The notes under the pieces are model-generated. The model searched no databases. It was given only the letters and a program-made list of their open reading frames with translations, and was not told where the DNA came from. This document shows, piece by piece, positions 1-64,000 of a stretch of DNA of 64,000 nucleotides. A program made the translations under genes and the position numbers. Numbering within the stretch: the stretch's first letter is position 1; every line of letters starts with the position of its first letter. The stretch lies in the NCBI RefSeq assembly GCF_024499055.1, contig NZ_CP071249.1, positions 2,287,001-2,351,000 on the forward strand, read 5' to 3'. This DNA is from Turicibacter bilis. Its GTDB lineage: Bacteria > Bacillota_I > Bacilli_A > MOL361 > Turicibacteraceae.

Positions 1-1
1 T

Positions 2-85
2 ATTAATTATTCAAATGGTATCCCAAGTTTAAGTCCAGTCGGTGGAGAAGGGACCGCTCATCAAGTACATCTCCAAAAATTGTGA
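2..85 (+). CDS. 3' end of an unrecognised gene (partial)
   Basis: An open frame enters from the left edge and runs 27 codons to a TGA at 83-85. The tail is rich in Gly, Ser and Pro and ends in HQVHLQKL. No family can be named from so short a piece. Bases 86-249, up to the next gene, show no other gene. It is called only because the frame is open and its composition is protein-like. Confidence 0.4.
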   Translation: MNYSNGIPSLSPVGGEGTAHQVHLQKL

Positions 86-249
86 GTAATTAGACTCTTT
101 TCAATTAAAAATTTTTTATGTAAAATAACAGTAATAAGTTAGCAGTGGGGTATTAGCTAAACTTATCGATGGATTAAGATTTAGAAGAGAAGAGAATTAA
201 AGGTGATGGTATTTTAATCATATCATCACAAGGGAAGGATGGAGTCATC

Positions 250-1044
250 ATGAAATCGATAGACGTAATTAGTAAAACAACAAAGCCAGTGACAAAGGCA
301 GATTGGTTAAAGCTTTTAAAACAATTAAATCTTGCTAGTGAAGAGTTATTAATTGTTTATACAGATTTAAAATCATTTGATTACGTTATTGGTGGAGCAC
401 AAACCATTATCGAAGCAATTTATGAGGTGGCAGGTTATCATACAACGATTATTATGCCGGCTCATTCAATTAACCAAACATGTCCAACTTTCTTTGATGA
501 ATCATTACCAAAGAAATGGAAATCGACTATTTATAAACACACACCAGCCTTTGATTCGGAAGTGTCACCGATTTTAGCAGGAGATGTTTCAGAAACTTTC
601 GCAAGAAATCGAAACGTTTGTCGAAGTGAACATCCAATTGCTTCTTATTTAGCGTCAGGAAGAAAAGCAGATTGGTTTATGGCTAATCATCAATTACAAT
701 CAATGTTTGGGGAAAATTCACCGTTACAAAAATTATATGCACAAGATGCCAAAATTTTATGTTTAGGTGTAGATTATACTCAGTTAACAGCACTTCATTT
801 AGCTGAATATTTAGCTAATTGTCGTACAAAAACAACTCATGAAGCAGTAATTCTTGAAAATGGAAAACGTGCATTAGTAGAGTTTGAAGATTTAGCGTTA
901 GATTCTAGTCAATTTAATGAGCTAGGAGCGGCTTATGAAAAAATAACTAATGTACAAAAGTATTCAGTTGGTGGAGGAAGTTGCTTCTTACTAGATTATC
1001 GATCATTGATAGACTTTGCTACGGATTATTTAAAATTAAATTAA
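250..1044 (+). CDS. AAC(3)-family N-acetyltransferase
   Basis: 264 aa, the usual length of the Antibiotic_NAT/AAC(3) family, which uses acetyl-CoA to acetylate the 3-amino group of aminoglycosides; some chromosomal members have other substrates. Family signatures are visible: HPIASYLASGR (residues 128-138), the SPLQKLY stretch near 157, and TALHLAEY (180-187), with the conserved His and Glu of the active-site region. The ATG follows an AAGGATGGAG ribosome binding site. It is a single gene with its own hairpin terminator at 1051-1085. Whether it confers resistance cannot be judged from sequence; the fold assignment is firm. Confidence 0.85.
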   Translation: MKSIDVISKTTKPVTKADWLKLLKQLNLASEELLIVYTDLKSFDYVIGGAQTIIEAIYEVAGYHTTIIMPAHSINQTCPTFFDESLPKKWKSTIYKHTPAFDSEVSPILAGDVSETFARNRNVCRSEHPIASYLASGRKADWFMANHQLQSMFGENSPLQKLYAQDAKILCLGVDYTQLTALHLAEYLANCRTKTTHEAVILENGKRALVEFEDLALDSSQFNELGAAYEKITNVQKYSVGGGSCFLLDYRSLIDFATDYLKLN

Positions 1045-1050
1045 AATTAG

Positions 1051-1085
1051 GGAGTAGGACATGAAATGTCTTACTCCTTTTTTTT
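1051..1085 (+). terminator. Terminator of the AAC(3) gene
   Basis: A stem with arms GGAGTAGGACAT and ATGTCTTACTCC around a GAA loop is followed by a run of nine T. The right arm and T-run overlap the 3' end of the convergent cyclo-ligase gene. Confidence 0.85.
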
Positions 1086-1631
1086 ATAATAAATTTGTGA
1101 TTCTGTTATGACAAATTGCGGATTTACATCGTGTGATTCGGTTTCTATTTGATCAACGATTTGTAAATCAAATGCTAGTGCGATTTTATCTAAAGTAGGA
1201 TAACGATTTAAATAACGATCATAAAAACCTTTTCCATAACCAATTCGATGACAATTAATATCAAATACGACACCTGGCATAATCATAAGACCCTCGTTAT
1301 TAGAGATACACTCATTCGTCACAGGCTCTAATATTCCAAATGTACCAGTTGCTAAATCATCAAAGGTGTGAATCTGATAAAATTTCATTTCACCTTCAAT
1401 AATTTTAGGGACAGCAATGATTTTATTCAATTTCCAGGCTGTTTCGATGATTAATCTTGTGGATACTTCATGACGATAATCGATGTAAGTATAAACGATT
1501 GGTGCATTCAAAAAAGAAGGATGATGGCAGACCTTTTGTTGGATTTGTTTACTTTTTTCTAAGATTTCAGTTGCACTTAATTGGAGACGTTGAGAGATAA
1601 TTTCTTGGCGTAGTTGCTTTTTACTTTTCAT
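1071..1631 (-). CDS. 5-formyltetrahydrofolate cyclo-ligase
   Basis: 186 aa cytoplasmic enzyme that converts 5-formyl-THF to 5,10-methenyl-THF at the expense of ATP, salvaging folate. The family hallmark is clear near the C-terminal third: PGVVFD followed by RIGYGKGFYDRYL. The N-terminal basic helix (KKQLRQEI) with a QRLQLS turn is also typical. The start is set by a GAGGTGAGAAT ribosome binding site just upstream on the minus strand. It is divergent from the nucleotidyltransferase gene and convergent with the AAC(3) gene. Confidence 0.92.
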   Translation of the reverse strand: MKSKKQLRQEIISQRLQLSATEILEKSKQIQQKVCHHPSFLNAPIVYTYIDYRHEVSTRLIIETAWKLNKIIAVPKIIEGEMKFYQIHTFDDLATGTFGILEPVTNECISNNEGLMIMPGVVFDINCHRIGYGKGFYDRYLNRYPTLDKIALAFDLQIVDQIETESHDVNPQFVITESQIYYKKKE

Positions 1632-1704
1632 ATTCTCACCTCAAAAATTGATTATGCTCATTTTATGTTCAATCAGTTCGTATAATGTAAGTAGGAGGGA
1701 TAGG

Positions 1705-2517
1705 ATGGAAGAGATAATAAAGGAAATTATTTCAGAATATAAGAAACTTGATGAAGTGGAGGCCATTACATTAGCTGGTTCACGAGCAACAGGCCGAAAT
1801 GATCAGCAATCTGATATTGATCTGGATTTATTTATTACATGCCCAATTTCAATTGAGAAACGTCGTAGCATCGCATTAAAATTTGCTGATCAAATGGAAA
1901 TTGGAAATGAGTTTTTTGGAAGTTCTGATGAATATATTTTAAGAGATTTTAACATTGATATAGATATTTGTCTATTTAATTTAGAAGACATTGTGAATAA
2001 CCTTCATTCGGTGATGAATGAGTATCATGCTAGTACAGGGTATACAACTTGTTTTGTTCATAATGTTGTTAATGCTAAGCTTTTATATGATCGTAATGGC
2101 TTACTCAAACAGTTACAAAAAGAGTATCATCGACGCTATCCACATCAACTCAAACAAAATATTATTAACATGAATTATCCGATTTTAAGAGATGCTTTTT
2201 CATCTTACTATCATCAAGTCGAAAAGGCGATTAAGCGACAAGATTTAAATAGTCTGAATCACCGAGTGACTGCATTTTTAGCTAGCTATTATGATATTAT
2301 ATTCGCAATTAATGAAATGCTGCATCCGGGTGAGAAACGATTACTGTCAATTATTGAGCATTCTTGTCCTATTTATCCACCTGACGCTCAGAAACAAATT
2401 GAGCAATTAATTAGAAATATAGGAATTAATGATGAAGTTGTATTAAAGACAATGAATCAGTTAGTAGATGAACTACAAAACATGTTACCCAATGAATTGT
2501 TAGATAATAGACAGTAA
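1705..2517 (+). CDS. Pol-beta-type nucleotidyltransferase (DUF4037-like)
   Basis: 270 aa from the ATG at 1705, chosen over the upstream in-frame TTG at 1648 because AGGAGGG lies at 1693-1699. The N-terminal nucleotidyltransferase fold is recognisable by GS at 25-26, the DxD pair in SDIDLDL (D37, D39) and a third acidic patch IDIDI (residues 86-90). The C-terminal half is helical and lacks a named motif. Proteins of this build transfer nucleotides to small molecules or proteins, and some are aminoglycoside-modifying; the substrate here is unknown. A TATAAT at 1681-1686 is a plausible -10 element. Confidence 0.75.
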   Translation: MEEIIKEIISEYKKLDEVEAITLAGSRATGRNDQQSDIDLDLFITCPISIEKRRSIALKFADQMEIGNEFFGSSDEYILRDFNIDIDICLFNLEDIVNNLHSVMNEYHASTGYTTCFVHNVVNAKLLYDRNGLLKQLQKEYHRRYPHQLKQNIINMNYPILRDAFSSYYHQVEKAIKRQDLNSLNHRVTAFLASYYDIIFAINEMLHPGEKRLLSIIEHSCPIYPPDAQKQIEQLIRNIGINDEVVLKTMNQLVDELQNMLPNELLDNRQ

Positions 2518-2526
2518 TGAAGATGC

Positions 2527-2566
2527 AAAAAAAGAAGCTTCTATTAGGAGAGAGCTTCTTTTTTTA
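2527..2566. terminator. Bidirectional terminator between convergent genes
   Basis: AAAAGAAGCT and AGCTTCTTTTTT form a stem flanked by A-rich and T-rich runs, serving the nucleotidyltransferase gene on the plus strand and the AraC gene on the minus strand. Confidence 0.75.
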
Positions 2567-3278
2567 TTTGATGTTGTTGACGAAATTCAATTGGAGTAAA
2601 TCCCGTTAATTTTTTAAACATCATTGTATAGTAGTTGTGGTTATTAAATCCAACAGCAAGTGCAATTGATAAAATCGACTCATTATTTTGAATTAGATAT
2701 TGCTTACTTTTTTCGATGCGTAGTCGATTCAAAAATTTTGAGAAGGTCATTCCTGTCTCGTTTTTAAAAATACAACAAAAATAACTTTTATTTACGTTTA
2801 AATCTTTACATACATCTGTCAGTGTAATGTTTTTGTCATAATTTTTATGAATATAGTAAATTCCTTCTCGAACATAGGTGTTAAATTTAGGGGCTGAAAA
2901 TAAATGTTGCCTCATAATATTTTCAAATAGCTTTCCAAGATAAGAGAGGCAATCAAAAGGTTTATAAGCGAATTGATTGTCCTTACCTAGATTAATAGAT
3001 TGAAAAGGACCCGCAATAAAATAACCTGTTAGTTGGCGATAATTTTGCAAAGGAAGAACAATAAAATGGATATTTTCAAAATAAGTCAGTGTGGTTAAAG
3101 CATCTATTCCTTGTTTGAGATCGTGGTACAAAGAAGTTGAGTTAATAAAATCTTTTATAGACTCCTGAATATCAATATTAAAAATAGAGTTAAAGGTTTG
3201 ATCGAGAAATTGTACGGGGATGTGGACACAAGTATAAAAATCTAGTAATACATTTTCAATTGATTTCATAAATTTCAT
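2544..3278 (-). CDS. AraC-family transcriptional regulator
   Basis: 244 aa. The C-terminal 100 residues carry the double helix-turn-helix of AraC/XylS proteins (region beginning YIHKNYDKNITLTDV, second HTH around ILSIALAVGFNNHNYYTMMFKKLTGFTP). The N-terminal domain (about residues 1-130) resembles the ligand-sensing domains of YesN/PocR-type regulators, including a YFIAGPF strand. It is divergent from the nitrogenase-like operon, sharing a 157-bp intergenic region with the Fur-box sequences, so it may be a second, ligand-responsive regulator of that operon. The ligand is unknown; haem or a haem product is a guess from context only. Confidence 0.85.
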   Translation of the reverse strand: MKFMKSIENVLLDFYTCVHIPVQFLDQTFNSIFNIDIQESIKDFINSTSLYHDLKQGIDALTTLTYFENIHFIVLPLQNYRQLTGYFIAGPFQSINLGKDNQFAYKPFDCLSYLGKLFENIMRQHLFSAPKFNTYVREGIYYIHKNYDKNITLTDVCKDLNVNKSYFCCIFKNETGMTFSKFLNRLRIEKSKQYLIQNNESILSIALAVGFNNHNYYTMMFKKLTGFTPIEFRQQHQIKKEALS

Positions 3279-3380
3279 CTCCTGTATTGAAATAGATTTA
3301 GTGAAGGAAGCGAATATCGTTATAGAAAAACAATATATAGTTTAAGCATTCAGTTTCATTATTGACTATAATATACCCAT

Positions 3381-3403
3381 TGATAATGGTTATCAATTGA
3401 TAA
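3381..3403 (+). promoter_or_regulatory. Overlapping Fur boxes
   Basis: 3381-3395 reads TGATAATGGTTATCA, a 7-1-7 Fur box with one mismatch to TGATAATnATTATCA. 3390-3403 reads TTATCAATTGATAA, a perfect palindrome overlapping it. The pair lies just downstream of a possible -10 (TATAAT, 3367-3372) and 33 bp before the nifH-like start, where a bound repressor would block transcription. Iron control is inferred from this match. Confidence 0.75.
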
Positions 3404-3435
3404 CTCTATTATGTTACAAATAAAGGAGAAAAGCA

Positions 3436-4179
3436 ATGAGAAAATTAGCAATTTACGGAAAAGGTGGGATTGGAAAGTCAACAACGACATCTAACTTATC
3501 GGCTGCATTATCTATGTTGGGGCTCAAAGTTATGCAGATTGGATGTGATCCCAAAGCAGATTCAACTAAAAATTTAATGGGAGGAAATTTTATACCAACT
3601 GTTTTAGAAGTAATGAATAAAAAAGGGGATAACATTACATTAGAAGATATTGTTTTTGAAGGATTTAATGGGGTGTTATGTGTTGAAGCTGGCGGACCTA
3701 CTCCAGGGGTTGGTTGTGCAGGAAGAGGAATTATTGCTGCCTTTGAAAAATTAGCTGAATTAAATGCATTTGAAGTTTACCAGCCAGATATCGTTATTTA
3801 TGATGTGCTAGGTGATGTTGTTTGTGGTGGATTCTCGATGCCAATTCGTAATGGATATGCTGATGAGGTTTATATTGTGACTTCGGGGGAAATGATGTCA
3901 ATGTATGCCGCAAGTAATATTTCAACAGCAGTTAATCAATTTAAAAATCGAGGATATGCCTCTTTAAAAGGTTTGATTTTAAATGCTAAAAATGTGGAGA
4001 ATGAATATGAACTTGTTCAAAAATTAGCTACTGAAATAAATTCAACAATTTATCATTATATTCCACGTGATAAAGTCGTACAATTATCCGAAAATGATGG
4101 AAAAACTGTTATTGAAAAAGAGAGTAGCTGTGAGATGGCAAATGTATATTTAGAGTTAGCAAAGAAAATAATTGCTTAG
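3436..4179 (+). CDS. NifH-like iron protein (reductase of a nitrogenase-like complex)
   Basis: 247 aa, slightly shorter than NifH (about 270-295). Residues 8-16 are the deviant Walker [10 protein letters not shown]. The two cysteines that bind the intersubunit [4Fe-4S] cluster in this family are C94 (VGCAGRG) and C130 (GDVVCGGF). R97 matches the arginine that is ADP-ribosylated in some NifH. Members hydrolyse ATP to pass single electrons to a partner (NifDK, BchNB, BchYZ, CfbD, MarDK). Here the partner is presumably the D/K-like pair encoded downstream in the same operon. It is the first gene of the operon, behind the Fur boxes, and follows an AAAGGAG ribosome binding site. No nifB, nifE or nifN is present, so nitrogen fixation is not indicated. 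Confidence 0.93.
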
Positions 4180-4208
4180 TTAAGTAAAAAAAGTAGGAGG
4201 AAGAGAAA

Positions 4209-5132
4209 ATGAAAGTTAAAAATTTATTAAGTATGATTTTAGTAGCAGGGATGATGTTAGTTGGATGTCAAAATGACGGGCAAGACGTTGATCAATCAAC
4301 AGAAAATCCACAACCAGATCAAGCAGTTCAAGAAGAAACTCTAGTTGAGGAGGTAAAAGTTGTATCTGCAACTGTATCTGCAACGAATGTATTAGCGAAA
4401 TTAGATGCTGAGGTAGTAGGGGTACCAACCACAACACAAACCTTACCGGCACAATATGCTGATTTACCAGAGGTTGGTCAAGCAATGAGTCCAGATTTAG
4501 AAATAGTTGCTTCATTAGAGCCAGATTTATTTATTATGGATTCTAATTTTCAAGCTAGTGTAGAAGAGAGTTTATCACAATATGGATTAAATACTTTCTT
4601 TTTTGAGACAGGAAGTTATTCTGATTTTGTAAACAGTATTAAACAATTAGGAGTAGAAATTAACCGTGAGGATGAGGCTAAAAAGCTAGTTAGTGAAATT
4701 GAAGCATCAGTTACAAAAGCTTTAGAGAAAAAAGGAGATCAATCGCCAACAGTGGCTGTAATTTTTGGAGCAGGTGAGAACTTTATGCTAGCAACAGATA
4801 CTTCGTATTTAGGAGATTTAGTGAAGACATTAGGTGCAACAAATATTACATCGAAACTTGATGGAGATATGAGTTCAGGCTATGTTCAATTTAGTTTAGA
4901 ACAAATTTTAGCTGAGAATCCTGATTATGTTCTACGTTTTGCACACGGAAATATTGAACAAACAAAAAAAATGTTTGATGAAGCATTTGATGCTAATGAC
5001 GCTTATCAAGAATTAGATGCTGTAAAGAGTGGAAAAGTTTATGATTTAGATCCATCAGTTTTTAATGTATCAGCGAATTTAGAAATTACAACGGCAATTG
5101 AAACACTTGGAGAAATTTTTTATGGTAACTAA
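4209..5132 (+). CDS. IsdE-like haem-binding lipoprotein of an ABC importer
   Basis: 307 aa. Residues 1-20 are a lipoprotein signal with lipobox LVGC (C20), then an acidic linker and a two-lobed periplasmic-binding-protein-2 domain (PF01497). The closest relative I recognise is staphylococcal IsdE: shared stretches include GVPTTTQTLP, PEVGQAMSPDLE, SYLGDLVKTLGATN, LRFAHG, KMFDEAF.AND and VYDL. IsdE binds haem through a Met and a His; the equivalents here are M93 (in GQAMSPD) and H246 (in RFAHG). Strong AGGAGG site; 29 bp after the nifH-like gene and 2 bp before the permease gene. A corrinoid or siderophore cannot be excluded, but the ligand pair favours haem. Confidence 0.88.
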   Translation: MKVKNLLSMILVAGMMLVGCQNDGQDVDQSTENPQPDQAVQEETLVEEVKVVSATVSATNVLAKLDAEVVGVPTTTQTLPAQYADLPEVGQAMSPDLEIVASLEPDLFIMDSNFQASVEESLSQYGLNTFFFETGSYSDFVNSIKQLGVEINREDEAKKLVSEIEASVTKALEKKGDQSPTVAVIFGAGENFMLATDTSYLGDLVKTLGATNITSKLDGDMSSGYVQFSLEQILAENPDYVLRFAHGNIEQTKKMFDEAFDANDAYQELDAVKSGKVYDLDPSVFNVSANLEITTAIETLGEIFYGN

Positions 5133-5134
5133 TC

Positions 5135-6115
5135 ATGAGTTTAGATAGAAAATATCTTATTATTGGAGGAACAGCACTTGTTTTAGTAATTTTGGTGGTA
5201 TTATTTTCAACTATTGGAAGTGTTAACTTAAGTTTAGGTGAAATTATTAGTCCGCTAATTCATCAAGATAATAGTATGGTCATGACAATTGTCTACAAAA
5301 TGCGACTACCACGAAATATTTTAGCGGTTTTGATTGGCGCTAATTTAGCCGTATCTGGTGTTTTATTACAATCTGTTATGAAAAATCCACTTGCTGACCC
5401 TGGAATTACCGGGGTTTCAAGTGGAGCTAGTGTGGCAGCAATTATTATTTTGTTATTAATGCCTCAACTTTCAGGCGCTTTACCCTTATTCGCCTTCGTT
5501 GGAGGAGCAATTGCATGTGCACTTGTATTTATAATGGCGTGGAAAAATGGTTTAAGACCAGAGCGCATTGTTTTAGCTGGTGTTGCGATTAACACAATTT
5601 TAGGTGGATTTATTTCTTTATTATCAACTCTATTTAGTGACAGAATTCAGAGTGCGATTTTATGGTTAAACGGAAGTCTTGCAACTAAAACATGGTCACA
5701 CGTAGATATGCTGTTTCTCTATTCATTAATTGGTCTAGGACTTTCATTATTTTTGATTCGTAGTGCGAACGTCTTACAACTTGGTGATGAATCAGCAAAA
5801 AATCTAGGATTTAATGTAAGTCGTACAAGGCTTGTTATTTCTGCAGTGGCTGTTTTTTTAGCAGCTATTTCAACAGCTGTTGTTGGAATTATTAGCTTTA
5901 TTGGATTAATTGTTCCTCACATTGCACGTCTGCTAATGGGAAGTGATCATAAATACACAATTCCTTTTAGTATGGTACTAGGAGCTATTGTTTTATTAAT
6001 TGCAGATACATTAGCAAGAACTATTGGGGGATCGATTGAAATCCCAGTTGGTGTTATTACATCAATTGTAGGTGGACCATTTTTCTTATATTTATTAAGA
6101 AAGAGAGGGAACTAG
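5135..6115 (+). CDS. FecCD-family ABC permease (haem/iron importer)
   Basis: 326 aa, standard for the BtuC/FecCD/IsdF family, with around nine or ten hydrophobic segments. Typical motifs include RLPRNILAVLIGANLAVSG (about 53-71), NPLADPGITGVSSGA, LAGVAINT, and the C-terminal GIISFIGLIVPHIARL with the cytoplasmic coupling helix. The start is 2 bp after the lipoprotein stop and has only a weak ribosome binding site, suggesting translational coupling. It should form the membrane channel for the substrate delivered by the upstream IsdE-like protein. Confidence 0.92.
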   Translation: MSLDRKYLIIGGTALVLVILVVLFSTIGSVNLSLGEIISPLIHQDNSMVMTIVYKMRLPRNILAVLIGANLAVSGVLLQSVMKNPLADPGITGVSSGASVAAIIILLLMPQLSGALPLFAFVGGAIACALVFIMAWKNGLRPERIVLAGVAINTILGGFISLLSTLFSDRIQSAILWLNGSLATKTWSHVDMLFLYSLIGLGLSLFLIRSANVLQLGDESAKNLGFNVSRTRLVISAVAVFLAAISTAVVGIISFIGLIVPHIARLLMGSDHKYTIPFSMVLGAIVLLIADTLARTIGGSIEIPVGVITSIVGGPFFLYLLRKRGN

Positions 6116-6117
6116 TC

Positions 6118-6903
6118 ATGCTTTGTGCAAAGGATTTAAAAGTAGGATATGAGGATAGAATTATCATTGATAACTTAAATTTATCAATTAAACAAGGTGA
6201 AATTGTTTCGATTATTGGTCCTAATGGATGTGGAAAATCAACACTATTAAAAACATTATCTCGTATGATTAGTCCGATATCTGGTAAGGTGTATTTAGAA
6301 GGAACTGAATTAAAATATTTAAAAAATAAATTGATTTCTCAAAAAATTTGTTTATTATCTCAACATAATCAGGCACCAAATGATTTAACTGTTGAACAAC
6401 TTGTTTATTATGGACGTCTACCACACAAAAAATGGTATGAACATAAAAGTGAAGAGGATAAATTATTTATTGATTGGGCTATTGAACAAACAGGGTTAAC
6501 ACGATATAAAGATAAACCGATTGGGTCATTATCTGGTGGAGAGAGACAACGTGCCTATATTGCACAAGCTTTATGTCAAAAACCAACGATTTTATTACTA
6601 GATGAACCAACAACCTATTTAGATATTTCATATCAATTAGAATTAATGGAACTCATTCAAGAGATTAATAAAAAATTAAATATTACAGTTGTGATGGTTT
6701 TACATGAATTAAATCAAGCGAGTCGCTACAGTGATCGACTTATTATTATGAAACAAGGGACCATTATTTCAGATGGGGCACCGAATGAAATTATTGACCA
6801 ACAAACAATTGAATCAGTTTATCAAATTCAATGTGAGATTGATTTAGATCCTATTTCGAATAAACCACGTATTCACCCAATTCAAACAATTAAAAGTGCA
6901 TAG
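6118..6903 (+). CDS. ABC importer ATPase (FecE/BtuD type)
   Basis: 261 aa. Walker A GPNGCGKST at 34-42, Q-loop near LLSQHNQ, signature LSGGERQR, Walker B ILLLDEPT and an H-loop (VLHELNQ) are all intact. It is 2 bp from the permease gene and 10 bp before the nifD-like gene, so it powers the haem/iron importer of this operon. The coupling of importer and reductase in one transcript is the key point of context. Confidence 0.93.
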   Translation: MLCAKDLKVGYEDRIIIDNLNLSIKQGEIVSIIGPNGCGKSTLLKTLSRMISPISGKVYLEGTELKYLKNKLISQKICLLSQHNQAPNDLTVEQLVYYGRLPHKKWYEHKSEEDKLFIDWAIEQTGLTRYKDKPIGSLSGGERQRAYIAQALCQKPTILLLDEPTTYLDISYQLELMELIQEINKKLNITVVMVLHELNQASRYSDRLIIMKQGTIISDGAPNEIIDQQTIESVYQIQCEIDLDPISNKPRIHPIQTIKSA

Positions 6904-6913
6904 GGGGTAAGGT

Positions 6914-8203
6914 ATGTATACATTAGAAACTTTAAATCGCCTGAGTGAGATTCAAAGTGACCAAGATATTAAAAGTTTATCACATGCAATCTTTCCAGGA
7001 ACACATTGTCCACTATTTGGCGTTGCTTTAACTGCCTCATATATTCAAAATATGATAATCGTTGTTATAGGAACAAGTGAATGCACTTATTATACAAAAA
7101 ACTTTGCTTATCATCGCCAAAAGGGAAAGGATAGTGTTTATTCATTAGTTCTTGACGATAACGAAGTTGTATTTGGTGCAGTAAATCAAGTTGAAAAAGC
7201 AATTAAAGAAATTATTGAAATTGAAAATCCAGATGCGATTATGTTAGTAACAACGTGTGTTCCAGAATTAATTGGAGAAGATTATACAGGAGTTAAGTAC
7301 AGTTTAGAGCAGGAGGGTAATATTCCTATTTTTGTTGTACAAACCGAACATTTTAAATGTAATTCTCATATTCCAGGAATGTCGCGAACGCTCAAATCAT
7401 TTGCACAAGCAATGCAGCCATGTGCTCAAAATGATAGTATCAATATTTTAGGACATCGACAAGATAAAGTAGATGAAACAGAGTTAGTGCAGTTATTAAC
7501 TAAGCATGGAATCACGATTAATACAGTTATTCCATCAAAATGTACAATTGAACAAATTAAAGAAGCACCTCGTGCAAAATTAAATATTGTGACTGATATG
7601 ATTGCTCTTGACCTAGCAAAAGAAATGAAGCATCGCTTTAATATTGATTATATTTATTTTGATAAACACTTAAATCATAAGATTATTGATGAAAATTATA
7701 AACAAATTGAAGGATTATTTGGAATCTCATTACAAGAAGATCTAGAGCAGGTTAAGTTAGAATATCATCAATTGTTTAATCGATGTCAGACACTGTTAAC
7801 AGGGAAGAAATTAATTTATGGGAATACGCCAATGATGGCATTTGAAACAGTAGATTTCTTAAGTGATTTAGGGCTAGTTCCTGTATTTGTTCAATTACGT
7901 AAATTATATGATCAAGATATTAAATTTAAAGACAATCTTTTAAGTAAAGGATATGATCCATATATTAGTCGTATTGCAAATATTGCCCCATTACGTAAGC
8001 TATATGACACGATTAGCGCAGACTTATATGTTGGTCATGAAAGTCCAATGTTATTAAAGCAAAAAGGTATGTTACAAATAACGTTTGATGTTCATGCACA
8101 AAAAATTGGATATGAACTTTCAATTGGAATGATGAAGGATATGATTAAGTTATTTGAAATGGAATCAATGCCAATGGGAGGAATGATACATGCAGCTATG
8201 TAA
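6914..8203 (+). CDS. NifD-like nitrogenase component 1 subunit
   Basis: 429 aa, about 50-100 residues shorter than NifD. Three cysteines sit where P-cluster or [4Fe-4S] ligands occur in the family: C32 (PGTHCPLFG), C57 (GTSECTYY) and C115 (TTCVPELIGED, the family's TC..E.IGDD motif). The C-terminal GHESPMLLKQKG and later FDVHAQKIGYE resemble the last domain of NifD/NifE/BchN proteins. I cannot assign the FeMo-cofactor Cys and His of true NifD. Together with the K-like subunit, which overlaps it by 14 bp, it should form the catalytic tetramer reduced by the NifH-like protein. Substrate unknown; the operon suggests haem or a tetrapyrrole. Confidence 0.88.
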   Translation: MYTLETLNRLSEIQSDQDIKSLSHAIFPGTHCPLFGVALTASYIQNMIIVVIGTSECTYYTKNFAYHRQKGKDSVYSLVLDDNEVVFGAVNQVEKAIKEIIEIENPDAIMLVTTCVPELIGEDYTGVKYSLEQEGNIPIFVVQTEHFKCNSHIPGMSRTLKSFAQAMQPCAQNDSINILGHRQDKVDETELVQLLTKHGITINTVIPSKCTIEQIKEAPRAKLNIVTDMIALDLAKEMKHRFNIDYIYFDKHLNHKIIDENYKQIEGLFGISLQEDLEQVKLEYHQLFNRCQTLLTGKKLIYGNTPMMAFETVDFLSDLGLVPVFVQLRKLYDQDIKFKDNLLSKGYDPYISRIANIAPLRKLYDTISADLYVGHESPMLLKQKGMLQITFDVHAQKIGYELSIGMMKDMIKLFEMESMPMGGMIHAAM

Positions 8204-9398
8204 ATATTATCCTATCGCTAATGATCGGATGGGAGCAATTTGGACACTGGCATCTATTAAAGGAGCATGTGTTATTGAATTTGGACCGGCCGGAACTACT
8301 CATTATGCAATTGAAGGAATTGGAAGTTTAAATGGAAAACATGAAGCTAATATCTATTCCACTCATATGGATCAAAGTGATGTGACTTTTGGAAAGTATG
8401 ATCGTCTCGAACAAGCAATTATGGAAGTTGATGAAAATATTAAACCAAAATATATTTTTGTTATGGCTTCTTCAATTTCATCTATTATTGGAGCAGATGT
8501 AGAAAGTGTTTGTTTTGAATTAGAGTCTAAAGTTAGTGCTCAATTAATTCCAATAACAACAGGGGGATTAAAACACCATTATCATATTGGTGTTGAACAA
8601 ACATTGTTATTACTTGTTAAGAATTTAGTCAAGCCTGCTCAAAAAGATCCAATGAAATACAATATTCTAGGATTTACAATGGATAGATATAATTATTTAT
8701 CTGATGTAGAAGAACTAAAGCGTATGATGACTTTATTTTTTAATAAACAATTAAACGCTGTTTTTACTTGTGAAACTAGCGTTGAGGATTTAGAGAATGC
8801 TGCAACCGCTAGTTTAAATATTGTTGTCCGACGCGAAGCATTAAAGGCTGCACAGTATTTAGAAAAAACATATGGAATTCCGTATATTTATCATTCATTA
8901 CATGGGTTAGAGAATACGATGAAATTTATTCAAAAACTAGCTATATTTGAGGGATATGAATTAAATGAAGAAAAATATGAAGAAGAAGTTACTCAAATTA
9001 AACAACAAATGTTTACAGTGAAACGAAAATTCTTTTTCTATAAAGAAACAAAAAAATGTGCTGTCTTTGGTGATTATGATACTGCAGTCGGAATGAAGCA
9101 ACTACTTGAAGAGTTAGGATTAGAAGTTAATCGAGCTGAGATTTTATATCAGACAGAGGTAGAGGAACCATTAGTAGCAGGTGGGACTGAATTTGACCGA
9201 ATGAAGTATTTAAAGCAAGAATCTTTATTGCTGCTATTAGGTGATGGCGCAACAATTGAGATGGATTATACCGCTAAATCTAGTCATCAAGTAAGCAATC
9301 CTAATTTACATCATATAATGATTTATCCATATACGCCTTTTATTGGATTTAGAGGGATGTTGTATTGGATAGAGAAAATTTTAAATATTAGTTTATAG
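8190..9398 (+). CDS. NifK-like nitrogenase component 1 subunit
   Basis: 402 aa. The N-terminus keeps C4 and C27 (GACVIEFGPAGTTHY, the family's P-cluster-type loop). The third cysteine position, in the region VMASSISSIIGADVES that corresponds to TC..E.IGDD, is a serine. The start overlaps nifD-like by 14 bp, as expected for obligate partners. A late GTEFDRMKYLKQ segment matches the NifK/BchB C-terminal pattern. The reduced cysteine set points to a [4Fe-4S] or modified cluster rather than a standard P-cluster. Its short length and the missing cofactor-maturation genes place it among group IV-like nitrogenase relatives. Confidence 0.85.
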   Translation: MQLCKYYPIANDRMGAIWTLASIKGACVIEFGPAGTTHYAIEGIGSLNGKHEANIYSTHMDQSDVTFGKYDRLEQAIMEVDENIKPKYIFVMASSISSIIGADVESVCFELESKVSAQLIPITTGGLKHHYHIGVEQTLLLLVKNLVKPAQKDPMKYNILGFTMDRYNYLSDVEELKRMMTLFFNKQLNAVFTCETSVEDLENAATASLNIVVRREALKAAQYLEKTYGIPYIYHSLHGLENTMKFIQKLAIFEGYELNEEKYEEEVTQIKQQMFTVKRKFFFYKETKKCAVFGDYDTAVGMKQLLEELGLEVNRAEILYQTEVEEPLVAGGTEFDRMKYLKQESLLLLLGDGATIEMDYTAKSSHQVSNPNLHHIMIYPYTPFIGFRGMLYWIEKILNISL

Positions 9399-9407
9399 GA
9401 GCTTAAA

Positions 9408-9872
9408 ATGGAGAAGTTATTAGAACAAAAAAGTCTCATGATTAGTTCATTAAATCATCAATTATTACCGGAAATCAGCTATGCACCATTTATAAGAGAT
9501 GGAATTGATTTGTATATCTATATAAGTAAGGCTGCTGCTCATTATCACCATTTATTAATGAATCCAAACTGTTCAGTTATGCTGATTGAAGATGAAAAAG
9601 ATGCGAAAAATATTTTTGCGAGGGAACGACTTTCTTTTAATTGTAAGGTAGATTTGATGAAAGAAGTAGAGGAGGATATCTTTAAAAAATTTGATGCTAG
9701 CCATGGGGCATCAATAATGAGTATTTTAAAGAAACTAGATTTTGATATATTTAAATTAAATATCCAGTCTGGACGATTAGTTAAAGGATTTGGAAAAGCA
9801 TATGATATTACTATTTGTGACGATCAATTAATAATTAGTGAAGGATCTGTCATGGGACATAAGATGAAATAA
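9408..9872 (+). CDS. HugZ/HutZ-like split-barrel haem-utilisation protein
   Basis: 154 aa, a PNP-oxidase-like split beta-barrel. Recognisable stretches are the YAPF strand, YIYISKAAAHYHHLL, VMLIEDEKDAKNIFARERL and, near the end, SGRLVKGFGKAYDI followed by GHKMK. HugZ and HutZ proteins bind haem and are linked to haem breakdown in pathogens, with a C-terminal His ligand; H151 in the tail is the candidate here. It is the last gene of the operon, 9 bp after the nifK-like gene and directly before a terminator. In an anaerobe it may act as haem acceptor or carrier rather than as an oxygenase; that is inference. Confidence 0.82.
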   Translation: MEKLLEQKSLMISSLNHQLLPEISYAPFIRDGIDLYIYISKAAAHYHHLLMNPNCSVMLIEDEKDAKNIFARERLSFNCKVDLMKEVEEDIFKKFDASHGASIMSILKKLDFDIFKLNIQSGRLVKGFGKAYDITICDDQLIISEGSVMGHKMK

Positions 9873-9873
9873 A

Positions 9874-9901
9874 ATCACCAGTTTAACTGGTGATTTTTTT
9901 A
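9874..9901 (+). terminator. Terminator of the nitrogenase-like/haem operon
   Basis: AATCACCAGTT and AACTGGTGATT are perfect complements followed by T-runs, immediately after the HugZ-like stop. This bounds the transcript. Confidence 0.9.
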
Positions 9902-9999
9902 AAATTAACAAAAAGTTAACAATCCTTAAGATTGGTTTAAGGTGTATCAATATAATGGAAGTATAAGATATTTATTCAATCTAATTGGAGGTTATTATA

Positions 10000-10755
10000 A
10001 TGGCGATTAAATCATTTAAACGGTATGAGAAAAAATTTTTATTAACGAATCAACAATATGATGCACTAATTCCTAAGTTGTTAGATTACATGGAACCGGA
10101 TCATCACTGTTTAGATGGAAAGAACTACAGCATCTATAACATTTATTACGATACGATTCATTCTGATGTCATTCGTCATTCAATTTCAAAACCTTATTAT
10201 AAGGAAAAGCTAAGGTTGAGAAGTTATAAAATTCCTAAAAAGCCAACAGATAAAGTTTTTCTAGAATTAAAGAAAAAGATTAATGGAATCGTCAATAAAC
10301 GCCGTGTGATTTTAACTTTAGAGGAAGCAAGAGATTTTGTTGAGCAAGGAATACGACCTGAAACATGTGACTATATGAGTGAACAAGTCATCAATGAAAT
10401 AGCTTATTATTTGAGTCATGAATCTGTAAAGCCATCTGTTTATATTGGCTATACTCGTAAAGCATTTTTTGCTAAAGATGATCCGGAATTTCGTTTAACC
10501 TTTGATTCAAAAATACTGACAAGACGTGAAAATTTAACACTTGAAGGGGGATATTATGGGGATGATATTCTTGAAGAAAATCAATATTTAATGGAAGTTA
10601 AAATTTTAGGTGCCATCCCGGTTTGGTTTACGAAGATTTTATCAGAATTAGAGATTTACAATACTCATTTTTCAAAATACGGTCAAGAATTTATGAAGTA
10701 TTGTGCCCAAGATAAGGATGAAATAGAAGAGAAATGGAGAGATATCGCATGTTAG
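10000..10755 (+). CDS. VTC-domain protein (polyphosphate polymerase fold)
   Basis: 251 aa from the ATG at 10000; the upstream TTG at 9985 overlaps the GGAGGTT ribosome binding site and is rejected. VTC/CYTH-like tunnel motifs occur in order: RYEKKFLL, YYDT with the following R, KLRLRSY, FLELKKK, the basic NKRRV, YIGYTRKAF, RLTFDSKI and LMEVKI. In yeast Vtc4 this tunnel makes polyphosphate from ATP; bacterial VTC proteins usually sit, as here, beside a DUF4956 membrane protein. The next gene overlaps by 7 bp. Polyphosphate synthesis is a family inference. Confidence 0.85.
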   Translation: MAIKSFKRYEKKFLLTNQQYDALIPKLLDYMEPDHHCLDGKNYSIYNIYYDTIHSDVIRHSISKPYYKEKLRLRSYKIPKKPTDKVFLELKKKINGIVNKRRVILTLEEARDFVEQGIRPETCDYMSEQVINEIAYYLSHESVKPSVYIGYTRKAFFAKDDPEFRLTFDSKILTRRENLTLEGGYYGDDILEENQYLMEVKILGAIPVWFTKILSELEIYNTHFSKYGQEFMKYCAQDKDEIEEKWRDIAC

Positions 10756-11438
10756 AAACAATTATTCAATCAACAGATGGAAGTTCATTTACATTACTTA
10801 ATACGTTAATTGTCATTGCAGCTGCAATCATTTTAGGGTTCGTGATCAGTTTAGTTTATATGAGGACAACTAAAAAAGCTGGATATAGCCCAAGCTTTAC
10901 GATTACTTTGATTATGTTGCCAGTTATTATTTCAATCATTATTTTATTAGTTGGTAATAATGTTGCTCGGGCATTTAGTTTAGCAGGAGCCTTTTCATTA
11001 ATTCGATTTAGAAGTGCCCCTGGGGAACCAAAAGATATTGCATATGTTTTCTTTACTTTAGCAGTAGGTTTATGTTGTGGGATGGGCTATATTGGATACG
11101 CCGTTATTTTTACTATCTGTTTATCACTAGTTATGCTAATATTAGATGCTACAAAATTTGCAATGCCTAAAACAAAAGCTATGAATTTAAAAATTATTGT
11201 CCCAGAAGATTTAAATTATGAAGGTATTTTTGATGAAGTTTTAAATAAATATTCAAGCAACTATCATATTGAAACAATTCGTACTCGTGATTTTGGTGCT
11301 CTTTTTGAACTAAATTATTCAATTCAATTGCTTGAAGGAGCGAATCAAAAACAATTAATTGATGAATTAAGATGTAGAAATGGAAACTTAAATATTACAT
11401 TAACTTTAAATGCTCAAAATGAAAAAGTATATGTTTAA
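10749..11438 (+). CDS. DUF4956 membrane protein
   Basis: 229 aa from the ATG at 10749 (GGAGAG upstream), overlapping the VTC stop. Three or four transmembrane segments lie in the first 140 residues, with the conserved AFSLIRFRSAPGEPKDIAY loop of DUF4956 between them, then a soluble C-terminal domain (about 145-229). It is the usual partner of VTC-domain proteins and probably forms the membrane part of that system. A hairpin terminator follows. Confidence 0.87.
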   Translation: MLETIIQSTDGSSFTLLNTLIVIAAAIILGFVISLVYMRTTKKAGYSPSFTITLIMLPVIISIIILLVGNNVARAFSLAGAFSLIRFRSAPGEPKDIAYVFFTLAVGLCCGMGYIGYAVIFTICLSLVMLILDATKFAMPKTKAMNLKIIVPEDLNYEGIFDEVLNKYSSNYHIETIRTRDFGALFELNYSIQLLEGANQKQLIDELRCRNGNLNITLTLNAQNEKVYV

Positions 11439-11444
11439 AAATAT

Positions 11445-11475
11445 AGCCAGCAAGTTCTGAAAATTTGCTGGCTTT
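11445..11475 (+). terminator. Terminator after the VTC/DUF4956 pair
   Basis: AGCCAGCAA pairs with TTGCTGGCT, followed by TTT, seven bases after the DUF4956 stop. Confidence 0.8.
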
Positions 11476-11710
11476 TACTATGTAATTAAGTGGCTGTTGA
11501 CTAAGAGAGAATAACATAAATTCTTCAAGCTGTTTATTCCTAACTAAACAATCAGTCCTACTCATTTATGAGATTTAAGATATACCCAAAGGGGGCGTCA
11601 TTTCAGGTGCTGAAATATGATTCTAAGAAGCCTCTTGGTTTTAACAGTTTTCGATAATGTAGCTTTGTTATTATAAATTATAAGCCACTGTTACTTTTTG
11701 AGGGGGGACT

Positions 11711-11818
11711 ATTAGAGTTTTTAATAAAAGTTTTTTTGTTGTTTTAGTTTGTTTGTTATTGGCTTATCTTTTTCTAGTTATAATTGATATCATTAGTATT
11801 TATTCATCTCATCTTTAA
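11711..11818 (+). CDS. Possible small hydrophobic peptide
   Basis: After AGGGGGG at 11701-11707 an open frame could start at ATT (11711) and run 35 codons to TAA at 11816-11818. The product has one long hydrophobic core (VVLVCLLLAYLFLVII) between a basic N-terminus and a polar tail, like small membrane peptides or type I toxins. The non-standard start makes this uncertain. The rest of 11439-12011 shows no gene, only flanking terminators. Confidence 0.2.
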   Translation: MRVFNKSFFVVLVCLLLAYLFLVIIDIISIYSSHL

Positions 11819-11946
11819 ATGAAGAGTAAGGTTCCTGAATGCAGTAACTCTTTAGTAGATAAAAATGAAGGTGAGAACACGTTCTCTGATACAACTGCTT
11901 TAATATTTATTATGAGATACTTTTCTTATGCAATCCAAATCTTCAA

Positions 11947-11987
11947 AATAAAAAGGGTATGAAATCTAGATTTCATACCCTTTTTTT
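11947..11987. terminator. Bidirectional terminator
   Basis: A long palindrome with arms AAAAAGGGTATGAAATC and GATTTCATACCCTTTTT, with A and T runs outside, lies 25 bp past the stop of the minus-strand lipoprotein gene. Confidence 0.9.
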
Positions 11988-12011
11988 ATTAATTAATTGC
12001 TTGAAGGTTAT

Positions 12012-13826
12012 TTAAGGTCTCCCCATACCACCAGGACCACCCATACCATTATTTAAATTTCCATTGCTTGTGATAGAGCTTGAGATAGTTAAGGTCGCTA
12101 CATTTGAGCCCCCACTATATGATCCGCCTTTGTATAAGCCATCTATTTCTGTTCCAGTTGAAGTACCACCCGTTGAAATCGTGTATGTTTCACCTGTTTT
12201 AAATTCAGGAGAACTAATCATAATAACTTGTGATGATTTAGAAGGTGCATAAGTAATCAAATCTGTTCCCGTACTGTCTTGAATATTAACCAATGTATGA
12301 CTTGAAGTATTACTGCTCACGACGATTGTATTTTGGCTAGATGATGAACTTGGGGTTTGAAGCATAGCATTACTTCCGGATGCAATTAATAATCCCCCAC
12401 TAATATTAAACGTTGCGTCATAGTCTAATGCACCATTTCCGCCATCAGTTGGTCCATCAACAATAACGGTTCCACCTGACATTTCAATCGATCCATTTGC
12501 ATCAAGTCCATCACCAGAAGCATTGACATAGACATATCCACCATTAAAGTAAATCATACCTGAAGTCGATGAGAAGTTATTTTGTCCAGGACGTCCATTC
12601 ATGGCAGAACCATCATTTCCACCCGCTGCATTAATTCCATCATCACTTGCGATGAGATGAATTGTTCCATCGTTTATCGTAATCGTTGTACTTTCTAATC
12701 CTTCATATGATTTTGTAATATCGATTGTTCCACCATTAATGTCTAGTGTTGTATCCGCATGAATCCCATCATCGCCACTAGCTATAGTGAATGATCCACC
12801 ATTAATGACGATACTATCGTTTGTATGAATTGAATCATCGGAAGAGTCAATATTAAAGCTTCCATCTTCAACCGTTAAGTTAACACCTGCTTTTAATGCT
12901 TTTGCACTTGTTGTTTCTTCACTACTAGAAGATGAAGTTTGAGCATGTCCGGGTATTCCCCAAACGCCCCAACTCGATGATTTCGAACTACTGTTTTCAC
13001 TACCACCACCTGTTTCGATAGTAAAAGTTCCACTATTAATTAATAAATCTGTTTCAGCTTGAATACCATCACCTGTTGCAGTTAGATTAAAGGTTCCATT
13101 ATTGATTGTAATCCATCCTTTAGTTGTATCTGTTGTATTATCTGATTTAATAGCGTCACCACCGCTGTTAATCACAAAGGTTCCGTTATCAATTTCAATA
13201 GAATCTTTTCCTTTTAATCCATTGTTAACAGCGTTAATTGTAATATCTCCATTTTTGATATCTAAGTCATCTTTACTCGCTATTCCATTGTTATAGTTTG
13301 CATTCACAATTAAAGAACCTGTTCCATTAATTTTTAAATCATCTTTGCTAAAAATAGCGGCATTTGGTTCATCCACTGTTGCATCTTCATAAACATATGA
13401 TTCTGCATCCGTTATGACACTTTCTGTTCCTTCAACTAATGTTAAAGTCGTTTTATCAGCATTCATAACGTAAATAGGAGCACTTGTTGAAGACGTTAAA
13501 TGAACACCATTTAATAAGATTTCAACTTGATCTAAATCACCGGCATTCACAATAACTTGCCCGTCATCTAGTGTTCCACTTAAACTATAAGTCCCGCCTT
13601 GAGTGATAGTGACTATGTTTTCATCGACTGTCACACCAGTTCCATTGACTGTAATACTTGATCCAAATTCAATCGTTGTATCGGCAGCTGAATGATCTTG
13701 ATTCGTTGATTCAACGATATTTTCTTGTATTGCCTCATCAGAGGTGTTAGGTTGCTGCTTAGAGCACCCGATTAATGTACTATAAATTGATAAAGCTGAA
13801 ATGAAAAAAGTCAGTTGCTTTTTCAT
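12012..13826 (-). CDS. DUF4353-type carbohydrate-binding lipoprotein
   Basis: 604 aa. An N-terminal lipobox LIGC (C21) is followed by an acidic linker. The body is an array of short parallel-beta-helix-like repeats (patterns such as INNGTF, DGIHADTTLDINGG, SDDGINAAGG, ASGDGLDANG), as in DUF4353 carbohydrate-binding proteins. The tail is Gly/Met-rich (NNGMGGPGGMGRP). Ribosome binding site ACAGGAGGCG. DUF4353 proteins are commonly found near VTC/DUF4956 genes, as here. It should be a surface-anchored protein; its ligand is unknown. Confidence 0.85.
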   Translation of the reverse strand: MKKQLTFFISALSIYSTLIGCSKQQPNTSDEAIQENIVESTNQDHSAADTTIEFGSSITVNGTGVTVDENIVTITQGGTYSLSGTLDDGQVIVNAGDLDQVEILLNGVHLTSSTSAPIYVMNADKTTLTLVEGTESVITDAESYVYEDATVDEPNAAIFSKDDLKINGTGSLIVNANYNNGIASKDDLDIKNGDITINAVNNGLKGKDSIEIDNGTFVINSGGDAIKSDNTTDTTKGWITINNGTFNLTATGDGIQAETDLLINSGTFTIETGGGSENSSSKSSSWGVWGIPGHAQTSSSSSEETTSAKALKAGVNLTVEDGSFNIDSSDDSIHTNDSIVINGGSFTIASGDDGIHADTTLDINGGTIDITKSYEGLESTTITINDGTIHLIASDDGINAAGGNDGSAMNGRPGQNNFSSTSGMIYFNGGYVYVNASGDGLDANGSIEMSGGTVIVDGPTDGGNGALDYDATFNISGGLLIASGSNAMLQTPSSSSSQNTIVVSSNTSSHTLVNIQDSTGTDLITYAPSKSSQVIMISSPEFKTGETYTISTGGTSTGTEIDGLYKGGSYSGGSNVATLTISSSITSNGNLNNGMGGPGGMGRP

Positions 13827-14151
13827 TGTAAACGCCTCCTGTTTAATTTTCTCTCTTTTTTTGATTTTTAATATAAAGAAGATAAGACAAACCTAGGTAG
13901 AAAACGCCTAAATGATAGCTTTTAGGAATGGGGACACGATCTCTACGCTAATGATTGCCTTATCTGAGATTAATATAACAAGTGATTCTTAAAATATCCT
14001 TAAATTTCTAAAGGTAATGAAAGTAACATGCTTTATAAATGATATTAAAAAACAGACATTTAACCATACCTATCTAACATCATGAAATGTATTATATTCG
14101 GCTCAGGACTTATAATGACAATAGATAAAAAGGAAAGAAGAAGGTGTAGAT

Positions 14152-14772
14152 GTGAAACGAAATAAAATGGATTATGTTCAATATGTTGGAGGTATTGTGT
14201 TATTAACACTAGGGGTTGCTTTTAGTTCAAAGGCAGGATTAGGAACAGGATCGTTAGACTCTATTAACTTTGCTTTAGCTGATCGTACAGGATTAAATTT
14301 ATCGATTATTATTCTTCTCATGGCGTTTGTGGCTATTATAATTTCAACAGTTATTCGTCGTGGAAAACCGAATTTCAAACCATTAATGACTGCTATATTT
14401 ATGGCGATTTTTACTGAGGGATGGGTAAAAGTCGTAGATATGATTACTGTAGATACAATTGTTCATCAAATTATTATTTTTACTGTAGCCATTTTTTGTG
14501 CTTCGGTTGGAATTGCTATTTATTTAAGACCGAAATTTCCAGCTAATCCAAATGATGATATTACCGTTGCTTTAAATGAGGTTTTTAAACTGAAAATTGG
14601 GACGGCTAAACTTTTAATTGATCTAATAGCTATTATTATAGCTCTATTATTAAAAGGACCAATTGGAATTGGAACTATTTTAATGACGGTATTAATAGGA
14701 CCAGCTGTGAATCTAGCTAATTCATTAATTGATAAATGTGCTTCGTCTTCAAATGAAAAAAGTGTAGTCTAG
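14152..14772 (+). CDS. YczE-type integral membrane protein
   Basis: 206 aa from a GTG start. Five or six hydrophobic segments with the family-typical LGVAFSSKAGLGTGSLDSINFAL and the later PANPNDDITVALNE and KGPIGIGTILMTVLIGPAVN stretches. Proteins of this group (YczE/YyaS) have no firm function. A TATAAT at 14111-14116 is a candidate -10. Its last eight codons form one arm of a 26-bp inverted repeat shared with the convergent AraC gene. Confidence 0.75.
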   Translation: MKRNKMDYVQYVGGIVLLTLGVAFSSKAGLGTGSLDSINFALADRTGLNLSIIILLMAFVAIIISTVIRRGKPNFKPLMTAIFMAIFTEGWVKVVDMITVDTIVHQIIIFTVAIFCASVGIAIYLRPKFPANPNDDITVALNEVFKLKIGTAKLLIDLIAIIIALLLKGPIGIGTILMTVLIGPAVNLANSLIDKCASSSNEKSVV

Positions 14773-14798
14773 CTACACTTTTTTCATTTGAAGACGAA
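14742..14798. terminator. 26-bp inverted repeat terminator overlapping both stop codons
   Basis: The arms at 14742-14767 and 14773-14798 are perfectly complementary around a 5-base loop (TCTAG), with A6/T6 runs inside. The stop codons of the two convergent genes abut at 14772/14773, so the terminator arms are coding on both strands. Confidence 0.85.
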
Positions 14799-15600
14799 AA
14801 TCTGTTGGAGATAATGATTTAATTTTCTTAAATGATTTTGAAAAAGCAAGTGAATCATTATATCCACAAGATCGAGAAATATCAGCAACTGAAAGATTAG
14901 TTTCAACTAGTAACTGAGCCGCTTTCGTAATACGGAATTGAATTAAAAATTGTTGGGGAGACATTCCTAAATATTTTTGAAATAATGATGTTAAATACGT
15001 ACGATTTAAACATAAATAATTAGAAATATCACTTACTTTAATATAGTTAGAATAGTTATTTTGAATAAATTCGATCGCTTTACTAATATAATGATTTTCA
15101 TTTTTATGCTCGGTTGTTACTTTAATATCTGATGACTCGGCTAACTTAGCTAAAAATAAATATAATAATCCTTGATATTTTAATTCATTAGCTTGAGTTA
15201 AACTATTATAACTTAGCATTTGTGTCACATAGTCTTTGAGTTCCTCACAGTGTTCATATTGGCGAACTAATCGATCGTCACAAAAACCTGCTGCCTCTAA
15301 ATATTTCTGAGCCATTTCCCCATCAAAACCAACCCAAACATAAGTCCAAGGGTCATCTTTATCTGCTTGGTAAAAAGTGAGTTCATTTGGCCGAATTAAA
15401 AAACATTCATTTTCCTTTACTTCATAACAATTATCATTTAAATAATAATTTCCTTTTCCTTTAATAACGAAGTGAAGTAAATAATTAGGTCGAATGGCAG
15501 GACCAAATGAGTGAGAAGGTTCGCAATCATGAATTCCACAAAAACATAAATATAAATCACGAAAATGTTTATGGTTAACTTCTAAACTAATATGTGACAT
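14773..15600 (-). CDS. AraC-family regulator with cupin sensor domain
   Basis: 275 aa from the ATG at 15600, which follows GGGGGA; the longer frame to 15663 lacks a ribosome binding site. The N-terminal AraC-type cupin (about 25-150, with LLHFVIKGKGNYYLND) is followed by two helix-turn-helices (IKVSDISNYLCLNRTYLTSLFQKYLGMSPQQ and VADISRSCGYNDSLAFSKSFKKI). This layout is typical of sugar-responsive regulators of the MsmR/RhaS group. It lies downstream of the Tag-like gene, probably in one transcript. Its target is not apparent. Confidence 0.87.
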   Translation of the reverse strand: MSHISLEVNHKHFRDLYLCFCGIHDCEPSHSFGPAIRPNYLLHFVIKGKGNYYLNDNCYEVKENECFLIRPNELTFYQADKDDPWTYVWVGFDGEMAQKYLEAAGFCDDRLVRQYEHCEELKDYVTQMLSYNSLTQANELKYQGLLYLFLAKLAESSDIKVTTEHKNENHYISKAIEFIQNNYSNYIKVSDISNYLCLNRTYLTSLFQKYLGMSPQQFLIQFRITKAAQLLVETNLSVADISRSCGYNDSLAFSKSFKKIKSLSPTDFRLQMKKV

Positions 15601-15663
15601 AAAAATATCCCCCAATGCCTTATGTATGTTATTATAACACATTTGAAAGCGCATGAAAAACAT

Positions 15664-16203
15664 CTATTCTTTATAAATACAAACTTTTTTAGCATAAATA
15701 ATTCCTATTTCATGGATGAAGCTTAGGATCGTTTTAGGACCGACAAACTTAAAGCTTTCTTTTTTTAAAGCATTAGAAATCATCGTAGCAAATTGTAATG
15801 GCGATAATAAATGAGCGTCTATATCATAATTTAACGTTTGATTCTTACTAAACTGCCATAAGTAAGTCGAAAAGCTTTGATAATTATTTTGAAGACGGAT
15901 GATTTGGTTCGCATTATGAATGATTGCGCGTATCTTTCCTTCATGGCGAATCATATTTTTGTTATTTAATAACTCTAAGATTTTAGACTCATCATATTGA
16001 GCGATTTTTTTAATATTAAATTGATCAAAAGCTTTTTCTATCTCACGTTTTTTATTAGCAATCACTTTTTCATTGAGCCCTGTTTGTAAAATTTTATAAC
16101 AAAGAACTCTGAATAGCTGCTCATCATCATAAATTGGAGTTCCAAATGATGATTCACGAGATAATTGATACAATTCTTTTTTACATCCTGTACATTGACG
16201 CAT
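15664..16203 (-). CDS. Divergent DNA-3-methyladenine glycosylase I (Tag) homologue
   Basis: 179 aa from the ATG at 16203 (AGGTGA site). The family frame is clear: an N-terminal Cys, PIYDDEQLFRVL, QTGLNEKVI, KIRAIIHNANQII, YLWQF and FKFVGPKTILSFIHEIG. Several residues expected in active Tag differ. The YHDEEWG motif reads SRESSFG, the base-pocket Glu of LE..QAGLSW is Lys (YKILQTGLNE), and the following Trp is Glu. The C-terminal zinc-binding residues are reduced to one Cys. It may have another substrate or a non-catalytic role. Confidence 0.75.
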   Translation of the reverse strand: MRQCTGCKKELYQLSRESSFGTPIYDDEQLFRVLCYKILQTGLNEKVIANKKREIEKAFDQFNIKKIAQYDESKILELLNNKNMIRHEGKIRAIIHNANQIIRLQNNYQSFSTYLWQFSKNQTLNYDIDAHLLSPLQFATMISNALKKESFKFVGPKTILSFIHEIGIIYAKKVCIYKE

Positions 16204-16451
16204 AAATATCACCTAGTTTGATTTTCTCTTATTATCTTCAATTTGATGAAAATGAATGTCTCTGAAGTTTGAGGTAAGGATAAATTGGAACGAAAGATTA
16301 GTAAAGATAGTAGTTTTAGGAATGTATTTTAATAAAGATTGATTTTTGGAAGAAAAATCTATAATGAATGTATTTTGATGAGAATTTGAGAATACTAATA
16401 TTGGTTTCATTAAGTTGAAACAATTGTTGAGATTTAAAGGAGGTATTTAAG

Positions 16452-16925
16452 ATGTCTACCTATAATAAATCAACTCATCAAGAAGAGTTTGGTGAAGAAG
16501 TTGTTAAAGGTACCGAACATGTTGCACATAAAATGGCACATGAAGTCAAAGACATAGCAGAAGATGTTGAACACGGAGCAAAAAAAGTGGCTCATGGTGT
16601 GGAAAATGTAGCTAAAGATGTGGAATATGGTGCGAATAAAGCAGTTCATGCAACAGCACATGGAGTTAAAAACGTTGCAGAAGATATTGCTCATGGTGCT
16701 AAAAAAGTAGTTAATGGTGCAGAAGATGTGGCAGAAGATGTGGCTCATGGTATTGCTAAAGGAATGAAAAATGTTGCTGAGGGCACTGAAAAAGTAATCC
16801 ATGAAACAGCAGAAGGTATTGAACATGTCGGTGAAAAAATTGAACATGGAGCAAAAAAAATTGTTGATAAAGCAAAAGAATTTGTTGATGAAATCCGACA
16901 CCCAAATGATCATCTTGAACAATAG
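16452..16925 (+). CDS. LEA-like protein of 11-residue amphipathic repeats
   Basis: 157 aa, strong AAAGGAGGT ribosome binding site. From about residue 25 the sequence is a run of 11-residue units of the type HGAKKVAHGVE, NVAKDVEYGAN, HGVKNVAEDIA and HGAKKVVNGAE. It is rich in Ala, Lys, Glu, Val and His, with no Trp and almost no aromatic residues, and has no signal peptide. This matches group 3 LEA/apolipoprotein-like proteins, which are disordered in water and helical on drying or on membranes. Its role is probably stress protection; His enrichment suggests metal or acid sensitivity. Both flanks are intergenic and a terminator follows. Confidence 0.75.
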   Translation: MSTYNKSTHQEEFGEEVVKGTEHVAHKMAHEVKDIAEDVEHGAKKVAHGVENVAKDVEYGANKAVHATAHGVKNVAEDIAHGAKKVVNGAEDVAEDVAHGIAKGMKNVAEGTEKVIHETAEGIEHVGEKIEHGAKKIVDKAKEFVDEIRHPNDHLEQ

Positions 16926-16926
16926 T

Positions 16927-16957
16927 AAAAAAGGCTATCGCAAAGCGGTAGCCTTTT
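16927..16957 (+). terminator. Terminator of the LEA-like gene
   Basis: AAAAGGCTATCGC and GCGGTAGCCTTTT form a stem (one G-T pair) around an AAA loop with a T-run. Confidence 0.85.
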
Positions 16958-17008
16958 ACTTTTATCGTAAAAATAGTGATTTTTTCTGATAAAAAATCTA
17001 TTTTAGTA

Positions 17009-18651
17009 AAATGAACGTAACTATTCAGCCTAGTAGAAAAGAGTATCACAAAAAGGAGTGCTCATTTAGTGAAGTACTCCTTGTGAATGTTATGAAAATT
17101 GAATCGTATTTCCCATTAAAATGGTTTTAATACTTTCGATAATATTTAATCCTTGCTTTTGACAAGTAGAGATGAAACCTCTGATTCGGGCGAAACAATG
17201 AGCACCTTTTTCTGTTCGGAAACATCCGGATATTTTTTGTTTAGTTTTAGTCATTCGGACATCACGCTCAGCTAAATTATTATCAAACGGAACTTCAACT
17301 TGATACAGAAATTCTAATACTTCTTCTTGTCGTTTCGATAAACGATTGAGTAATCGAACGGAATCCGTATTCTTTTCATGCAGTTTTAAAGGATTCTCAC
17401 GGTAACCCTCTTCGATGATTTGTTGGTATCGTTTCTCAAACTCCTGTATTTTAGATAAGGGTAAAGGATATTCCGTCTCTTCTGAATAAGTTTTAGCTTC
17501 AAGTAATAATTTCGTCATGTTTTTTGCCCACTGTTGGTTCTCAAAATCGATGATTCCTTTAAACTCTCTTAAATGATGAACGTTACATAAAGCATGCGTA
17601 CAATCATCATATTTAAAATACGGGGTCCAATGGTCATGGATGACGGTTCCTTTGAAAGAGGGAAGAATGCCATTGGCTTCAATTGCTTGAGAGCCACGCT
17701 TTTCATGAACAAAGTAATGCGTGAATTTTTGATTTGAAGTCACGTGAAGCCAGTGTCTCTTTCCATTGACATAACAGCCTGTTTCATCTAAATGAAGATG
17801 ATTTGATGCCAAAAGATTTTCTTTGATTGAAGCTTCAGTCGTTTCTAATAACTCATCACATCGTTTCGTCATATTCACCAGTGTTCCTTGGCTGATGGTC
17901 GCTTTGAAAATATCTTGAGTCAATTGTTTCAGACGGTTGAAAGGAATCAATTGATAGTGACTGAAATAAGTTAATACACTTGTTAAATGTGGCCCATATT
18001 GTGTCGGTTGTGTGACATGTTTCGGAAATAGTCCTTCATTTTTAAAGTGACAGTTAGGACAGACTTTAATTTGGGATTGATGCTCAGTCACTTGAAGCCT
18101 TAAGCTCGGTAAATCAAAAACTTGACGTCGAATCGTTTTTTGAGGTTCAACGTTTTCTAAACAACACCCACACCCTTGGCAAGTTTTCGGATGATGTGTG
18201 ACGACAAGATCCGGATCTTTTACCATTTTTAAGGTTGAACCTTGATGCCCGACTTGACCACCCGTTTTTTTATTTGAAGGTTGACGCAAACTTTTTGTCT
18301 TTTTAAAACCATCGGTTGACGGAGGTAAGCTACTATTTTGACTGGTTTGATTTGATTGTTTTTCAAGTTTCTTAAGGCGAGCATCTAAATCTGAAACAGT
18401 CTGAGATAACTCAGAGATTTGAGTGGAAAGTCCTTGAACTAAACTAATAACGGATTGAATCCCCTCCTGATAAACTTTGATGATTTCAGATTCTGACATG
18501 AGATGACACCTTCTTCTAAAGTTGGAATAGTAAGGATATTATAACGTAAATCTTACAAATAGGTAAGTTATTCACGAGAGCTACATATCATTAACAAAAA
18601 CACCAAGAAACGGAATTCGTTTACTTGGTGGCTGAATAGTTACAAATGAAC
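17009..18651. mobile_element. Complete IS66-family insertion sequence with 8-bp target duplication
   Basis: The terminal inverted repeats are GTAACTATTCAGCC at 17017-17030 and its complement at 18630-18643. They are flanked by identical 8-bp direct repeats AAATGAAC at 17009-17016 and 18644-18651, the duplication length known for IS66. The element proper is 17017-18643 and carries only the large transposase, without the tnpA/tnpB helper genes of classical IS66, and lies on the minus strand. Perfect duplications suggest a recent insertion into intergenic DNA. Confidence 0.92.
17090..18499 (-). CDS. IS66-family transposase (TnpC type)
   Basis: 469 aa, full length. It has an N-terminal coiled coil (about 20-55), a Ser/Pro/Lys-rich DNA-binding linker (PPSTDGFKK), and a zinc-finger region with CQGCGCC and CPNCHF. 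The DDE transposase core carries Asp in HLDETG, Asp in VIHDHW and Glu in NNLAERDVR, and the C-terminal IS66_C tail ends near SIKTILMGN. The reading frame is intact. It cuts and pastes the element defined by the surrounding inverted repeats. Confidence 0.95.
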   Translation of the reverse strand: MSESEIIKVYQEGIQSVISLVQGLSTQISELSQTVSDLDARLKKLEKQSNQTSQNSSLPPSTDGFKKTKSLRQPSNKKTGGQVGHQGSTLKMVKDPDLVVTHHPKTCQGCGCCLENVEPQKTIRRQVFDLPSLRLQVTEHQSQIKVCPNCHFKNEGLFPKHVTQPTQYGPHLTSVLTYFSHYQLIPFNRLKQLTQDIFKATISQGTLVNMTKRCDELLETTEASIKENLLASNHLHLDETGCYVNGKRHWLHVTSNQKFTHYFVHEKRGSQAIEANGILPSFKGTVIHDHWTPYFKYDDCTHALCNVHHLREFKGIIDFENQQWAKNMTKLLLEAKTYSEETEYPLPLSKIQEFEKRYQQIIEEGYRENPLKLHEKNTDSVRLLNRLSKRQEEVLEFLYQVEVPFDNNLAERDVRMTKTKQKISGCFRTEKGAHCFARIRGFISTCQKQGLNIIESIKTILMGNTIQFS

Positions 18652-18692
18652 TATAACTAAATTTTTTTCTTTAAAAATTTAAAGAGAGGGGG

Positions 18693-18730
18693 AAAATAAA
18701 AACCTGATGAATTCATCAGGTTTTTATTTT
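18693..18730. terminator. Palindromic terminator of the small-peptide transcript
   Basis: A perfect palindrome built on AAAACCTGATGAATTCATCA and its complement, with A/T runs on both sides, immediately follows the minus-strand 38-codon gene. Confidence 0.88.
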
Positions 18731-18731
18731 A

Positions 18732-18848
18732 TTATTTAACAGCAGTCATGTGTGCAATGACTTCGATGACTTGAGGGGTAATGTAGAATAAAGCTGTTCC
18801 AATTACTAATCCTTTTGTTGCATCTTTTAACATTTGAATTTGTTTCAT
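18732..18848 (-). CDS. 38-residue membrane-type peptide, unknown function
   Basis: An ATG at 18848 follows a near-perfect AAAGGAGGAATTTGAA ribosome binding site on the minus strand and runs to TAA at 18732. The product begins MKQIQMLKDATKGL, has a hydrophobic middle (VIGTALFYITPQVIEVIA) and ends HMTAVK. It sits between a long structured leader (18870-19217) and a perfect terminator, so it is very likely expressed. I recognise no family; a small membrane protein or a bacteriocin/toxin-like peptide is possible. Confidence 0.65.
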   Translation of the reverse strand: MKQIQMLKDATKGLVIGTALFYITPQVIEVIAHMTAVK

Positions 18849-18869
18849 TTCAAATTCCTCCTTTGGTGT

Positions 18870-19217
18870 TTATTAAACCCCAAAGGTTTTACAGGCCTTC
18901 TTCCTATAAAACGCATATTGCGTTTAAACAAGAAAAATAAACAGAGCCTAGTGGCCGCGTTTTCTCATTAAGGTGAGAAATTAGCCTTCATATTGGTTTC
19001 TGTGAAGAGTTTTATCTCATCATTTATGTTTGCAATCTGAGCTCTATTTATGAAAAAGCGCTCGTAATTAACTTATATGGTAATTACTTTCTTTTTGTGA
19101 ATGCTTCCGGCGATTATCATTCCCGACGATAATCTTAACAACACATAAAGAACAGTACGTGGAAATTGTTCTTTCCTTCAACCTCGAAACATTCCTTGTC
19201 TTAACGCAAGGGGTTGA
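18870..19217 (-). ncRNA. Candidate structured RNA leading into the 38-residue peptide
   Basis: About 350 bases with no open frame but many local stems. These include CAACC closing on GGTTG around CCTTG/CAAGG (19187-19215), AAAGAACA with TGTTCTTT (19147-19174), GATTATC with GATAATC (19112-19134), TCTCA with TGAGA (18963-18978), and AAACGCAT with GCGTTT (18908-18924). It does not show the conserved cores of tmRNA, RNase P, 6S, T-box, cobalamin, lysine or M-box RNAs that I know. Promoter elements precede it and the peptide gene plus terminator follow. Function unknown. Confidence 0.5.
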
Positions 19218-19223
19218 GTGAAT

Positions 19224-19252
19224 AGAATATCATGTTTTGATAGATTAAACAA
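19224..19252 (-). promoter_or_regulatory. Promoter of the structured RNA/small peptide transcript
   Basis: On the minus strand TTGTTT (19247-19252) and TATTCT (19224-19229) are separated by exactly 17 bases, giving a start near 19217. Confidence 0.55.
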
Positions 19253-19269
19253 TATAAAAAATGAAAAAA

Positions 19270-19845
19270 TTATAATTTGGCTAAAATAGAAATTCCATCC
19301 ATGATGAAATGATCAATCATGGTTGCCATTTCAGTTGAACTCATATCCATTCCATTATTAAACCACTGTTCAGTTACCCCTAAAACACCATTTAAAACGA
19401 ATGATAAAAAGTAACAGTAATGAGGACGTGAAGTGTCCTTATAAATCATATTCATTAAATCAAGTCCCATTGTTTTAATTAAATATTGAAGTTTATTGAG
19501 AAAAATTCCTTCTGATTGTGAGTGTAATAAAACTTCAAATAAGTCACGGTTATCTTCAATATATGAGAATAATTCATCTAATAATTCATAACAGGATGGC
19601 ATATTGATTTTGCATCGATAATCTAGCATCATCTCTTCAATGGCTTGTAATGTTTCGTCTTCAATTTTAGAAAGGAGATCGTAGATATCAACATAATGTA
19701 AATAAAAGGTTCCTCGATTTAAGTCTGCTCGTTCTGTGATATCTTTAACGGTGATATCTTTAAATGGTTTTTCGTGCATCAACTCAATTAAGCTTTGTTT
19801 AATTAATTGCTTTGTGCGACGTACACGGCGATCTTCTAATTTCAT
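19270..19845 (-). CDS. TetR-family repressor
   Basis: 191 aa. The N-terminal helix-turn-helix is standard (RRTKQLIKQSLIELMHEKPFKDITVKDITERADLNRGTFYLHY, about 8-50). The C-terminal domain resembles the TetR_C_8 group (ending EMATMIDHFIMDGI). It is divergent from the ABC exporter genes, with an 11-bp inverted repeat between them. By position it represses the exporter and itself; the inducing ligand is unknown. Confidence 0.88.
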   Translation of the reverse strand: MKLEDRRVRRTKQLIKQSLIELMHEKPFKDITVKDITERADLNRGTFYLHYVDIYDLLSKIEDETLQAIEEMMLDYRCKINMPSCYELLDELFSYIEDNRDLFEVLLHSQSEGIFLNKLQYLIKTMGLDLMNMIYKDTSRPHYCYFLSFVLNGVLGVTEQWFNNGMDMSSTEMATMIDHFIMDGISILAKL

Positions 19846-19869
19846 GCTTCAATCCTTCCTCCCAATAAT

Positions 19870-19904
19870 ATTAATCAACAGATTCTGCCTTATTGTTGAT
19901 TAAT
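19870..19904. promoter_or_regulatory. Likely TetR operator
   Basis: ATTAATCAACA (19870-19880) and TGTTGATTAAT (19894-19904) are perfect complements spaced by 13 bases, 24 bp upstream of the tetR start. A further half-like AATCAACA lies at about 19976-19983, just before the ABC gene. Confidence 0.6.
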
Positions 19905-20000
19905 CGACACGAAAATGAACATTGAGTATTGTATCTCACTTTGAAGTCCATCATAATAGAGTTAATGATAAAAGTCAATCAACAAAGAGGAGTGGGTGAG

Positions 20001-20705
20001 ATGAAGAACTATATTACTTTTAAAGATGTAAAGAAAGTTTATAAGATGGGCGAGGTTGAGATTGAAGCCTTAAGTGGTGTTAATTTTTCAATCGATAAAG
20101 GTGAATTCGTCGTTGTTGCTGGAGCCAGCGGAGCCGGTAAAAGTACGGTACTTAATATTTTAGGTGGAATGGACACTGCAAGTAGTGGGACAATTTCAGT
20201 CGGTGGGAATGAGATAAGTAATTATAATAATAAAGAGTTAATCACTTATCGTCGTCATGATATTGGATTCGTTTTTCAGTTCTATAACTTAGTTCAAAAC
20301 TTAACCGCGATTGAGAATGTCGAGTTAGCAACACAAATTTGTGAAAATCCATTAGATGTGCATGAAGTATTAGAAGCAGTTGGGCTTGGTCATCGTAAAA
20401 ATAATTTCCCCGCACAAATGTCAGGTGGAGAACAACAACGTGTCGCAATTGCACGGGCACTCGCTAAAAATCCAAAATTATTACTGTGTGATGAACCAAC
20501 AGGTGCATTAGACTATAATACCGGGAAAGCAATTTTGAAATTATTACAGGATACATGTCGTAATATGGGGATGACCGTTGTGATGATTACCCATAACTTA
20601 GCCATCGCACCAATGGGAGATAAAGTAATCCATGTTCGAAATGGAAAAGTCTCAAGTATTGAAATCAATGAAAATCCAACTCCAGTCGAAAGGATTGAGT
20701 GGTAA
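20001..20705 (+). CDS. ABC transporter ATPase (MacB/LolD type)
   Basis: 234 aa from the ATG at 20001; GAGGAGTGGGTGAG lies directly upstream, so the longer frame from 19929 is rejected. Walker [14 protein letters not shown]-type signature [15 protein letters not shown] and Walker [13 protein letters not shown] are all intact, as in ATPases that pair with FtsX-like permeases. The stop overlaps the permease start region. It should energise the large coiled-coil permease in a mechanotransmission-type exporter, under TetR control. Confidence 0.93.
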
Positions 20706-20707
20706 TC

Positions 20708-23700
20708 ATGAGTAAGAGTTTAACAAAAGATACCATTCGTGATATTAAGAAATCGATAGGTCGTTTCTTATCTATTCTCATGATTTGTGCCTTAGGGGTT
20801 GCCTTTTTCGTGGGAATTAAATCATCACCGCTATCTATGGAAAAGACGGTTGATCAATATTATGATGACTATAATATGATGGATTTAAGACTTGTTTCAA
20901 CCTTTGGTTTTACACAAGAAGATGTCAATGCCCTTGCCAAGTTAGAAGGAATTGAAGGGATTTTTCCAACTTATTCACAAGATGTATTAACGAACTATCA
21001 TAATCAAGAGTTAGTTTTAAAAGTTCATGCATTGCCAATTGACTTAAGTTTAGATGATCCGAATTATATTAATCAAGTCCGTGTCATTGAAGGGCGACTA
21101 CCTGAGAAATCAGGAGAGGCGGTTGTTGAACGAAATGCCTATTTTGAATCAATCGAGATTGGTTCAACCATTACCCTTGAATCAGGAACAGACACAGCAT
21201 TAAGTGATAACTTGAAAACAACAGAATATACCGTTGTCGGAATTGTTGAGACGCCCTATTATTTATCATTTGATAAAGGAAGTACGACAATCGGAAATGG
21301 TGAGATCTCAAGTTTCATTATGATTCCACAGGAAGATTTTAAATTAGATATTTATACTGAAATCTTTGTCACAGCAAGTGATGTTTTAGCACTTGATACA
21401 TTTAGTAAGAAATATGAGGAGGCGCTGAAACCACTTATTTCTTCTATTGAAACATTAGCAGATACGCAAACTCAAAAACGTTACGATGAAGTTTTTACTG
21501 AGGCTAATGAGGAATTAGATAAAAATCGTCAAGAATATGAAGAGAAAAAATCAGAGGCTTTAGAACAATTACAAAAAGCTGCTAATGAGTTAGAGGAAGC
21601 TAAAACAACGATTGAGTCAGGAAAATCGGAACTTGCTTTAAAGAAAGCAGAATTTGAACAAACCATTGCTGACGCTAAAAAACAAATCGCCAATGGAGAA
21701 GCGCAGTTAATAAAAGGTGAAACTGAATTTAATCAAGCTTATAATGAGTTTTATGCCAATAAGGAGAGTGCTTGGGCAAAAATTGAGGAAGCCAAACAAG
21801 AAATTAGTCAACGTGAAGAACAATTAAATCAATTAAAAACAGCCATTGATCAAATGAAAGCTAGTTTAGAAAGTCCGATGCTCACTGAAGAACAAAAGGC
21901 TGGTATTCAGGCTCAATTAACGCCACTTGAAGAACAGTATCAAAGTGGAATAACTGCGTTAGCAGCTGGAAAAGCAGAACTTGAGCAAAATGAACAAGCT
22001 TTAATTAACGGGGAACAACAGTTGTTGACAACGAAGCAAACACTTGTGGCTTCTCGTCAGGAATTAAATACGCAAAAAGCTAATCTTGAAGATGAAATAG
22101 CTAAAGCGAATCAACAATTTGACAAGGCTGAAGCGGAGCTTACAAAAGGAGAAGCTGACTTAGCTGAAGGTCAGAAACAGTATGAGGAAGCTAAAGCAGA
22201 GGCTGAAGCAGGATTTGCCGAAGCTGAAGAAAAGTTAGCTGATGCCAAGCAACAGATTGAAGATATTGCTCATCCTGAATGGTATGTTTTAGACCGTAAT
22301 AAACATTATTCTTTTGTTGATTATAAAGGAGCAGCTGAAAGTATCCATGCTATTTCTCAAGTGTTTCCAGTTTTCTTCTTTATGGTTGCTGCGCTCGTTT
22401 GTTTAACAACGATGACACGAATGGTTGATGAGCAACGAATGAATATTGGAACGTTAAAAGCATTAGGATATGGTAAGTGGAAAATTGCTTCTAAGTTTTT
22501 AATTTATGCTGGTTTAGCAAGTGTAACCGGAAGTATCATTGGAGCAGTTGTTGGAAACTATGTTTTTCCAACTGTTGTAATTGATGCGTATTCAATGATG
22601 TATGTGTTACCAGAAACGATTATTGTCTTTAGTTGGTCACTTATTTTAACAGCATTGTTAATTGCAGTTGGAGTCACAACCTTATCAGCTTATTTTGCTG
22701 TCAATTCAGAACTTGTTGAAACCCCATCTATCTTAATGAGGCCAAAAGCTCCAAAAGAGGGGAAACGTATTTTACTTGAACGTATTCCATTTATTTGGAA
22801 TCGCCTGAGCTTTATTGGAAAGGTAACGGTTCGAAATATTTTCCGTTATAAAAAACGTTTCTTTATGACAGTGTTTGGAATTGCAGGATGTACAGCTCTA
22901 TTATTAACAGGATTTGGTCTAAAAGACTCGATTCGTACGATTGTGGATAAACAATTTGGAACGTTATTCCTATATGATATGACATTAACGTTTAATCGTG
23001 AAAGTACGGAAGAGGATCAAGCTAATGTAGTAAGCTCTTTAAACAAGGATGAACGCATTGTCGGGTCACTTTTAACAACGAGTGAAAATGGTAAACTATT
23101 GGCCAACGATGAAGAAAAAGATATTACGATTTTTATTCCTGAGAATTTGGATGACTTAAGTCAGTTTATTCATTTCCAAAATCGTAAAACAGCGATGGAT
23201 TTTAGTTTAACTGATGAAGGAGCTATTTTGACAGAAAAGATAGCCAAACAGTTAAATGTTAAAGTTGGCGATCACATTACACTTGAAAATGCTGATGGAA
23301 AAAAAGTCGAGGTTTTAATTTCAGGAATTACTGAGAACTATATTTCTCATTACATTTATTTATCAAAATCATATTATGAGCAATTATTTGATAAACAATT
23401 AAGCTTTAATCAGTTAGTTGCTATTTCTTCTCTAGAGGATGAGGCTATACAATCTGATCTTTCAAGTGAGCTAATGGCTTTAGAGGAAGTCAGCGGTATT
23501 AGTTGGGTTTCAACGTTAAAATCAAGCTTTAATGATATGATTCACAACTTGAACTACGTCATTATCTTATTGATTGTCTCAGCTGGAGCTTTAGCTTTTG
23601 TCGTATTATACAACTTAACGAATGTCAACATTTCTGAGCGTATGCGCGAAATTGCCACAATTAAAGTGTTAGGATTTTATGATAATGAAGTATCTGCTTA

Positions 23701-23950
23701 TATTTATCGTGAGAACATTATTTTAACCTTAATTGGAACGTTCGTTGGGCTTGGATTAGGGGTGTTGCTACATCTATTTGTTATGACAACAGTTGAAATG
23801 GATATGATGATGTTTGGTCGCCAAATTCGTGGATTAAGTTATGTGTATGCAGCGGGATTAACCTTTGTATTTGCTGCACTTGTTAACTTCGCGATGTATT
23901 ATAAATTAAAACGAGTAGAAATGGTTGAGTCCCTAAAATCAGTGGATTAA
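20708..23950 (+). CDS. FtsX-type ABC permease with a long extracellular coiled coil
   Basis: 1080 aa from the ATG at 20708. TM1 is near residues 18-38. An extracytoplasmic MacB-like domain follows, then a highly charged coiled coil (about 255-525; EELDKNRQEYEEKKSEALEQ and many Lys/Glu/Gln heptads). Next come an FtsX block of three TM segments (about 540-680) and a second FtsX block at the C-terminus (about 945-1075). Such proteins export or sense antimicrobial peptides, or release cell-surface lipoproteins and hydrolases. The long coiled coil may span the cell wall. The operon with ATPase and TetR points to inducible export; the substrate is unknown. Confidence 0.88.
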   Translation: MSKSLTKDTIRDIKKSIGRFLSILMICALGVAFFVGIKSSPLSMEKTVDQYYDDYNMMDLRLVSTFGFTQEDVNALAKLEGIEGIFPTYSQDVLTNYHNQELVLKVHALPIDLSLDDPNYINQVRVIEGRLPEKSGEAVVERNAYFESIEIGSTITLESGTDTALSDNLKTTEYTVVGIVETPYYLSFDKGSTTIGNGEISSFIMIPQEDFKLDIYTEIFVTASDVLALDTFSKKYEEALKPLISSIETLADTQTQKRYDEVFTEANEELDKNRQEYEEKKSEALEQLQKAANELEEAKTTIESGKSELALKKAEFEQTIADAKKQIANGEAQLIKGETEFNQAYNEFYANKESAWAKIEEAKQEISQREEQLNQLKTAIDQMKASLESPMLTEEQKAGIQAQLTPLEEQYQSGITALAAGKAELEQNEQALINGEQQLLTTKQTLVASRQELNTQKANLEDEIAKANQQFDKAEAELTKGEADLAEGQKQYEEAKAEAEAGFAEAEEKLADAKQQIEDIAHPEWYVLDRNKHYSFVDYKGAAESIHAISQVFPVFFFMVAALVCLTTMTRMVDEQRMNIGTLKALGYGKWKIASKFLIYAGLASVTGSIIGAVVGNYVFPTVVIDAYSMMYVLPETIIVFSWSLILTALLIAVGVTTLSAYFAVNSELVETPSILMRPKAPKEGKRILLERIPFIWNRLSFIGKVTVRNIFRYKKRFFMTVFGIAGCTALLLTGFGLKDSIRTIVDKQFGTLFLYDMTLTFNRESTEEDQANVVSSLNKDERIVGSLLTTSENGKLLANDEEKDITIFIPENLDDLSQFIHFQNRKTAMDFSLTDEGAILTEKIAKQLNVKVGDHITLENADGKKVEVLISGITENYISHYIYLSKSYYEQLFDKQLSFNQLVAISSLEDEAIQSDLSSELMALEEVSGISWVSTLKSSFNDMIHNLNYVIILLIVSAGALAFVVLYNLTNVNISERMREIATIKVLGFYDNEVSAYIYRENIILTLIGTFVGLGLGVLLHLFVMTTVEMDMMMFGRQIRGLSYVYAAGLTFVFAALVNFAMYYKLKRVEMVESLKSVD

Positions 23951-23959
23951 TTGAATAAG

Positions 23960-23994
23960 AAAGAGAGCTTATAAAAATATAGGCTCTCTTTTTT
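23960..23994 (+). terminator. Terminator of the ABC exporter operon
   Basis: AAAGAGAGC and GCTCTCTTT form the stem, followed by TTTT. Confidence 0.85.
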
Positions 23995-24215
23995 ATGCCG
24001 ACTAATTTTATCGAACTATTTTGCCGGTATATAATACAATTTATCTGTTTTTGGAAAGAAAACGTATTAAATCCAATTGATTGTAGTTTTATCAGCATAA
24101 TTGTTTATTAAGAACATAAACTTTTCATATAAACAGACAAAGGGATAGTTAATAGAATGATAATAAATAGTGTCATTTAATTCTAAAGGTAAATTGAAGA
24201 ACAGGGGCGATAAAA

Positions 24216-24482
24216 GTGAAAATCTGCTATTTAGTAGTAAAAAATAATCAAATGTTAGAAGTTGATCAGAAAAAGATTACAGCAACTATTCTTGCTATGG
24301 TGAGTCTTGCCATTCCTAAACCAAATTCTATTGTCATTAGGGTAACTATGCCACCGATACCAAACGTCGACATAAAGGCATTAATTCAAGCGATTATTCA
24401 GGTTAAATATCCTCAATTGCTTAATATATACTTCACTAAAATTAGAAAAGATCATGAGCTTTTAAAGCTAGATTTTATTTAG
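24216..24482 (+). CDS. Small hypothetical protein
   Basis: 88 aa from a GTG with AGGGGCGA upstream. It has a MKICYLVVKNNQMLEV start and a hydrophobic, basic body ending FTKIRKDHELLKLDFI, with no motif I recognise. Composition is plausible for a real protein but there is no supporting neighbour. Confidence 0.35.
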   Translation: MKICYLVVKNNQMLEVDQKKITATILAMVSLAIPKPNSIVIRVTMPPIPNVDIKALIQAIIQVKYPQLLNIYFTKIRKDHELLKLDFI

Positions 24483-24610
24483 TATTAAATATAGTTAGGT
24501 GACTAAATCAGCAAAGACTGTATGATTAACATTTAATTTTGCGTATAGAGATTGTAGAGAGTCGCACATACTAAAATAACAGAAAATTGTTTGAGTGCGG
24601 AGGAAATCAA

Positions 24611-24949
24611 ATGTCAACTCGTTATCAAGAATGTGTAGATGAATGTTTAGCATGTATGAAGGCGTGTAACTTTTGTTTTAATGCGTGTTTAATTGATGAT
24701 CATATGGAGCCTTTTGCTCATTGTATTCATTTAACAAAAGATTGTGCTGATATTTGTTCTTTTGTTGCAAAAGCTTTATCGTCACAAACAAACTTTAAGA
24801 ATCAACTTTGTCAAGTGTGCGCAGAGATCTGTCGTGTTTGTAGTGTCGAATGTATGAAACATGCACATACTTATCAACATTGTTTACGTTGTGCACAAGC
24901 TTGTGAATCATGTGCTATTGCTTGCGATAAAGTACTAGAGGTTTATTGA
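24611..24949 (+). CDS. Cys-rich four-helix copper-binding protein (DUF326/Csp-like)
   Basis: 112 aa from the ATG at 24611 (GCGGAGG site). It contains 19 cysteines, mostly as CxxxC and CxxC on helix faces: C8, C12, C15, C19, C22, C26, C38, C45, C49, C67, C70, C74, C77, C81, C91, C94, C98, C101 and C105. This is the hallmark of copper-storage proteins, whose four-helix bundle is filled with Cys-bound Cu(I). There is no signal peptide, so it would be a cytosolic Csp3-like store. No copper regulator or pump is adjacent. Confidence 0.87.
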   Translation: MSTRYQECVDECLACMKACNFCFNACLIDDHMEPFAHCIHLTKDCADICSFVAKALSSQTNFKNQLCQVCAEICRVCSVECMKHAHTYQHCLRCAQACESCAIACDKVLEVY

Positions 24950-25413
24950 TTTGTGTCAGATGAATTTTTAAATAAAAGAGCTATCAGAGACAAAAAATTA
25001 TAAAGTATTCAATAAGAAGTTAATTGAGGAAGAAAAGGTTCGTTTAGGAAGTAGTCATTTGATGGAGAAATTAGAGTCATGTAAAGGTGAATCTTTTAAG
25101 GTGTTTGTATTGATTAGGATATATGAAAATCACTGAAGTGAAAAATTAAATAAAAAATTAGTTTCTTTAATCCTAAGATTGTTTTTTCTTAGTATGATCA
25201 TTTTGAAATGATGAAACAAGGAAATTCGCATGGGAAGCCTGTTAAATAATTAGCGGATTATTTTAATTGACTATCAGAAAAAGTGATTTGAATGAGTGAG
25301 GGTGAAAATGGATTTATCTGTATTCTGCTCTGCTCATATTTCAGTTGAGATGGTTAATAGCATAGAAGAGTTTAGATCAATTGTAAAATAGATTACCTCA
25401 AATAATAAAAAAA
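24950..25413. other. Intergenic stretch with decayed coding remnants
   Basis: No intact gene. Short open pieces such as KVFNKKLIEEEKVRLGSSH (about 25002-25060) and a 27-codon frame from the ATG at 25309 look like fragments of former genes, but none can be assigned. Confidence 0.3.
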
Positions 25414-25463
25414 GCCTCACAAGATAGTACTGAATGTGAAAATCAGAATACTATCAGTGAGGT
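25414..25463 (-). terminator. Terminator of the YeiH-type exporter gene
   Basis: CCTCACaaGATAGTA pairs with TACTATCaGTGAGG. The A-run at 25407-25413 becomes the U-run on the minus strand. Confidence 0.85.
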
Positions 25464-25477
25464 TTTAAATTATGTTA

Positions 25478-26482
25478 TTAGACTTGTCCTAATAAAACTT
25501 GAACTAATAATGCCACAATTACAACAATGGCTGAAATAATGAATCCATGAAGCATAGGAAGGAAACCAGATTTTGTTACATCACGAATATCTGTTTTTAA
25601 TCCGATTGCAGCTAATGCCATAACCATAAAGAATTTACTTAATGTTGAAAGAGTTGAACTTAATGCTGCTGGAATAATACCAACACTATTTAATAAAGCA
25701 GCTCCTAAGAATAATAAAATGAACCAAGGGAAAATCTTTTTGAGGTTAACTTTCTTTTGCTCAACTGCTGCACCTGCATTTTGTTTCATTTTTAATTTTT
25801 CATTTAAATATGAGAATGCTAATACGACAGGAATAATTGATAACGTACGTGTTAATTTTACGATCGTTGCGAAATCACCCGCTGCATCACTATAGGCATA
25901 TCCCGCTGCAACAACTGAAGATGTATCATTTACGGCTGTACCAGCCCATAATCCAAAGGCCATATCACTTAGCCCAAGAGCCGCACCCATAATAGGGAAT
26001 AAGATAACCATGACAACATCAAAAATAAATGTTGCAGAAATAGCATATGCGACGTCTGAATCATCTGCATCAATAACTTGTGATAAAGTGGCAACTGCTG
26101 TTCCACCACAAATTCCCGTTCCAGCTGAAATTAATGAACTAAGTTTCCAGTCCATTTTAAATAGTTTTCCGAATAGATAACCGAATCCAAATGCTGCCGC
26201 TAAAGTGAAGACCATAACAACAAGTGAGTATTTACCAACATGAATAATTTGGCTAACACTTAAGCTTGTTCCTAATAAGACAATGGCAACTTTTAAAAGT
26301 TTTTTTGAGCTAAAAGTAATTCCAGCTTTGTATGTCGTAGTGTCTTTCATGAAAAAGTTAATAGCCATCCCCATTAAAAGTGCAAATACACTCGCCCCAA
26401 TGATATGAACATATTGATTTAAAATCGTTGCAATAATTGCAATTGCTAATGAAAGAAGTACACCAGGTAAAATTTTTTTCAT
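25478..26482 (-). CDS. YeiH-family putative sulfate/sulfite exporter
   Basis: 334 aa with about ten hydrophobic segments. Family motifs are ILPGVLLSLAIAI, KVAIVLLGTSLS, SAGTGICGGTAVATLSQVI and WAGTAVNDTSSVVAAGYAYS (Cons_hypoth698). E. coli YeiH is paired with the LysR regulator YeiE, and a divergent LysR gene sits next door here, so the pairing is conserved. The transported anion is not experimentally settled; sulfite or sulfonate export is the usual guess. Confidence 0.88.
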   Translation of the reverse strand: MKKILPGVLLSLAIAIIATILNQYVHIIGASVFALLMGMAINFFMKDTTTYKAGITFSSKKLLKVAIVLLGTSLSVSQIIHVGKYSLVVMVFTLAAAFGFGYLFGKLFKMDWKLSSLISAGTGICGGTAVATLSQVIDADDSDVAYAISATFIFDVVMVILFPIMGAALGLSDMAFGLWAGTAVNDTSSVVAAGYAYSDAAGDFATIVKLTRTLSIIPVVLAFSYLNEKLKMKQNAGAAVEQKKVNLKKIFPWFILLFLGAALLNSVGIIPAALSSTLSTLSKFFMVMALAAIGLKTDIRDVTKSGFLPMLHGFIISAIVVIVALLVQVLLGQV

Positions 26483-26589
26483 AAAACTCCTCCTAATTTT
26501 TATTGTATCTTTACAATACCATGTAAATTGATATAATAAAAATTATACATTTTTATACAAATATAAATATTTCTTATAGTAGGTGGAGT

Positions 26590-27477
26590 ATGATTGATTA
26601 TCGATTGCTCACATTTATTGATGTGTGCGAAACAAGAAGTTTAACGAAAACAGCACAGTATCTTTGTTTAACCCAACCCGCAGTAACCCAGCATATTAAA
26701 TATTTAGAAGAAACGTATAATACTAAATTATTAGTTTATGAAGGGAAGAAGATGCGACTTACAGAATCAGCACAGGTTCTTTTACAGTATGCATTAAAAA
26801 CACAGGCTTTATTAAAATCAACCGAAACAGAGATGTATGAATTAAAAACAAAACAAGTGCGACTTAATTTTGGGGCAACCTTAACGATAGCAGACTATGT
26901 CATGCCGACCATCTTAGATGCTTATCTAAAGAGGTTTCCAGATATTCAACTTAACTTTAAAGTTCAAAATACAACTCATTTAATCGATGCTCTTTTAAAA
27001 GGTAAAATAGAATTTGCCTTTATCGAAGGATATTTTGATAAAGAGCAATTCGAGCATCATTTACTTAAGAAGGATGATTTTATTTTAGTTGCATCAGCTA
27101 ATAGCCCCTTAGATGAAGTCATCACACTAGAGGAATTAAAAAAGCAACGACTCATTATCCGTGAGGTTGGATCAGGAAGTCGAGACATCTTAGAGAAATT
27201 GCTAGCTAATACGAATAGTTCACTTAACCAATTTAAACAGCTTGATGAAATTGGAAATTTAAAACTTTTGAAGTATCTAATCAAACAAAATCATGGTGTG
27301 ACGTTTATTTATAAAGAAGCCGTTAAAGAGGAATTAGAAAGAAAAGAATTAAAACAAATTCAAGTTGAAGGAATTAATCTCAATCGCGAATTCAATTTTA
27401 TCTATTTAAAATCATCTTTACAAAAAGAAAAATATTTAAACTTTTTAAAATTTGCTAAGAGTCAAATAGGGGAGTAA
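26590..27477 (+). CDS. LysR-family regulator (YeiE-like)
   Basis: 295 aa. N-terminal winged helix-turn-helix (TFIDVCETRSLTKTAQYLCLTQPAVTQHIKYLE, residues 9-41) and a C-terminal periplasmic-binding-like effector domain from about 90. It is divergent from yeiH across 107 bp containing A/T-rich dyads such as ATTATACATTTTTATAC, so it most likely controls that exporter. In YeiE the effector is sulfite; here that is an analogy. Confidence 0.9.
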   Translation: MIDYRLLTFIDVCETRSLTKTAQYLCLTQPAVTQHIKYLEETYNTKLLVYEGKKMRLTESAQVLLQYALKTQALLKSTETEMYELKTKQVRLNFGATLTIADYVMPTILDAYLKRFPDIQLNFKVQNTTHLIDALLKGKIEFAFIEGYFDKEQFEHHLLKKDDFILVASANSPLDEVITLEELKKQRLIIREVGSGSRDILEKLLANTNSSLNQFKQLDEIGNLKLLKYLIKQNHGVTFIYKEAVKEELERKELKQIQVEGINLNREFNFIYLKSSLQKEKYLNFLKFAKSQIGE

Positions 27478-27612
27478 CTATTTAAACATAAAAATATCAC
27501 TGGTGCAAAGTAGGATTTTAAAAGTGTCTCATCTTATCAAAAGCGATTTATATATAAAACGAAAAATAATTTATATAAGTCTATTTAAGTTTTTTGCACG
27601 ATAAAAACTAAA

Positions 27613-27661
27613 GCCCTAGTAGTGGAGGATTAGATTTCTTTCAGAAATCGCTAGGTGACCC
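27613..27661 (+). repeat. Structured repeat module, copy R1
   Basis: GCCCTAGTAGTGGAGGA, hairpin GATTTCT-ttc-AGAAATC, then CTAGGTGACCC. The outer arms CCTAG/CTAGG pair and AGTGGAGGA forms an unpaired purine-rich bulge. Confidence 0.7.
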
Positions 27662-27663
27662 AA

Positions 27664-27724
27664 GCCCTATCAGGGGAGGAAAGCTACGAGTTCGTAAACT
27701 TACTCCGTAGCATAGGTGGCCCCC
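27664..27724 (+). repeat. Structured repeat module, copy R2
   Basis: GCCCTATCAGGGGAGGA, a longer hairpin with arms GCTACG and CGTAGC, then ATAGGTGGCCCCC. Same plan as R1 with different stem sequence, two bases after it. Confidence 0.65.
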
Positions 27725-27814
27725 AGGCTATAGTCTGACTTGAGGGGTATAACTATCAAATATTTAGATTGCTATCGTAAATGTAGAAATTATTTCTGTT
27801 TGTATTTAGCGACT

Positions 27815-27861
27815 AAAGCAAAAAAAGGAACTGATTTAAAAATCGGTTCCTTTTTTGCTTT
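27815..27861. terminator. Bidirectional terminator
   Basis: AAAGCAAAAAAAGGAACTGATTT and AAATCGGTTCC with TTTTTTGCTTT form a long stem with A and T runs, between composite element 1 and the glucosaminidase gene. Confidence 0.85.
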
Positions 27862-27938
27862 AAAAAATTTCATTGAAATAGGAAAAGTAATTAATAATCA
27901 GTCGACTAAACATCTCCTGTAATAAATAATCGATACAT

Positions 27939-28853
27939 TTAATCATGCATAACTTCATGATCAAGAAGTTGTAAGTTATATTGACGGATTAGTTCGCAAA
28001 GTCGTTTTGCATACTCAGGATTTCCAGCGATGTCCACAGCTGTACTATATCCCCCCACTTCAATTGCTTTAGCTTGAATGCGATAATTTTTGGCATCAAA
28101 TACACCTGCTTCATGATAACATTCATTATTTAATAAGAAGTTCGCATGGTCCTCGATTGAAGCCAGCCAATTATCATATTCACGGAAAACTGCATCAATT
28201 ACTTCATTATCATACTCTGTCGTTGTGTAAGTAGCATAATCTCCATCCCAAGAATCATCCGCTTTAATTCCGAAGAGGTTATACTCATTACGACTTAATT
28301 CAGATTGGCCCCAGTTAGATTCTAGAATAGCTTGAGCAATTGTAATTGACGGTAAAATCCCTGTTTTTCTATAATTGATTTTAGCGGGATTAACTAACTG
28401 ATTAATAAATAAAGTTTCCTTCGCAGAAGGCTGTAATTTATGAGGGGTATAACCTTCATATTTTAAGTCCTCCATATATGTCTTAGCACGCTCACGTTCT
28501 TCATTCGTGTAAAGAGAATCGACTAACACTTCATCTAGGGATTTTACTCTCTCTCCATCAATGAATCGAGAAGCTGCTGTTTTGATTATCGTTTCATCAA
28601 GATTATATAAATTATTCTCTCGATTAATCGCAATTAGTGTTAAAACCTCTTTCCAGTTGAGTTGAACCTCATATCCACCTGCAGTATCAACTGTCTCTAC
28701 TATGAAAGGAATATCCACCCCAGTTAAATCGATATGTTCTAGTGCTATGTCAAGATAATTATCATATTGGTGAACAATAACATATGGCTTGAGTGGTAAT
28801 TTAATAATTAAAAAAGTTGTAATGGCAGCAATGATTAAATATTTGACTTTCAT
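27939..28853 (-). CDS. Membrane-anchored endo-beta-N-acetylglucosaminidase
   Basis: 304 aa from the ATG at 28853 (GGGGGA upstream), not the longer frame. An N-terminal signal anchor (YLIIAAITTFLIIKL) is followed by a linker domain and a glucosaminidase domain (PF01832, about 160-300) with the catalytic Glu in AILESNWGQSELSRNEYNLFG and a later YDNWLASIEDHANFL. Such enzymes cleave peptidoglycan glycan strands in growth or separation. There is no SH3 or LysM cell-wall domain; anchoring is by the membrane segment. Confidence 0.87.
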   Translation of the reverse strand: MKVKYLIIAAITTFLIIKLPLKPYVIVHQYDNYLDIALEHIDLTGVDIPFIVETVDTAGGYEVQLNWKEVLTLIAINRENNLYNLDETIIKTAASRFIDGERVKSLDEVLVDSLYTNEERERAKTYMEDLKYEGYTPHKLQPSAKETLFINQLVNPAKINYRKTGILPSITIAQAILESNWGQSELSRNEYNLFGIKADDSWDGDYATYTTTEYDNEVIDAVFREYDNWLASIEDHANFLLNNECYHEAGVFDAKNYRIQAKAIEVGGYSTAVDIAGNPEYAKRLCELIRQYNLQLLDHEVMHD

Positions 28854-28923
28854 ACAGGTCCCCCATTTGATATTAATAACACTAGAAATTGATAGCATAA
28901 ATTTAAAAAGAAAGGATGATTTT

Positions 28924-29196
28924 ATGATGACTCTGCACTATTTTAAAAGTTCTAGGTGTAGTGCATGTCTTGCACTATTTCCTAAAGTGGAACAATTATT
29001 AAAACAGTATCCTGAAATTAAACTTCATCTCATTAATGTAGATACACAAGCAGAACTTGCAGCATCTTTTAATATTTTTTCTGTTCCAGCTATCGTGGTA
29101 ACGATTGATGAAAAACCATATATTAAAGAAGCAGGGATCTTTAGTGTTCAAACATTAGATGAAAAGATACATCGTTTATATCATTTATTCTATTAA
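28924..29196 (+). CDS. Thioredoxin-like small redox protein
   Basis: 90 aa from the ATG at 28924 (AAAGGATGA site). A thioredoxin fold is indicated by LHYFKSSRCSACLALFPKVEQLL with a CxxC (C13-S-A-C16 counting the second Met as residue 2), NVDTQAELAASFNIFSVPAIVV with the cis-Pro, and a short C-terminal helix. Smaller than thioredoxin (about 105), like YtpP or glutaredoxin-type proteins. Monocistronic as far as can be seen. Confidence 0.8.
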   Translation: MMTLHYFKSSRCSACLALFPKVEQLLKQYPEIKLHLINVDTQAELAASFNIFSVPAIVVTIDEKPYIKEAGIFSVQTLDEKIHRLYHLFY

Positions 29197-29295
29197 TTAT
29201 AGCAAAAATTAGCAAAAAATATAGCTTAAATCTTAGAAGTATGCGATAATGGATTCTTATATCGATAATTCATCTCATTGTGTGCGTTTGCACAC

Positions 29296-29324
29296 TTGGA
29301 TAATTCGACAGTGTTCGATATACT
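29296..29324 (+). promoter_or_regulatory. Promoter of the 6S-like RNA candidate
   Basis: TTGGAT (29296-29301) and TATACT (29319-29324) are 17 bases apart. A palindrome GTGTGCGTTTGCACAC lies just upstream of the -35 at about 29280-29295 and may be an operator. Confidence 0.6.
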
Positions 29325-29330
29325 GTAACT

Positions 29331-29550
29331 AGAGAGAGTGAATATAGAATAGATTACTATTTTTAAATGATATGAATGTACATTACCCGATGTACCCTAA
29401 CATTCACATTCATTGATGAATGGTTCTATTCTAAATTACTACTCTCTAAGTGGGAAGTGTATGTCTAATACAAGTGGATCGTTTTTTTAATCATAGTATA
29501 TGAGTAAAAGTTATTTGTCGTAGAGATGGGCTACGGTGAATAACTTTTTT
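29331..29550 (+). ncRNA. Rod-shaped small RNA, possibly 6S RNA
   Basis: After the promoter no frame is open, but the sequence folds back as one rod: AGAGAGT (29333) with ACTCTCT (29441), AGAATAGA (29346) with TCTATTCT (29425), ATGAATGT (29372) with ACATTCAT (29406), and GTACAT with ATGTAC at the tip. An unpaired bubble of 18 and 11 bases separates the inner stems. Closing stem, central bubble and terminal stem is the 6S RNA plan, and the length fits if the terminator at 29506-29550 ends it. There is no sequence proof. Confidence 0.5.
29506..29550 (+). terminator. Terminator downstream of the small RNA
   Basis: AAAAGTTATT and CGTAG pair with CTACG and AATAACTTTT, followed by T. The stretch 29551-29737 shows no gene. 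Confidence 0.75.
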
Positions 29551-29737
29551 AAAATAGAGTTGAGATTTTAAAAAGAGGATGAGTATATTGTATTAAAGCG
29601 ATATCTTCAAAGCCAAATGAAGAAGGAGGCTATATTGTAAATCAGCATTTAGAAAATCCAATGGTGGAGTTCAAATCAAAGATTTAATTAAAAGTTCATT
29701 CAACAGCCGAGTAGTTTAATTAATCCAAAATATATAT

Positions 29738-29765
29738 AAAGGGAAATCATATTGATTTCCCTTTT
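29738..29765 (-). terminator. Terminator of the GNAT gene
   Basis: AAAGGGAAATCA and TGATTTCCCTTT form a stem seven bases past the minus-strand stop. Confidence 0.8.
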
Positions 29766-29772
29766 CTCGTGT

Positions 29773-30267
29773 TTAGAATGAAATTGTTCCATTAACCGAA
29801 TCTAGTGCTCCTTCTTGTAGTTCAACGATTTGAACATACTCTGAAGGAATCTCATTTGTACAAGTAATACCAAAGTTCACAGAAGGTTTGAATCCAAATC
29901 GACCATAATAATCAGGATCACCTAATACAACGACTGACGTATAGTTCATTTCCTTTGCTAACTCAAAAGCTTTTTGAACGAGTTTTGTTCCAACTCCTTG
30001 ATGGCGATAATCTAATTTAACAGTGAGTGGGGCTAAAAGAAGCATTCCCTTAAACGCAAATTTTGTAAGCATGATATGTCCAATTAATTGTTTGTTGTCT
30101 GTTGCGACTAATGCTAGTTCAGGAATATAGTTTTCACTCACGCGAAGCATGTTAACGAAGTCTTGTTCAGTACCGTCAGAAACAGCCGCTGTTTCAAAAG
30201 CTTCTTTTATAAAGTGATAAATCATTTCAAATTCAGTTTTTTCTTCACATTTAATGATTAATGTCAT
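29773..30267 (-). CDS. GNAT-family N-acetyltransferase
   Basis: 164 aa, YjbC/PhnO-like GNAT fold. The acetyl-CoA loop is visible in VKLDYRHQGVGTKLVQKAFELA (Q/RxxGxG/A) followed by the family VVVLGDPDYYGRFGFKPS motif typical of YhbS-type acetyltransferases. AGGAGG ribosome binding site. A hairpin GGGAGGA/TCCTCCC lies upstream at 30301-30324. Substrate unknown. Confidence 0.85.
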   Translation of the reverse strand: MTLIIKCEEKTEFEMIYHFIKEAFETAAVSDGTEQDFVNMLRVSENYIPELALVATDNKQLIGHIMLTKFAFKGMLLLAPLTVKLDYRHQGVGTKLVQKAFELAKEMNYTSVVVLGDPDYYGRFGFKPSVNFGITCTNEIPSEYVQIVELQEGALDSVNGTISF

Positions 30268-30456
30268 TTTCAGTTCCTCCTACTAATTAGTTATAGGTCT
30301 GGGAGGATGCATGTCAATCCTCCCTTATTGGACGGATTGCAGTAATAATGTTTGCTTCAAACAAACAACTCCTTTTATATGGATTTTTTCACATTATAAC
30401 ATGTTTCTCAAAATCCTGTCATATAATTTAAAGATATGAGAGGAGGAATGGGGGAT

Positions 30457-31134
30457 ATGCAAGTTGACCAAACTGTAATTAGTATTCAATATGGTGATGT
30501 AGATGGGGATTATAATTGTGAAAAAGTCGTTTTATTTGGGACACCTTATAGTCCAAGTCAATCTTACATTCAACAATTGGAATTGTTGATTCATTATATG
30601 GATGATAGAAAATTGAGATTTCAATTAGATTTAACGGGATATGATATTCGCTTATTTTTAGGAGATTTTTTAAAAACAAATCATAGTCAAATTCTTATTA
30701 CGGGACGGACAGGCGGAAGTGGAGACTATGCCATTGCTCGTCTTTATAACTTAGAAAATAACAAACTTAAACTCATTTTAGATGAAGAAGACCTCTCAAG
30801 AAAACTAACCTGTCAAGCAGGATATATTAATATGAACGGAACATTGGGTGTGACGTGTCCTGCCACGGGGCAAACATTTATGCTAGAAAGTCGAGGACAT
30901 TTTAATCCGTATGCTGGTATGCGACAAGATCCAATTCAACCAATGATTACAGCTGTTAATACCATTTATCCGATTCAACAGCCTTACGAAAACTATTATA
31001 GTCTGCAAATTCAACAACGAATCATTGGAGTCAACAATGCTGATTTATTAGGATTGATACAATCGGTTATTCAGGTAACACAGGAAGCTCCAATGATAAA
31101 AAGTCAGGCACTTGTTAAGTTTCCAAATACATAA
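30457..31134 (+). CDS. VCBS/FG-GAP-like protein of unknown function
   Basis: 225 aa from the ATG at 30457, ten bases after AGGAGG; the earlier ATGs at 30436 and 30448 overlap or abut that site. The N-terminus holds a calcium-type motif YGDVDGDYNCE and a later GRTGGSGDYAIARLYNL, resembling FG-GAP/VCBS integrin-like repeats also seen in Bacillus spore-coat-associated proteins. No signal peptide is visible. Function unknown. Confidence 0.65.
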   Translation: MQVDQTVISIQYGDVDGDYNCEKVVLFGTPYSPSQSYIQQLELLIHYMDDRKLRFQLDLTGYDIRLFLGDFLKTNHSQILITGRTGGSGDYAIARLYNLENNKLKLILDEEDLSRKLTCQAGYINMNGTLGVTCPATGQTFMLESRGHFNPYAGMRQDPIQPMITAVNTIYPIQQPYENYYSLQIQQRIIGVNNADLLGLIQSVIQVTQEAPMIKSQALVKFPNT

Positions 31135-31170
31135 AATAATTATTTAATTTTGATACAGGCTTGAAATAGA

Positions 31171-31226
31171 GGGGTTATCTTAAAAATAACTAGATAGATT
31201 TAGTTATTTACAGATAACCCCTTTTA
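31171..31226 (+). terminator. Terminator after the VCBS-like gene
   Basis: GGGGTTATCT and AGATAACCCC pair, with inner AAATAACTA/TAGTTATTT and a following TTTT. Confidence 0.85.
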
Positions 31227-31810
31227 TTGTGTACAATCATCATTTAATAATGGCAGTGGATACGGGGAAGATATTCAATAAAATAAGTTGTCATAGATTC
31301 TATAATGTGGTAAATGTCATTGTTTTAACAGATAGGAGAGGCGAGATGAAAGGATGGAACAATCAGTATTGAGAGGATTTTTTTAAGAAAAGGGATTGAA
31401 TGTTATGTTATTCAGTGATTTTAAAGCAGATATACAATATAAGCTAACTCATAATCGCAAAAAGGAGTTAATTTTTTAATTAGTATAGCAGAAAATCAAT
31501 CTGTAAACATTCAACAATCAGAAAGATGTAAATCTTAGTAAATTTTGTTCATTACAAAAAATTTACTGAGACTATAGGAGGGGGAATGATAAAAACTTCA
31601 AACATTTAGTTTGTAATAGTAAATATAGAAAATATGAGGGTATAAAAAATCTGTTATATTAGAGGAGATAATATGCACGGATTTTTATAAAGAAAATGAC
31701 TGATATACTGTGTGGGAAAAGATAAATTTGTCTTTAAAAAAGAATTTCTTCTTTATCATGATAGTGCATGGTATGATGGAATAAACAATAACATAGGGGA
31801 AAAGGAAAGT
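31227..31810. other. Intergenic stretch with gene remnants
   Basis: No intact gene. Two very short frames with reasonable ribosome binding sites occur (8 codons from the ATG at 31346; 24 codons from the ATG at about 31405, MLFSDFKADIQYKL). They look like start regions of decayed genes. The open frame that extends the pentapeptide gene upstream to 31712 lacks a start signal. Confidence 0.3.
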
Positions 31811-32446
31811 ATGCAAAAAATTCAGAAGCCAAAGCGAATGAAATATTCCAAAGAAGATTTGATTTTTGAGGAAGCCATCATGGATGATCCGTATCTTGAA
31901 GGAGCTCTATTTGAAAATACAATGATTACAGATCAATGTATTGATCGATTGTATTTAAATAAATGTTATTTTAAAAATGTAATCTTTGAAAGTTGTCAAT
32001 TCGACCGAATTGATTTAACAGATACGACATTTGATAACTGTGATTTATCTCATCTTAAATTGATGGATGGAACAATTCATCGTTGTGAGTTTATTAATTG
32101 TCGTTTAACTGGAAGTGATTTTTCAAATAGTAGTATTCAGAATACATTATTTAAGGATAATACTGCACGTTATGCAAACTTCTCATACAGTAAATTTAAG
32201 TCGGTGAATTTTATTAATAATCAAATGATGAATAGTAGTTTTAATGAGTGTAGTTACAGGAAGGTAAGTTATGATACTTGTAATTTATCTGAAAGTGAAT
32301 TTATTAATACCTCATTAGCTACTTTAGATTTCTCGACGTGTGAGATTCATCAAGTCATCATTCCGATGGAACAGTTAAAGGGGTTAACTGTCTCAACAGA
32401 ACAAGCTGTTCAATTAGCACAACTCTTGGGATTAAAGATTGTATAA
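31811..32446 (+). CDS. Pentapeptide-repeat protein
   Basis: 211 aa from the ATG at 31811 (AAGGAAAG site). Residues about 35-185 form tandem five-residue units with a central Phe or Leu (for example LNKCYF KNVIF ESCQF DRIDL TDTTF DNCDL SHLKL), giving a right-handed quadrilateral helix as in Qnr/MfpA. QnrB-like proteins protect DNA gyrase by DNA mimicry. It lies 12 bp before ogt and then alkD, so a DNA-damage context is likely; the function itself is not fixed by sequence. Confidence 0.85.
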   Translation: MQKIQKPKRMKYSKEDLIFEEAIMDDPYLEGALFENTMITDQCIDRLYLNKCYFKNVIFESCQFDRIDLTDTTFDNCDLSHLKLMDGTIHRCEFINCRLTGSDFSNSSIQNTLFKDNTARYANFSYSKFKSVNFINNQMMNSSFNECSYRKVSYDTCNLSESEFINTSLATLDFSTCEIHQVIIPMEQLKGLTVSTEQAVQLAQLLGLKIV

Positions 32447-32458
32447 GAGGTGAAAGAA

Positions 32459-32932
32459 ATGAAGTATTATCACTATTATGAAAGTCCAATCGGAAAATTA
32501 GTTATTGTACACAATGATCGAGGAATTACAAATTTATACTTAGCACATCTTTTACAAATTGAAAATGCCATTCAAGAAGAGACGGACTTAATTAAAGAAG
32601 CAGTCAAGCAGCTTGATGAATACTTCAATGGACTGCGCCAATCTTTCGACTTACCATTAGCTCTAGCAGGAACTCATTTTCAACAGAAAGTTTGGCAAGC
32701 CCTTCGAAATATTCCTTGTGGAAAAACTTATAGTTATAAACAAATCGCAGAACAGATTGACAACCCAAAAGCTTCGCGTGCGATAGGAATGGCGAATAAT
32801 AAAAATCCTATTTTACTTCTCATCCCTTGTCATCGTGTGATTGGTGGCAATGGAAAACTCGTCGGTTTTGCAGCGGGGCTAGAGGTTAAAAAGCATTTAC
32901 TAACTTTAGAGGGGACTTCATATGAATGTTAA
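32459..32932 (+). CDS. ogt: Methylated-DNA-protein cysteine methyltransferase
   Basis: 157 aa from the ATG at 32459, behind AGAGGTG. The active-site PCHRVIGGNGKLVGF holds the acceptor C124, which takes the alkyl group from O6-alkylguanine in a suicide reaction. The HTH (YSYKQIAEQIDNPKASRAIGMANNKNP) precedes it. It overlaps alkD by 11 bp, forming an alkylation-repair operon. Confidence 0.95.
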   Translation: MKYYHYYESPIGKLVIVHNDRGITNLYLAHLLQIENAIQEETDLIKEAVKQLDEYFNGLRQSFDLPLALAGTHFQQKVWQALRNIPCGKTYSYKQIAEQIDNPKASRAIGMANNKNPILLLIPCHRVIGGNGKLVGFAAGLEVKKHLLTLEGTSYEC

Positions 32933-33611
32933 AGCACAACTTTTAGAATTAGCAGAACCAAGCTATCAGCAGTTTTCATCTCGTTTGCTTCCAGGAACAC
33001 CGGATATTTTAGGTGTCCGTTTACCAATTTTACGCAAAATGGCAAAGCAAATTGCAAAAGAAAATTGGCGTGAATTTTTGAACCAAAATGATGATATTTA
33101 CTTTGAAGAAATTATGCTAAGAGGGATGGTCATTGGCTATATTAAAGATATTTCTATTCATGAAGTGATGAAGCACATTCAAATTTTTGTGCCTCAGATT
33201 AATAATTGGTCTGTTTGTGATAGTTTTTGTTCTGGACTCAAGATTACGAAGCAGTATCAAAAACAATTTTGGCCTATGATTACCTCTTATCTTTCGTCGG
33301 ATCAAGAGTTTGAAGTGAGATTTGCTGTTGTTATGCTGTTAATTTACTATGTAGATAACCAATATGTAACAGATGTTCTTCGGGAATTAGATCAGGTTCA
33401 GCATTCAGGGTACTACGTTCGTATGGCAATCGCATGGGCAATATCCGCTTGCTATGTGAGTTATCCTCATCTAACTTTAAGTTATTTAAAGCAGACACAA
33501 CTGGATACATTTACTTACAATAAAGCTTTACAAAAAATTAGTGAATCGATGAAAAGCGATATAAAAACAAAAGAATTAATGAAACAAATGAAGCGAAATG
33601 AAGCAGATTAA
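32922..33611 (+). CDS. AlkD-like HEAT-repeat DNA glycosylase
   Basis: 229 aa, all helical. The residues known in Bacillus AlkD for bulky or cationic 3-methyladenine/7-methylguanine excision have counterparts: W96 and D100 in NNWSVCDSF, R133 in EVRFAVVML and W172 in AIAWAIS. It follows ogt with overlapping frames. It should excise N-alkylated purines while Ogt reverses O-alkylation. Confidence 0.9.
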   Translation: MNVKAQLLELAEPSYQQFSSRLLPGTPDILGVRLPILRKMAKQIAKENWREFLNQNDDIYFEEIMLRGMVIGYIKDISIHEVMKHIQIFVPQINNWSVCDSFCSGLKITKQYQKQFWPMITSYLSSDQEFEVRFAVVMLLIYYVDNQYVTDVLRELDQVQHSGYYVRMAIAWAISACYVSYPHLTLSYLKQTQLDTFTYNKALQKISESMKSDIKTKELMKQMKRNEAD

Positions 33612-33717
33612 AAAATAACACGAAGTGGAGAAAAAGTCGTAATTTGTTTGAAAATTAGAAATTTTAGGAGTATTATAATGTAGAAGTATGTATCATGTTG
33701 ATAAAGGGAGTGAGCCT

Positions 33718-34149
33718 ATGGCATTCATCAAGATTTATAAGATCACCAAAGACTACCATAAGAAAATTGATGCCATCATAGATAAGAAAAAAACTGGGGA
33801 TAGTGAACTTATTTATAAATTCACAACGACAAATGAACCTATTCATCAACTAGAGTCAGCTTATCATATTATGCAACGATTTCCTGTTGATGAGTATGTT
33901 AAACCAGAGGTAGCTCACCAAATTGGAATCGAGTTTGCCACTCAATTTTTAAAAGACTACTCTGATTATGTGGTTGCTACACACACACATTCAAAGGTTT
34001 TACATAATCACATTATTTTTGTTTCAAGTTCAATGAAAGAAGATGAAATGTATCGTAAGCTATATGAAGAAAAACTTCATCAACTTGTCGTTAAGATTAC
34101 TAATGATTGTTGTGCTAAGCATGGGCTATCAACAATTCAATATAAATAA
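33718..34149 (+). CDS. Stand-alone relaxase-like domain protein
   Basis: 143 aa from the ATG at 33718 (AAGGGAGTGAG). The stretch VAHQIGIEFATQFLKDY followed by VVATHTHSKVLHNHIIFVSSS is that of MobA/MobL-type relaxases, whose HxH metal site is H96/H98 (H89 and H91 nearby). True relaxases are longer and have a catalytic Tyr near the N-terminus; Y7 and Y13 are the only candidates here. No oriT, mobC or coupling-protein gene is nearby. It is either a truncated mobilisation gene or a domesticated nuclease; the frame is intact and terminated. Confidence 0.65.
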   Translation: MAFIKIYKITKDYHKKIDAIIDKKKTGDSELIYKFTTTNEPIHQLESAYHIMQRFPVDEYVKPEVAHQIGIEFATQFLKDYSDYVVATHTHSKVLHNHIIFVSSSMKEDEMYRKLYEEKLHQLVVKITNDCCAKHGLSTIQYK

Positions 34150-34182
34150 AAACTCGCACCTAATATTAGGTGCGAGTTTTTA
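34149..34182. terminator. Bidirectional terminator
   Basis: AAAACTCGCACCTAATA and TATTAGGTGCGAGTTTT are perfect complements, between the convergent relaxase-like and rluF genes. Confidence 0.9.
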
Positions 34183-34890
34183 CTACCATTCTTGCGGTGT
34201 ATAATTTAAGTCTTGGAATAAACGTGTTTTTTCTTTCTTAGTTAAGTCACGCCATTGTCCAACGGGTAAGTTACCTAAGTGAATATTCATGATTCGAACA
34301 CGCTGAAGACGATAAACTTCATATCCTAATGCTTCACACATACGACGAATTTGACGATTTAATCCTTGAGTTAAGATAATTTTAAATTCATATTTTGAAA
34401 GTTGTTCAACTTTACATGGTAATGTTTTTGTTCCAAGGATACGAACGCCTTTAGACATTTTTTCAACGAATTCAGGTGTGATTGGCTTATCAACAGATAC
34501 AATATATTCCTTTTCATGATTGTTTTCAGCACGTAAAATTTTATTAACAATATCACCATCATTTGTTAATAAAATTAAACCATCTGAATCTTTATCTAAA
34601 CGACCGATATTAAACACGCGTAATGGGTGGTTAACTAAGTCAACGATATTTCCTTTAACATTTTTCTCAGTAGTACATGTAATTCCAACAGGTTTATTTA
34701 AAGCAAGATAGACATTGTTACGTGCCAAACGAATACGTTGCCCATTAACCATAACCTCATCACCTGGCTTCACTTGATCACCGATTTTAGCTTTACGACC
34801 GTTAATTTTCACGCGTCCTTCTTCAATTAGTTTATCAGCTCCACGTCGAGAAGCTTTTCTAGATTCACTAATAAATTTATTTAAGCGCAT
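34183..34890 (-). CDS. rluF: 23S rRNA pseudouridine synthase RluF
   Basis: 235 aa. The N-terminal S4 RNA-binding domain ([21 protein letters not shown]...) is followed by an RsuA-type pseudouridine synthase with the catalytic Asp in [20 protein letters not shown] and the [23 protein letters not shown] motif. The [10 protein letters not shown] wording and length match RluF (position 2604 in E. coli). It is monocistronic. Confidence 0.9.
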
Positions 34891-35078
34891 ATTTTCACAC
34901 CCTTTAGCGAGATTTCTTGTTGCAAATCTTTCTAAGTATACTGTGATTTACATAACTTGTCGACTAAAAAGAGAAAATAGTGTCGAAAAAAGTCGTTTCA
35001 TTAATATATTGTTCAACTGATTAAGAAAATATGAGTTATGATATAATAAAGGAAATATGACAGCAGGAGGTTTAGAAG

Positions 35079-35342
35079 ATGGATCAACATTATTTAGTGA
35101 TGTTCTTACGTGAAGGAAGTTATATTGAGTCTAATGTGGAGCTTTTAGAGCTGGATCGCTCAACAATTGCTGAAGTGGTAGATCGTTTAATTGACTATCA
35201 TAACAGTGATGAATTAGAGGATGAACTTCGTAGCTGTGGTACAAATATTCGTGCCATTATTCGTGTTTACTTAAATCATGTTGGAGATTATGGTTATGAA
35301 GATTTCTATCATTTAGAATTAGTCACACCAAAATCATTATAG
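35079..35342 (+). CDS. Small acidic hypothetical protein
   Basis: 87 aa, strong AGCAGGAGG site and its own terminator, so surely expressed. It is acidic with predicted helices (LLELDRSTIAEVVDRLIDY) and no Cys-rich or catalytic motif. I do not recognise a family. Confidence 0.7.
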   Translation: MDQHYLVMFLREGSYIESNVELLELDRSTIAEVVDRLIDYHNSDELEDELRSCGTNIRAIIRVYLNHVGDYGYEDFYHLELVTPKSL

Positions 35343-35343
35343 T

Positions 35344-35377
35344 AAAAAGCACTTATCTAAAAGATAAGTGCTTTTTA
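35344..35377 (+). terminator. Terminator of the small acidic gene
   Basis: AAAAAGCACTTATCT and AGATAAGTGCTTTTT pair around AAA. Confidence 0.9.
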
Positions 35378-35682
35378 CTGTCCAAAGAATCATTAATAGG
35401 CTATAATAACTTTTTTTATTTTATATAGCAGCTAGAAGAAGCTATTTATATTAGGGGGAATATTAATTTTTTAACAGGGGACGATAAATTAAAAAAGTAT
35501 TACAAATAATATGGGATTAAATTAACGAATTTCGAAAGGTATAGATTTAGTATTAGTATGATTCAAAATAATAAACAGATGCCTCTAATTGAGACCAATG
35601 TAGAATTATAAAATACATTTCTGTTTCTATATAGATAATTTGGTATAATAAAAAAGATGTATCAAAAAACGGAGGTTCTAAC
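35378..35682. other. Intergenic region upstream of the DUF1456 gene
   Basis: About 305 bp, very A+T-rich, without a gene. A TATAAT at about 35644-35649 with an upstream TT-rich box is the likely promoter of the next gene, and CGGAGG precedes its start. Confidence 0.4.
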
Positions 35683-36198
35683 ATGAATAATAACGATATC
35701 TTAATTCGTATTCGATATGCACTAAACTTAAAAGATGGACAAATGGTTAAAATTTTCAAACTTGGTGGAGTAGAAGTCACAGAGGAAGAAGTAAAAAAAA
35801 TGTTAACCAAAGTAAAAGAAGAATTTGGTTTTCAAGATGCTGACAGTAATGAAACCTTACCATGTAACAATAAAATGTTAGATGCATTCTTAAATGGATT
35901 AATTACGTTTAAACGTGGTCCACAAGAAAAGAAATCTGGACAACCTGAAAATCCAGTTAGTATTACAAGACGTAATAACATTAATAATATCGTACTAAAG
36001 AAATTAAAAATTGCACTATCTTTAACGTCAGAGGAAGTTATTGATATTTTAGGATTAGCGGGTGTTAAAATTTCAAAGGGCGAATTAAGTGCCGTACTTC
36101 GTAAAGAAGGACATAAAAATTATAAAGAGTGTGGCGATCGTTACTTACGTAATTTCTTAAAAGGATTAGCCATTCAATACCGTACAACGCAAAAATAA
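35683..36198 (+). CDS. DUF1456-family protein (YehS-like)
   Basis: 171 aa consisting of two copies of the DUF1456 unit: NNDILIRIRYALNLKDGQMVKIFKLGGVEVTEEEV (4-38) and NNIVLKKLKIALSLTSEEVIDILGLAGVKISKGEL (about 105-140), each followed by a FLNGL/FLKGL helix. Cytoplasmic and of unknown function. Confidence 0.88.
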   Translation: MNNNDILIRIRYALNLKDGQMVKIFKLGGVEVTEEEVKKMLTKVKEEFGFQDADSNETLPCNNKMLDAFLNGLITFKRGPQEKKSGQPENPVSITRRNNINNIVLKKLKIALSLTSEEVIDILGLAGVKISKGELSAVLRKEGHKNYKECGDRYLRNFLKGLAIQYRTTQK

Positions 36199-36204
36199 TA
36201 AATA

Positions 36205-36233
36205 AAGCCTTATCCTTATGATAAGGTTTTTTA
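36205..36233 (+). terminator. Terminator of the DUF1456 gene
   Basis: AAGCCTTATC and GATAAGGTTTT with a T-run. Confidence 0.85.
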
Positions 36234-36363
36234 CTTTTTAATTGGTATATTATGTCTTAATTTGAAACAAATTGTCGTTGAAAAAAGTTTCATTTATTGA
36301 TATAATTTAACTTCAAAAGAGCTGCTTATGATGAAAAATTTCTATACATTGGAGAAGTGAAAA

Positions 36364-36960
36364 ATGACAGTAAGAATTGCAATTCTAGGTGGACCAAGAT
36401 GTGGTAAAACAACGTTAATTCAACAATTATATGTGGATATGAAAATCCGTGATATTAATGTCGGGGTTGCGACTGAATATAGTACCGATTATTTACGTGA
36501 TAAAGGAATGATCGAATCAATTTCAGAGCAATACGGAATTTATTTAGGACAATTACATTTAGAAAAAGCATTAGATGGACATGAATATGCAGTTACGGAT
36601 TACGCAACATTTGTTCCATATATTTATGGACGCTTAATGCTTGGAGATAAAAAACGTACTAAAAAAGAAATTGAGATTTTAAATGACTTATATAGTTTAG
36701 CAATTCGTGACTTACCTCAGTACGACTATATCTTCTTTGTACCTCGTGAATTTGGATATAAAAAAGATGGAGTTCGTTGGCAGGATGAAGAAGTTGCTCA
36801 AATGGTGGATGATGCAATCTTAAACTTCTTAAATGCAGAGAATGTGAAGTATGAAGTTATCACAGGTTCAACGCGAGAACGCTCAGAAAAAATCTTAAAT
36901 ATTGTTGGAATTGAAAAAGAAATTGTTAAACCGCAACCAGTAGAAGAATTAGCTGAATAA
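36364..36960 (+). CDS. NadR-like P-loop ATPase/kinase
   Basis: 198 aa. P-loop GGPRCGKTT (9-17), a middle region VTDYATFVPYIYG and a lid-like RWQDEEVAQMVDDAI; this is the AAA_28/NadR ribosylnicotinamide-kinase-like layout. There is no nucleotidylyltransferase domain. A kinase for a nucleoside or small metabolite is likely, but the substrate is not readable. Confidence 0.75.
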   Translation: MTVRIAILGGPRCGKTTLIQQLYVDMKIRDINVGVATEYSTDYLRDKGMIESISEQYGIYLGQLHLEKALDGHEYAVTDYATFVPYIYGRLMLGDKKRTKKEIEILNDLYSLAIRDLPQYDYIFFVPREFGYKKDGVRWQDEEVAQMVDDAILNFLNAENVKYEVITGSTRERSEKILNIVGIEKEIVKPQPVEELAE

Positions 36961-36967
36961 TAAATAA

Positions 36968-37004
36968 AATAAAGCCTATATCAATTTTCGATATAGGCTT
37001 TATT
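36968..37004. terminator. Bidirectional terminator
   Basis: AATAAAGCCTATATC and GATATAGGCTTTATT are perfect complements between convergent genes. Confidence 0.88.
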
Positions 37005-37007
37005 TCA

Positions 37008-37514
37008 TTATAAACATTTTTCAAAAGCTACACGTTTACTGCCATCAGCTAGATAAATGACACCGCAATAATCAAATCCATTTTTTATAAGAGAGCGTTG
37101 CATCGCTTGGTTATCCTCATGTGTATCGACTTTAATGCTACCAACACTTTTTTTATTACACATTAATTCAGTTTGTTTAATCATTTCAGATGAGAGCCCG
37201 ATTCCTTTTAACTCATGATCAACTGCAATCCGATGGATGACGGCATAGTTATCATTACTTTTCCAATCCCCTTCAAAAATTTTATTATAAGTAGCTTCTC
37301 CTTCAAAAGAAATAGCGATGGTTCCAACAATCTCATTATTTTTTATTAAGACAAAACTATGTCCATTTTTAATATCATTTTCAATGACTTTAGCATTTGG
37401 ATAACCATTTTGCCATTGATTGATTCCCTTTTCTTTGAAATATTGTTGAGCTTGTTTAATAATCTCCATGACACGTTCAATATCTTCTAGTTTAGTATAT
37501 CTTAATGCTAACAT
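37008..37514 (-). CDS. GNAT-family N-acetyltransferase
   Basis: 168 aa. Begins LALRYTKLEDIERVMEIIKQAQQYFKEKGINQWQNGYPN, typical of a common Bacillota acetyltransferase group. The acetyl-CoA motif lies in IHRIAVDHELKGIGLSSEMIKQTE, followed by IKVDTHEDNQAMQRSLIKNGFDYCGVI. Substrate unknown. AAAGGAG ribosome binding site. Confidence 0.88.
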   Translation of the reverse strand: MLALRYTKLEDIERVMEIIKQAQQYFKEKGINQWQNGYPNAKVIENDIKNGHSFVLIKNNEIVGTIAISFEGEATYNKIFEGDWKSNDNYAVIHRIAVDHELKGIGLSSEMIKQTELMCNKKSVGSIKVDTHEDNQAMQRSLIKNGFDYCGVIYLADGSKRVAFEKCL

Positions 37515-37660
37515 CTTTATTCTCCTTTCAAAAGTGGATAATTATTAATCATTATATCACCAAGTTCTATAACATAACTCTAATGTTTTCGACGAATTTC
37601 GCGATTAGAAATGACTAATTCGTACATACTAATGAAGTAAAACTAAAGGAGGTAGTCGCT

Positions 37661-38605
37661 ATGCAGACTGGAACTAGACGTGTTGTATTAGTTGGTACAG
37701 GATTTGTTGGAATGAGCTTTGCGTATTCAATGGTAAACCAAGGTGGAGCTGAGGAGTTAGTTCTAATTGACGTTAATCATGAAAAAGCTGTTGGTGAAGC
37801 CATGGACTTAAATCACGGGATTCCATTTGGCCCAGAAAAAATTGAAATCTGGGCTGGAGATTACTCAGACTGTAAAACAGCCGATATCGTTGTTGTGACA
37901 GCTGGTGTTAATCAACAACCCGGAGAAACACGCTTAGCCTTAGTTGAACGAAATGCGAAAATCATGCGTGATGTTATTAAAAATGTTATGCAATCAGGAT
38001 TTAATGGAATTCTGTTAATTGCAAGTAACCCTGTTGATGTCTTAACTTATATTGCTTGGCAAGAATCAGGTTTACCAAAACATCGTGTCATTGGGACCGG
38101 AACAACACTTGATACCGCTCGTTTAAGATACCAAATGGGTAAATATTTAGACGTCGATCCTCGTAACGTTCACGGTTATATTGTCGGTGAGCATGGTGAT
38201 ACTGAAACGCCATTATGGTCACATACAAGCGTCGGTGTCAAACCAATCTTCGATATTATTAAAGATCATCCAGAATACAAAAGAGAAGATTTAGAAGAAA
38301 TCTATGTCAACGTCCGTGATGCTGCTTATCATATTATTGAACGTAAACGTGCCACTTATTACGGAATTGGGATGTGTATCACGCGTATTGTTAAAGCCAT
38401 CCTAAATGACGAAAACTCAGTCTTACCAGTGTCAGCTTATTTAGATGGTGAATATGGTCTTCATGATATCTTTACCGGTGTGCCTGCGATTGTCAATCGT
38501 AACGGAATTCGCGAAGTCTTTAACTTAAATATTAGTTCAGAAGAACTCGAACAATTAACTAAATCCGTCTCAATTTTAAAAGAAACATTAGATACCGTGC
38601 GTTAA
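37661..38605 (+). CDS. ldh: L-lactate dehydrogenase
   Basis: 314 aa. Rossmann motif [11 protein letters not shown] (12-22), NAD-binding Asp in [10 protein letters not shown], substrate-loop [17 protein letters not shown] with the catalytic Arg, NPVDVLTY and the proton-relay His in [13 protein letters not shown]. It reduces pyruvate to L-lactate and regenerates NAD+ in fermentation. AAAGGAGG site; single gene with a terminator. Confidence 0.96.
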
Positions 38606-38616
38606 TTGAATAAAAG

Positions 38617-38646
38617 AAACCTCAATCTAGTATTGAGGTTTTTTTA
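38617..38646 (+). terminator. Terminator of ldh
   Basis: AAACCTCAAT and ATTGAGGTTT with a run of T. Confidence 0.9.
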
Positions 38647-38680
38647 TGTATCGCACTTCATATTACAATCTGTCATAACA

Positions 38681-38723
38681 AAAAAAACCACTTACCGTTT
38701 CAAGGGCGGCAAGTGGTTTTTAT
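38681..38723. terminator. Terminator of the small zinc-ribbon gene
   Basis: AAAACCACTT and CCG pair with CGG and AAGTGGTTTT. The A-run on the left gives the U-run on the minus strand. Confidence 0.85.
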
Positions 38724-38896
38724 TATTTCCCTACACATTCACGACAACGATTATAATCATCCTGCATTGGGAAACGTGAATCGACACGCCCACCTGGTCC
38801 AACTTCTAGATTACAATTCGCACAATAAGGGATTTCATCGTAAGTTCCATCTTCATAAAGCATAGATAAAGGTTGCATCACAAACTCTTCAAACAT
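38723..38896 (-). CDS. 57-residue zinc-ribbon-like protein
   Basis: An ATG at 38896 behind GAGGTGACAAG runs to TAA at 38723. Two CxxC pairs (C25/C28 and C51/C54) are 23 residues apart, as in a zinc ribbon, with an acidic N-terminus (MFEEFVMQPLSMLYEDG). A dedicated terminator overlaps its end. No family can be named. Confidence 0.75.
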   Translation of the reverse strand: MFEEFVMQPLSMLYEDGTYDEIPYCANCNLEVGPGGRVDSRFPMQDDYNRCRECVGK

Positions 38897-39220
38897 CTTG
38901 TCACCTCATTTCTTTATAGATAAAAATGACTATATCATTTATATCATATCTTAATCAACGACAAAATAAAATCCCTAATAACCTTAATCAAAAGAACCTA
39001 GGGTTTAATATAATATGAGATAGGCTGATTGGGTTAGTAATAAATAATTAATTAAAACTGAAATGTACCGTATAAATTTATTAGGTATTGAATATAGTTT
39101 TAATTGTAGAGTTAGTGAAATATTAGGTTAAATGATTTGAATATACTAAGTTTGTTTGAATTTATTTACAAATAATGGAAAATATTTTAAAATGATTAAT
39201 AACTTAATAAAAAATAATTA
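38897..39220. other. Intergenic region before the lysine riboswitch
   Basis: About 320 bp, A+T-rich, with no gene. AATCCCTA and TAGGGTTT (about 38969-39005) can pair. TTTACA at about 39167 lies upstream of the riboswitch, but a convincing -10 was not identified. Confidence 0.35.
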
Positions 39221-39390
39221 AGGTAGAGGCTGCGGTTCTTAAGAGTATTCATAATGAGGTAAGCGCAATGAAGTATGAAGAAAGGAATAACCGCCGAAGG
39301 CTATAACTGAAGCTTTAAGGTTATAGACCTGGGGGTGTATAGAAGATATGCATCACTGTCACAAATGCAAATTTGTGTTGAGCTACATTT
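39221..39390 (+). promoter_or_regulatory. Lysine (L-box) riboswitch
   Basis: Conserved L-box core elements appear in order: GAGGCTGCG, CTTAAGAGTA, TGAAG, ACCGCCGAAGG, ACTGAAG, then the GGGGGTG and GCATCACTGTCAC peripheral helices ending TTGTGTTGAGCTAC. It is followed by a terminator hairpin and then lysA, so high lysine should end transcription before the operon. Placement in front of a lysine operon supports the call. Confidence 0.9.
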
Positions 39391-39400
39391 AAGAAATAGA

Positions 39401-39438
39401 GACTATCCTGTTATCATCTATTTTAGGATAGTATTTTT
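39401..39438 (+). terminator. Riboswitch expression-platform terminator
   Basis: GACTATCCT pairs with AGGATAGT, then ATTTTT. It lies directly after the L-box aptamer and should form when lysine is bound. Confidence 0.85.
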
Positions 39439-39440
39439 CG

Positions 39441-39476
39441 AAGCTCCCTTAGTATGATTCAAATGAGGGAGCTTTT
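39441..39476 (+). terminator. Second hairpin before lysA
   Basis: AAGCTCCCT and AGGGAGCTT pair, then TTATTT. Two successive hairpins between aptamer and lysA are unusual and may give tighter control. Confidence 0.7.
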
Positions 39477-39522
39477 ATTTGTAAATGTGAGCCTCTTTAT
39501 GACGAAAAGGAAGGACGACAAA

Positions 39523-40818
39523 ATGAAATTACAAGGAACGATGTCAGTAAAAAATGATGAACTTTATATCGGAGGAATTAGTTGTTTAGAACTTGCTAAG
39601 ACGTATAAAACCCCTTTATATGTCTTTGATGAACAACTTGCTCGAGAGAATTGCCGCGAATATGTGAAACATTTCAAAGTGAAAGAACATCGAAATCGAG
39701 TCGCTTATGCTGGGAAGGCCTTTTTACCCCTTCATATGTGTCAACTCATTAAAGAAGAAGGATTATATTTAGATGTGGTATCTGGTGGGGAATTATACAC
39801 GGCGCATAAAGCTCAGTTCCCAATGGAAAATGTACTGTTTCACGGAAATAATAAGACCATTGATGAAATTAAAATGGGTCTTGAGTTAGGAGTAGGTCGA
39901 TTTGTTGTTGATAACTATTATGAACTTGATTTGCTAGAACAGTTCTGTAAAGAAAGAGGCACATCGCAAGCGATTTATTTGAGAATTACACCTGGTATAG
40001 AAGCACATACACATGATTATATAAAAACGGGACAAATTGATTCGAAATTTGGATTTACTTTGACTAATGGGGATTTATATGAGTGTTTAGCCAGTTTTCA
40101 TCGATATGAGCATCTACAACTGGTTGGATTACATGCACATATTGGATCACAAATTTTTGATGTAGAACCTTTTTTAGATGAAGTAGATATTATGATGAGT
40201 TTAGTTAAGGAGATTAAGGAAACATACGGCATTCAAATTAGAGAAGTTGATTTAGGAGGAGGAGTTGGCGTTTATTATACGAAAAATGATCAACCAAAAA
40301 CCATTCAACAATTTTGTGAAGCTATGATTGAAAAAGTAGAAAAATCTTGTCAGAAATTAGGGATTAACGTACCGACGTTAATCGTTGAACCAGGACGTTC
40401 CATTGTCGCAAATGCTGGAAGTACGCTATATACAGTTGGATCGATGAAAGATATTAAAGATGTTCGAACCTATGTCAGTGTAGATGGTGGAATGACTGAT
40501 AATATCAGACCTTCGTTATATCAAGCACGTTATGAGTGTGCGATTGTGAATAAAATGAGAACAGGGGATCAAAAGCAAGTAACGATCGCAGGAAAATGTT
40601 GTGAAAGTGGTGATATTCTTATCACAGATGTTGATATTAAGGGTATTGAAACAGGTGATATCTTGATTATTGCCTCAACCGGTGCGTATGGATATTCGAT
40701 GTCATCAAATTATAACAAGATTCCGAAGGCTGCGGTTGTTTCGGTTCAAAATGGAAAAAGTCGAGTGATTTGTAAACGACAAACGTTAGAGGAATTACTA
40801 GCTTTAGAAGTTTTATAG
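39523..40818 (+). CDS. lysA: Diaminopimelate decarboxylase
   Basis: 431 aa from the ATG at 39523 (AAGGAAGGACG); the frame upstream to 39454 covers the hairpin and is rejected. PLP lysine K65 in RVAYAGKAF, glycine-rich loop VDLGGGVGVYY, EPGRSIVANAG and the C-terminal active-site Cys in AGKCCESGD. It makes L-lysine from meso-DAP. First gene of the operon, unusual because lysA acts last in the pathway. Confidence 0.95.
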   Translation: MKLQGTMSVKNDELYIGGISCLELAKTYKTPLYVFDEQLARENCREYVKHFKVKEHRNRVAYAGKAFLPLHMCQLIKEEGLYLDVVSGGELYTAHKAQFPMENVLFHGNNKTIDEIKMGLELGVGRFVVDNYYELDLLEQFCKERGTSQAIYLRITPGIEAHTHDYIKTGQIDSKFGFTLTNGDLYECLASFHRYEHLQLVGLHAHIGSQIFDVEPFLDEVDIMMSLVKEIKETYGIQIREVDLGGGVGVYYTKNDQPKTIQQFCEAMIEKVEKSCQKLGINVPTLIVEPGRSIVANAGSTLYTVGSMKDIKDVRTYVSVDGGMTDNIRPSLYQARYECAIVNKMRTGDQKQVTIAGKCCESGDILITDVDIKGIETGDILIIASTGAYGYSMSSNYNKIPKAAVVSVQNGKSRVICKRQTLEELLALEVL

Positions 40819-40831
40819 GGGGAATGAGAAT

Positions 40832-42028
40832 ATGGGGATTTTGGTTCATAAGTATGGTGGGACATCAGTTGGAACAACTGAGAAGATTAAACGGATTGCA
40901 AAACGAGTCATTGCGGAAAAGGAAAAGGGAAATGATATGGTGGTTGTCGTATCGGCGATGGGGAAAACGACGGATCATTTAGTGGAGATGTCAAAAGAGA
41001 TTGCGATAAATCCCAATAAACGAGAAATGGATTTGATTTTATCCACTGGAGAACAAGTGTCCATTGCGTTGTTGTCGATGGCCTTTCAGGAATTTGGATA
41101 TGACGCTATTGCTCTAACTGGGTTTCAAGCTGGAATTAAAACATATGGACCGCATACTAAAAATAAAATTTTGGATATTGATGATGAGAAAATTAAGAAT
41201 TATTTAAAAGAAGGGAAAGTTGTAGTTGTTGCTGGGTTTCAAGGGGTGAATGAAAATGGCGATATTACAACACTTGGTCGAGGAGGGTCAGATACAACAG
41301 CAGTTGCTATAGCAGCGAAACTTGGTTGTCCATGTCATATTTATACAGATGTTGATGGCATTTATTCCGTCGATCCACGACTGTATAAAGAGGCGAAAAA
41401 ACTTGATGTTATTAGTTATGAAGAGATGATGGAGATGGCAAGCCTTGGTGCAGGTGTGATGGAACCACGTGCTATTGAAATTGGATGTAAATATAATATT
41501 CCAATTTATGTAGCTTCAAGTATAAATGATGTGGGTGGAACTTATATTAAGGAGTATGATGAGAAAATGGAAGCGAATATAGTAACGGGGTTAAGTGTTT
41601 GTGATGATATTTTAATGGTAACAGTTAGTCATATTTTATATAACTTAGATCATGTTGCGACTTTATTTGAAAAACTAGCGATTGAAAATGTAAATGTGGA
41701 TATGATTAGTCAAACAGCACCAGTTGATGGGTATATTAATGTTTCTTTTACTGCACCAAAAGATGATTTATTTGTAATTGAAAAGGTGATGGGGGATCTA
41801 GAGGGTAGAGTTGAGATTAGTATAGAGGATGAAATTACAAAAATTTCAGTCGTTGGAATTGGAATGAGAAATCAAAGTGGAGTAAGTGGTCGCTTATTTA
41901 GAATTTTAGCGGATAACGGGATTTCCTTTAGGCAAGTGACAACATCAGAAATTAGTATTTCATACACAATTGATAAAAAAGATAAAGAAAAAGCGGTTCG
42001 TGCCTTATCGAATGAGTTGAATTTATAA
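40832..42028 (+). CDS. lysC: Aspartate kinase
   Basis: 398 aa, monofunctional. Kinase motif VHKYGGTSVG at the N-terminus, LGRGGSDTTAVAIA and the DVDGIYSVDPR loop, then two ACT domains (about 265-398) for feedback regulation. It phosphorylates aspartate, the entry to the lysine/threonine branch. Located 13 bp after lysA. Confidence 0.95.
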   Translation: MGILVHKYGGTSVGTTEKIKRIAKRVIAEKEKGNDMVVVVSAMGKTTDHLVEMSKEIAINPNKREMDLILSTGEQVSIALLSMAFQEFGYDAIALTGFQAGIKTYGPHTKNKILDIDDEKIKNYLKEGKVVVVAGFQGVNENGDITTLGRGGSDTTAVAIAAKLGCPCHIYTDVDGIYSVDPRLYKEAKKLDVISYEEMMEMASLGAGVMEPRAIEIGCKYNIPIYVASSINDVGGTYIKEYDEKMEANIVTGLSVCDDILMVTVSHILYNLDHVATLFEKLAIENVNVDMISQTAPVDGYINVSFTAPKDDLFVIEKVMGDLEGRVEISIEDEITKISVVGIGMRNQSGVSGRLFRILADNGISFRQVTTSEISISYTIDKKDKEKAVRALSNELNL

Positions 42029-42042
42029 AGGGGGAACGGCGT

Positions 42043-43173
42043 ATGGATTTAAAAGAAATTTTAACAACGCATCGAGAGTATTTACATCAAATTCCCGAAC
42101 TTGGATTTTGTGAGTTTAAAACATCAGCATATTTAAAAGAACAATTAGAACTTTTAGGATACAAGGTTGAATCAACCGCAAAAACAGGATTGTTAGCTTA
42201 TCGAAAAGGTGAAAGTGATGAATGTATTGCTTTTCGCTCAGATATGGATGGATTGAGTTTAGCAGAAGAGACTGGCGTTGCATTTACATCTAAACATCAG
42301 GGAAAAATGCATGGATGTGGTCATGATGGTCACATGGCTATTTTACTTGGATTTGCGACTCATTTATCAAAGATTGAACCGTTAAAAAAGAGCGTATTAT
42401 TCATTTTACAACCGGCAGAAGAAGGTCCAGGCGGAGCTGAGGTTATTGTCAAAGAAGGAGTATTAAAAAAATATAAGGTGAAGTTTATATTTGGTCTACA
42501 TTTATATCCAGAGATTGAGGAGGGAAAGTTTGGGCTTCGATCAGGTGTGATGACAGCTCAAACTGGAGAGGTTGATATTGTCATTCAAGGTCAAGGTGGG
42601 CATGGAGCGATTCCTCATAAAGCAAATGATGCGCTCATTATAATGGCTCAGTTAATCAATAGTTATCAAAGCATTGTGAGTCGAAATTTGAATCCAATTG
42701 ATGGGGGCGTTCTTACCATTGGTACGATTCATGGTGGAGAGCGTCGAAATATTATTGCTGAAAAAGTAGAACTGACAGGAACGATTCGCGCATTTAGTGA
42801 AGAAGTTTATGAAACGATTAAGCGACGTATTGTAGAGATCAATACTGGACTTGAGACGATGTTTAATGCCAAAGTAAAGACGCAATTTATTGATATGTAT
42901 CCATGTATTGTGAATGATAAATCATTATTTGAGTTAGTGTGTCACTCAACACTCGGTGAGAAAATGATTGAAATTGATCCGATGATGATTGCAGAAGATT
43001 TCTCTTATTATCAAAAAGAGGTTCCAGGATTATTCTTTATGCTAGGATCTCGTAATGATGCGCTTGGTTTTACAAATCCACTGCATCATTCGAAATTTAA
43101 TTTTAGTGACAATGTTTTATTAAATGGCGTTGAACTGTATGATGAAATGTGTCGTTTATTAAATGTTTATTAG
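42043..43173 (+). CDS. dapL: N-acetyldiaminopimelate deacetylase (M20 family)
   Basis: 376 aa, GGGGGAA site. M20 metallopeptidase motifs: HQIPELGF near the N-terminus, RSDMDGLSLAEETG, MHGCGHDGHMA and QPAEEGPGGAEV. General M20D hydrolases look alike, but position inside the dap operon with dapH fixes the role as N-acetyl-LL-DAP deacetylase, the last step of the acetylase route. The gene name follows operon context. Confidence 0.85.
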   Translation: MDLKEILTTHREYLHQIPELGFCEFKTSAYLKEQLELLGYKVESTAKTGLLAYRKGESDECIAFRSDMDGLSLAEETGVAFTSKHQGKMHGCGHDGHMAILLGFATHLSKIEPLKKSVLFILQPAEEGPGGAEVIVKEGVLKKYKVKFIFGLHLYPEIEEGKFGLRSGVMTAQTGEVDIVIQGQGGHGAIPHKANDALIIMAQLINSYQSIVSRNLNPIDGGVLTIGTIHGGERRNIIAEKVELTGTIRAFSEEVYETIKRRIVEINTGLETMFNAKVKTQFIDMYPCIVNDKSLFELVCHSTLGEKMIEIDPMMIAEDFSYYQKEVPGLFFMLGSRNDALGFTNPLHHSKFNFSDNVLLNGVELYDEMCRLLNVY

Positions 43174-43185
43174 GGAGTGTGTAAA

Positions 43186-44166
43186 ATGAATGGGATTAAT
43201 GTTGCAATTGTAGGGGCTACTGGTTTAGTGGGACAAACCTTTTTAAAAGTACTTGAGGAACGAAATTTTCCAATTAAGGAGTTATATTGCTTTGCATCAA
43301 GTCGCTCAGCTGGAAAAACGATTGAGTTTAAAGGAAAAACTTATGTTGTTGAAGAATTAACAGAACAATCTTTTGATCGAGAAATTGATATTGCTTTATT
43401 TTCAGCAGGCGGTGGAATTAGTAAGAAGTTTGCTCCGATTGCGGCTAGTAAAGGAGTACGAGTAGTAGATAATTCTAGCGCTTGGCGCATGGAAGCCGAA
43501 ATTCCACTTATTGTACCAGAGGTGAATCCTCATGTTTTAAGTCATAATGACTACATTATTTCGAATCCAAATTGTTCAACGATTCAATCCGTCGTTCCAT
43601 TAAAAGTGTTACATGAGGCATTTGGAATTAAACGCATTGTGTATTCGACTTATCAGGCTGTATCTGGCTCAGGGGTGAAGGGGCTTCATGATTTAGAAGC
43701 GGGAACAACTGAGTTTTATCCGTATCCGATTGTTGGAAATTGCTTACCCCATATCGATGTCTTTTTAGACAATGGTTATACAAAAGAAGAAGTTAAAATG
43801 ATTGAGGAAACGAAAAAAATTTTAGGAGATCAAAATATTAAAGTAACAGCAACAACAGTACGAGTGCCTGTTAAGTATGGACATTCTGTTTCGATGAATT
43901 TGGAGTTTGAGCGTGAGTTTGAGTTAGAAGAGGTTTATAGGCTACTACAAAGCGTGGATGGCTTAGTAGTACATGGTCACGAAAATTCGCTCGATTATCC
44001 AATGCCTATTGATGTTGAAGGGCATAATGAAGTTCATGTTGGCCGAATTAGACGTGATTTTAGTGTCGATTCAGGTTTAAATTTATGGGTGGTTGCCGAT
44101 AACATTAGGAAAGGTGCAGCAACGAATACCGTTCAGATTGCTGAATTACTGTTAGATTATTTGTAG
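43186..44166 (+). CDS. asd: Aspartate-semialdehyde dehydrogenase
   Basis: 326 aa from the ATG at 43186 (GGGAGTG). NADP-binding GATGLVGQTFL (10-20), FSAGGG, and the catalytic C130 in SNPNCSTIQ, with the later GHSVSMNLEF and HVGRIRRD substrate residues. It converts aspartyl phosphate to the semialdehyde used by DapA. Confidence 0.95.
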   Translation: MNGINVAIVGATGLVGQTFLKVLEERNFPIKELYCFASSRSAGKTIEFKGKTYVVEELTEQSFDREIDIALFSAGGGISKKFAPIAASKGVRVVDNSSAWRMEAEIPLIVPEVNPHVLSHNDYIISNPNCSTIQSVVPLKVLHEAFGIKRIVYSTYQAVSGSGVKGLHDLEAGTTEFYPYPIVGNCLPHIDVFLDNGYTKEEVKMIEETKKILGDQNIKVTATTVRVPVKYGHSVSMNLEFEREFELEEVYRLLQSVDGLVVHGHENSLDYPMPIDVEGHNEVHVGRIRRDFSVDSGLNLWVVADNIRKGAATNTVQIAELLLDYL

Positions 44167-44178
44167 GAGATGGGAAAG

Positions 44179-45048
44179 ATGTTTAGTGGATCAGGAGTAG
44201 CGATTATAACACCATTTAAAAATGATCGAGTTGATTATGAAAAATTACGAGAACTGCTAGAGTGGCAAATTGCTAATGAGACAGATGCGATTATTATTTG
44301 TGGAACAACGGGTGAATCTGCAACGATGAGTGATGCTGAACGAAAATCGGTTATTAAGTTCACGGTTGAGGTTGTTAATAAACGGATTCCTGTCATTGCA
44401 GGAAGTGGAAGTAATAATGCGGCGTATGCGGTTGAATTGAGTCAATATTGTGAATCGGTTGGTGTCGATGGCTTGTTAGTTGTAACGCCTTATTATAATA
44501 AAGCAACAGAGAAGGGGCTTTTGAATTATTATGAGTTGATTGCAAGTCATGTCAATTTACCAATTATTTTATATAATGTGCCGGGACGTACAGGGGTAAA
44601 TTTAACACCAAAGATGGTTGCAAAGTTAGCAAAGATTTCGAATATTATTGGGATTAAGGAAGCAAGTGGTGATATTTCACAAGTGGCCGAAATAGCTCGC
44701 TTATGTGGAACAGATTTTTCAATTTATAGTGGAAATGATGATATCATTATTCCAGTTTTATCACTTGGTGGAAAAGGAGTAATTTCAGTTTTAGCGAATA
44801 TTTTACCAAAAGTTACACATGATTTAGTAAGTAGCTATTTAGAGGGCGAAGTAAATAAAGCACGTGATTTACAACTAAGTGTGAATGGACTTGTGCATAC
44901 TTTATTTATTGAGGTAAATCCAATTCCAGTTAAAACAGCCATGAATCTCATGGGGATGAATGTAGGAAACCTCCGCCTTCCTTTAACAGAAATGGCAGCA
45001 GAAAATTTAGCAATTTTACAAGACGAACTAACGAAGTACGGATTATAG
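44179..45048 (+). CDS. dapA: 4-hydroxy-tetrahydrodipicolinate synthase
   Basis: 289 aa from the ATG at 44179, eight bases after AGGAGA; the earlier ATG at 44170 overlaps that site. [10 protein letters not shown], the catalytic Tyr in LYNVPGRTG (Y132) and Schiff-base Lys K160 in [10 protein letters not shown] are all present. It condenses pyruvate with aspartate semialdehyde, the committed step. Confidence 0.96.
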
Positions 45049-45064
45049 CACGAGGTGATATCAG

Positions 45065-45826
45065 ATGTTGAATGTAGGTCTAAGTGGATGTAATGGAACG
45101 ATGGGACGAATCATCCATGATTTATTATTAGAACAAGAAAATGTTCAAGTCGTTTTTGGGATTGATATTGAGCCGGAACGCTATGAGAATGATTATCCAG
45201 TATTCACAGATCCATATGAAATTAATGTAGATTGTGATGTGATTATTGATTTTTCAAAGCCAGAAAATATTGATCATTTATTAGATTATTGTGTGAATCA
45301 TGAGACAGCAGTTGTGATTGCTACGACTGGACTTAGCGAAGCACAGGAAGCCAAAATTATTGAAGCTTCGCATAAGATTCCAATCTTCCGTTCAAGTAAT
45401 ACATCACTTGGAGTCAATGTATTGCTTGACTTAGTAAAAACAGCAACGCGTTTATTGAATGATAACTTTGATATTGAGGTTATTGAAAAGCATCATAATA
45501 AAAAGGTGGACGCCCCAAGCGGAACAGCTTTTATGATTGCTAACTCAATTAATGAGGAGCTTAATCAAGCGATGGATTATAATTATGGTCGTCAAGGTAA
45601 TCATATGAAACGAAATGAAAAAGAGATTGGGATTCATTCTGTTCGGGGAGGAACGATTCCAGGTGAGCACACGGTTATTTTTGCAGGACCGGATGAGATG
45701 ATTGAAATTAAGCATACGGCGTTATCGAAAAAGATTTTTGCCGAGCAAGCCATTAAAGCAGCAGAATTTATTACACATAAAGAAGCGAAGTTATATAACA
45801 TGAGTGATATGATGCATGCAAATTAA
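45065..45826 (+). CDS. dapB: 4-hydroxy-tetrahydrodipicolinate reductase
   Basis: 253 aa, short form. NAD(P)-binding [10 protein letters not shown] near the N-terminus, the catalytic [15 protein letters not shown] motif and [17 protein letters not shown]. It reduces the DapA product with NAD(P)H. GAGGTGAT ribosome binding site. Confidence 0.96.
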
Positions 45827-45840
45827 GGGGGAAAAGAGAA

Positions 45841-46551
45841 ATGAGTGAAATTAGTTTAACAGATCCATATGAGATTGCACGATATATTAAAGAAGCAAAA
45901 AAGAGTACACCTGTTAAAGTTTATGTTAAAGGAGATTTAGACGGTGTACAATTTCCAAATTGTCGTGTGTTTGGGGAAGGCCGTTCTTTAGTTGTTTTTG
46001 GTGAGTATACTGAAATTCAATCGGTACTTGCTGAAAATAAAGGGCGAATTGAGTATTATGAAATCGAAAATGATCGTCGTAATTCAGCCATTCCGATGCT
46101 TGATTTAAAACAAATTAAAGCTCGGATTGAACCTGGAGCAATTATTCGTGATAAAGTTAGCATTGGTGAAAATGCAGTTATTATGATGGGGGCGGTTATC
46201 AATATTGGTGCTGAAATCGGTGAGAATACAATGATTGATATGAATGCCGTTGTTGGTGCACGTGGAACGATTGGAAAAAATGTTCATATTGGAGCAGGAT
46301 CGGTTATTGCAGGTGTGTTAGAACCACCTAGCAAAACACCAGTTATTATTGAAGATAACGTGATGATTGGGGCGAATGCGGTTATTTTAGAAGGTGTTCG
46401 TGTTGGAGAGGGTGCCGTTGTTGCAGCTGGAGCTGTTGTTACACAAGATGTTGCACCCAATACAGTTGTTGCTGGAATGCCAGCCCGTGTCATTAAAGAA
46501 AAAGACGAACAAACAGCTGACAAAACGCAAATTTTAAAAGATTTAAGATAG
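45841..46551 (+). CDS. dapH: Tetrahydrodipicolinate N-acetyltransferase
   Basis: 236 aa. An N-terminal DapH domain (about 1-80) precedes a left-handed beta-helix of hexapeptide repeats ([24 protein letters not shown] and onward to [13 protein letters not shown]). It commits the pathway to acetylated intermediates. The expected aminotransferase for the next step is not in this window. A structured repeat follows it. Confidence 0.95.
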
Positions 46552-46567
46552 TAAGAAAAACAACAGT

Positions 46568-46631
46568 GGACCCCTGCGCTACGTGATTTAATCGAAAGAT
46601 TAAAGTCGTAGCTTTCCTCCACTGGTAGGGC
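46568..46631 (-). repeat. Structured repeat module R3 inside the lysine operon
   Basis: Minus-orientation copy: GGACCCCTGC, a long hairpin with arms GCTACG/CGTAGC and GATTTAATC/GATTAAA, then TTTCCTCCACTGGTAGGGC. It sits 16 bp after dapH, between it and dapF. Confidence 0.7.
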
Positions 46632-46680
46632 GAGTGGCTCAGAGTTTATGAAGATGATGCGAATGTTGTTAGAGAATAAG

Positions 46681-46714
46681 AAAAAGAGGTATATCAACTA
46701 GATATGCCTTTTTT
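46681..46714 (+). terminator. Hairpin between dapH and dapF
   Basis: AAAAAGAGGTATATC and GATATGCCTTTTTT pair with one mismatch, 20 bp before dapF. It may reduce read-through into dapF. Confidence 0.65.
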
Positions 46715-46732
46715 AATAAAGGGGGATTTTTA

Positions 46733-47566
46733 ATGTTAAGGTTTGAAAAATACCAAGGAACGGGGAATGATTTTGTTATTTTTGAGATGTCTGAGTTAGA
46801 TGGTTTGCAACATTCTCTACTAGCACAAAAGGTTTGTAATCGACGTTTTGGAATTGGTGCAGATGGAATGATTGTTGTTGCGCCTTCTAAAGTAGCTACA
46901 ATGCAAATGATTTTTTATAATGCAGATGGAAGTATAGCGACGATGTGTGGAAATGGGATTCGCTGTTTTGCAAAGTATGCCACTGATCATGAGTTAGTTA
47001 AAACGAAAGTTTTTACGGTAGAAACATTAGCTGGCATTTTGACACTTGAAATAATTGAAAGTGATGATTTAACTAGTTTAGTGCGTGTAAATATGGGAAG
47101 TGCTATTTATCAACATGAATCAGTTCCGCTCCCAGGTGACGGAGATAAGTTTATTAATCAAATGCTTGAAGTTGATGGAGTACCGTATACTGTGAGTAGT
47201 TTAGTCATGGGAACGATTCATACCGTATTATTTATGGATAACATTGATGAAGAGGCGGCGGCACGAATAGGAGCAGCCATTGAAAATCATCCACTATATC
47301 CGAACAAAACGAATGTAAATTTATGTAAGGTAGTAGACTCGAAAAATATCGATGTTTTAACATGGGAGAAGGGGGTTGGAATTACACTCGCTTGTGGAAC
47401 TGGATCAGCGGCTTGCGCCTTATTAAGTCAAGATCTTTATGATTGCGAAACTAGCGTTACCGTTCATGTTAAAGGTGGTAACTTACTTATGGAACGAGTA
47501 GGTGAGGAAATATATATGACGGGACCGGCAACATTGATTTGTAAAGGACAGTACCTATATAATTAG
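46733..47566 (+). CDS. dapF: Diaminopimelate epimerase
   Basis: 277 aa. The two catalytic cysteines are C72 (ATMCGNGIRC) and C221 (LACGTGSAA). N-terminal EKYQGTGNDFVI is typical. It interconverts LL- and meso-DAP, supplying both peptidoglycan and LysA. It has its own AAAGGGGGA site and may need its own promoter because a hairpin precedes it. Confidence 0.96.
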   Translation: MLRFEKYQGTGNDFVIFEMSELDGLQHSLLAQKVCNRRFGIGADGMIVVAPSKVATMQMIFYNADGSIATMCGNGIRCFAKYATDHELVKTKVFTVETLAGILTLEIIESDDLTSLVRVNMGSAIYQHESVPLPGDGDKFINQMLEVDGVPYTVSSLVMGTIHTVLFMDNIDEEAAARIGAAIENHPLYPNKTNVNLCKVVDSKNIDVLTWEKGVGITLACGTGSAACALLSQDLYDCETSVTVHVKGGNLLMERVGEEIYMTGPATLICKGQYLYN

Positions 47567-47631
47567 CGCTACTATAGTTGGTCTTTCTATCAAAAAGACT
47601 GATTCTGAGATATACTTATAACATAGAAAAA

Positions 47632-47676
47632 ACCTTCTAAAGTACTTAGGTTTGCGAGCTCACTTTAGAAGGTTTA
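47632..47676 (+). terminator. Hairpin after dapF
   Basis: Thirteen-base perfect arms AACCTTCTAAAGT and ACTTTAGAAGGTT about 65 bp past dapF. The following bases are T-rich but interrupted, so termination efficiency is uncertain. Confidence 0.6.
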
Positions 47677-47821
47677 ATTAATTTTATCTATTCGATCAAA
47701 CTAGGTCTCCCTAGTATTAAGTTAAGATAGCACGTTAAATAGATGAAATGTTAATTGCTATCTTCATTAATAATATATGAAGGAAGGAGAATTGAGGAAC
47801 AAAAGAATAGACAAGAGTAAG

Positions 47822-47850
47822 AAAAAAGGATACATCAAGTATCCTTTTTA
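47822..47850 (-). terminator. Terminator of the GerMN lipoprotein gene
   Basis: AAAAAAGGATAC and GTATCCTTTTT, overlapping the minus-strand stop. Confidence 0.85.
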
Positions 47851-48534
47851 TTCATATTTTACAGCGTCTTCTGCTGTTACTTTGAAATAACCATCTGGCA
47901 TTGGGCCACGTTGGTCTTCGTAAAGCTTGTTTTGTACATAAATGGCGACTTTATCGACATTGTAGTTGTAGCCATATGTATTAACTAAAGCATCAATGAA
48001 GCCTGCTTCAATACCTGAACCAAGATTAGTTGAGAGATGAAAGCTTTCGTTAAAATAAATATTTAAGATACCACTTTCCTCATCGAGTGTGGCTGAGGTA
48101 ACAAAGGTATCTTCATTTATTGTTACAAAGTCTTTATTGTCTTGGTTCTCTTTAAGTGCTTCAGTTAAAGCATTAACATAGGCATTTTCGATGACGTCTA
48201 CTTCCTTATCGACATAAAACATTTGATTCTGTTCTATATCATAGTAATAAAGTCGACTTATCCGTTGTTGAGTGTTAGGTGTTTGATTTGAATCTGAATT
48301 ATCGTCTTGATTAGAATCATCAGATTCAGTTTTATTAGTTGAATCAGTGTTAGAATCGGAATTATTATCTTCAGGTATGGAAGTTTGGTTCTCTTCTTGA
48401 TCACTTGTAGAAGAATCGTTTTCAGATTGTGCTGCTTGATTGCTATCTGATTCCTGTTCATTTGCTGGTGAACAGCCAAATAAACTAAAAACCATAAACA
48501 AACATGTCATCATTGCTACAATAAATTTCTTCAT
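47848..48534 (-). CDS. GerMN-domain lipoprotein
   Basis: 228 aa. Signal with lipobox SLFGC (C21), then a low-complexity Ser/Asp/Asn/Gln linker (about 25-90), then a GerMN domain (YYYDIEQNQMFYVDKEVDV... SATLDEESGILNIYFNESF...). GerM-like domains occur in sporulation and cell-envelope proteins. Function here unknown. AGGAGGGGT site. Confidence 0.8.
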   Translation of the reverse strand: MKKFIVAMMTCLFMVFSLFGCSPANEQESDSNQAAQSENDSSTSDQEENQTSIPEDNNSDSNTDSTNKTESDDSNQDDNSDSNQTPNTQQRISRLYYYDIEQNQMFYVDKEVDVIENAYVNALTEALKENQDNKDFVTINEDTFVTSATLDEESGILNIYFNESFHLSTNLGSGIEAGFIDALVNTYGYNYNVDKVAIYVQNKLYEDQRGPMPDGYFKVTAEDAVKYE

Positions 48535-48971
48535 AAGACCCCTCCTAATAATTCGATTCGATAGTATTATAACAAGAAGAAATGTAAAAAAATGATGTAT
48601 TATGGTAGGGTTAAAATAATTATAAAAAGTTTTGTGCGGGTGATAATTATAATTAATGAACAGAGGTGGAGAAAGATAGGATTAAATTGATTATGATTGC
48701 CTTTTTTGTAAGAGGACATCATTCTGATATCGCAAATATAAGTATTTAAGTGTCTAATGATATAGAAGATGTTTGGTCATAATGAAGTTAAATGCCACTT
48801 ATTAGTATTAGGTTTTATGCTTAAGACAATAAGTGTTTTTAATGGTCTCGATTTTCTTTACCATTGAACTATGTAACATTTGATGTGTTATATTAGTCAT
48901 GGTTTAAAAGAATAAACGAATAATGAAATTAACTAATAGAGAATATAAAAACTAAAAGAGGTGATTAAGCG
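48535..48971. other. Intergenic region with an orphan terminator
   Basis: About 435 bp with no gene. CACTTATT (48796) and AATAAGTG (48828) plus TTTTT form a terminator-like hairpin that serves no visible gene, so a small RNA from about 48640 is possible. The promoter of the MBL gene is probably at about 48870-48895. Confidence 0.35.
48796..48841 (+). terminator. Orphan terminator-like hairpin
   Basis: Arms CACTTATT/AATAAGTG with a 24-base loop and following T-run; no coding gene ends upstream on this strand. Confidence 0.5.
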
Positions 48972-49793
48972 ATGGAAAAGAAGATTAAAATTCATGTGTT
49001 TCACACCGGAGAAGTAGGGGTTGATCCTGCGGTTCCATTTAGAGATGTTTCTCGTAATCCAATTGCCTATACAGGGTTATTTCGAAGTAAAAAAAGGAGA
49101 ATTTTGCTTCCTGTATCTGCTTATTTAATTGAACATCCGAAAGGATTGGTCTTAATTGATACAGGGTGGCATCGTGATGTTAGAATTGATCAAATAAAGC
49201 ATATGTCTTGGAAATTAAATTTTGCAAGCAAGGCAAGATTACCTGAAGGAGAGGCAATTGATGAACAATTTGGAAAGCTAGGAATTAAACCAAGAGATTT
49301 AGACTATGTATTTTTAACTCATTTAGATGTTGATCATGCAAGTGGACTTGAACTAGTGAAAGAGGCTAAGCATATTATGACAAGTAAAGAAGAACTAGAA
49401 GCAGCTCAAAAAGGTGATATTCGATATTCAGATCGCTTTTGGAATGGTGTTAATTTAGAACCATTTGAGATGAAAGTTTCAAGTTATGGTCCATTTGGTA
49501 GAAGCTATGATGTGTTTGGTGATGAAAGTGTCTTACTTATTGATGTAGCAGGACATACAAAAGGGACAAGTCTAGTAATGGTTCAGAATCAAGGACAATT
49601 TGTTTTATTAACAGGAGATACGGGCTATGCTAAAGAGTCATGGGAAGAGCTTCGTCTTCCGGGGCCTGTTGATGATAAAGAAAAGATGAGAAAGACATTA
49701 AAATGGGTTCAGGAAATGTCAAAAAAAGAAGGATGTGTGGAAGTTTTAGCGACGCATGATCCAGAGGTTATCCCTCACGTTATTGAATTGTAG
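48972..49793 (+). CDS. Metallo-beta-lactamase-fold hydrolase (AHL-lactonase-like)
   Basis: 273 aa. The dinuclear zinc motif HLDVDH is at 117-122, with further ligands in DVAGHTKGTS (His), LTGDTGY (Asp) and ATHDPE (His). The spacing is that of AiiA/AttM N-acyl homoserine lactonases. In a Gram-positive with no AHL system it may hydrolyse another lactone. It leads an operon with ArsR, TSUP permease and a nitroreductase, which suggests a detoxification role. Confidence 0.82.
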   Translation: MEKKIKIHVFHTGEVGVDPAVPFRDVSRNPIAYTGLFRSKKRRILLPVSAYLIEHPKGLVLIDTGWHRDVRIDQIKHMSWKLNFASKARLPEGEAIDEQFGKLGIKPRDLDYVFLTHLDVDHASGLELVKEAKHIMTSKEELEAAQKGDIRYSDRFWNGVNLEPFEMKVSSYGPFGRSYDVFGDESVLLIDVAGHTKGTSLVMVQNQGQFVLLTGDTGYAKESWEELRLPGPVDDKEKMRKTLKWVQEMSKKEGCVEVLATHDPEVIPHVIEL

Positions 49794-49803
49794 GAGGTCT
49801 GAG

Positions 49804-50169
49804 ATGAAGGAGTGTCAATATAGGCTTAAGCGTATTATAAAAGAATTTGAAGTTTGCCATGATGCGCTAGTAGCTATTGGTGATGAAACGAGGCAACTTA
49901 TTATTATGACGCTTTTAGAAAGTGATTGTAATGGAATTCGTGTCGGTGAAATTACAGAGAAAACGCATCTTTCCAGACCTGCTGTTTCTCATCATTTAAA
50001 GATTTTAAAAGAAGCAGGGATGATTAATATGAGAAGGGAGGGAACGAAAAATTATTATTATATGGATGCGAATGAAACTCAATGGGGGCAGATTGCCCAA
50101 CTTGTAAATCATATTTACGAGGTGGTAAAGGATTTCGCACCCATTGATACAAGGAAGGGAGATGATTAG
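49804..50169 (+). CDS. ArsR-family repressor
   Basis: 121 aa from the ATG at 49804 behind GTAGGAGGT; the upstream frame overlaps the MBL gene and is rejected. Winged helix: LVAIGDETRQLIIMTLLES, EITEKTHLSRPAVSHHLKILKEAGMINMRREGTKNYYYM. No Cys-rich metal site is obvious (one Cys in DCNGI, one at position 5 and one near 18). Ligand unknown. Confidence 0.9.
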   Translation: MKECQYRLKRIIKEFEVCHDALVAIGDETRQLIIMTLLESDCNGIRVGEITEKTHLSRPAVSHHLKILKEAGMINMRREGTKNYYYMDANETQWGQIAQLVNHIYEVVKDFAPIDTRKGDD

Positions 50170-50171
50170 TA

Positions 50172-50942
50172 TTGTTAGTTAAGTTATTAGTTTGTTTAAT
50201 TGCTGGTTTAGGGGCAGGGATTGGAACTGGGTTAGCAGGATTGAGTGCAGCAGCAGTGATTTCACCGATGTTAATTAGTTTTCTTGGAGTGCCAGCTTAT
50301 CAAGCTGTTGGAATTGCTCTCTCTTCAGATGTATTAGCCAGTGCCATTTCAGCGTATACGTATGGAAAAAATAAAAAGCTTGATATCAAGAATGGCTTAG
50401 TTATGATGGGAAGTGTTTTAATCTTTACCATGATTGGAAGTTATCTTTCAAAATTGGTCCCAAATCAAATGATGGGGAATTTTTCAATGTATATGACCCT
50501 TCTTGTGGGAATTAAATTTATAGTTAGGCCGATTATGACAGCTCCAGATGTAGTAGAAGAAAAGCCTACGCGTACAAAAATTATTCAGTCTATTTTATGT
50601 GGCGTACTAGTCGGGTTTATTTGTGGATTTGTGGGTGCCGGTGGCGGAATGATGTTGCTTTTAATTTTAACGAGTGTGCTCGGCTATGAATTAAAAACAG
50701 CTGTTGGAACCAGTGTTTTTATTATGACTTTTACTGCCTTAACAGGAGGGGTCTCACATTTTGTTATTGGTGGTATCCCTAATTTGGAAATCTTATTTTT
50801 ATGTATGCTCTTTACATTGGTTGGAGCAAGGGTTTCAGCAAGATTTGCGAATAAGGCATCAGCTAAGGTTTTAAATCGAACACTAGGAGTTGTCTTGACT
50901 ATCATCAGTGGACTAATGATTATCATGGATTTATTAAATTAA
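50172..50942 (+). CDS. TSUP (TauE/SafE) family permease
   Basis: 256 aa from a TTG preceded by GGGAG. Eight hydrophobic segments in two related halves, with GLGAGIGTGLAGLSAAAVISPM and GFICGFVGAGGGMMLLLILTSVLG matching the TSUP repeat. These transport sulfite, sulfonates or thiosulfate. Pairing with ArsR recalls sulfide/persulfide systems, but a persulfide dioxygenase is not evident. Confidence 0.88.
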   Translation: MLVKLLVCLIAGLGAGIGTGLAGLSAAAVISPMLISFLGVPAYQAVGIALSSDVLASAISAYTYGKNKKLDIKNGLVMMGSVLIFTMIGSYLSKLVPNQMMGNFSMYMTLLVGIKFIVRPIMTAPDVVEEKPTRTKIIQSILCGVLVGFICGFVGAGGGMMLLLILTSVLGYELKTAVGTSVFIMTFTALTGGVSHFVIGGIPNLEILFLCMLFTLVGARVSARFANKASAKVLNRTLGVVLTIISGLMIIMDLLN

Positions 50943-50980
50943 GAAAAGAATAAAATAAATATTAAAAAGGAGAGATGATC

Positions 50981-51649
50981 ATGGATATTTTTGAAGCAAT
51001 GAAAAAACGTCATTCAGTACGTCGTTATGTAGATAAGAAGATTGAAGACTCTATTGCTAATGAATTATTAGCTTATATTGAGGAGTGTAATCAAAAAAGC
51101 GGAATGCATATTCAGTTATGTCTAGATGAACCAAATGCTTTTGATAGCTTTATGGCACACTACGGCTCATTTAAAAATGTTAAAAACTATATTGCGATTG
51201 TGGGTAAAAAGGGGAAAGATTTTGAGGAGCAGTGTGGCTATTGGGGTGAGAAAGTTGTTTTAAAAGCAACACAGCTTGGGCTTAATACTTGTTGGGTTGC
51301 GTTAACATTCAGTAAAGGAAAAACTGTCTATCAGGTGGAAAAAGGTGAAAAATTATGTTGTGTTATTGCACTTGGTTATGGTGAGACACAAGGAGTTCCT
51401 CATAAAAATAAACCAATGGAAAGTCTATGTAAAACAGATAAACCCATGCTAGATTGGTTTTAAAAAGGAATGGAAGCAGCACTTTTAGCTCCTACTTCTT
51501 TGAATCAACAAAAATTCTTTTTCAATTTAGAGGGGAATACAGTCATAGCGAAAGCAGGACTAGGATTTTATACGAAACTTGATTTTGAAATTGTAAAAGC
51601 TCATTTTAAAATTGGTGCACAGGGTGCCGGGTGGCAGTGGAAAAAATAA
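50981..51649 (+). pseudogene. Nitroreductase interrupted by an in-frame TAA
   Basis: The frame from 50981 (AAGGAG upstream) encodes a nitroreductase: FEAMKKRHSVRRYVDKKI at the start and LGLNTCWVALTFSKGK. It reaches TAA at 51461-51463, directly after MLDWF. The same frame then continues KGMEAALLAPTSLNQQKFFF and 50 more codons to a second TAA at 51647-51649. The family normally reads WF-K-KGMEAALLAPT here, so one AAA-to-TAA change explains the break. A flavoenzyme of about 222 residues is lost, unless the stop is read through. Confidence 0.85.
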
Positions 51650-51657
51650 TAGAATAT

Positions 51658-51699
51658 AAGATAAAACCCCATCTTTTTTAGAATGGGGTTTTATCTTAT
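51658..51699 (+). terminator. Terminator of the MBL-ArsR-TSUP-nitroreductase cluster
   Basis: AAGATAAAACCCCAT and ATGGGGTTTTATCTT form a perfect stem. Confidence 0.88.
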
Positions 51700-51721
51700 A
51701 GAAAAGCGATGTTTTAGAAGA

Positions 51722-52372
51722 TTAAGATTTAATATTATTAACGTCTTTTAAAATACTTTCAAGTTTCTTTGTTGAAGTGATGCGTTCATTGCACTTATTA
51801 CTATCTAAACACATATAAAAACCGATTGAGCGATAAGTATCTTTTCGTTTACAGATTGGAGAAACGAAAGCTACTTCATTTTTAGGTCCTATGTGATTAC
51901 AAAGAGCACAAATATTCGTTTGTTTAACTTTTGCTTCAGTTAAACGACAAGACATACCGAGTAACTTGCCGTTTAATGGATAGATAACAAATAATTTTTT
52001 TGTAGCCTGATCAAACCAGCCAAGATACACTAAGGGGGTGTCTTGAGCCTCTGCAGGAGGTAATTTTAATTTTTTCTCTTTTTTAAAGAGTTTACTAATT
52101 TCTGCATTTGATACAGGTTGCATACCATAAACGTAATTTTCAAGTTCTTCTAAAAATTTATTAATCTGTTTTGAATCCTTTAAATCTTTAATATCTAGTA
52201 ACAGTTTCTCCTCTGATGATAAATGACTTAGGTGGCTGAGAATTTTATCTTGAATATAGTCACGGCTAGCATCGCGAGTATTGTAATCGTTGCAATTACG
52301 AAGCGCACTGCTTAAGTCTTGTAGACGTTTATTAATATAATTAAATTCTTCTTTCTTTAAGAATGCATTCAT
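51722..52372 (-). CDS. FusB-type EF-G-binding protein
   Basis: 216 aa from the ATG at 52372 (AAGGAGA). The N-terminal four-helix bundle (MNAFLKKEEFNYINKRLQDLS...) precedes a treble-clef domain with C155, C158, C188 and C194 (ICALC...YMCLDSNKC), the zinc ligands of FusB/FusC/FBP. Those proteins bind EF-G and free it from fusidic-acid-stalled ribosomes; chromosomal FBPs may be intrinsic ribosome-release factors. It lies downstream of an HTH gene and a leader-peptide attenuator. Confidence 0.88.
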   Translation of the reverse strand: MNAFLKKEEFNYINKRLQDLSSALRNCNDYNTRDASRDYIQDKILSHLSHLSSEEKLLLDIKDLKDSKQINKFLEELENYVYGMQPVSNAEISKLFKKEKKLKLPPAEAQDTPLVYLGWFDQATKKLFVIYPLNGKLLGMSCRLTEAKVKQTNICALCNHIGPKNEVAFVSPICKRKDTYRSIGFYMCLDSNKCNERITSTKKLESILKDVNNIKS

Positions 52373-52508
52373 GACAAGAATCTCCTTTCTATTTGTTTCT
52401 ATAAAAAAGATGATTATATCCAATATAATCATCCAATGGCATTGGATTTATTAACAGTTTAGCATGGGGAAAAACCTGACTGCAATCCAATAAATAATTC
52501 TATATTAA

Positions 52509-52787
52509 TTATGAGCATTGACGCTTTTGTTCACTAATAATTCGTCGAATGCTTTTTTCTGATAAATAATATTCTTCAGCTAGGATAGGGATAGTTATTC
52601 CATTTAAATACCTTTGATAAATCTCTTGATTTCTAACTTGGAGGGTGCGTTTGATTCCGCTTTTTTCACCCCAAGATTTTTGATTACCTTTTTTTCTAGG
52701 AACATAAAGATATTCGCCATCCACATATTCTTGAATCAGTTTTAAAATGTCTTCTGGTAACACATCTTGTTCTTTTACATACCTCAT
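52509..52787 (-). CDS. CD3324-type HTH protein
   Basis: 92 aa, AAGGAG site seven bases from the ATG. N-terminal YVKEQDVLPEDILKLIQEYVDGEYLYVPRKKGNQKSWGE is the signature of the CD3324 family, followed by a resolvase-like helix-turn-helix (IPILAEEYYLSEKSIRRIISEQKR). These are small DNA-binding proteins of unknown role. Its ribosome binding site is partly covered by the hairpin at 52798-52826. Confidence 0.8.
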   Translation of the reverse strand: MRYVKEQDVLPEDILKLIQEYVDGEYLYVPRKKGNQKSWGEKSGIKRTLQVRNQEIYQRYLNGITIPILAEEYYLSEKSIRRIISEQKRQCS

Positions 52788-52797
52788 TTTCTTACTC

Positions 52798-52826
52798 CTT
52801 TACGATTAAAAATTTAAGTCGTAAAG
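52798..52826 (-). promoter_or_regulatory. SD-adjacent hairpin of the CD3324/FusB transcript
   Basis: On the minus strand CTTTACGA and TCGTAAAG pair around 13 bases; the second arm runs into AAGGAG, the ribosome binding site of the HTH gene. The outer arm also abuts the competing stem at 52826-52938. Confidence 0.55.
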
Positions 52827-52938
52827 CGAAGAATTCTCAGAAAGCATGTGTTACAGAGCCAAATCATGTCCATTTCTCAGCTATTTGATTAATTGATTAG
52901 GCTCCAAACAAAGCATAGCTGATTCTGAGGTTCTTCGC
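52826..52938 (-). promoter_or_regulatory. Long-range stem of a probable attenuator
   Basis: GCGAAGAA.CTCAGA and TCTGAG.TTCTTCGC pair over 113 bases, enclosing a second stem GGAGCC/GGCTCT. The first arm lies within the leader peptide coding sequence, so ribosome position would decide whether this fold forms. Confidence 0.55.
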
Positions 52939-52982
52939 AAGGAGCAAGTCGAAATAAAGTTGAAGGTATCTAAAACTTTCAA
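52881..52982 (-). CDS. Putative 33-residue leader peptide
   Basis: A TTG at 52982 follows a strong GGGAGGTGAT and opens 33 codons (MKVLDTFNFISTCSLRR...LIK) to TAG at 52881. It is short, not conserved with any known protein, overlaps the attenuator stem and precedes a ribosome-protection-type gene. These are the features of a translation-attenuation leader. Confidence 0.5.
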   Translation of the reverse strand: MKVLDTFNFISTCSLRRTSESAMLCLEPNQLIK

Positions 52983-53017
52983 AAAAATCACCTCCCAAAA
53001 GATAAAAAGATAGAGTT

Positions 53018-53023
53018 ATTATA
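53018..53023 (-). promoter_or_regulatory. Extended -10 promoter of the leader transcript
   Basis: Minus strand TGCTATAAT (TG-n-TATAAT) gives a start near 53011, about 30 bases before the leader peptide. Confidence 0.6.
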
Positions 53024-53109
53024 GCATATAATAGTAGGCTCAAATATAGTTTAAAATAGCAGCGTAATGAATACTAGTTTTGTTAGGTATTAAGCGAAAA
53101 AGTTCAATA

Positions 53110-53153
53110 AAAAAAGTCATTGAATAGTTGTATGCTATTTCAATGACTTTTTA
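53110..53153 (-). terminator. Terminator of the M20/regulator operon
   Basis: AAAAAGTCATTGA and TCAATGACTTTTT with inner AATAG/CTATT, just past the minus-strand stop. Confidence 0.88.
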
Positions 53154-53155
53154 AA

Positions 53156-53806
53156 TTAAATGAATTTTATTTTTTCTTTATTATCATTGTAATCAATGAT
53201 GATATCGGTGCAAACTTTAGGTGAAAGATTCGCTTCACAGATTTGAGCTAATTGGATTAGGAAATATTCACCTGTATAGCAATATAGACATAACCCTTCA
53301 GGTTTTAAAACATAGGAGATTGGAAGGACCTCCATCACTTCATGATTTATCTTTAATTTAATGAAGACTTGATTGTCTAGAGCCTGATTGATTGTTTGAC
53401 AGAGTTCGGTTTCTAAATCAAAAGTAGGAGAAGGTAAGTCAATAATTAAATGTTTTTGAAGATGATTGATGATGTCCGAGCATTTATTAGGGTCCATGAG
53501 TCGAAATTTATCGATCAAAGAAGCTTCATGAATACTTTCACTGAGATGTTCTCCAATATACAAGGAGGTGATTAACGCACAGTAATCACTCTGTTTAAGA
53601 ACTTGTTTAGCAATAATATAGTTTTTATCTATTTCAACGCCACCATCTTTTCCACGATAAATAATAATAGGAATACCTAAAATAGATAATTTATCCAAAT
53701 CTCGTTGAATTGTTTTGGTCGATACATTGAACGTTTTAGCTAGCTCTTTGATTGTCACTTTTGAGCTGCATTTTAATAGATAAAATATTAAATCTAATAA
53801 TCTCAT
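53156..53806 (-). CDS. HTH_11/WYL-type transcriptional regulator (short)
   Basis: 216 aa. The N-terminal winged helix LDLIFYLLKCSSKVTIKELAKTFNVSTKTIQRDLDKLSILGIPIIIYRGKDGGVEID is that of YafY/DeoR-like regulators. The C-terminal part (about 130-216) resembles a reduced WYL ligand-binding domain. Full WYL regulators are near 300 residues, so this one is short. It lies 7 bp after the M20 hydrolase gene and probably controls it. Confidence 0.8.
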   Translation of the reverse strand: MRLLDLIFYLLKCSSKVTIKELAKTFNVSTKTIQRDLDKLSILGIPIIIYRGKDGGVEIDKNYIIAKQVLKQSDYCALITSLYIGEHLSESIHEASLIDKFRLMDPNKCSDIINHLQKHLIIDLPSPTFDLETELCQTINQALDNQVFIKLKINHEVMEVLPISYVLKPEGLCLYCYTGEYFLIQLAQICEANLSPKVCTDIIIDYNDNKEKIKFI

Positions 53807-53813
53807 GCTACTG

Positions 53814-54998
53814 TTATTTATTATTTTTTAACCACATAATAGCGCTATAGGCATGCATAGCGGCACCTGTTACAAGAATATCCTCATTAAATTGTACCTT
53901 TTCATTGTGCATTGGTTGACCAAATAAAGGATTTTCATTCTTTGTACCAGCGCCTAACATTAAATAAACACTTGGTACTTCATAAGAGTAAGAGGCAAAG
54001 TCTTCTGATCCCATACCACCTTGCTCGAATAAAATAACTGCTTGTTCGCCTACTAAATCTTTTACATATGAAGTTACTTCGTGCGCAAGTTTATTGTCAT
54101 TAGCTAGTGGTGGAGTTGATGATAACTCAATTAATTCGGCTTCTCCTCTAAACATTTTTGCTGTGGATACAACGATATCGTTGATGCGATTAAAAATAAA
54201 TTCTCCAACCTCTTTATCTAAGCTTCGGATAGTTCCTTCCATAATCACTTGTCCAGGAATGATATTAGGAGCATCTCCACCTACAAATTTACCGATAGTT
54301 ACAACGGCTGGCTGAGTAGTAGCAATTTCTCGGGCAATAATTTCTTGTAAAGAAATATAAATGTGTGCGGCAATATTGATTGGATCGACACCTGTTTCCG
54401 GCATTGCTCCATGACATCCCTGTCCGTTAACGACGATTCTAAAACGATTGCACCCTGCAATAGTCGTTCCTAATCCACATAAGACAAGGTTTGAAGGTGT
54501 TCCAGAATGGACATGCATCGCCATTGCTGCATCTACTTTAGGATTTTCAAGGACACCAGCTGCGATCATCTTTTTAGCACCAGTAAAACCTTCTTCATCA
54601 GGTTGGAAAACAAGTTTAATCGTTCCTTCAATTTGACTTTGATTTTGTTTTAATAACTTAGCAGCACCAAGTAACATGGCTGTGTGCATATCATGTCCAC
54701 AAGAATGCATGCATCCATTCGTTGATTTAAAATCACAACTTGTTTCTTCTTTCATCGGTAAAGCATCCATATCTGCTCTTAATAAGAATGTTTTTCCTGG
54801 TTTTTCACCTGAAATTGTCGCAACAATTCCACTCTCACAAATTTCTGTTGGTTCATATCCAAACTCTTTTAATTTATCCATAACAAATGCTTTTGTTTTT
54901 GGAAGAACAGCTCCGACTTCAGGGTTTTCGTGAATGATTCGTCTGTAATTAATTAATTCATCTTTGATTAATAAGGCTTGTTCAATAAATGGATTCAT
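53814..54998 (-). CDS. M20D amidohydrolase
   Basis: 394 aa. HENPEVGA near residue 20, RADMDALPMKEETSC, MHSCGHDMHTAMLLGAAKLL, QPDEEGFTGAKKMI and a dimerisation domain with FVGGDAPNIIPGQV. It belongs to the aminoacylase/carboxypeptidase Ss1/HipO group that hydrolyses N-acyl or N-carbamoyl amino acids. It is not part of the dap operon, so its substrate is open. GAGGGATAATT site. Confidence 0.9.
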   Translation of the reverse strand: MNPFIEQALLIKDELINYRRIIHENPEVGAVLPKTKAFVMDKLKEFGYEPTEICESGIVATISGEKPGKTFLLRADMDALPMKEETSCDFKSTNGCMHSCGHDMHTAMLLGAAKLLKQNQSQIEGTIKLVFQPDEEGFTGAKKMIAAGVLENPKVDAAMAMHVHSGTPSNLVLCGLGTTIAGCNRFRIVVNGQGCHGAMPETGVDPINIAAHIYISLQEIIAREIATTQPAVVTIGKFVGGDAPNIIPGQVIMEGTIRSLDKEVGEFIFNRINDIVVSTAKMFRGEAELIELSSTPPLANDNKLAHEVTSYVKDLVGEQAVILFEQGGMGSEDFASYSYEVPSVYLMLGAGTKNENPLFGQPMHNEKVQFNEDILVTGAAMHAYSAIMWLKNNK

Positions 54999-55172
54999 AA
55001 TTATCCCTCTTTACTTTCTAAATTTTATTTAATTAATGTCTATCATAACAAATAAATAGGACATATATAGTCTACATTAAAATTATTTTTTATACATAAT
55101 AAAAAATTTTTTTCTTTGTTTTTTTAGAATATAAGCCCAGATAAGTTTTTTTACATCGTAAAAATTTTAAAT

Positions 55173-55220
55173 GCCTTAGTAGCGTGGGATTAGATTTCTT
55201 TGAGAGATTTGCAGGTAACC
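55173..55220 (+). repeat. Structured repeat module R4 (degenerate)
   Basis: GCCTTAGTAGCGTGGGATTA, hairpin region GATTTCTTTGAGAGATTT, then GCAGGTAACC; same order of parts as R1 with mismatches. Confidence 0.55.
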
Positions 55221-55222
55221 TA

Positions 55223-55271
55223 TTCCCTAGCAGTTGAGAATAAATATTCTTCAAAAATGCTAGTAAATCCC
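55223..55271 (+). repeat. Structured repeat module R5 (degenerate)
   Basis: TTCCCTAGCAGTTGAGAA, a weak AATATT-centred hairpin, then TGCTAGTAAATCCC; the CTAGCA/TGCTAG outer stem is perfect although the inner part has decayed. Confidence 0.5.
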
Positions 55272-55368
55272 TGGACTATAGGATGTCTCGATAGCTAAAA
55301 GAAATCAGTATTTTTTTTATTTGCTACCTTAGATGTAGAATACTTAACTGTTTATAGATAGTGGAGTT

Positions 55369-55398
55369 AAAGAGCAATGATCGACTCATTGCTTCTTT
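55369..55398 (+). terminator. Terminator-like hairpin before the GH1 gene
   Basis: AAAGAGCAATGA and TCATTGCTTCTTT pair around TCGAC. Together with composite element 2 it may be a leader with a terminator. Confidence 0.65.
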
Positions 55399-55449
55399 AC
55401 CATTTTGAAACAGAAAATTATTAAAAAAATTAGATTAGGAGGTCCTGCT

Positions 55450-56881
<1,432 letters not shown>

Positions 56882-56972
56882 TTTATTAACCTAATTAACC
56901 ATAAACCATGAAAAATAAAAATCATTCATTATAATTTTAGCTTGAAATAATAAAATTACCTAGAATAAGGGA

Positions 56973-57011
56973 AAAGGGCTACCTCTTTTAAAAATGAGGT
57001 AGCCCTTTTTA
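56973..57011. terminator. Bidirectional terminator
   Basis: AAAAGGGCTACCTC and GAGGTAGCCCTTTT are perfect complements, between the convergent GH1 and PBP genes. Confidence 0.92.
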
Positions 57012-57026
57012 TGTATCAAAAACCAT

Positions 57027-59006
57027 TTATTTTAAATAATCGACAAGGACTTCTTTAACCATTGAGACAACGCCGAGTGTTCCAAGTCCTTCTTGGACAT
57101 CTTCTACAACCATAGCAATGGATACGTTAGATGAATCTAAATCTGTTGCAATAAACCATCCATTTTCGCTTCCTGTTTCACCTTGAGATGATTTGATCTC
57201 AGCTGTTCCTGTTTTTCCAGCTAATTTAATTCCATCAATTTTAGCTAAATGTCCAGTTCCATCACTATCTTCAACAACTGCACTAAAGGCATCTTGTAGG
57301 ATAGAAAGATTTTGTGTTGAAATGACTGACTCTTTAAGAACACTTGCCTGGTAACTATCGGTTAAAATAAGAGTTGGGTTCATGATATTTCCGTTATTTG
57401 ATAAAGCACTGTAAGCAAGCGCCATATTTAACGTCGAGACCATGATTTCTCCTTGTCCATAGCCCGTATCTGCAAGTAAAATATCACGATTAAGCGTTCC
57501 ATTATTAGAAATTTGACTCTGTTTGATTGGATAGCCAATCGTTAAGTCTGTTCCAATTGTAAATTGCTCAGCTCCTTTAATCAGTGTATCGCTTCCCATT
57601 TCAAGAGCATTCATCGCGAAATAAATATTGTCTGAGTATTTAACAGCTTCTTTTAAAGCAACGTTTGTCTGAGCATTAATTCGTCTAATATGATAATTTC
57701 CCCAGGAGCTATCTTTTTGCCACTCCATCCCATTGATTGTTTTCACTTCGTTTGGATTGAGTGTTCCATTTTCAAGTCCTGTTGCTGCTGTGATTAGTTT
57801 AAATGTCGAACCTGGTGAATATAAGCTTGCGAAACGATTTTTTTCATCGGCAAACTCGATATCTTCACGATGTTGTTGTTCACTCTTTGTCATATAAGTT
57901 GTAAACCAATTGGAATTATAAGACGGTGAGCTAACTAAGGCTAAAATATCACCGGTTGTTGGATCTACTGCTGTTGCTGAACCTTTTTCACCATTCATTT
58001 TCTCATACACAATTGTTTGTAAATGAGAATCGATTGAAAGTGTGATATCTTCACCATGTTGTGCTTCTTTTAAGGCAAGGGTTTCAATCTTGGTGCCATC
58101 TCGTTCAATATAAATTTCAACCCCGTTAATTCCTCTTAGTGTTTTTTCATATACTTGTTCAAGTCCGGCTTTTCCAACCATTGAGGTCATCGTATAGATA
58201 CCCTCTTCATCAGCTGTTAGTTCTTCTTCGCTAATCGGTCGAATATATCCTAATAGTCGTCCGAATGCTTCATCATTTTTATAGACTCGACCTTGCTTGC
58301 TCTGCGTTAAGATTCCTTCTGTACGACGATTTTCTAATGATTGTAATTTAGGGGAATCTGGAAGTAAATCCACAATAGGGACAAAATAGTCTGGATTTGA
58401 ATTCGCAGCTAATTTTTTTGTAATGGTCTCTTCGCTAATATCTAATACATTAGCCAACTCTTTAATTTTATTATCTCTGTTCTCCTCATCAAAAATAGCA
58501 GGATGGATTCCAATTGTAATCAGTGTGCCATCTGATGCGAGTGCTTCTCCATTTCGATCAAGGATGCTTCCGCGATTTGCAGTTTGAGTGCTGACTCTGA
58601 CCTTATCACCACTTTCCATCATCGGGAAAATTAAGCTCTCTGACCAAATGACTTTTAACTCTTTATCCTCTTTTATAAAAGGAAGTTCAAAATCAGAACG
58701 ATTGACTTCTCCTGCAACAGTATCCATTGTTAATGAGAAAGGAATCACCTTATTTTCAGTATCAATTTCTCCCATTTCAAGGTCAATGTTGCAGGCCTTA
58801 ATTCCTGAATAAATATTTGTATATCTAGTTATAAAATCTTCTTTTGTTATTGCTTGTTGTGACTCACTGCTTAATAAAAGATATAAACCTTCATAATCTT
58901 CATTTACCAATTTTTCTTCAAAGCTTTCAAATAACAATTTTTCAGCATCTGATGAACAACCGGTTAAGAGTAAGGCACAAAATGCTATAATTCCTAGAAC
59001 TCTCAT
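57027..59006 (-). CDS. MecA-type class B penicillin-binding protein
   Basis: 659 aa. Lipobox LLTGC (C17) in place of a long anchor, an NTF2-like MecA_N domain (about 20-130), a PBP-dimer domain beginning RGSILDRNG (145-153), and the transpeptidase with S400-TFK, S458-DN and K598-TGT. This is the layout of low-affinity class B3 enzymes (S. aureus PBP2a, enterococcal PBP5). It cross-links peptidoglycan; low beta-lactam affinity is inferred from class only. No blaR/mecI-type regulator is adjacent. Confidence 0.92.
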   Translation of the reverse strand: MRVLGIIAFCALLLTGCSSDAEKLLFESFEEKLVNEDYEGLYLLLSSESQQAITKEDFITRYTNIYSGIKACNIDLEMGEIDTENKVIPFSLTMDTVAGEVNRSDFELPFIKEDKELKVIWSESLIFPMMESGDKVRVSTQTANRGSILDRNGEALASDGTLITIGIHPAIFDEENRDNKIKELANVLDISEETITKKLAANSNPDYFVPIVDLLPDSPKLQSLENRRTEGILTQSKQGRVYKNDEAFGRLLGYIRPISEEELTADEEGIYTMTSMVGKAGLEQVYEKTLRGINGVEIYIERDGTKIETLALKEAQHGEDITLSIDSHLQTIVYEKMNGEKGSATAVDPTTGDILALVSSPSYNSNWFTTYMTKSEQQHREDIEFADEKNRFASLYSPGSTFKLITAATGLENGTLNPNEVKTINGMEWQKDSSWGNYHIRRINAQTNVALKEAVKYSDNIYFAMNALEMGSDTLIKGAEQFTIGTDLTIGYPIKQSQISNNGTLNRDILLADTGYGQGEIMVSTLNMALAYSALSNNGNIMNPTLILTDSYQASVLKESVISTQNLSILQDAFSAVVEDSDGTGHLAKIDGIKLAGKTGTAEIKSSQGETGSENGWFIATDLDSSNVSIAMVVEDVQEGLGTLGVVSMVKEVLVDYLK

Positions 59007-59233
59007 TATAATCCTCCTTTTGTTAATTTTCTTTATTATGTAAAGTTATACCATTTTTAGAAAAGGAATTAAACGATATTTACTTAATCATCTTCCTAAT
59101 CTTATATAAAGGTATTTATAATACATACATTTTATTCCTATTCAGAACGATATGATTTTTTAGAGGAATAGTCCTATTTATGACTCGAGTGGTTCATACT
59201 AAACTAAACAATTTTTAAAGGGAATTTTAGTAG

Positions 59234-59430
59234 ATATAAGTCCAGATAAGTTTTTCACAATTGAAAATTAAAGCTCTGCCGGTGGAGGATAAATTTCCGT
59301 TGGAAATGGTAGGTGACCCTTGGACTATAGTTGTCATTAGTACTAAAGAGGCTTAGATACTGGGGGCATTCAAATATTATAAAATACTTTTTTATTCCTA
59401 TAGAGATGGAGAATCTTATCAGGATAGTTG
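59234..59430 (+). repeat. Composite structured element, copy 3 (one module)
   Basis: It begins ATATAAGTCCAGATAAG plus T-run, has one module (59273-59319), then TTGGACTATAGTTG and a 3' part with CCTATAGAGATGGAGAATC similar to copies 1 and 2. It lies upstream of the broken ABC gene. The remaining intergenic bases 59007-59233 and 59431-59634 show no gene. Confidence 0.55.
59273..59319 (+). repeat. Structured repeat module R6
   Basis: GCTCTGCCGGTGGAGGATAA, hairpin ATTTCC-gtt-GGAAAT, then GGTAGGTGACCC. Outer pairing CTGCC/GGTAG replaces the CCTAG/CTAGG of R1. Confidence 0.7.
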
Positions 59431-59634
59431 TCTAATACATGATTCATCCCAGAAAAAAAATTAAGCAAAATGACTGACTCACATTTCATTTATTGTATGT
59501 TTATAGAGTAATGTAGTTACATCATTATAAATCGATTTAAACGTAACAATATGTCATATAATAGAAAGTTTTGTCGAGTTTACCTGTAGTTTATTTTCAT
59601 ATGTTAGAATCTCTTCATAACGAATAGGAGGAAA

Positions 59635-60247
59635 ATGTTACAGTTAAAAAGTATCTTTAAAAATTATGTGATAGGTGATATTGAACAACATGTTTTAAAA
59701 GGAGTGAATATTAATTTCCGTGAAAATGAGTTTGTCTCGATTTTAGGACCTAGTGGTTCAGGAAAGACAACACTTCTTAATATTATTGGAGGATTAGATC
59801 ACTATTCCACATCAAACGGTGTTGGCGAATGTTGAACTTGCGTTAACGTTAGCGGGTGTTTCTAAAAAGGAAAGAAAAAATCGTGCGATTTCCGTATTAA
59901 AAAAAGTAGGACTTGAAGATCATTTATATAAGAAACCTAATCAAATGTCAGGTTGACAGATGCAAAGGGTAGCTATTGCACGTGCCTTAATTAATAATCC
60001 CGATATTTTACTTGCAGATGAACCAACAGGAGCACTTGATACTGAGACAAGTATACAGGTGATAAATTTATTAAAAGAAATTGCAAAAGAAAAGTTAGTG
60101 ATTATGGTTACTCATAATCCAGAGGTGGCTGAGCAATATTCAACACGAATCATCAAGTTATTAGATGGAAAAATTCAAGATGATACACGTCCACTTGTCG
60201 TAGCTGAAGAATCTTTAACAAAAATAGAACAAGGAAAAACAAAATAA
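59635..60247 (+). pseudogene. ABC transporter ATPase, deleted and interrupted
   Basis: The N-terminal part has an intact Walker A (GPSGSGKTT) up to IIGGLDHY. An internal deletion of roughly 50 codons then joins it out of frame to HQTVLANVELALTLAG. A TGA replaces the second Gly codon of the signature (MSG-stop-QMQR), followed by an intact Walker B ([12 protein letters not shown]) and H-loop. This is a dead MacB-type ATPase. Its partner permease is also truncated. Confidence 0.88.
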
Positions 60248-60253
60248 GTTTCG

Positions 60254-60456
60254 ATGTCATTCTTAACAGCATTATCTTTAAGTTTTAATAATCTTAGAAC
60301 AAAAAAAGGACGTACGATTTTAACTGTATTTGCGAGTAGTATTGGAATTGCATTAATCTTATCTTTATCAAGTGGGATGCAAGAATATATTTCTAGTGTT
60401 GAGGAGGATACTTTAGCATCTTATCCTATTACCATTTCTCAACAAGGGATTGATCT
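60254..60456 (+). pseudogene. FtsX-type permease truncated by an IS3 element
   Basis: Only the first TM region survives (MSFLTALSLSFNNLRTKKGRTILTVFASSIGIALILSLSSG); the frame enters the insertion sequence at 60457 and stops. The rest of the permease is not found beyond the element. Confidence 0.85.
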
Positions 60457-60536
60457 TGGATAGGTTACAATTAATTAGACAGTTTTTTTAAGGTCATGTA
60501 GAATTATAAATAATATCAATCTAAAGGAGCTTTAAC

Positions 60537-60884
60537 ATGACCCAAACTAAAACTCGTAGAACTCGCCGTACATATACGGATGAATTTAAAAACCAATTAG
60601 TCCAACTTTATTTAAATGGTAAACGTAAATGTAATATTGTTCGTGAATACGATCTCTCATCGTCTTTACTCGATAAATGGATTAAACAGTCAACTTCTAC
60701 CGGTTCTTTTAAGGAGAAAGATAACCGCTCAGAAGAAGAACAGGAGCTAATCCAACTTCGTAAAAAAGTTAAGCAATTAGAAATGGGTCACCTAGCATGC
60801 GAAGCATAAATCCTCCACTGCTAGGGAATGGAAAATGATATTTTATACCCGCAAGGGGTACGCCGAAGCAAGCTGCGCTGATCT
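60537..60884 (+). pseudogene. IS3 orfA (HTH) interrupted near its 3' end
   Basis: HTH_Tnp_1 protein: TRRTYTDEFKNQLVQLYLNGKRKCNIVREYDLSSSLLDKWIKQ and a coiled coil EEEQELIQLRKKVKQLEM. It is then broken by repeat R7 (60787-60826) inside MEN-DILKQAALILG. Removing R7 with its duplication, and the 20-bp insert at 60846-60865, restores the usual orfA ending. Confidence 0.85.
60785..60826 (-). repeat. Structured repeat module R7 (in IS3 orfA)
   Basis: GGGTCACCTAGC, ATGC-GAA-GCAT, AAATCCTCCACT, GCTAGGG. It is bounded by AATGG at 60782-60786 and 60827-60831, an apparent 5-bp target duplication, so it arrived as a unit. Confidence 0.85.
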
Positions 60885-61059
60885 TAGGACGAAGATAAAT
60901 GTGATTAAAAACAATACCCACAAATATTCAGTTTCAGCGATGTGCCAAGTCCTTAACGTGTCTCGTAGCACTTATTATTACGAATCTAAACCGAAGAAAA
61001 ATGAGTCTCAACTTGTTACTGATATCGTTGAGGTTTTTCGTCAAGCCGTAATAACTATA

Positions 61060-61103
61060 GGGTCCCCGTCCTTTCCGAAGGAAAGGTATCCTCCTTTGAT
61101 GGG
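61060..61103 (-). repeat. Structured repeat module R8 (in IS3 orfB)
   Basis: GGGTCCCCGTC, CTTTCC-GAA-GGAAAG, GTATCCTCCTTT, GATGGG. It splits the codons for the NNYGTRKI segment. Confidence 0.8.
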
Positions 61104-61502
61104 CAGTTGACTCGAAAAATTAAACACGAATTAAATAAAATGGGGCAACAAGTTTCACGTCGTCGCATTGGTCGTATCATGAAACAAGAAGGTCTAGTAT
61201 CAAGTTATACGGTCGCTCAATTTAAGCCACATGTTGTTAAATGTAACGATGATAAAATTGAAAATATCGTGGATCGTAACTTTAATGAACAGCCATATTT
61301 AAACGTTGTTGTCAGTGATTTAACGTACGTACGAGTTGGTCATCGATGGCATTATATCTGTGTCCTTGTAGACCTGTTTAATCGTGAAATTATCGGTTAT
61401 AGCTCTGGGCCTAATAAGGATGCAGCATTAGTTAAGAAGGCATTTAGCACGGTCCAAACTAACCTAAGTCAAATCAAAATATTCCACACGGATCGTGGGA
61501 AT

Positions 61503-61548
61503 GGGTCACCTGCCATTTAAGAAGTAAATGTATCCTCCTCTGGTAGGG
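61503..61548 (-). repeat. Structured repeat module R9 (in IS3 orfB)
   Basis: GGGTCACCTGCC, ATTTA-AGAAG-TAAAT, GTATCCTCCTCT, GGTAGGG. Inserted in the HTDRGNEF motif, with GGGAATG on both sides. Confidence 0.8.
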
Positions 61549-61739
61549 AATGAATTTAAGAATCAAGTGATTGATGAGATCTTAGAGGCATTCAACATTG
61601 AACGATCTTTAAGTATGAAAGGATGTCCCTATGATAATGCAGTAGCTGAAGCGACTTATAAAGTCATTAAAACTGAATTTGTAAAGAATCAAAGGTTTGA
61701 AACACACGAACAATTAGGGAATTAGCTGATTATGTTAAC

Positions 61740-61781
61740 GGGTCCCCTAGCAGTGCGAAGCACCGTCCTCAATTGCTAGGG
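61740..61781 (-). repeat. Structured repeat module R10 (in IS3 orfB)
   Basis: GGGTCCCCTAGCA, GTGC-GAA-GCAC, CGTCCTCAAT, TGCTAGGG. Inserted in the DYVNWYNNH segment. Confidence 0.8.
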
Positions 61782-61889
61782 AATGGGTATAACAACCATC
61801 GAATTCACTCTTCACTAGGGTATTTATCCCCAGTTGAGTATCGTCAAAATACCCTTAAAAAAGTTGTTTAGTTTAGTGTTGACAATCCA

Positions 61890-62217
61890 TGATTTAATTG
61901 TTGAGCGAATCGGCTATTTTTGAATAATTTTTATACGTGTATGTTTAAATGTACTCAGACGGTTATAACTCATAAATAGATTTCCTTGTTAAGAATTTAG
62001 TGTGGTAACTTTATTCTATAGCAAAGCTTCTATTTATGATTTTTTTTATGTTTCGAACTTAATAATACAATCTGTCCATTAAAAATACATTTTTTTTACT
62101 ATTATTGTTAAACCTATATGTAATTGAAATAATTTATTCATGTAATAAATGTTTCAATAGATATCATATTTACTTCATGAAAAGTATGTCAGTTTAAATT
62201 AAGGAGGAAATTAAGTT
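61890..62217. other. Intergenic region before the MFS gene
   Basis: About 330 bp, A+T-rich, without a gene or an obvious structured RNA. AAGGAGG lies at its end as the ribosome binding site of the MFS gene. Confidence 0.4.
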
Positions 62218-63528
62218 ATGAGTACACCTAATAACAACAAACAAAATAAATTTTTTTATGGGTGGGTAATTGTTGCAGCGTGTTTACTTATTCAAGCCAT
62301 ACCGTTTGGAGTAGCAGCGAATTTACCACCTACCTTTACAAACTATGTTGTAAATGGAGAAGGTTTTAGTTATGCGTCATTTACACTTATATTCACTATA
62401 GGTACTATTGTGTCTGCTGTTTGTTCTCCCTTTATTGGGAAAATATTTACTAAGGTAAATGTTAAATTATTATTTATCATTGGTGCAATATTGGTCGGTG
62501 GTGGATTCATGTTGTATTCACTAGCAGGGAATAAGTTATTTGCTTATTATATAATTGCTGCCCTTGTTCAAGTAGGGAATGCAATTGTTTCAGCAATAGG
62601 AGTGCCGACACTTATAAATGCTTGGTTTAAGTTTAATAAAGGGATAGCTCTAGGTATTGCCTTCTGTGGAGGAGGAATAGGGAATATAATTCTTCAAACG
62701 TTAGCTGGTAAATGGTTAACAGATCCTAATATCGGATATAAAGGAGCCTATTTTAGATTTGGTCTAATTGCATTAATTGGAACATTATTAATCGCAATAT
62801 TCCTTGTAAGATTACCAAAATCAGCGGATGAGTTAGCAGCAAATAAGCCTAAGAAAAAGTTAGAAGGACAAGAAGATGTAGCTCATCACGTAAGTTGGGG
62901 ATATACAATGGGTGAAACAACTAAAATGCCTCAATTTTGGCTAATAGCGGCGTCATTTATATTCATCGGATTCTACGTTAGTGGATTTGCGCTACAGTTT
63001 ATACCATATTTCCAAAGCTTAGAACAACAAAAAATATTATTAATTTCATCAGCAACATTAGCATCAATGTTTGGATTGTTTTCAATCTTTGGTAACGTAT
63101 TTGGTGGAGTTCTTTTCGATAAACTAGGATTATCAAAATCATTTATTCTAGCTGGAATTTTAGTTGTTTTAGCAGGTTTATGTTTATTATTTGTCGGTAA
63201 GATAAATGTACTTGGATATGTATTCACTGTTGCTTTTGGTATCTCAATGTTCTCTTATGTCATGGGGCCATCTTATATGACAGGGGCCCTATTTGGCGAT
63301 AGAGACTATGGAGCAATTCTTGGTTTTATCCAATTATTCTTTGCTGCAGGATTTGCTATCGGGACGCCAATATTCAGTCTTATTTTAGAAAAAGCAGGAT
63401 GGGCAATGGCGTGGACATCTTCGGTAATATTTGCTGTCATTGCTTACGCAGGTTTATTAACTGCTTCTTTATCTATCCTTAAAATGAATAAAGAAAACAA
63501 TGTTCAAGAAACTAAAAGGATTTCTTAA
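62218..63528 (+). CDS. MFS transporter of the oxalate:formate antiporter-like family
   Basis: 436 aa, 12 hydrophobic segments with a central cytoplasmic loop (about 205-240, RLPKSADELAANKPKKKLEGQ). The opening FYGWVIVAACLLIQAIPFGVAANLPPTF and AIGVPTLINAWFKFNKGIALGIAFCGGGIGNIILQ are those of OFA/OxlT-type monocarboxylate carriers. Substrate is probably a small organic acid; no oxalate genes are nearby. Strong AAGGAGG site. Confidence 0.88.
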   Translation: MSTPNNNKQNKFFYGWVIVAACLLIQAIPFGVAANLPPTFTNYVVNGEGFSYASFTLIFTIGTIVSAVCSPFIGKIFTKVNVKLLFIIGAILVGGGFMLYSLAGNKLFAYYIIAALVQVGNAIVSAIGVPTLINAWFKFNKGIALGIAFCGGGIGNIILQTLAGKWLTDPNIGYKGAYFRFGLIALIGTLLIAIFLVRLPKSADELAANKPKKKLEGQEDVAHHVSWGYTMGETTKMPQFWLIAASFIFIGFYVSGFALQFIPYFQSLEQQKILLISSATLASMFGLFSIFGNVFGGVLFDKLGLSKSFILAGILVVLAGLCLLFVGKINVLGYVFTVAFGISMFSYVMGPSYMTGALFGDRDYGAILGFIQLFFAAGFAIGTPIFSLILEKAGWAMAWTSSVIFAVIAYAGLLTASLSILKMNKENNVQETKRIS

Positions 63529-63534
63529 TAATAT

Positions 63535-63573
63535 AAAAAATGGGCTGTTATGAATCAATAACCCATTTTTTTA
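63535..63573 (+). terminator. Terminator of the MFS gene
   Basis: ATGGG and GTTAT pair with ATAAC and CCCAT, followed by a T-run. Confidence 0.8.
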
Positions 63574-63689
63574 AGTAATTAATCTATTGTGCTATCTGGA
63601 ATAATATTCTAAATAAAGTGAATATTCATTTATTGAATTGAAATATGTAAAATAAGGATTAGATCGTGAGCAATTTATCATTGCTTGTT

Positions 63690-63965
63690 TGAATACTAAA
63701 AATGAACTGAATAATATCATAGTGGTATCAGTAGGAATACTCAATAAAGCTATCGTACATCCAAGAGAAATCTTTAAAACAGCAATCCTATCAAATGCTT
63801 GCAGTATTATGCCTTTTCATAATCATTCAAGCAGTGATGTTACACCATCTGAACAAGGTAGTCAGTCTATATGAAGCTGGTCAGTCATTAGATATCAAAG
63901 TATTAGATTACCTTATTATTGGGGATGGTTGCCTCGTTTCACTAAAAGAAAAAGGATATTTATAA
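63690..63965 (+). pseudogene. RadC/JAB-domain remnant
   Basis: The C-terminal part of a RadC-type protein is recognisable: SVGILNKAIVHPREIFKTAILSNACS, FHNHSSSDVTPSEQ (degraded HxH...D metal motif), then after a frame change LDYLIIGDGCLVSLKEKGYL to TAA at 63963-63965. The N-terminal half is missing. Confidence 0.8.
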
Positions 63966-63966
63966 G

Positions 63967-64000
63967 GAGCTAAGTATGATTCAAGGTGCTTAGCTCTTTT
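63967..64000 (+). terminator. Terminator-like hairpin at the window end
   Basis: GAGCTAAG and CTTAGCTC with TTTT, directly after the RadC remnant. Confidence 0.75.

What the first reader, a model, noticed from the sequence alone, without database searches (positions are those of the whole stretch)
3381..9901. Fur-boxed operon joining a haem importer to a nitrogenase-like enzyme and a HugZ-like protein
Seven co-directional genes with gaps of 29, 2, 2, 10, -14 and 9 bp, bounded by Fur-box sequences and one terminator. They encode NifH-like, IsdE-like haem-binding lipoprotein, FecCD permease, ABC ATPase, NifD-like, NifK-like and HugZ-like proteins. Haem uptake, a two-component ATP-driven low-potential reductase and a haem-handling protein in one iron-repressed unit suggest an anaerobic route to take iron from haem by reducing the tetrapyrrole, where oxygen-dependent haem oxygenase cannot work. 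DPOR, COR and CfbCD show that nitrogenase relatives reduce tetrapyrroles. I know of no described enzyme of this exact set.
Basis: partly seen in the sequence, partly recalled or inferred. Interest (0 to 1): 0.92.

Follow-up and report, generated by a model that had tools for sequence, protein, structure and literature searches.

The report
Nitrogenase-like haem iron-scavenging operon
A gut-type anaerobe carries an iron-controlled gene set that joins a haem importer to a nitrogenase-like enzyme, which probably lets it strip iron from haem without oxygen by reducing the haem; this is a likely new job for this enzyme family, not yet shown by experiment.

Summary
Seven co-directional genes (3436-9872) encode NifH-like, IsdE/HupD-like haem lipoprotein, FecCD permease, ATPase, NifD-like, NifK-like and HugZ-like proteins behind one good Fur box and before one terminator-like hairpin. 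The six-gene core recurs in the same order in 21 loci (one cut before H), among them [Eubacterium] tenue, Paraclostridium, Clostridioides difficile, Clostridium, Sarcina and an Oscillospiraceae MAG. D keeps the three cluster cysteines of NifD/NifE/BchN; K has Thr where DPOR has its Asp ligand; the FeMo-cofactor ligands are gone. A DPOR-like open substrate cavity is likely.

New evidence ties it to haem. Four loci (43-47% in D) lack HugZ and carry a flavodoxin instead; for all four the top solved relative is haem-bound FldH from Fusobacterium's anaerobic haem pathway, and its haem-ligand His aligns in three. A sister clade pairs the same enzyme type with siderophore-type importers, so the clade may be ATP-driven reductases that free iron from imported chelates.

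Eight full-text searches of an open library with a nitrogenase term listed no paper describing it. Haem turnover is inferred, not shown. Verdict: real, conserved; reductive iron release from haem most likely (about 0.55).

The parts
2544..3278 (-). AraC-family regulator, divergent from the operon
   Evidence: Pfam HTH_18; a relative scoring over 90 bits stands divergent in the same place in 16 of 20 other core loci (two of the four misses, L010 and L079, are near contig ends)
3381..3395 (.). Fur-type box TGATAATGGTTATCA between the AraC gene and nflH
   Evidence: boxes with 2 or fewer mismatches in 13 of the 20 core loci that have the upstream region, window included
3436..4179 (+). nflH: NifH-like [4Fe-4S] ATPase, electron donor
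   Evidence: both cluster Cys (C94, C130) kept in 24 of 24 rows
4209..5132 (+). IsdE/HupD-like haem-binding lipoprotein
   Evidence: IsdE 268 bits; best PDB relatives Lmo2184 5joq and IsdE 2q8p; His246 kept in 24 of 24 rows, Met93 in 20 of 23
5135..6115 (+). FecCD-type permease
6118..6903 (+). ABC transporter ATPase
6914..8203 (+). nflD: NifD-like catalytic subunit with cluster cysteines 32, 57, 115
8190..9398 (+). nflK: NifK-like catalytic subunit, Thr36 at the BchB-Asp36/NifK-Cys95 column
9408..9872 (+). HugZ/HutZ-like split-barrel protein, putative haem carrier
9871..9897 (+). inverted repeat followed by T-tract, likely terminator
   Evidence: found on the minus strand; symmetric

Best explanation
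A Fur-controlled module for taking iron from haem without oxygen. Haem is bound by the IsdE/HupD-like lipoprotein and imported by the FecCD/ATPase pair. Inside, the HugZ-like protein (or, in relatives, a FldH/BilS-like flavodoxin) holds haem and presents it to the DK complex. NflH hydrolyses ATP to push very low-potential electrons onto a [4Fe-4S] cluster held by three Cys of D and a non-Cys residue or open site from K. The cluster reduces the porphyrin ring of haem bound in the cavity where nitrogenase keeps FeMo-co. A ring reduced towards a porphyrinogen-like state binds iron poorly, so Fe2+ leaves without oxygen-dependent ring cleavage. Shown by sequence: operon, families, cluster Cys, loss of cofactor ligands, Fur box, conservation. 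Inferred: haem as ligand, haem as the DK substrate, ring reduction, iron release.
For: SBP closest solved relatives are the haem lipoproteins Lmo2184 (E 1.7e-49) and IsdE (1.4e-47); the next, HtsA, is at 1.2e-13. Order H-SBP-permease-ATPase-D-K is the same in all 21 core loci (L079 cut before H; K of L010 split in two ORFs); HugZ follows in 13 of 21. The four 43-47% loci have no HugZ in the genome but each carries a co-directional flavodoxin. For all four the best NCBIfam model is BilS (121, 117, 106 and 131 bits; cut-off 155) and the top PDB match is 8g64 (E 1e-22, 6e-28, 1e-13, 2e-22; one other match, at 9e-4, for L084), which is haem-bound FldH. FldH's haem ligand His134 aligns with the second His of an HPH motif in L083, L084 and L086; in L085 the alignment stops before it, but HPH is there. 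Cluster Cys of D kept in every row that has the residue (25 loci); NifD FeMo-co ligands Cys275/His442 not conserved. K model's highest listed TM-score is with DPOR 8vqj (0.84). Only two Oxidored_nitro proteins in the genome, so no NifEN. No HutW over cut-off in 18 genomes. Precedents: HmuF/FldH carry haem to an anaerobic degrader and reduce its product (PMC10404700, abstract, sections 4 and 13, passages); HutZ shares the operon hutWXZ with the anaerobic degrader HutW (PMC12670364, passages).
Against: No activity data. SBP and HugZ-like protein score below the curated IsdE and HugZ cut-offs, and Phe replaces the recalled Met ligand in 3 of 23 SBPs. HugZ is missing in 8 of 21 core loci. A sister clade with siderophore-type importers shows the enzyme type is not tied to haem. 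The K-side fourth ligand is unknown. Six of 8 genomes searched in the family, own genome included in the 8, lack D, so the module is dispensable. G289 keeps AraC, HugZ, importer and an ordinary flavodoxin, but no D was found in its draft genome. The six C. difficile-type Fur boxes have three mismatches (P 0.11-0.20) and L016 has five. The D branch of the tree has only moderate support (93/77).
Confidence: 0.55

Rival explanations
1. The whole clade are ATP-driven reductases of the metal centre of imported ferric chelates. NflHDK delivers electrons below the reach of ordinary reductases to ferric chelates such as catecholates; in the haem branch it reduces haem iron or strips it at a partner protein, without ring chemistry.
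For: In the second family (21 loci, D 25-30% identical) two FecCD permeases stand beside the enzyme in 14 of 21. Five of its SBPs tested score best against enterobactin or dicitrate binders (63-83 bits, far below cut-offs) and at most 39 bits to IsdE. Pelosinus and Sporomusa loci carry TonB siderophore receptors over cut-off (358 and 340 bits, cut-off 223.5), Sporomusa also an esterase-like gene (32 bits). Trees put both branches in one clade (D 93/77, K 100/99).
Against: Reducing ferric haem to ferrous needs no such low potential and does not free iron (general knowledge). The haem branch lacks the K cysteine at position 33 kept in 21 of 21 rows of the other branch and carries haem-type partners instead.
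Confidence: 0.2
2. NflHDK modifies haem or a haem-derived linear tetrapyrrole for detoxification or disposal; iron is freed by another protein, for example the HugZ-like one or an unknown enzyme.
For: HugZ family members are annotated haem oxygenases; the flavodoxins resemble BilS and FldH, which act in bilin or anaerobilin reduction (PMC10404700, abstract).
Against: HugZ chemistry needs oxygen or peroxide (recalled); no HutW over cut-off in 18 genomes; HugZ absent in 8 of 21 core loci while D and K are always there (loci were found through D).
Confidence: 0.12
3. The importer carries another tetrapyrrole or chelate (cobalamin, coproporphyrin, bilin) and the enzyme reduces that.
For: FecCD importers also carry corrinoids and siderophores (one search hits); 3 of 23 SBPs lack the recalled Met ligand.
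Against: Haem lipoproteins are 34 orders of magnitude in E-value ahead of the next solved relative; HugZ- and FldH-like partners belong to haem-binding families; Fur box.
Confidence: 0.08
4. Chance or legacy linkage: the enzyme works on an unrelated substrate (for example a sulfur compound, as Mar and Isr do) and only shares iron control.
For: Group IV relatives reduce sulfur compounds (PMC11423573, passages).
Against: The six-gene order is the same in 21 loci; no radical-SAM gene among the seven genes, whereas Mar, Isr and Nfa sets have one (PMC11423573, passages).
Confidence: 0.05

Closest known systems
DPOR (BchLNB) and COR (BchXYZ), Group V nitrogenase-like tetrapyrrole reductases
   Same: H plus D and K, three Cys on D, non-Cys at the BchB Asp36 column in K, no FeMo-co ligands; highest listed TM-score of the K model is DPOR 8vqj
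   Different: D and K score far below the DPOR/COR cut-offs; Thr not Asp; iron-regulated operon with a haem-type importer
[quoted passage not shown]
   Same: H scores highest against CfbC (351 bits); nitrogenase-like reduction of a tetrapyrrole ring
   Different: Below the CfbC cut-off (402); Cfb has no K subunit (PMC11423573, passages)
Mar, Isr and Nfa (Group IV NFLs)
   Same: HDK set
   Different: Those sets include a radical-SAM B gene (PMC11423573, passages); none among the seven genes here
Anaerobic haem degraders ChuW/HutW/HmuW with ChuY, HutZ, HmuF
   Same: Haem uptake operon with a haem carrier (HutZ-like protein, or HmuF/FldH-like flavodoxin in relatives)
   Different: The radical-SAM enzyme is replaced by a nitrogenase-like enzyme
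HmuS dechelatase of Bacteroidota
   Same: Iron release from haem (PMC12583661, search listing and start of abstract only)
   Different: CobN-type (recalled); PF02514 not found in 6 genomes tested; the control genome Bacteroides ihuae did not ring either, so this test is weak
Isd/Hup haem importers of Gram-positive bacteria
   Same: SBP 268 bits to IsdE; closest solved relatives Lmo2184 and IsdE
   Different: Below the IsdE cut-off; no oxygenase of IsdG type among the seven genes; NEAT search uninformative (control silent)

Membership tests
DPOR/COR (Group V) | Curated family scores for BchN/B, BchY/Z | tested here: not met
   D 75 bits and K 115 bits to BchB (cut-off 490); other models lower
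DPOR/COR (Group V) | Single [4Fe-4S] held by 3 Cys of N and one Asp of B (DPOR) | tested here: inconclusive
   3 Cys in D met; K has Thr at the Asp36 column in 24 of 24 rows with the residue; whether it ligates is unknown
DPOR/COR (Group V) | Reduces a (bacterio)chlorophyll precursor | not testable with these tools
   Activity not testable; no photosynthesis gene among the ten window proteins scanned
Nitrogenase (Groups I-III) | FeMo-co ligands Cys275 and His442 (A. vinelandii NifD) | tested here: not met
   Not Cys and not His at these columns in the eight family D rows shown
Nitrogenase (Groups I-III) | NifEN cofactor scaffold in the genome | tested here: not met
   Only D and K match PF00148 in the genome
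CfbCD | H over CfbC cut-off and no K subunit | tested here: not met
   351 bits, cut-off 402; K present
Mar/Isr/Nfa (Group IV) | Radical-SAM B gene in the set | tested here: not met
   None among the seven genes; neighbours in other loci were not scanned for one
IsdE-type haem lipoprotein | NCBIfam IsdE equivalog cut-off | tested here: not met
   268 bits, cut-off 298.65
IsdE-type haem lipoprotein | Axial Met and His (recalled as Met78/His229 of IsdE) | tested here: met
   Both aligned in the window protein; across relatives His 24 of 24, Met 20 of 23, Phe in 3
HugZ/HutZ | NCBIfam HugZ cut-off | tested here: not met
   133 bits, cut-off 240; short 154-aa form; PDB matches HutZ 3tgv 1e-20 and 3gas 5e-18
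HugZ/HutZ | Haem binding | not testable with these tools
   A His within the last eight residues in 13 of 13 rows; its role as ligand is recalled
HutW/ChuW anaerobic haem degrader | TIGR04107 over cut-off in the genome | tested here: not met
   0 of 18 genomes over cut-off (1 of 14 controls is); the sub-threshold hits of about 380 aa look like HemW (recalled)

The most novel reading that the evidence does not exclude
A new clade of nitrogenase-like enzymes whose job is to liberate iron: ATP-driven reductases coupled to dedicated FecCD importers, one branch destroying haem by ring reduction, its sister branch releasing iron from siderophores, in gut and other anaerobes including Clostridioides difficile.
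Probability: 0.35. Interest if true: 0.93.

Novelty: new variant of a known kind. Interest (0 to 1): 0.82.

Why it matters
If right, nitrogenase relatives act in catabolism and iron scavenging, not only in N2 fixation, pigment, F430 and sulfur chemistry. It would give Gram-positive anaerobes that lack a HutW-type enzyme a way to use haem iron, relevant to haem-rich diets and gut bleeding. It also gives a group of unassigned nitrogenase-like genes a defined, testable substrate.

Tried and rejected
Single-protein scans of genome contigs and viral contigs for D found nothing; the alignment A3 then found 30 loci. A HutW search rang in all 18 genomes but only below cut-off. The NEAT search is uninformative because its control was silent; the CobN search has a working control but did not ring in the Bacteroides control. 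A 19-bp Fur pattern gave no hit; the 7-1-7 form did. In one search the first scan of L073 missed its box because the ORF start had been called too far upstream; one search rescanned the right stretch and found a perfect box. Complementarity of HugZ and FldH/BilS-like flavodoxin was considered and weakened: 1 of 13 HugZ-bearing genomes has a flavodoxin hit (G530, 34%) and 10 of 12 HugZ-less ones do, but six of those ten are the C. difficile type, where the one examined (G459, L124) is BilS (166 bits, over cut-off) beside a bilirubin reductase (507 bits, over cut-off) far from the operon. Three genomes of the window's genus without D (G064, G182, G392) also have weak flavodoxin hits. The flavodoxin of G289 is an ordinary one. 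Fold search adds only the superfamily for D. The tree has long reference branches and lacks CfbD, IsrD and NfaD, so I do not place the clade inside Group IV or V. C. difficile Fur papers: four terms searched in the main text of PMC6311696 showed no nitrogenase-like entry among the 12 of 14 places displayed; Ho and Ellermeier 2015 is not held. PMC7242693 (passages) names no nitrogenase-like enzyme in haem breakdown.
Full report
Observation. The window lies at 2287001-2351000 of a one-contig 2.79 Mb genome. No call names the organism; from recall it looks like Turicibacter. A divergent AraC-type gene stands upstream. One Fur-type box, TGATAATGGTTATCA at 3381-3395, is the only match with at most one mismatch in the window (0.12 expected, 11 of 100 shuffles have one). 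It beats all 500 resampled versions of the 158 bp before nflH. No second good box lies downstream, so 'bounded by Fur boxes' is right only for the 5' side. A hairpin with a T-tract follows the last gene.

Is the set conserved? In 392 genomes drawn from the phylum, 2 encode D at E<=1e-20: the own genome and one of the same genus. In the family it is 2 of 8. An alignment-based scan of the genome-contig collection gave 30 relatives from 62 pattern matches. In 297 genomes of the order of G395 (the genome of [Eubacterium] tenue L009), 56 have a match at 1e-10: 15 of these at 62-70% identity and 4 at 43-47%; the others are weaker, partial or broken and I did not classify them one by one. I read the neighbourhoods of the 30 loci and two plasmid loci and of 20 fetched regions, by comparison with the window's proteins. 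The core family is 21 loci with the window; L016 (47%) is counted in it for its gene order. All have SBP-permease-ATPase-D-K in that order behind H, except that L079 is cut by the contig end before H, and K of L010 is split in two ORFs. HugZ follows K in 13 of 21. It is missing in six C. difficile-type loci (three named, three unnamed), L014 and L016, and no HugZ was found in those eight genomes. AraC stands divergent in 16 of the 20 other loci. A Fur box with two or fewer mismatches stands before H in 13 of the 20 loci with that region; the six C. difficile-type loci have three mismatches (P 0.11-0.20) and L016 has five.

The importer. The lipoprotein's best solved relatives are Listeria Lmo2184 and staphylococcal IsdE (E 1.7e-49, 1.4e-47); the next, HtsA, is at 1.2e-13. 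Over 24 loci (21 core, 3 of the next group) the His aligned with IsdE's axial His is kept in 24 of 24. The Met is kept in 20 of 23, with Phe in L013, L014 and L015. The numbering and role of these IsdE ligands are recalled.

The enzyme. H has both cluster Cys in 24 of 24 rows. It scores highest against CfbC and NifH but under both cut-offs. D keeps Cys32, Cys57 and Cys115, aligned with the three cluster Cys of NifD, NifE and BchN, in every row of 25 loci that has the residue. In both families together (34 rows) the only exceptions are one gap per family at Cys32; the Treponema row L008 aligns differently. K has no Cys there. At the column of NifK Cys95, NifN Cys44 and BchB Asp36 the window's family has Thr (24 of 24 rows with the residue); the second family has His (20 of 21) and a Cys three residues earlier (21 of 21). 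The NifD FeMo-co ligands are replaced and the genome has no NifEN. So nitrogen fixation is very unlikely and a DPOR-like enzyme with an open cavity is the natural reading. AlphaFold models are good (pLDDT 85.2 and 85.8). D's best match is a nitrogenase beta chain (TM 0.76). K's top E-value is NifN, its highest TM-score among the 50 rows DPOR 8vqj (0.84). PMC11423573 (passages) names DPOR, COR, Cfb, Mar, Isr and Nfa as the nitrogenase-like enzymes; this set fails a tested feature of each group (membership rows).

The strongest new clue. Four loci with D at 43-47% identity (L083-L086) have no HugZ in their genomes. Each has a co-directional flavodoxin of 167-191 residues: after K in L083 and L084, before H in L085 and L086. 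L083 shows no SBP in the stretch; L084 has it after the flavodoxin, where it scores 243 bits to IsdE. For all four flavodoxins BilS is the best NCBIfam model (121, 117, 106, 131 bits; cut-off 155). The top solved match is 8g64 (E 1e-22, 6e-28, 1e-13, 2e-22), the only one at E<=1e-3 for three of them. 8g64 is the haem-bound FldH of Fusobacterium nucleatum. FldH and its paralogue HmuF bind haem (through His134 in FldH), carry it to the anaerobic haem degrader HmuW and reduce the product (PMC10404700: abstract, sections 4 and 13). His134 aligns with the second His of an HPH motif in L083, L084 and L086; in L085 the alignment ends before it, though HPH is present. So two unrelated kinds of haem-protein relatives, HugZ-like or FldH-like, keep company with this enzyme.

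Other haem enzymes. HutW is not over cut-off in 18 genomes. PF02514 (CobN) is absent in 6 tested, a weak test for HmuS. A same-family genome, G289, has AraC, an ordinary flavodoxin, HugZ, SBP, permease and ATPase on two contigs, but no D was found in its 220-contig assembly. The importer-HugZ part can thus occur without the enzyme.

The sister branch. In the second family (L005, L019-L038; D 25-30% identical) two permease genes stand beside the enzyme in 14 of 21 loci, and the full order permease-permease-ATPase-H-D-K was recognised in 9. Two have only an SBP, one an SBP, one permease and an ATPase, and four no importer gene in the stretch. By record titles it spans Clostridia, Negativicutes, Paenibacillaceae MAGs, a Treponema MAG and a Coriobacteriales MAG. 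Five SBPs tested (L005, L021, L025, L026, L091) resemble enterobactin and dicitrate binders more than IsdE, all far below cut-offs, and Pelosinus and Sporomusa carry TonB siderophore receptors over cut-off. A tree of 76 rows puts both branches in one clade for D (93/77) and K (100/99), apart from the Nif, Bch and Chlorohelix references used, with long-branch warnings. The same enzyme type twice beside iron importers suggests a general role in freeing iron. Ferric catecholates and the porphyrin ring are both very hard to reduce (general knowledge), which fits an ATP-driven donor.

Expression hint. In C. difficile ribotype 078 co-culture, a NifH gene (J5O10_08590) and an iron ABC permease (J5O10_08600) are listed among iron-metabolism genes in a table of expression changes (PMC11633334, passages). 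Their tags fit H and permease of this operon, but I did not check that genome or the direction of change.

In print. Eight full-text searches with a nitrogenase term listed no paper on a nitrogenase-like enzyme in haem use; some lists were capped (for example 20 of 280, 15 of 46). Two further searches covered HmuF and BilR/BilS. Subscription papers and nearly all preprints are not held, so this is weak evidence of absence.

Judgement. The module is real, conserved and iron-linked. Haem as its ligand is likely (about 0.8), haem or a haem-derived tetrapyrrole as the enzyme's substrate about 0.65, ring reduction with iron release about 0.55. The kind of enzyme is known; its catabolic, importer-coupled use looks new.

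Noticed in passing
window 1-13 and G000:C1:2286609-2287013 (L097 16604-17086): A second HugZ-like gene (50% identical) ends near the window's first bases, about 3.4 kb before the operon; a desulfoferrodoxin-like gene (94 bits, under cut-off) lies a short way upstream of it.
   Followed up: partly
L098 and L115 (G289, same family): AraC, ordinary flavodoxin, HugZ, IsdE-like SBP, permease and ATPase on two contigs, with no nitrogenase-like D found in the assembly: importer and carrier without the enzyme.
   Followed up: partly
L005, L019-L038: Second family of the same enzyme type, 14 of 21 loci with two-permease importers, two beside TonB siderophore receptors; K Cys33 is kept in 21 of 21 rows.
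   Followed up: partly
L010 about 4838-6060 and G506:C9:6853-7479: K of Paraclostridium L010 is split in two ORFs, and D of G506 has three stops: some copies look decayed or carry sequence errors.
   Followed up: no
window 9985-13826: VTC-domain gene followed by a membrane-protein gene directly downstream of the operon, then a large repetitive lipoprotein-like gene on the other strand (12012-13826).
   Followed up: no
L124 (G459:C1:1053482): A bilirubin reductase gene and BilS, both over cut-off, in a genome that also has the nitrogenase-like haem set.
   Followed up: partly
L087, L088 (G605): Two different nitrogenase-like sets in one genome, one of them followed by an SBP-permease-ATPase set whose SBP fits no tested family well.
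   Followed up: no

Follow-up and report, generated by a model that had tools for sequence, protein, structure and literature searches.

OLE RNA, which occurs in Gram-positive extremophiles and anaerobes, is a large, highly conserved structured RNA with a membrane-protein gene directly downstream; its commonest downstream neighbor, oapA, encodes a membrane protein that binds OLE (PMC12265935). ROOL and GOLLD are large, ornate bacterial RNAs of unknown function that are phage- or prophage-borne and often lie near tRNA islands (PMC12286853). RNAIII of Staphylococcus aureus is a structured RNA of ~500 nt that encodes a small helical peptide, delta-hemolysin, in an ORF lying towards its 5' part. 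Type I toxins are small proteins, typically of <60 residues, that are paired with a translation-blocking RNA (PMC11264685).

The locus described here lies on the minus strand of a 64,000-nt stretch of the Turicibacter bilis genome (the window). As in OLE/oapA, a large, highly conserved structured RNA is directly followed by a gene for a putative membrane protein. However, the Turicibacter RNA has no Rfam match, is about 360 nt long compared with about 600 nt for OLE, and is found in one genus only, and the peptide is a single helix of 38 residues, unlike the four-helix OapA. The function of the RNA is unknown, as with ROOL and GOLLD, but these are longer, and the Turicibacter RNA is fixed between chromosomal genes, with no phage copies in the collections searched. 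It resembles RNAIII in that a structured RNA and a small helical peptide would share a transcript, although here the ORF is at the 3' end and Rfam gives no match. A small hydrophobic peptide, a structured leader, and a partly hidden Shine–Dalgarno (SD) sequence are also features of type I toxin mRNAs of the Fst/Ldr, TxpA, and TisB types; in contrast to these, no antitoxin RNA was seen in the region, no family matches, and conservation is higher in the leader than in the peptide gene. Finally, a predicted junction closed by a helix, P1, lies 5' of an SD hairpin and has an exclusive alternative pairing, as in translational riboswitches, but there is no known aptamer, only one locus, and the output is an otherwise unknown peptide.

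Organization of the Unit

The minus-strand sequence 19252-18693 is a single compact unit of a promoter, a ~360-nt leader, a ribosome binding site hairpin, a 38-codon gene, and a terminator. Its main elements are as follows:

19224..19252, minus strand: promoter, read in the sequence, with -35 TTGTTT (19252-19247), a 17-bp spacer, and an extended -10 TGA-TATTCT (TATTCT at 19229-19224)
18860..19216, minus strand: structured RNA or 5' leader, about 360 nt in length and with no usable frame
18857..18862, minus strand: SD sequence AGGAGG, read in the sequence, 8 nt 5' of the ATG, invariant
18732..18848, minus strand: 38-codon gene MKQIQMLKDATKGLVIGTALFYITPQVIEVIAHMTAVK, 38 codons long in all five genomes, 24/38 residues invariant
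18693..18730, minus strand: palindromic intrinsic terminator of 17 pairs, a perfect 17-bp palindrome with A/T flanks

The first-pass annotation, made without database searches, had proposed such a compact unit, and this claim held: every element lies where it had been placed, and each of the five genomes available for the genus has the same arrangement. The near-ideal ribosome binding site, the 38-codon gene (18848-18732), and the perfect terminator were likewise upheld by the AGGAGG 8 nt before the ATG and the 17-bp palindrome. The "good" promoter with a 17-bp spacer fared less well. The spacer was confirmed, but by consensus the promoter is not good: only 3/6 positions of the -35 element match, and for this reason it is not listed by a consensus promoter scan. 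Its credibility comes from conservation, since TTG, the 17-bp spacing, the extended TGn, and TATTCT or TATGAT are kept across the five genomes in spite of a divergent spacer sequence. Transcription would start near 19219-19215 and would yield a single transcript of about 530 nt; both statements are inferences from the sequence, and there are no expression data.

A terminator-like hairpin follows the ORF at the same position in 5/5 genomes, but its sequences are unrelated between subgroups, and two sister genomes carry an unrelated GC-rich terminator in place of the 17-bp palindrome. The palindromic terminator at 18693-18730 is probably bidirectional and able to serve both strands. The unit as a whole folds with z = -5.5 relative to shuffled sequences, none of which folds equally well.

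Distribution and Genomic Context

Among the genomes searched, the unit is restricted to the genus Turicibacter: each of the five available genomes carries one copy, at a constant position. BLAST starting from the window genome (2.79 Mb) recovered it in the four other genomes of the genus at 84-90% identity and in none of the three further genomes of the family; other matches were short and mostly AT-rich. Two covariance models built on different parts of the RNA, R1 and R2, matched all five Turicibacter genomes with E < 1e-32. Neither gave a convincing match in 390 other genomes of the class, and R2 gave none outside Turicibacter in a sample of the phylum. Weak matches of the RNA models in three genomes outside the genus (G270, G461, and G500) had E-values of 0.003-0.009 per single genome and, with ~390 genomes searched, were treated as chance; the G270 alignment, the only one of the three inspected, lacks hairpin H1. 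A profile search with the peptide returned the same five genomes plus a weak, partial match in G036 (E 4e-4, residues 13-28), located within a longer frame. The phage, plasmid, and viral collections searched contained no copy of the unit, so that a phage or plasmid origin found no support there.

The neighbors are also constant. In all five genomes, a convergent gene for an amphipathic protein of 110-157 residues lies on one side, and a divergent ABC exporter (an ATPase and a permease of about 1083 residues) lies on the other; in G002, the contig stops soon after the unit, and an alignment shows no more than the beginning of the exporter gene. This fixed place argues against mobile cargo. A TetR gene separates the unit from the exporter in two of the five genomes only (the window genome, G000, and G004).

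Several features of the window itself can be recorded here. The convergent neighbor (16452-16925, plus strand), conserved in all five genomes, encodes 157 residues of an amphipathic protein with repeated VAHG/AEDVEHGAKK-like units and a weak resemblance to apolipoproteins or phasins. The divergent exporter (19929-23950, plus strand) combines a MacB/LolD-type ATPase with a 1083-residue FtsX-type permease that carries a coiled-coil insert. Between the unit and its convergent neighbor lies an IS66-type transposase gene (17090-18499, minus strand), which is absent from this position in the other four genomes. An IS66 element was rejected as the owner of the unit, as the transposase gene adjoins it in the window genome alone.

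Conservation of the Leader RNA

The leader is a real, conserved structured RNA, as shown by sequence comparison. In a five-genome alignment, 292 of its 368 columns are invariant (79%), and the corresponding figure for RNase P RNA from the same genomes is 301 of 384 (78%). Thus, the leader is as strongly conserved as an essential RNA of the same cells. Whichever two genomes are compared, it is better conserved than the ORF, and stems and loops alike are largely invariant over the 360 nt. A protein-coding leader was rejected: length differences are not multiples of three, and neither strand keeps a frame across the genomes. G003 has an antisense frame of 119 codons, which the other genomes lack.

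Folding scores are stronger on the transcript strand. The consensus fold (alifold) reached z = -7.3 against column shuffles, compared with -5.5 for the opposite strand, and the single-sequence fold of the leader gave z = -4.3 compared with -2.9, with no shuffle folding equally well. Changes on both sides of a pair numbered 5 over the whole structure, versus 2.1 in shuffles, and 3 of 500 shuffles were equally high. Compensatory changes fall in three hairpins, Hc, He, and Hg; in Hc, for example, AUUAUC/GAUAAU is replaced by AUCAUC/GAUGAU. When the pairing was slid by 1-3 columns, the share of paired cells fell from 99% to about 41-51%. With only five sequences and invariant helices, covariation mostly neither confirms nor contradicts the long helices. 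The first-pass annotation had proposed a covariation check in related genomes and had named a match to a known RNA family or a lack of conservation and transcription as results that would refute it. No known family matched, and the check gave the compensatory changes in three hairpins together with strong conservation; transcription is inferred from sequence alone.

Predicted Architecture

By model prediction, the RNA is a closed multi-branch fold in which P1 closes a four-way junction with the branches P2, P3, and P4:

19195..19209, minus strand: P1 5' strand (UUGCGUUAAGACAAG), alternatively forming the local hairpin H1 (CCUUG/CAAGG)
19100..19193, minus strand: P2 branch, AAUGUUUC (19193-19186) / GAAGCAUU (19107-19100), enclosing Hb (19173-19148) and Hc (19133-19113)
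19052..19096, minus strand: P3 branch, AAAAAG/CUUUUU, enclosing hairpin Hd (GUAAUUA/UAAUUAC, 19087-19064)
18937..19051, minus strand: P4 branch, AUAAAUAGAGC/GCUCUGUUUAU, enclosing He (19022-19003) and Hg (18980-18961), with compensatory changes in both hairpins
18918..18932, minus strand: P1 3' strand (CUUGUUUAAACGCAA), alternatively pairing with downstream GCGUUU and AUAGGAA (hairpin Hf/P5)
18886..18912, minus strand: P6 hairpin, GUUUUAUAGG/CCUGUAAAAC, 10 pairs, invariant, exclusive with Hf/P5
18860..18886, minus strand: SD hairpin, CCUUUGG...CCAAAGG, which spans the first half of the SD and has an invariant stem and a variable loop

In minimum-energy folding, P1 pairs UUGCGUU-A-AGACAAG near the 5' end with CUUGUUU-A-AACGCAA ~275 nt downstream. 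The result is a long-range helix of 13 pairs that joins both ends of the leader, with a duplex energy of -19.4 kcal/mol that none of 2000 shuffles matched in stability. P1 is invariant in the five genomes and has no covariation support. All pairs of the P2 branch are kept, with one compensatory change, in Hc; the P3 branch lacks covariation evidence because its pairs are invariant. An alternative model in which GGAAA/UUUCC replaces hairpin Hb is less well kept in G004 and was set aside. A weak putative pseudoknot, AACC/GGUU, at the 5' end of the RNA fails in one aligned row. The earlier description of ~350 nt of multi-stem sequence without a frame held as to structure and the missing frame, but the row of separate stems is corrected to a predicted closed fold with an end-to-end helix.

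A Predicted Competing Fold and Access to the SD

The strands of P1 may take other partners. In an alternative fold, the 3' strand pairs into Hf/P5 and the 5' strand into H1, which excludes both P1 and P6. The two folds are of similar stability and mutually exclusive, and because the competing fold uses the same strands, the RNA may switch. In an energy model without pseudoknots, P1 dominates in the leader alone in 5/5 genomes (P 0.85-0.98), and in the full transcript, the alternative fold dominates in four of the five. Four genomes are predicted to form the SD hairpin in either fold; G002 is the exception, as it loses this hairpin when the leader is folded alone (P = 0.06). Since this hairpin mostly forms in both folds, a link between switching and translation is not shown, and a pure switch is not evident.

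The 38-Residue Peptide

The ORF is coding, as shown by sequence comparison; its translation is inferred. Most changes fall on third codon positions, and genome pairs with a usable dS give a dN/dS of about 0.1-0.4, which indicates a translated protein under purifying selection. Structure prediction gives one helix over residues 2-36 (pLDDT 90). A hydrophobic stretch at 14-32, with a mean of 1.6-1.9, fits a membrane helix, and the net charge is +1 to +3. It is likely that the peptide is inserted in the membrane, although this location is only predicted. No fitting family was found in Pfam, NCBIfam, or PHROGs.

Comparison with Known Families

The RNA has no Rfam match at the gathering threshold, either in the window or in its homologues, and the view that it belongs to no recognized class was thereby upheld. 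The search works, since it found a lysine riboswitch at 39216-39393 on the plus strand (114.7 bits), the sole Rfam match in the window. Weaker matches lie mostly in the ORF and terminator region and differ between homologues. Among these, ncr1015 (42.6 bits, below the cut-off of 60) rests largely on the terminator hairpin, is not listed for other homologues, and was rejected. A divergent RNase P or 6S RNA was also rejected, as both RNAs are found elsewhere in all five genomes. The OLE covariance model gave no match in the window or the homologues at the gathering threshold or at a relaxed E-value, and the expectation of an oapA-type gene downstream was not met, as the 38-residue single helix has no family match and is alike in position only. 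None of the Rfam riboswitch aptamer models matched the RNA in the window or homologues. By these tests, the RNA falls outside OLE, ROOL, GOLLD, and the Rfam riboswitch families. No description of such a Turicibacter RNA was met in the open-licence literature searched, and this absence is weak evidence.

As a separate observation outside the window, the region G000:C1:982835-984425 holds four tandem 6S RNA matches above the Rfam cut-off within ~1.6 kb. This is an unusually high number of 6S copies; the other genomes of the genus have two each.

Possible Roles of the Unit

The leading reading is that of a genus-specific large RNA that works with a co-transcribed membrane peptide, organized like OLE/oapA. 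It is the likeliest single reading, although at slightly less than even odds. A single ~530-nt transcript would give two products, the ~360-nt compact RNA, which is inferred to be functional in its own right, and the 38-residue peptide. The probably membrane-inserted helical peptide would be a partner or membrane anchor of the RNA, although there are no binding data. The hairpin over half of the SD, together with the competition between P1 and the downstream hairpin, may allow the peptide to be translated in one state of the RNA only. This reading is favored because the RNA shows RNase P-like conservation over its full length, because the single locus always carries the same peptide, and because OLE/OapA sets a precedent; the constant pairing of the RNA with one peptide at one locus is unlike a typical riboswitch. 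Nevertheless, transcription, translation, membrane location, RNA–peptide binding, and switching are inferred from sequence alone. There is no evidence of binding, expression, or membrane location, and covariation is limited to Hc, He, and Hg. The peptide carries few charges that could bind RNA (net +1 to +3), and a cis-regulatory leader would account just as well for the SD hairpin and the pair of exclusive folds.

Such a leader, riboswitch-like or protein-sensing, was weighed closely against the partner reading and falls only slightly behind it, though on balance it is more doubtful than not. The P1-closed junction would be the sensor and the 38-residue peptide the sole output; the 3' strand of P1 would exchange with Hf/P5, which would alter P6 and so the access to the SD. 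In its favor, P1 and Hf/P5 share a strand and exclude each other, P1 is favored in the leader alone (5/5) and the alternative in the full transcript (4/5), half of the SD lies under an invariant hairpin, and promoter, leader, SD, and ORF are ordered as in a riboswitch unit. However, no known riboswitch family matches, the RNA is 360 nt long, there is one locus only with one genus-specific peptide, and the computed ensembles usually form the SD hairpin in both states, so that the switch is not shown to affect the output. An mRNA for a type I toxin-like membrane peptide, with a structured leader that restrains translation and an antisense or trans RNA that silences it, would suit the small hydrophobic helix and the partly hidden SD. 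It is unlikely: no credible antisense promoter was seen (consensus matches in the region are at the level of shuffles), no toxin family matches, conservation is higher in the leader than in the peptide gene, and the genus carries the locus as a fixed single copy, of which the phage and plasmid collections searched contain no example. Least likely of all is a dual-function trans-acting RNA like RNAIII/hld, which would base-pair with other mRNAs and release the peptide as a separate product. The structured RNA and the small peptide, whose coding is supported, do share a putative transcript, and several invariant hairpin loops are possible pairing sites, but the invariant positions include stems as well as loops and are not confined to a short seed region.

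The first-pass annotation had suggested three roles. Two of them, a riboswitch-like leader and a large RNA partnered by a small protein, remain possible; the third, a regulated toxin or bacteriocin, is less likely, given that conservation is higher in the RNA than in the peptide and that the locus is fixed across Turicibacter. The partner reading can also be put more boldly. It is possible, though unlikely, that the unit represents a new class, a lineage-specific RNA machine with its own membrane peptide encoded at the 3' end, and that the folded RNA captures, or is anchored by, this peptide once it is translated from that very molecule, with the fold switch dividing its role as an RNA from its role as an mRNA.

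Conclusions

The unit adds a previously unlisted RNA to Turicibacter, a common genus of gut bacteria, and the function of the RNA–peptide pair is not known. As the RNA shares its position, and apparently its transcript, with one small membrane-type peptide, the relation between the two can be tested directly at one small locus. Large conserved RNAs can be limited to a single genus, where broad family libraries miss them. Few bacterial RNAs combine such size with such conservation, and those that do have usually proved to do something unusual.
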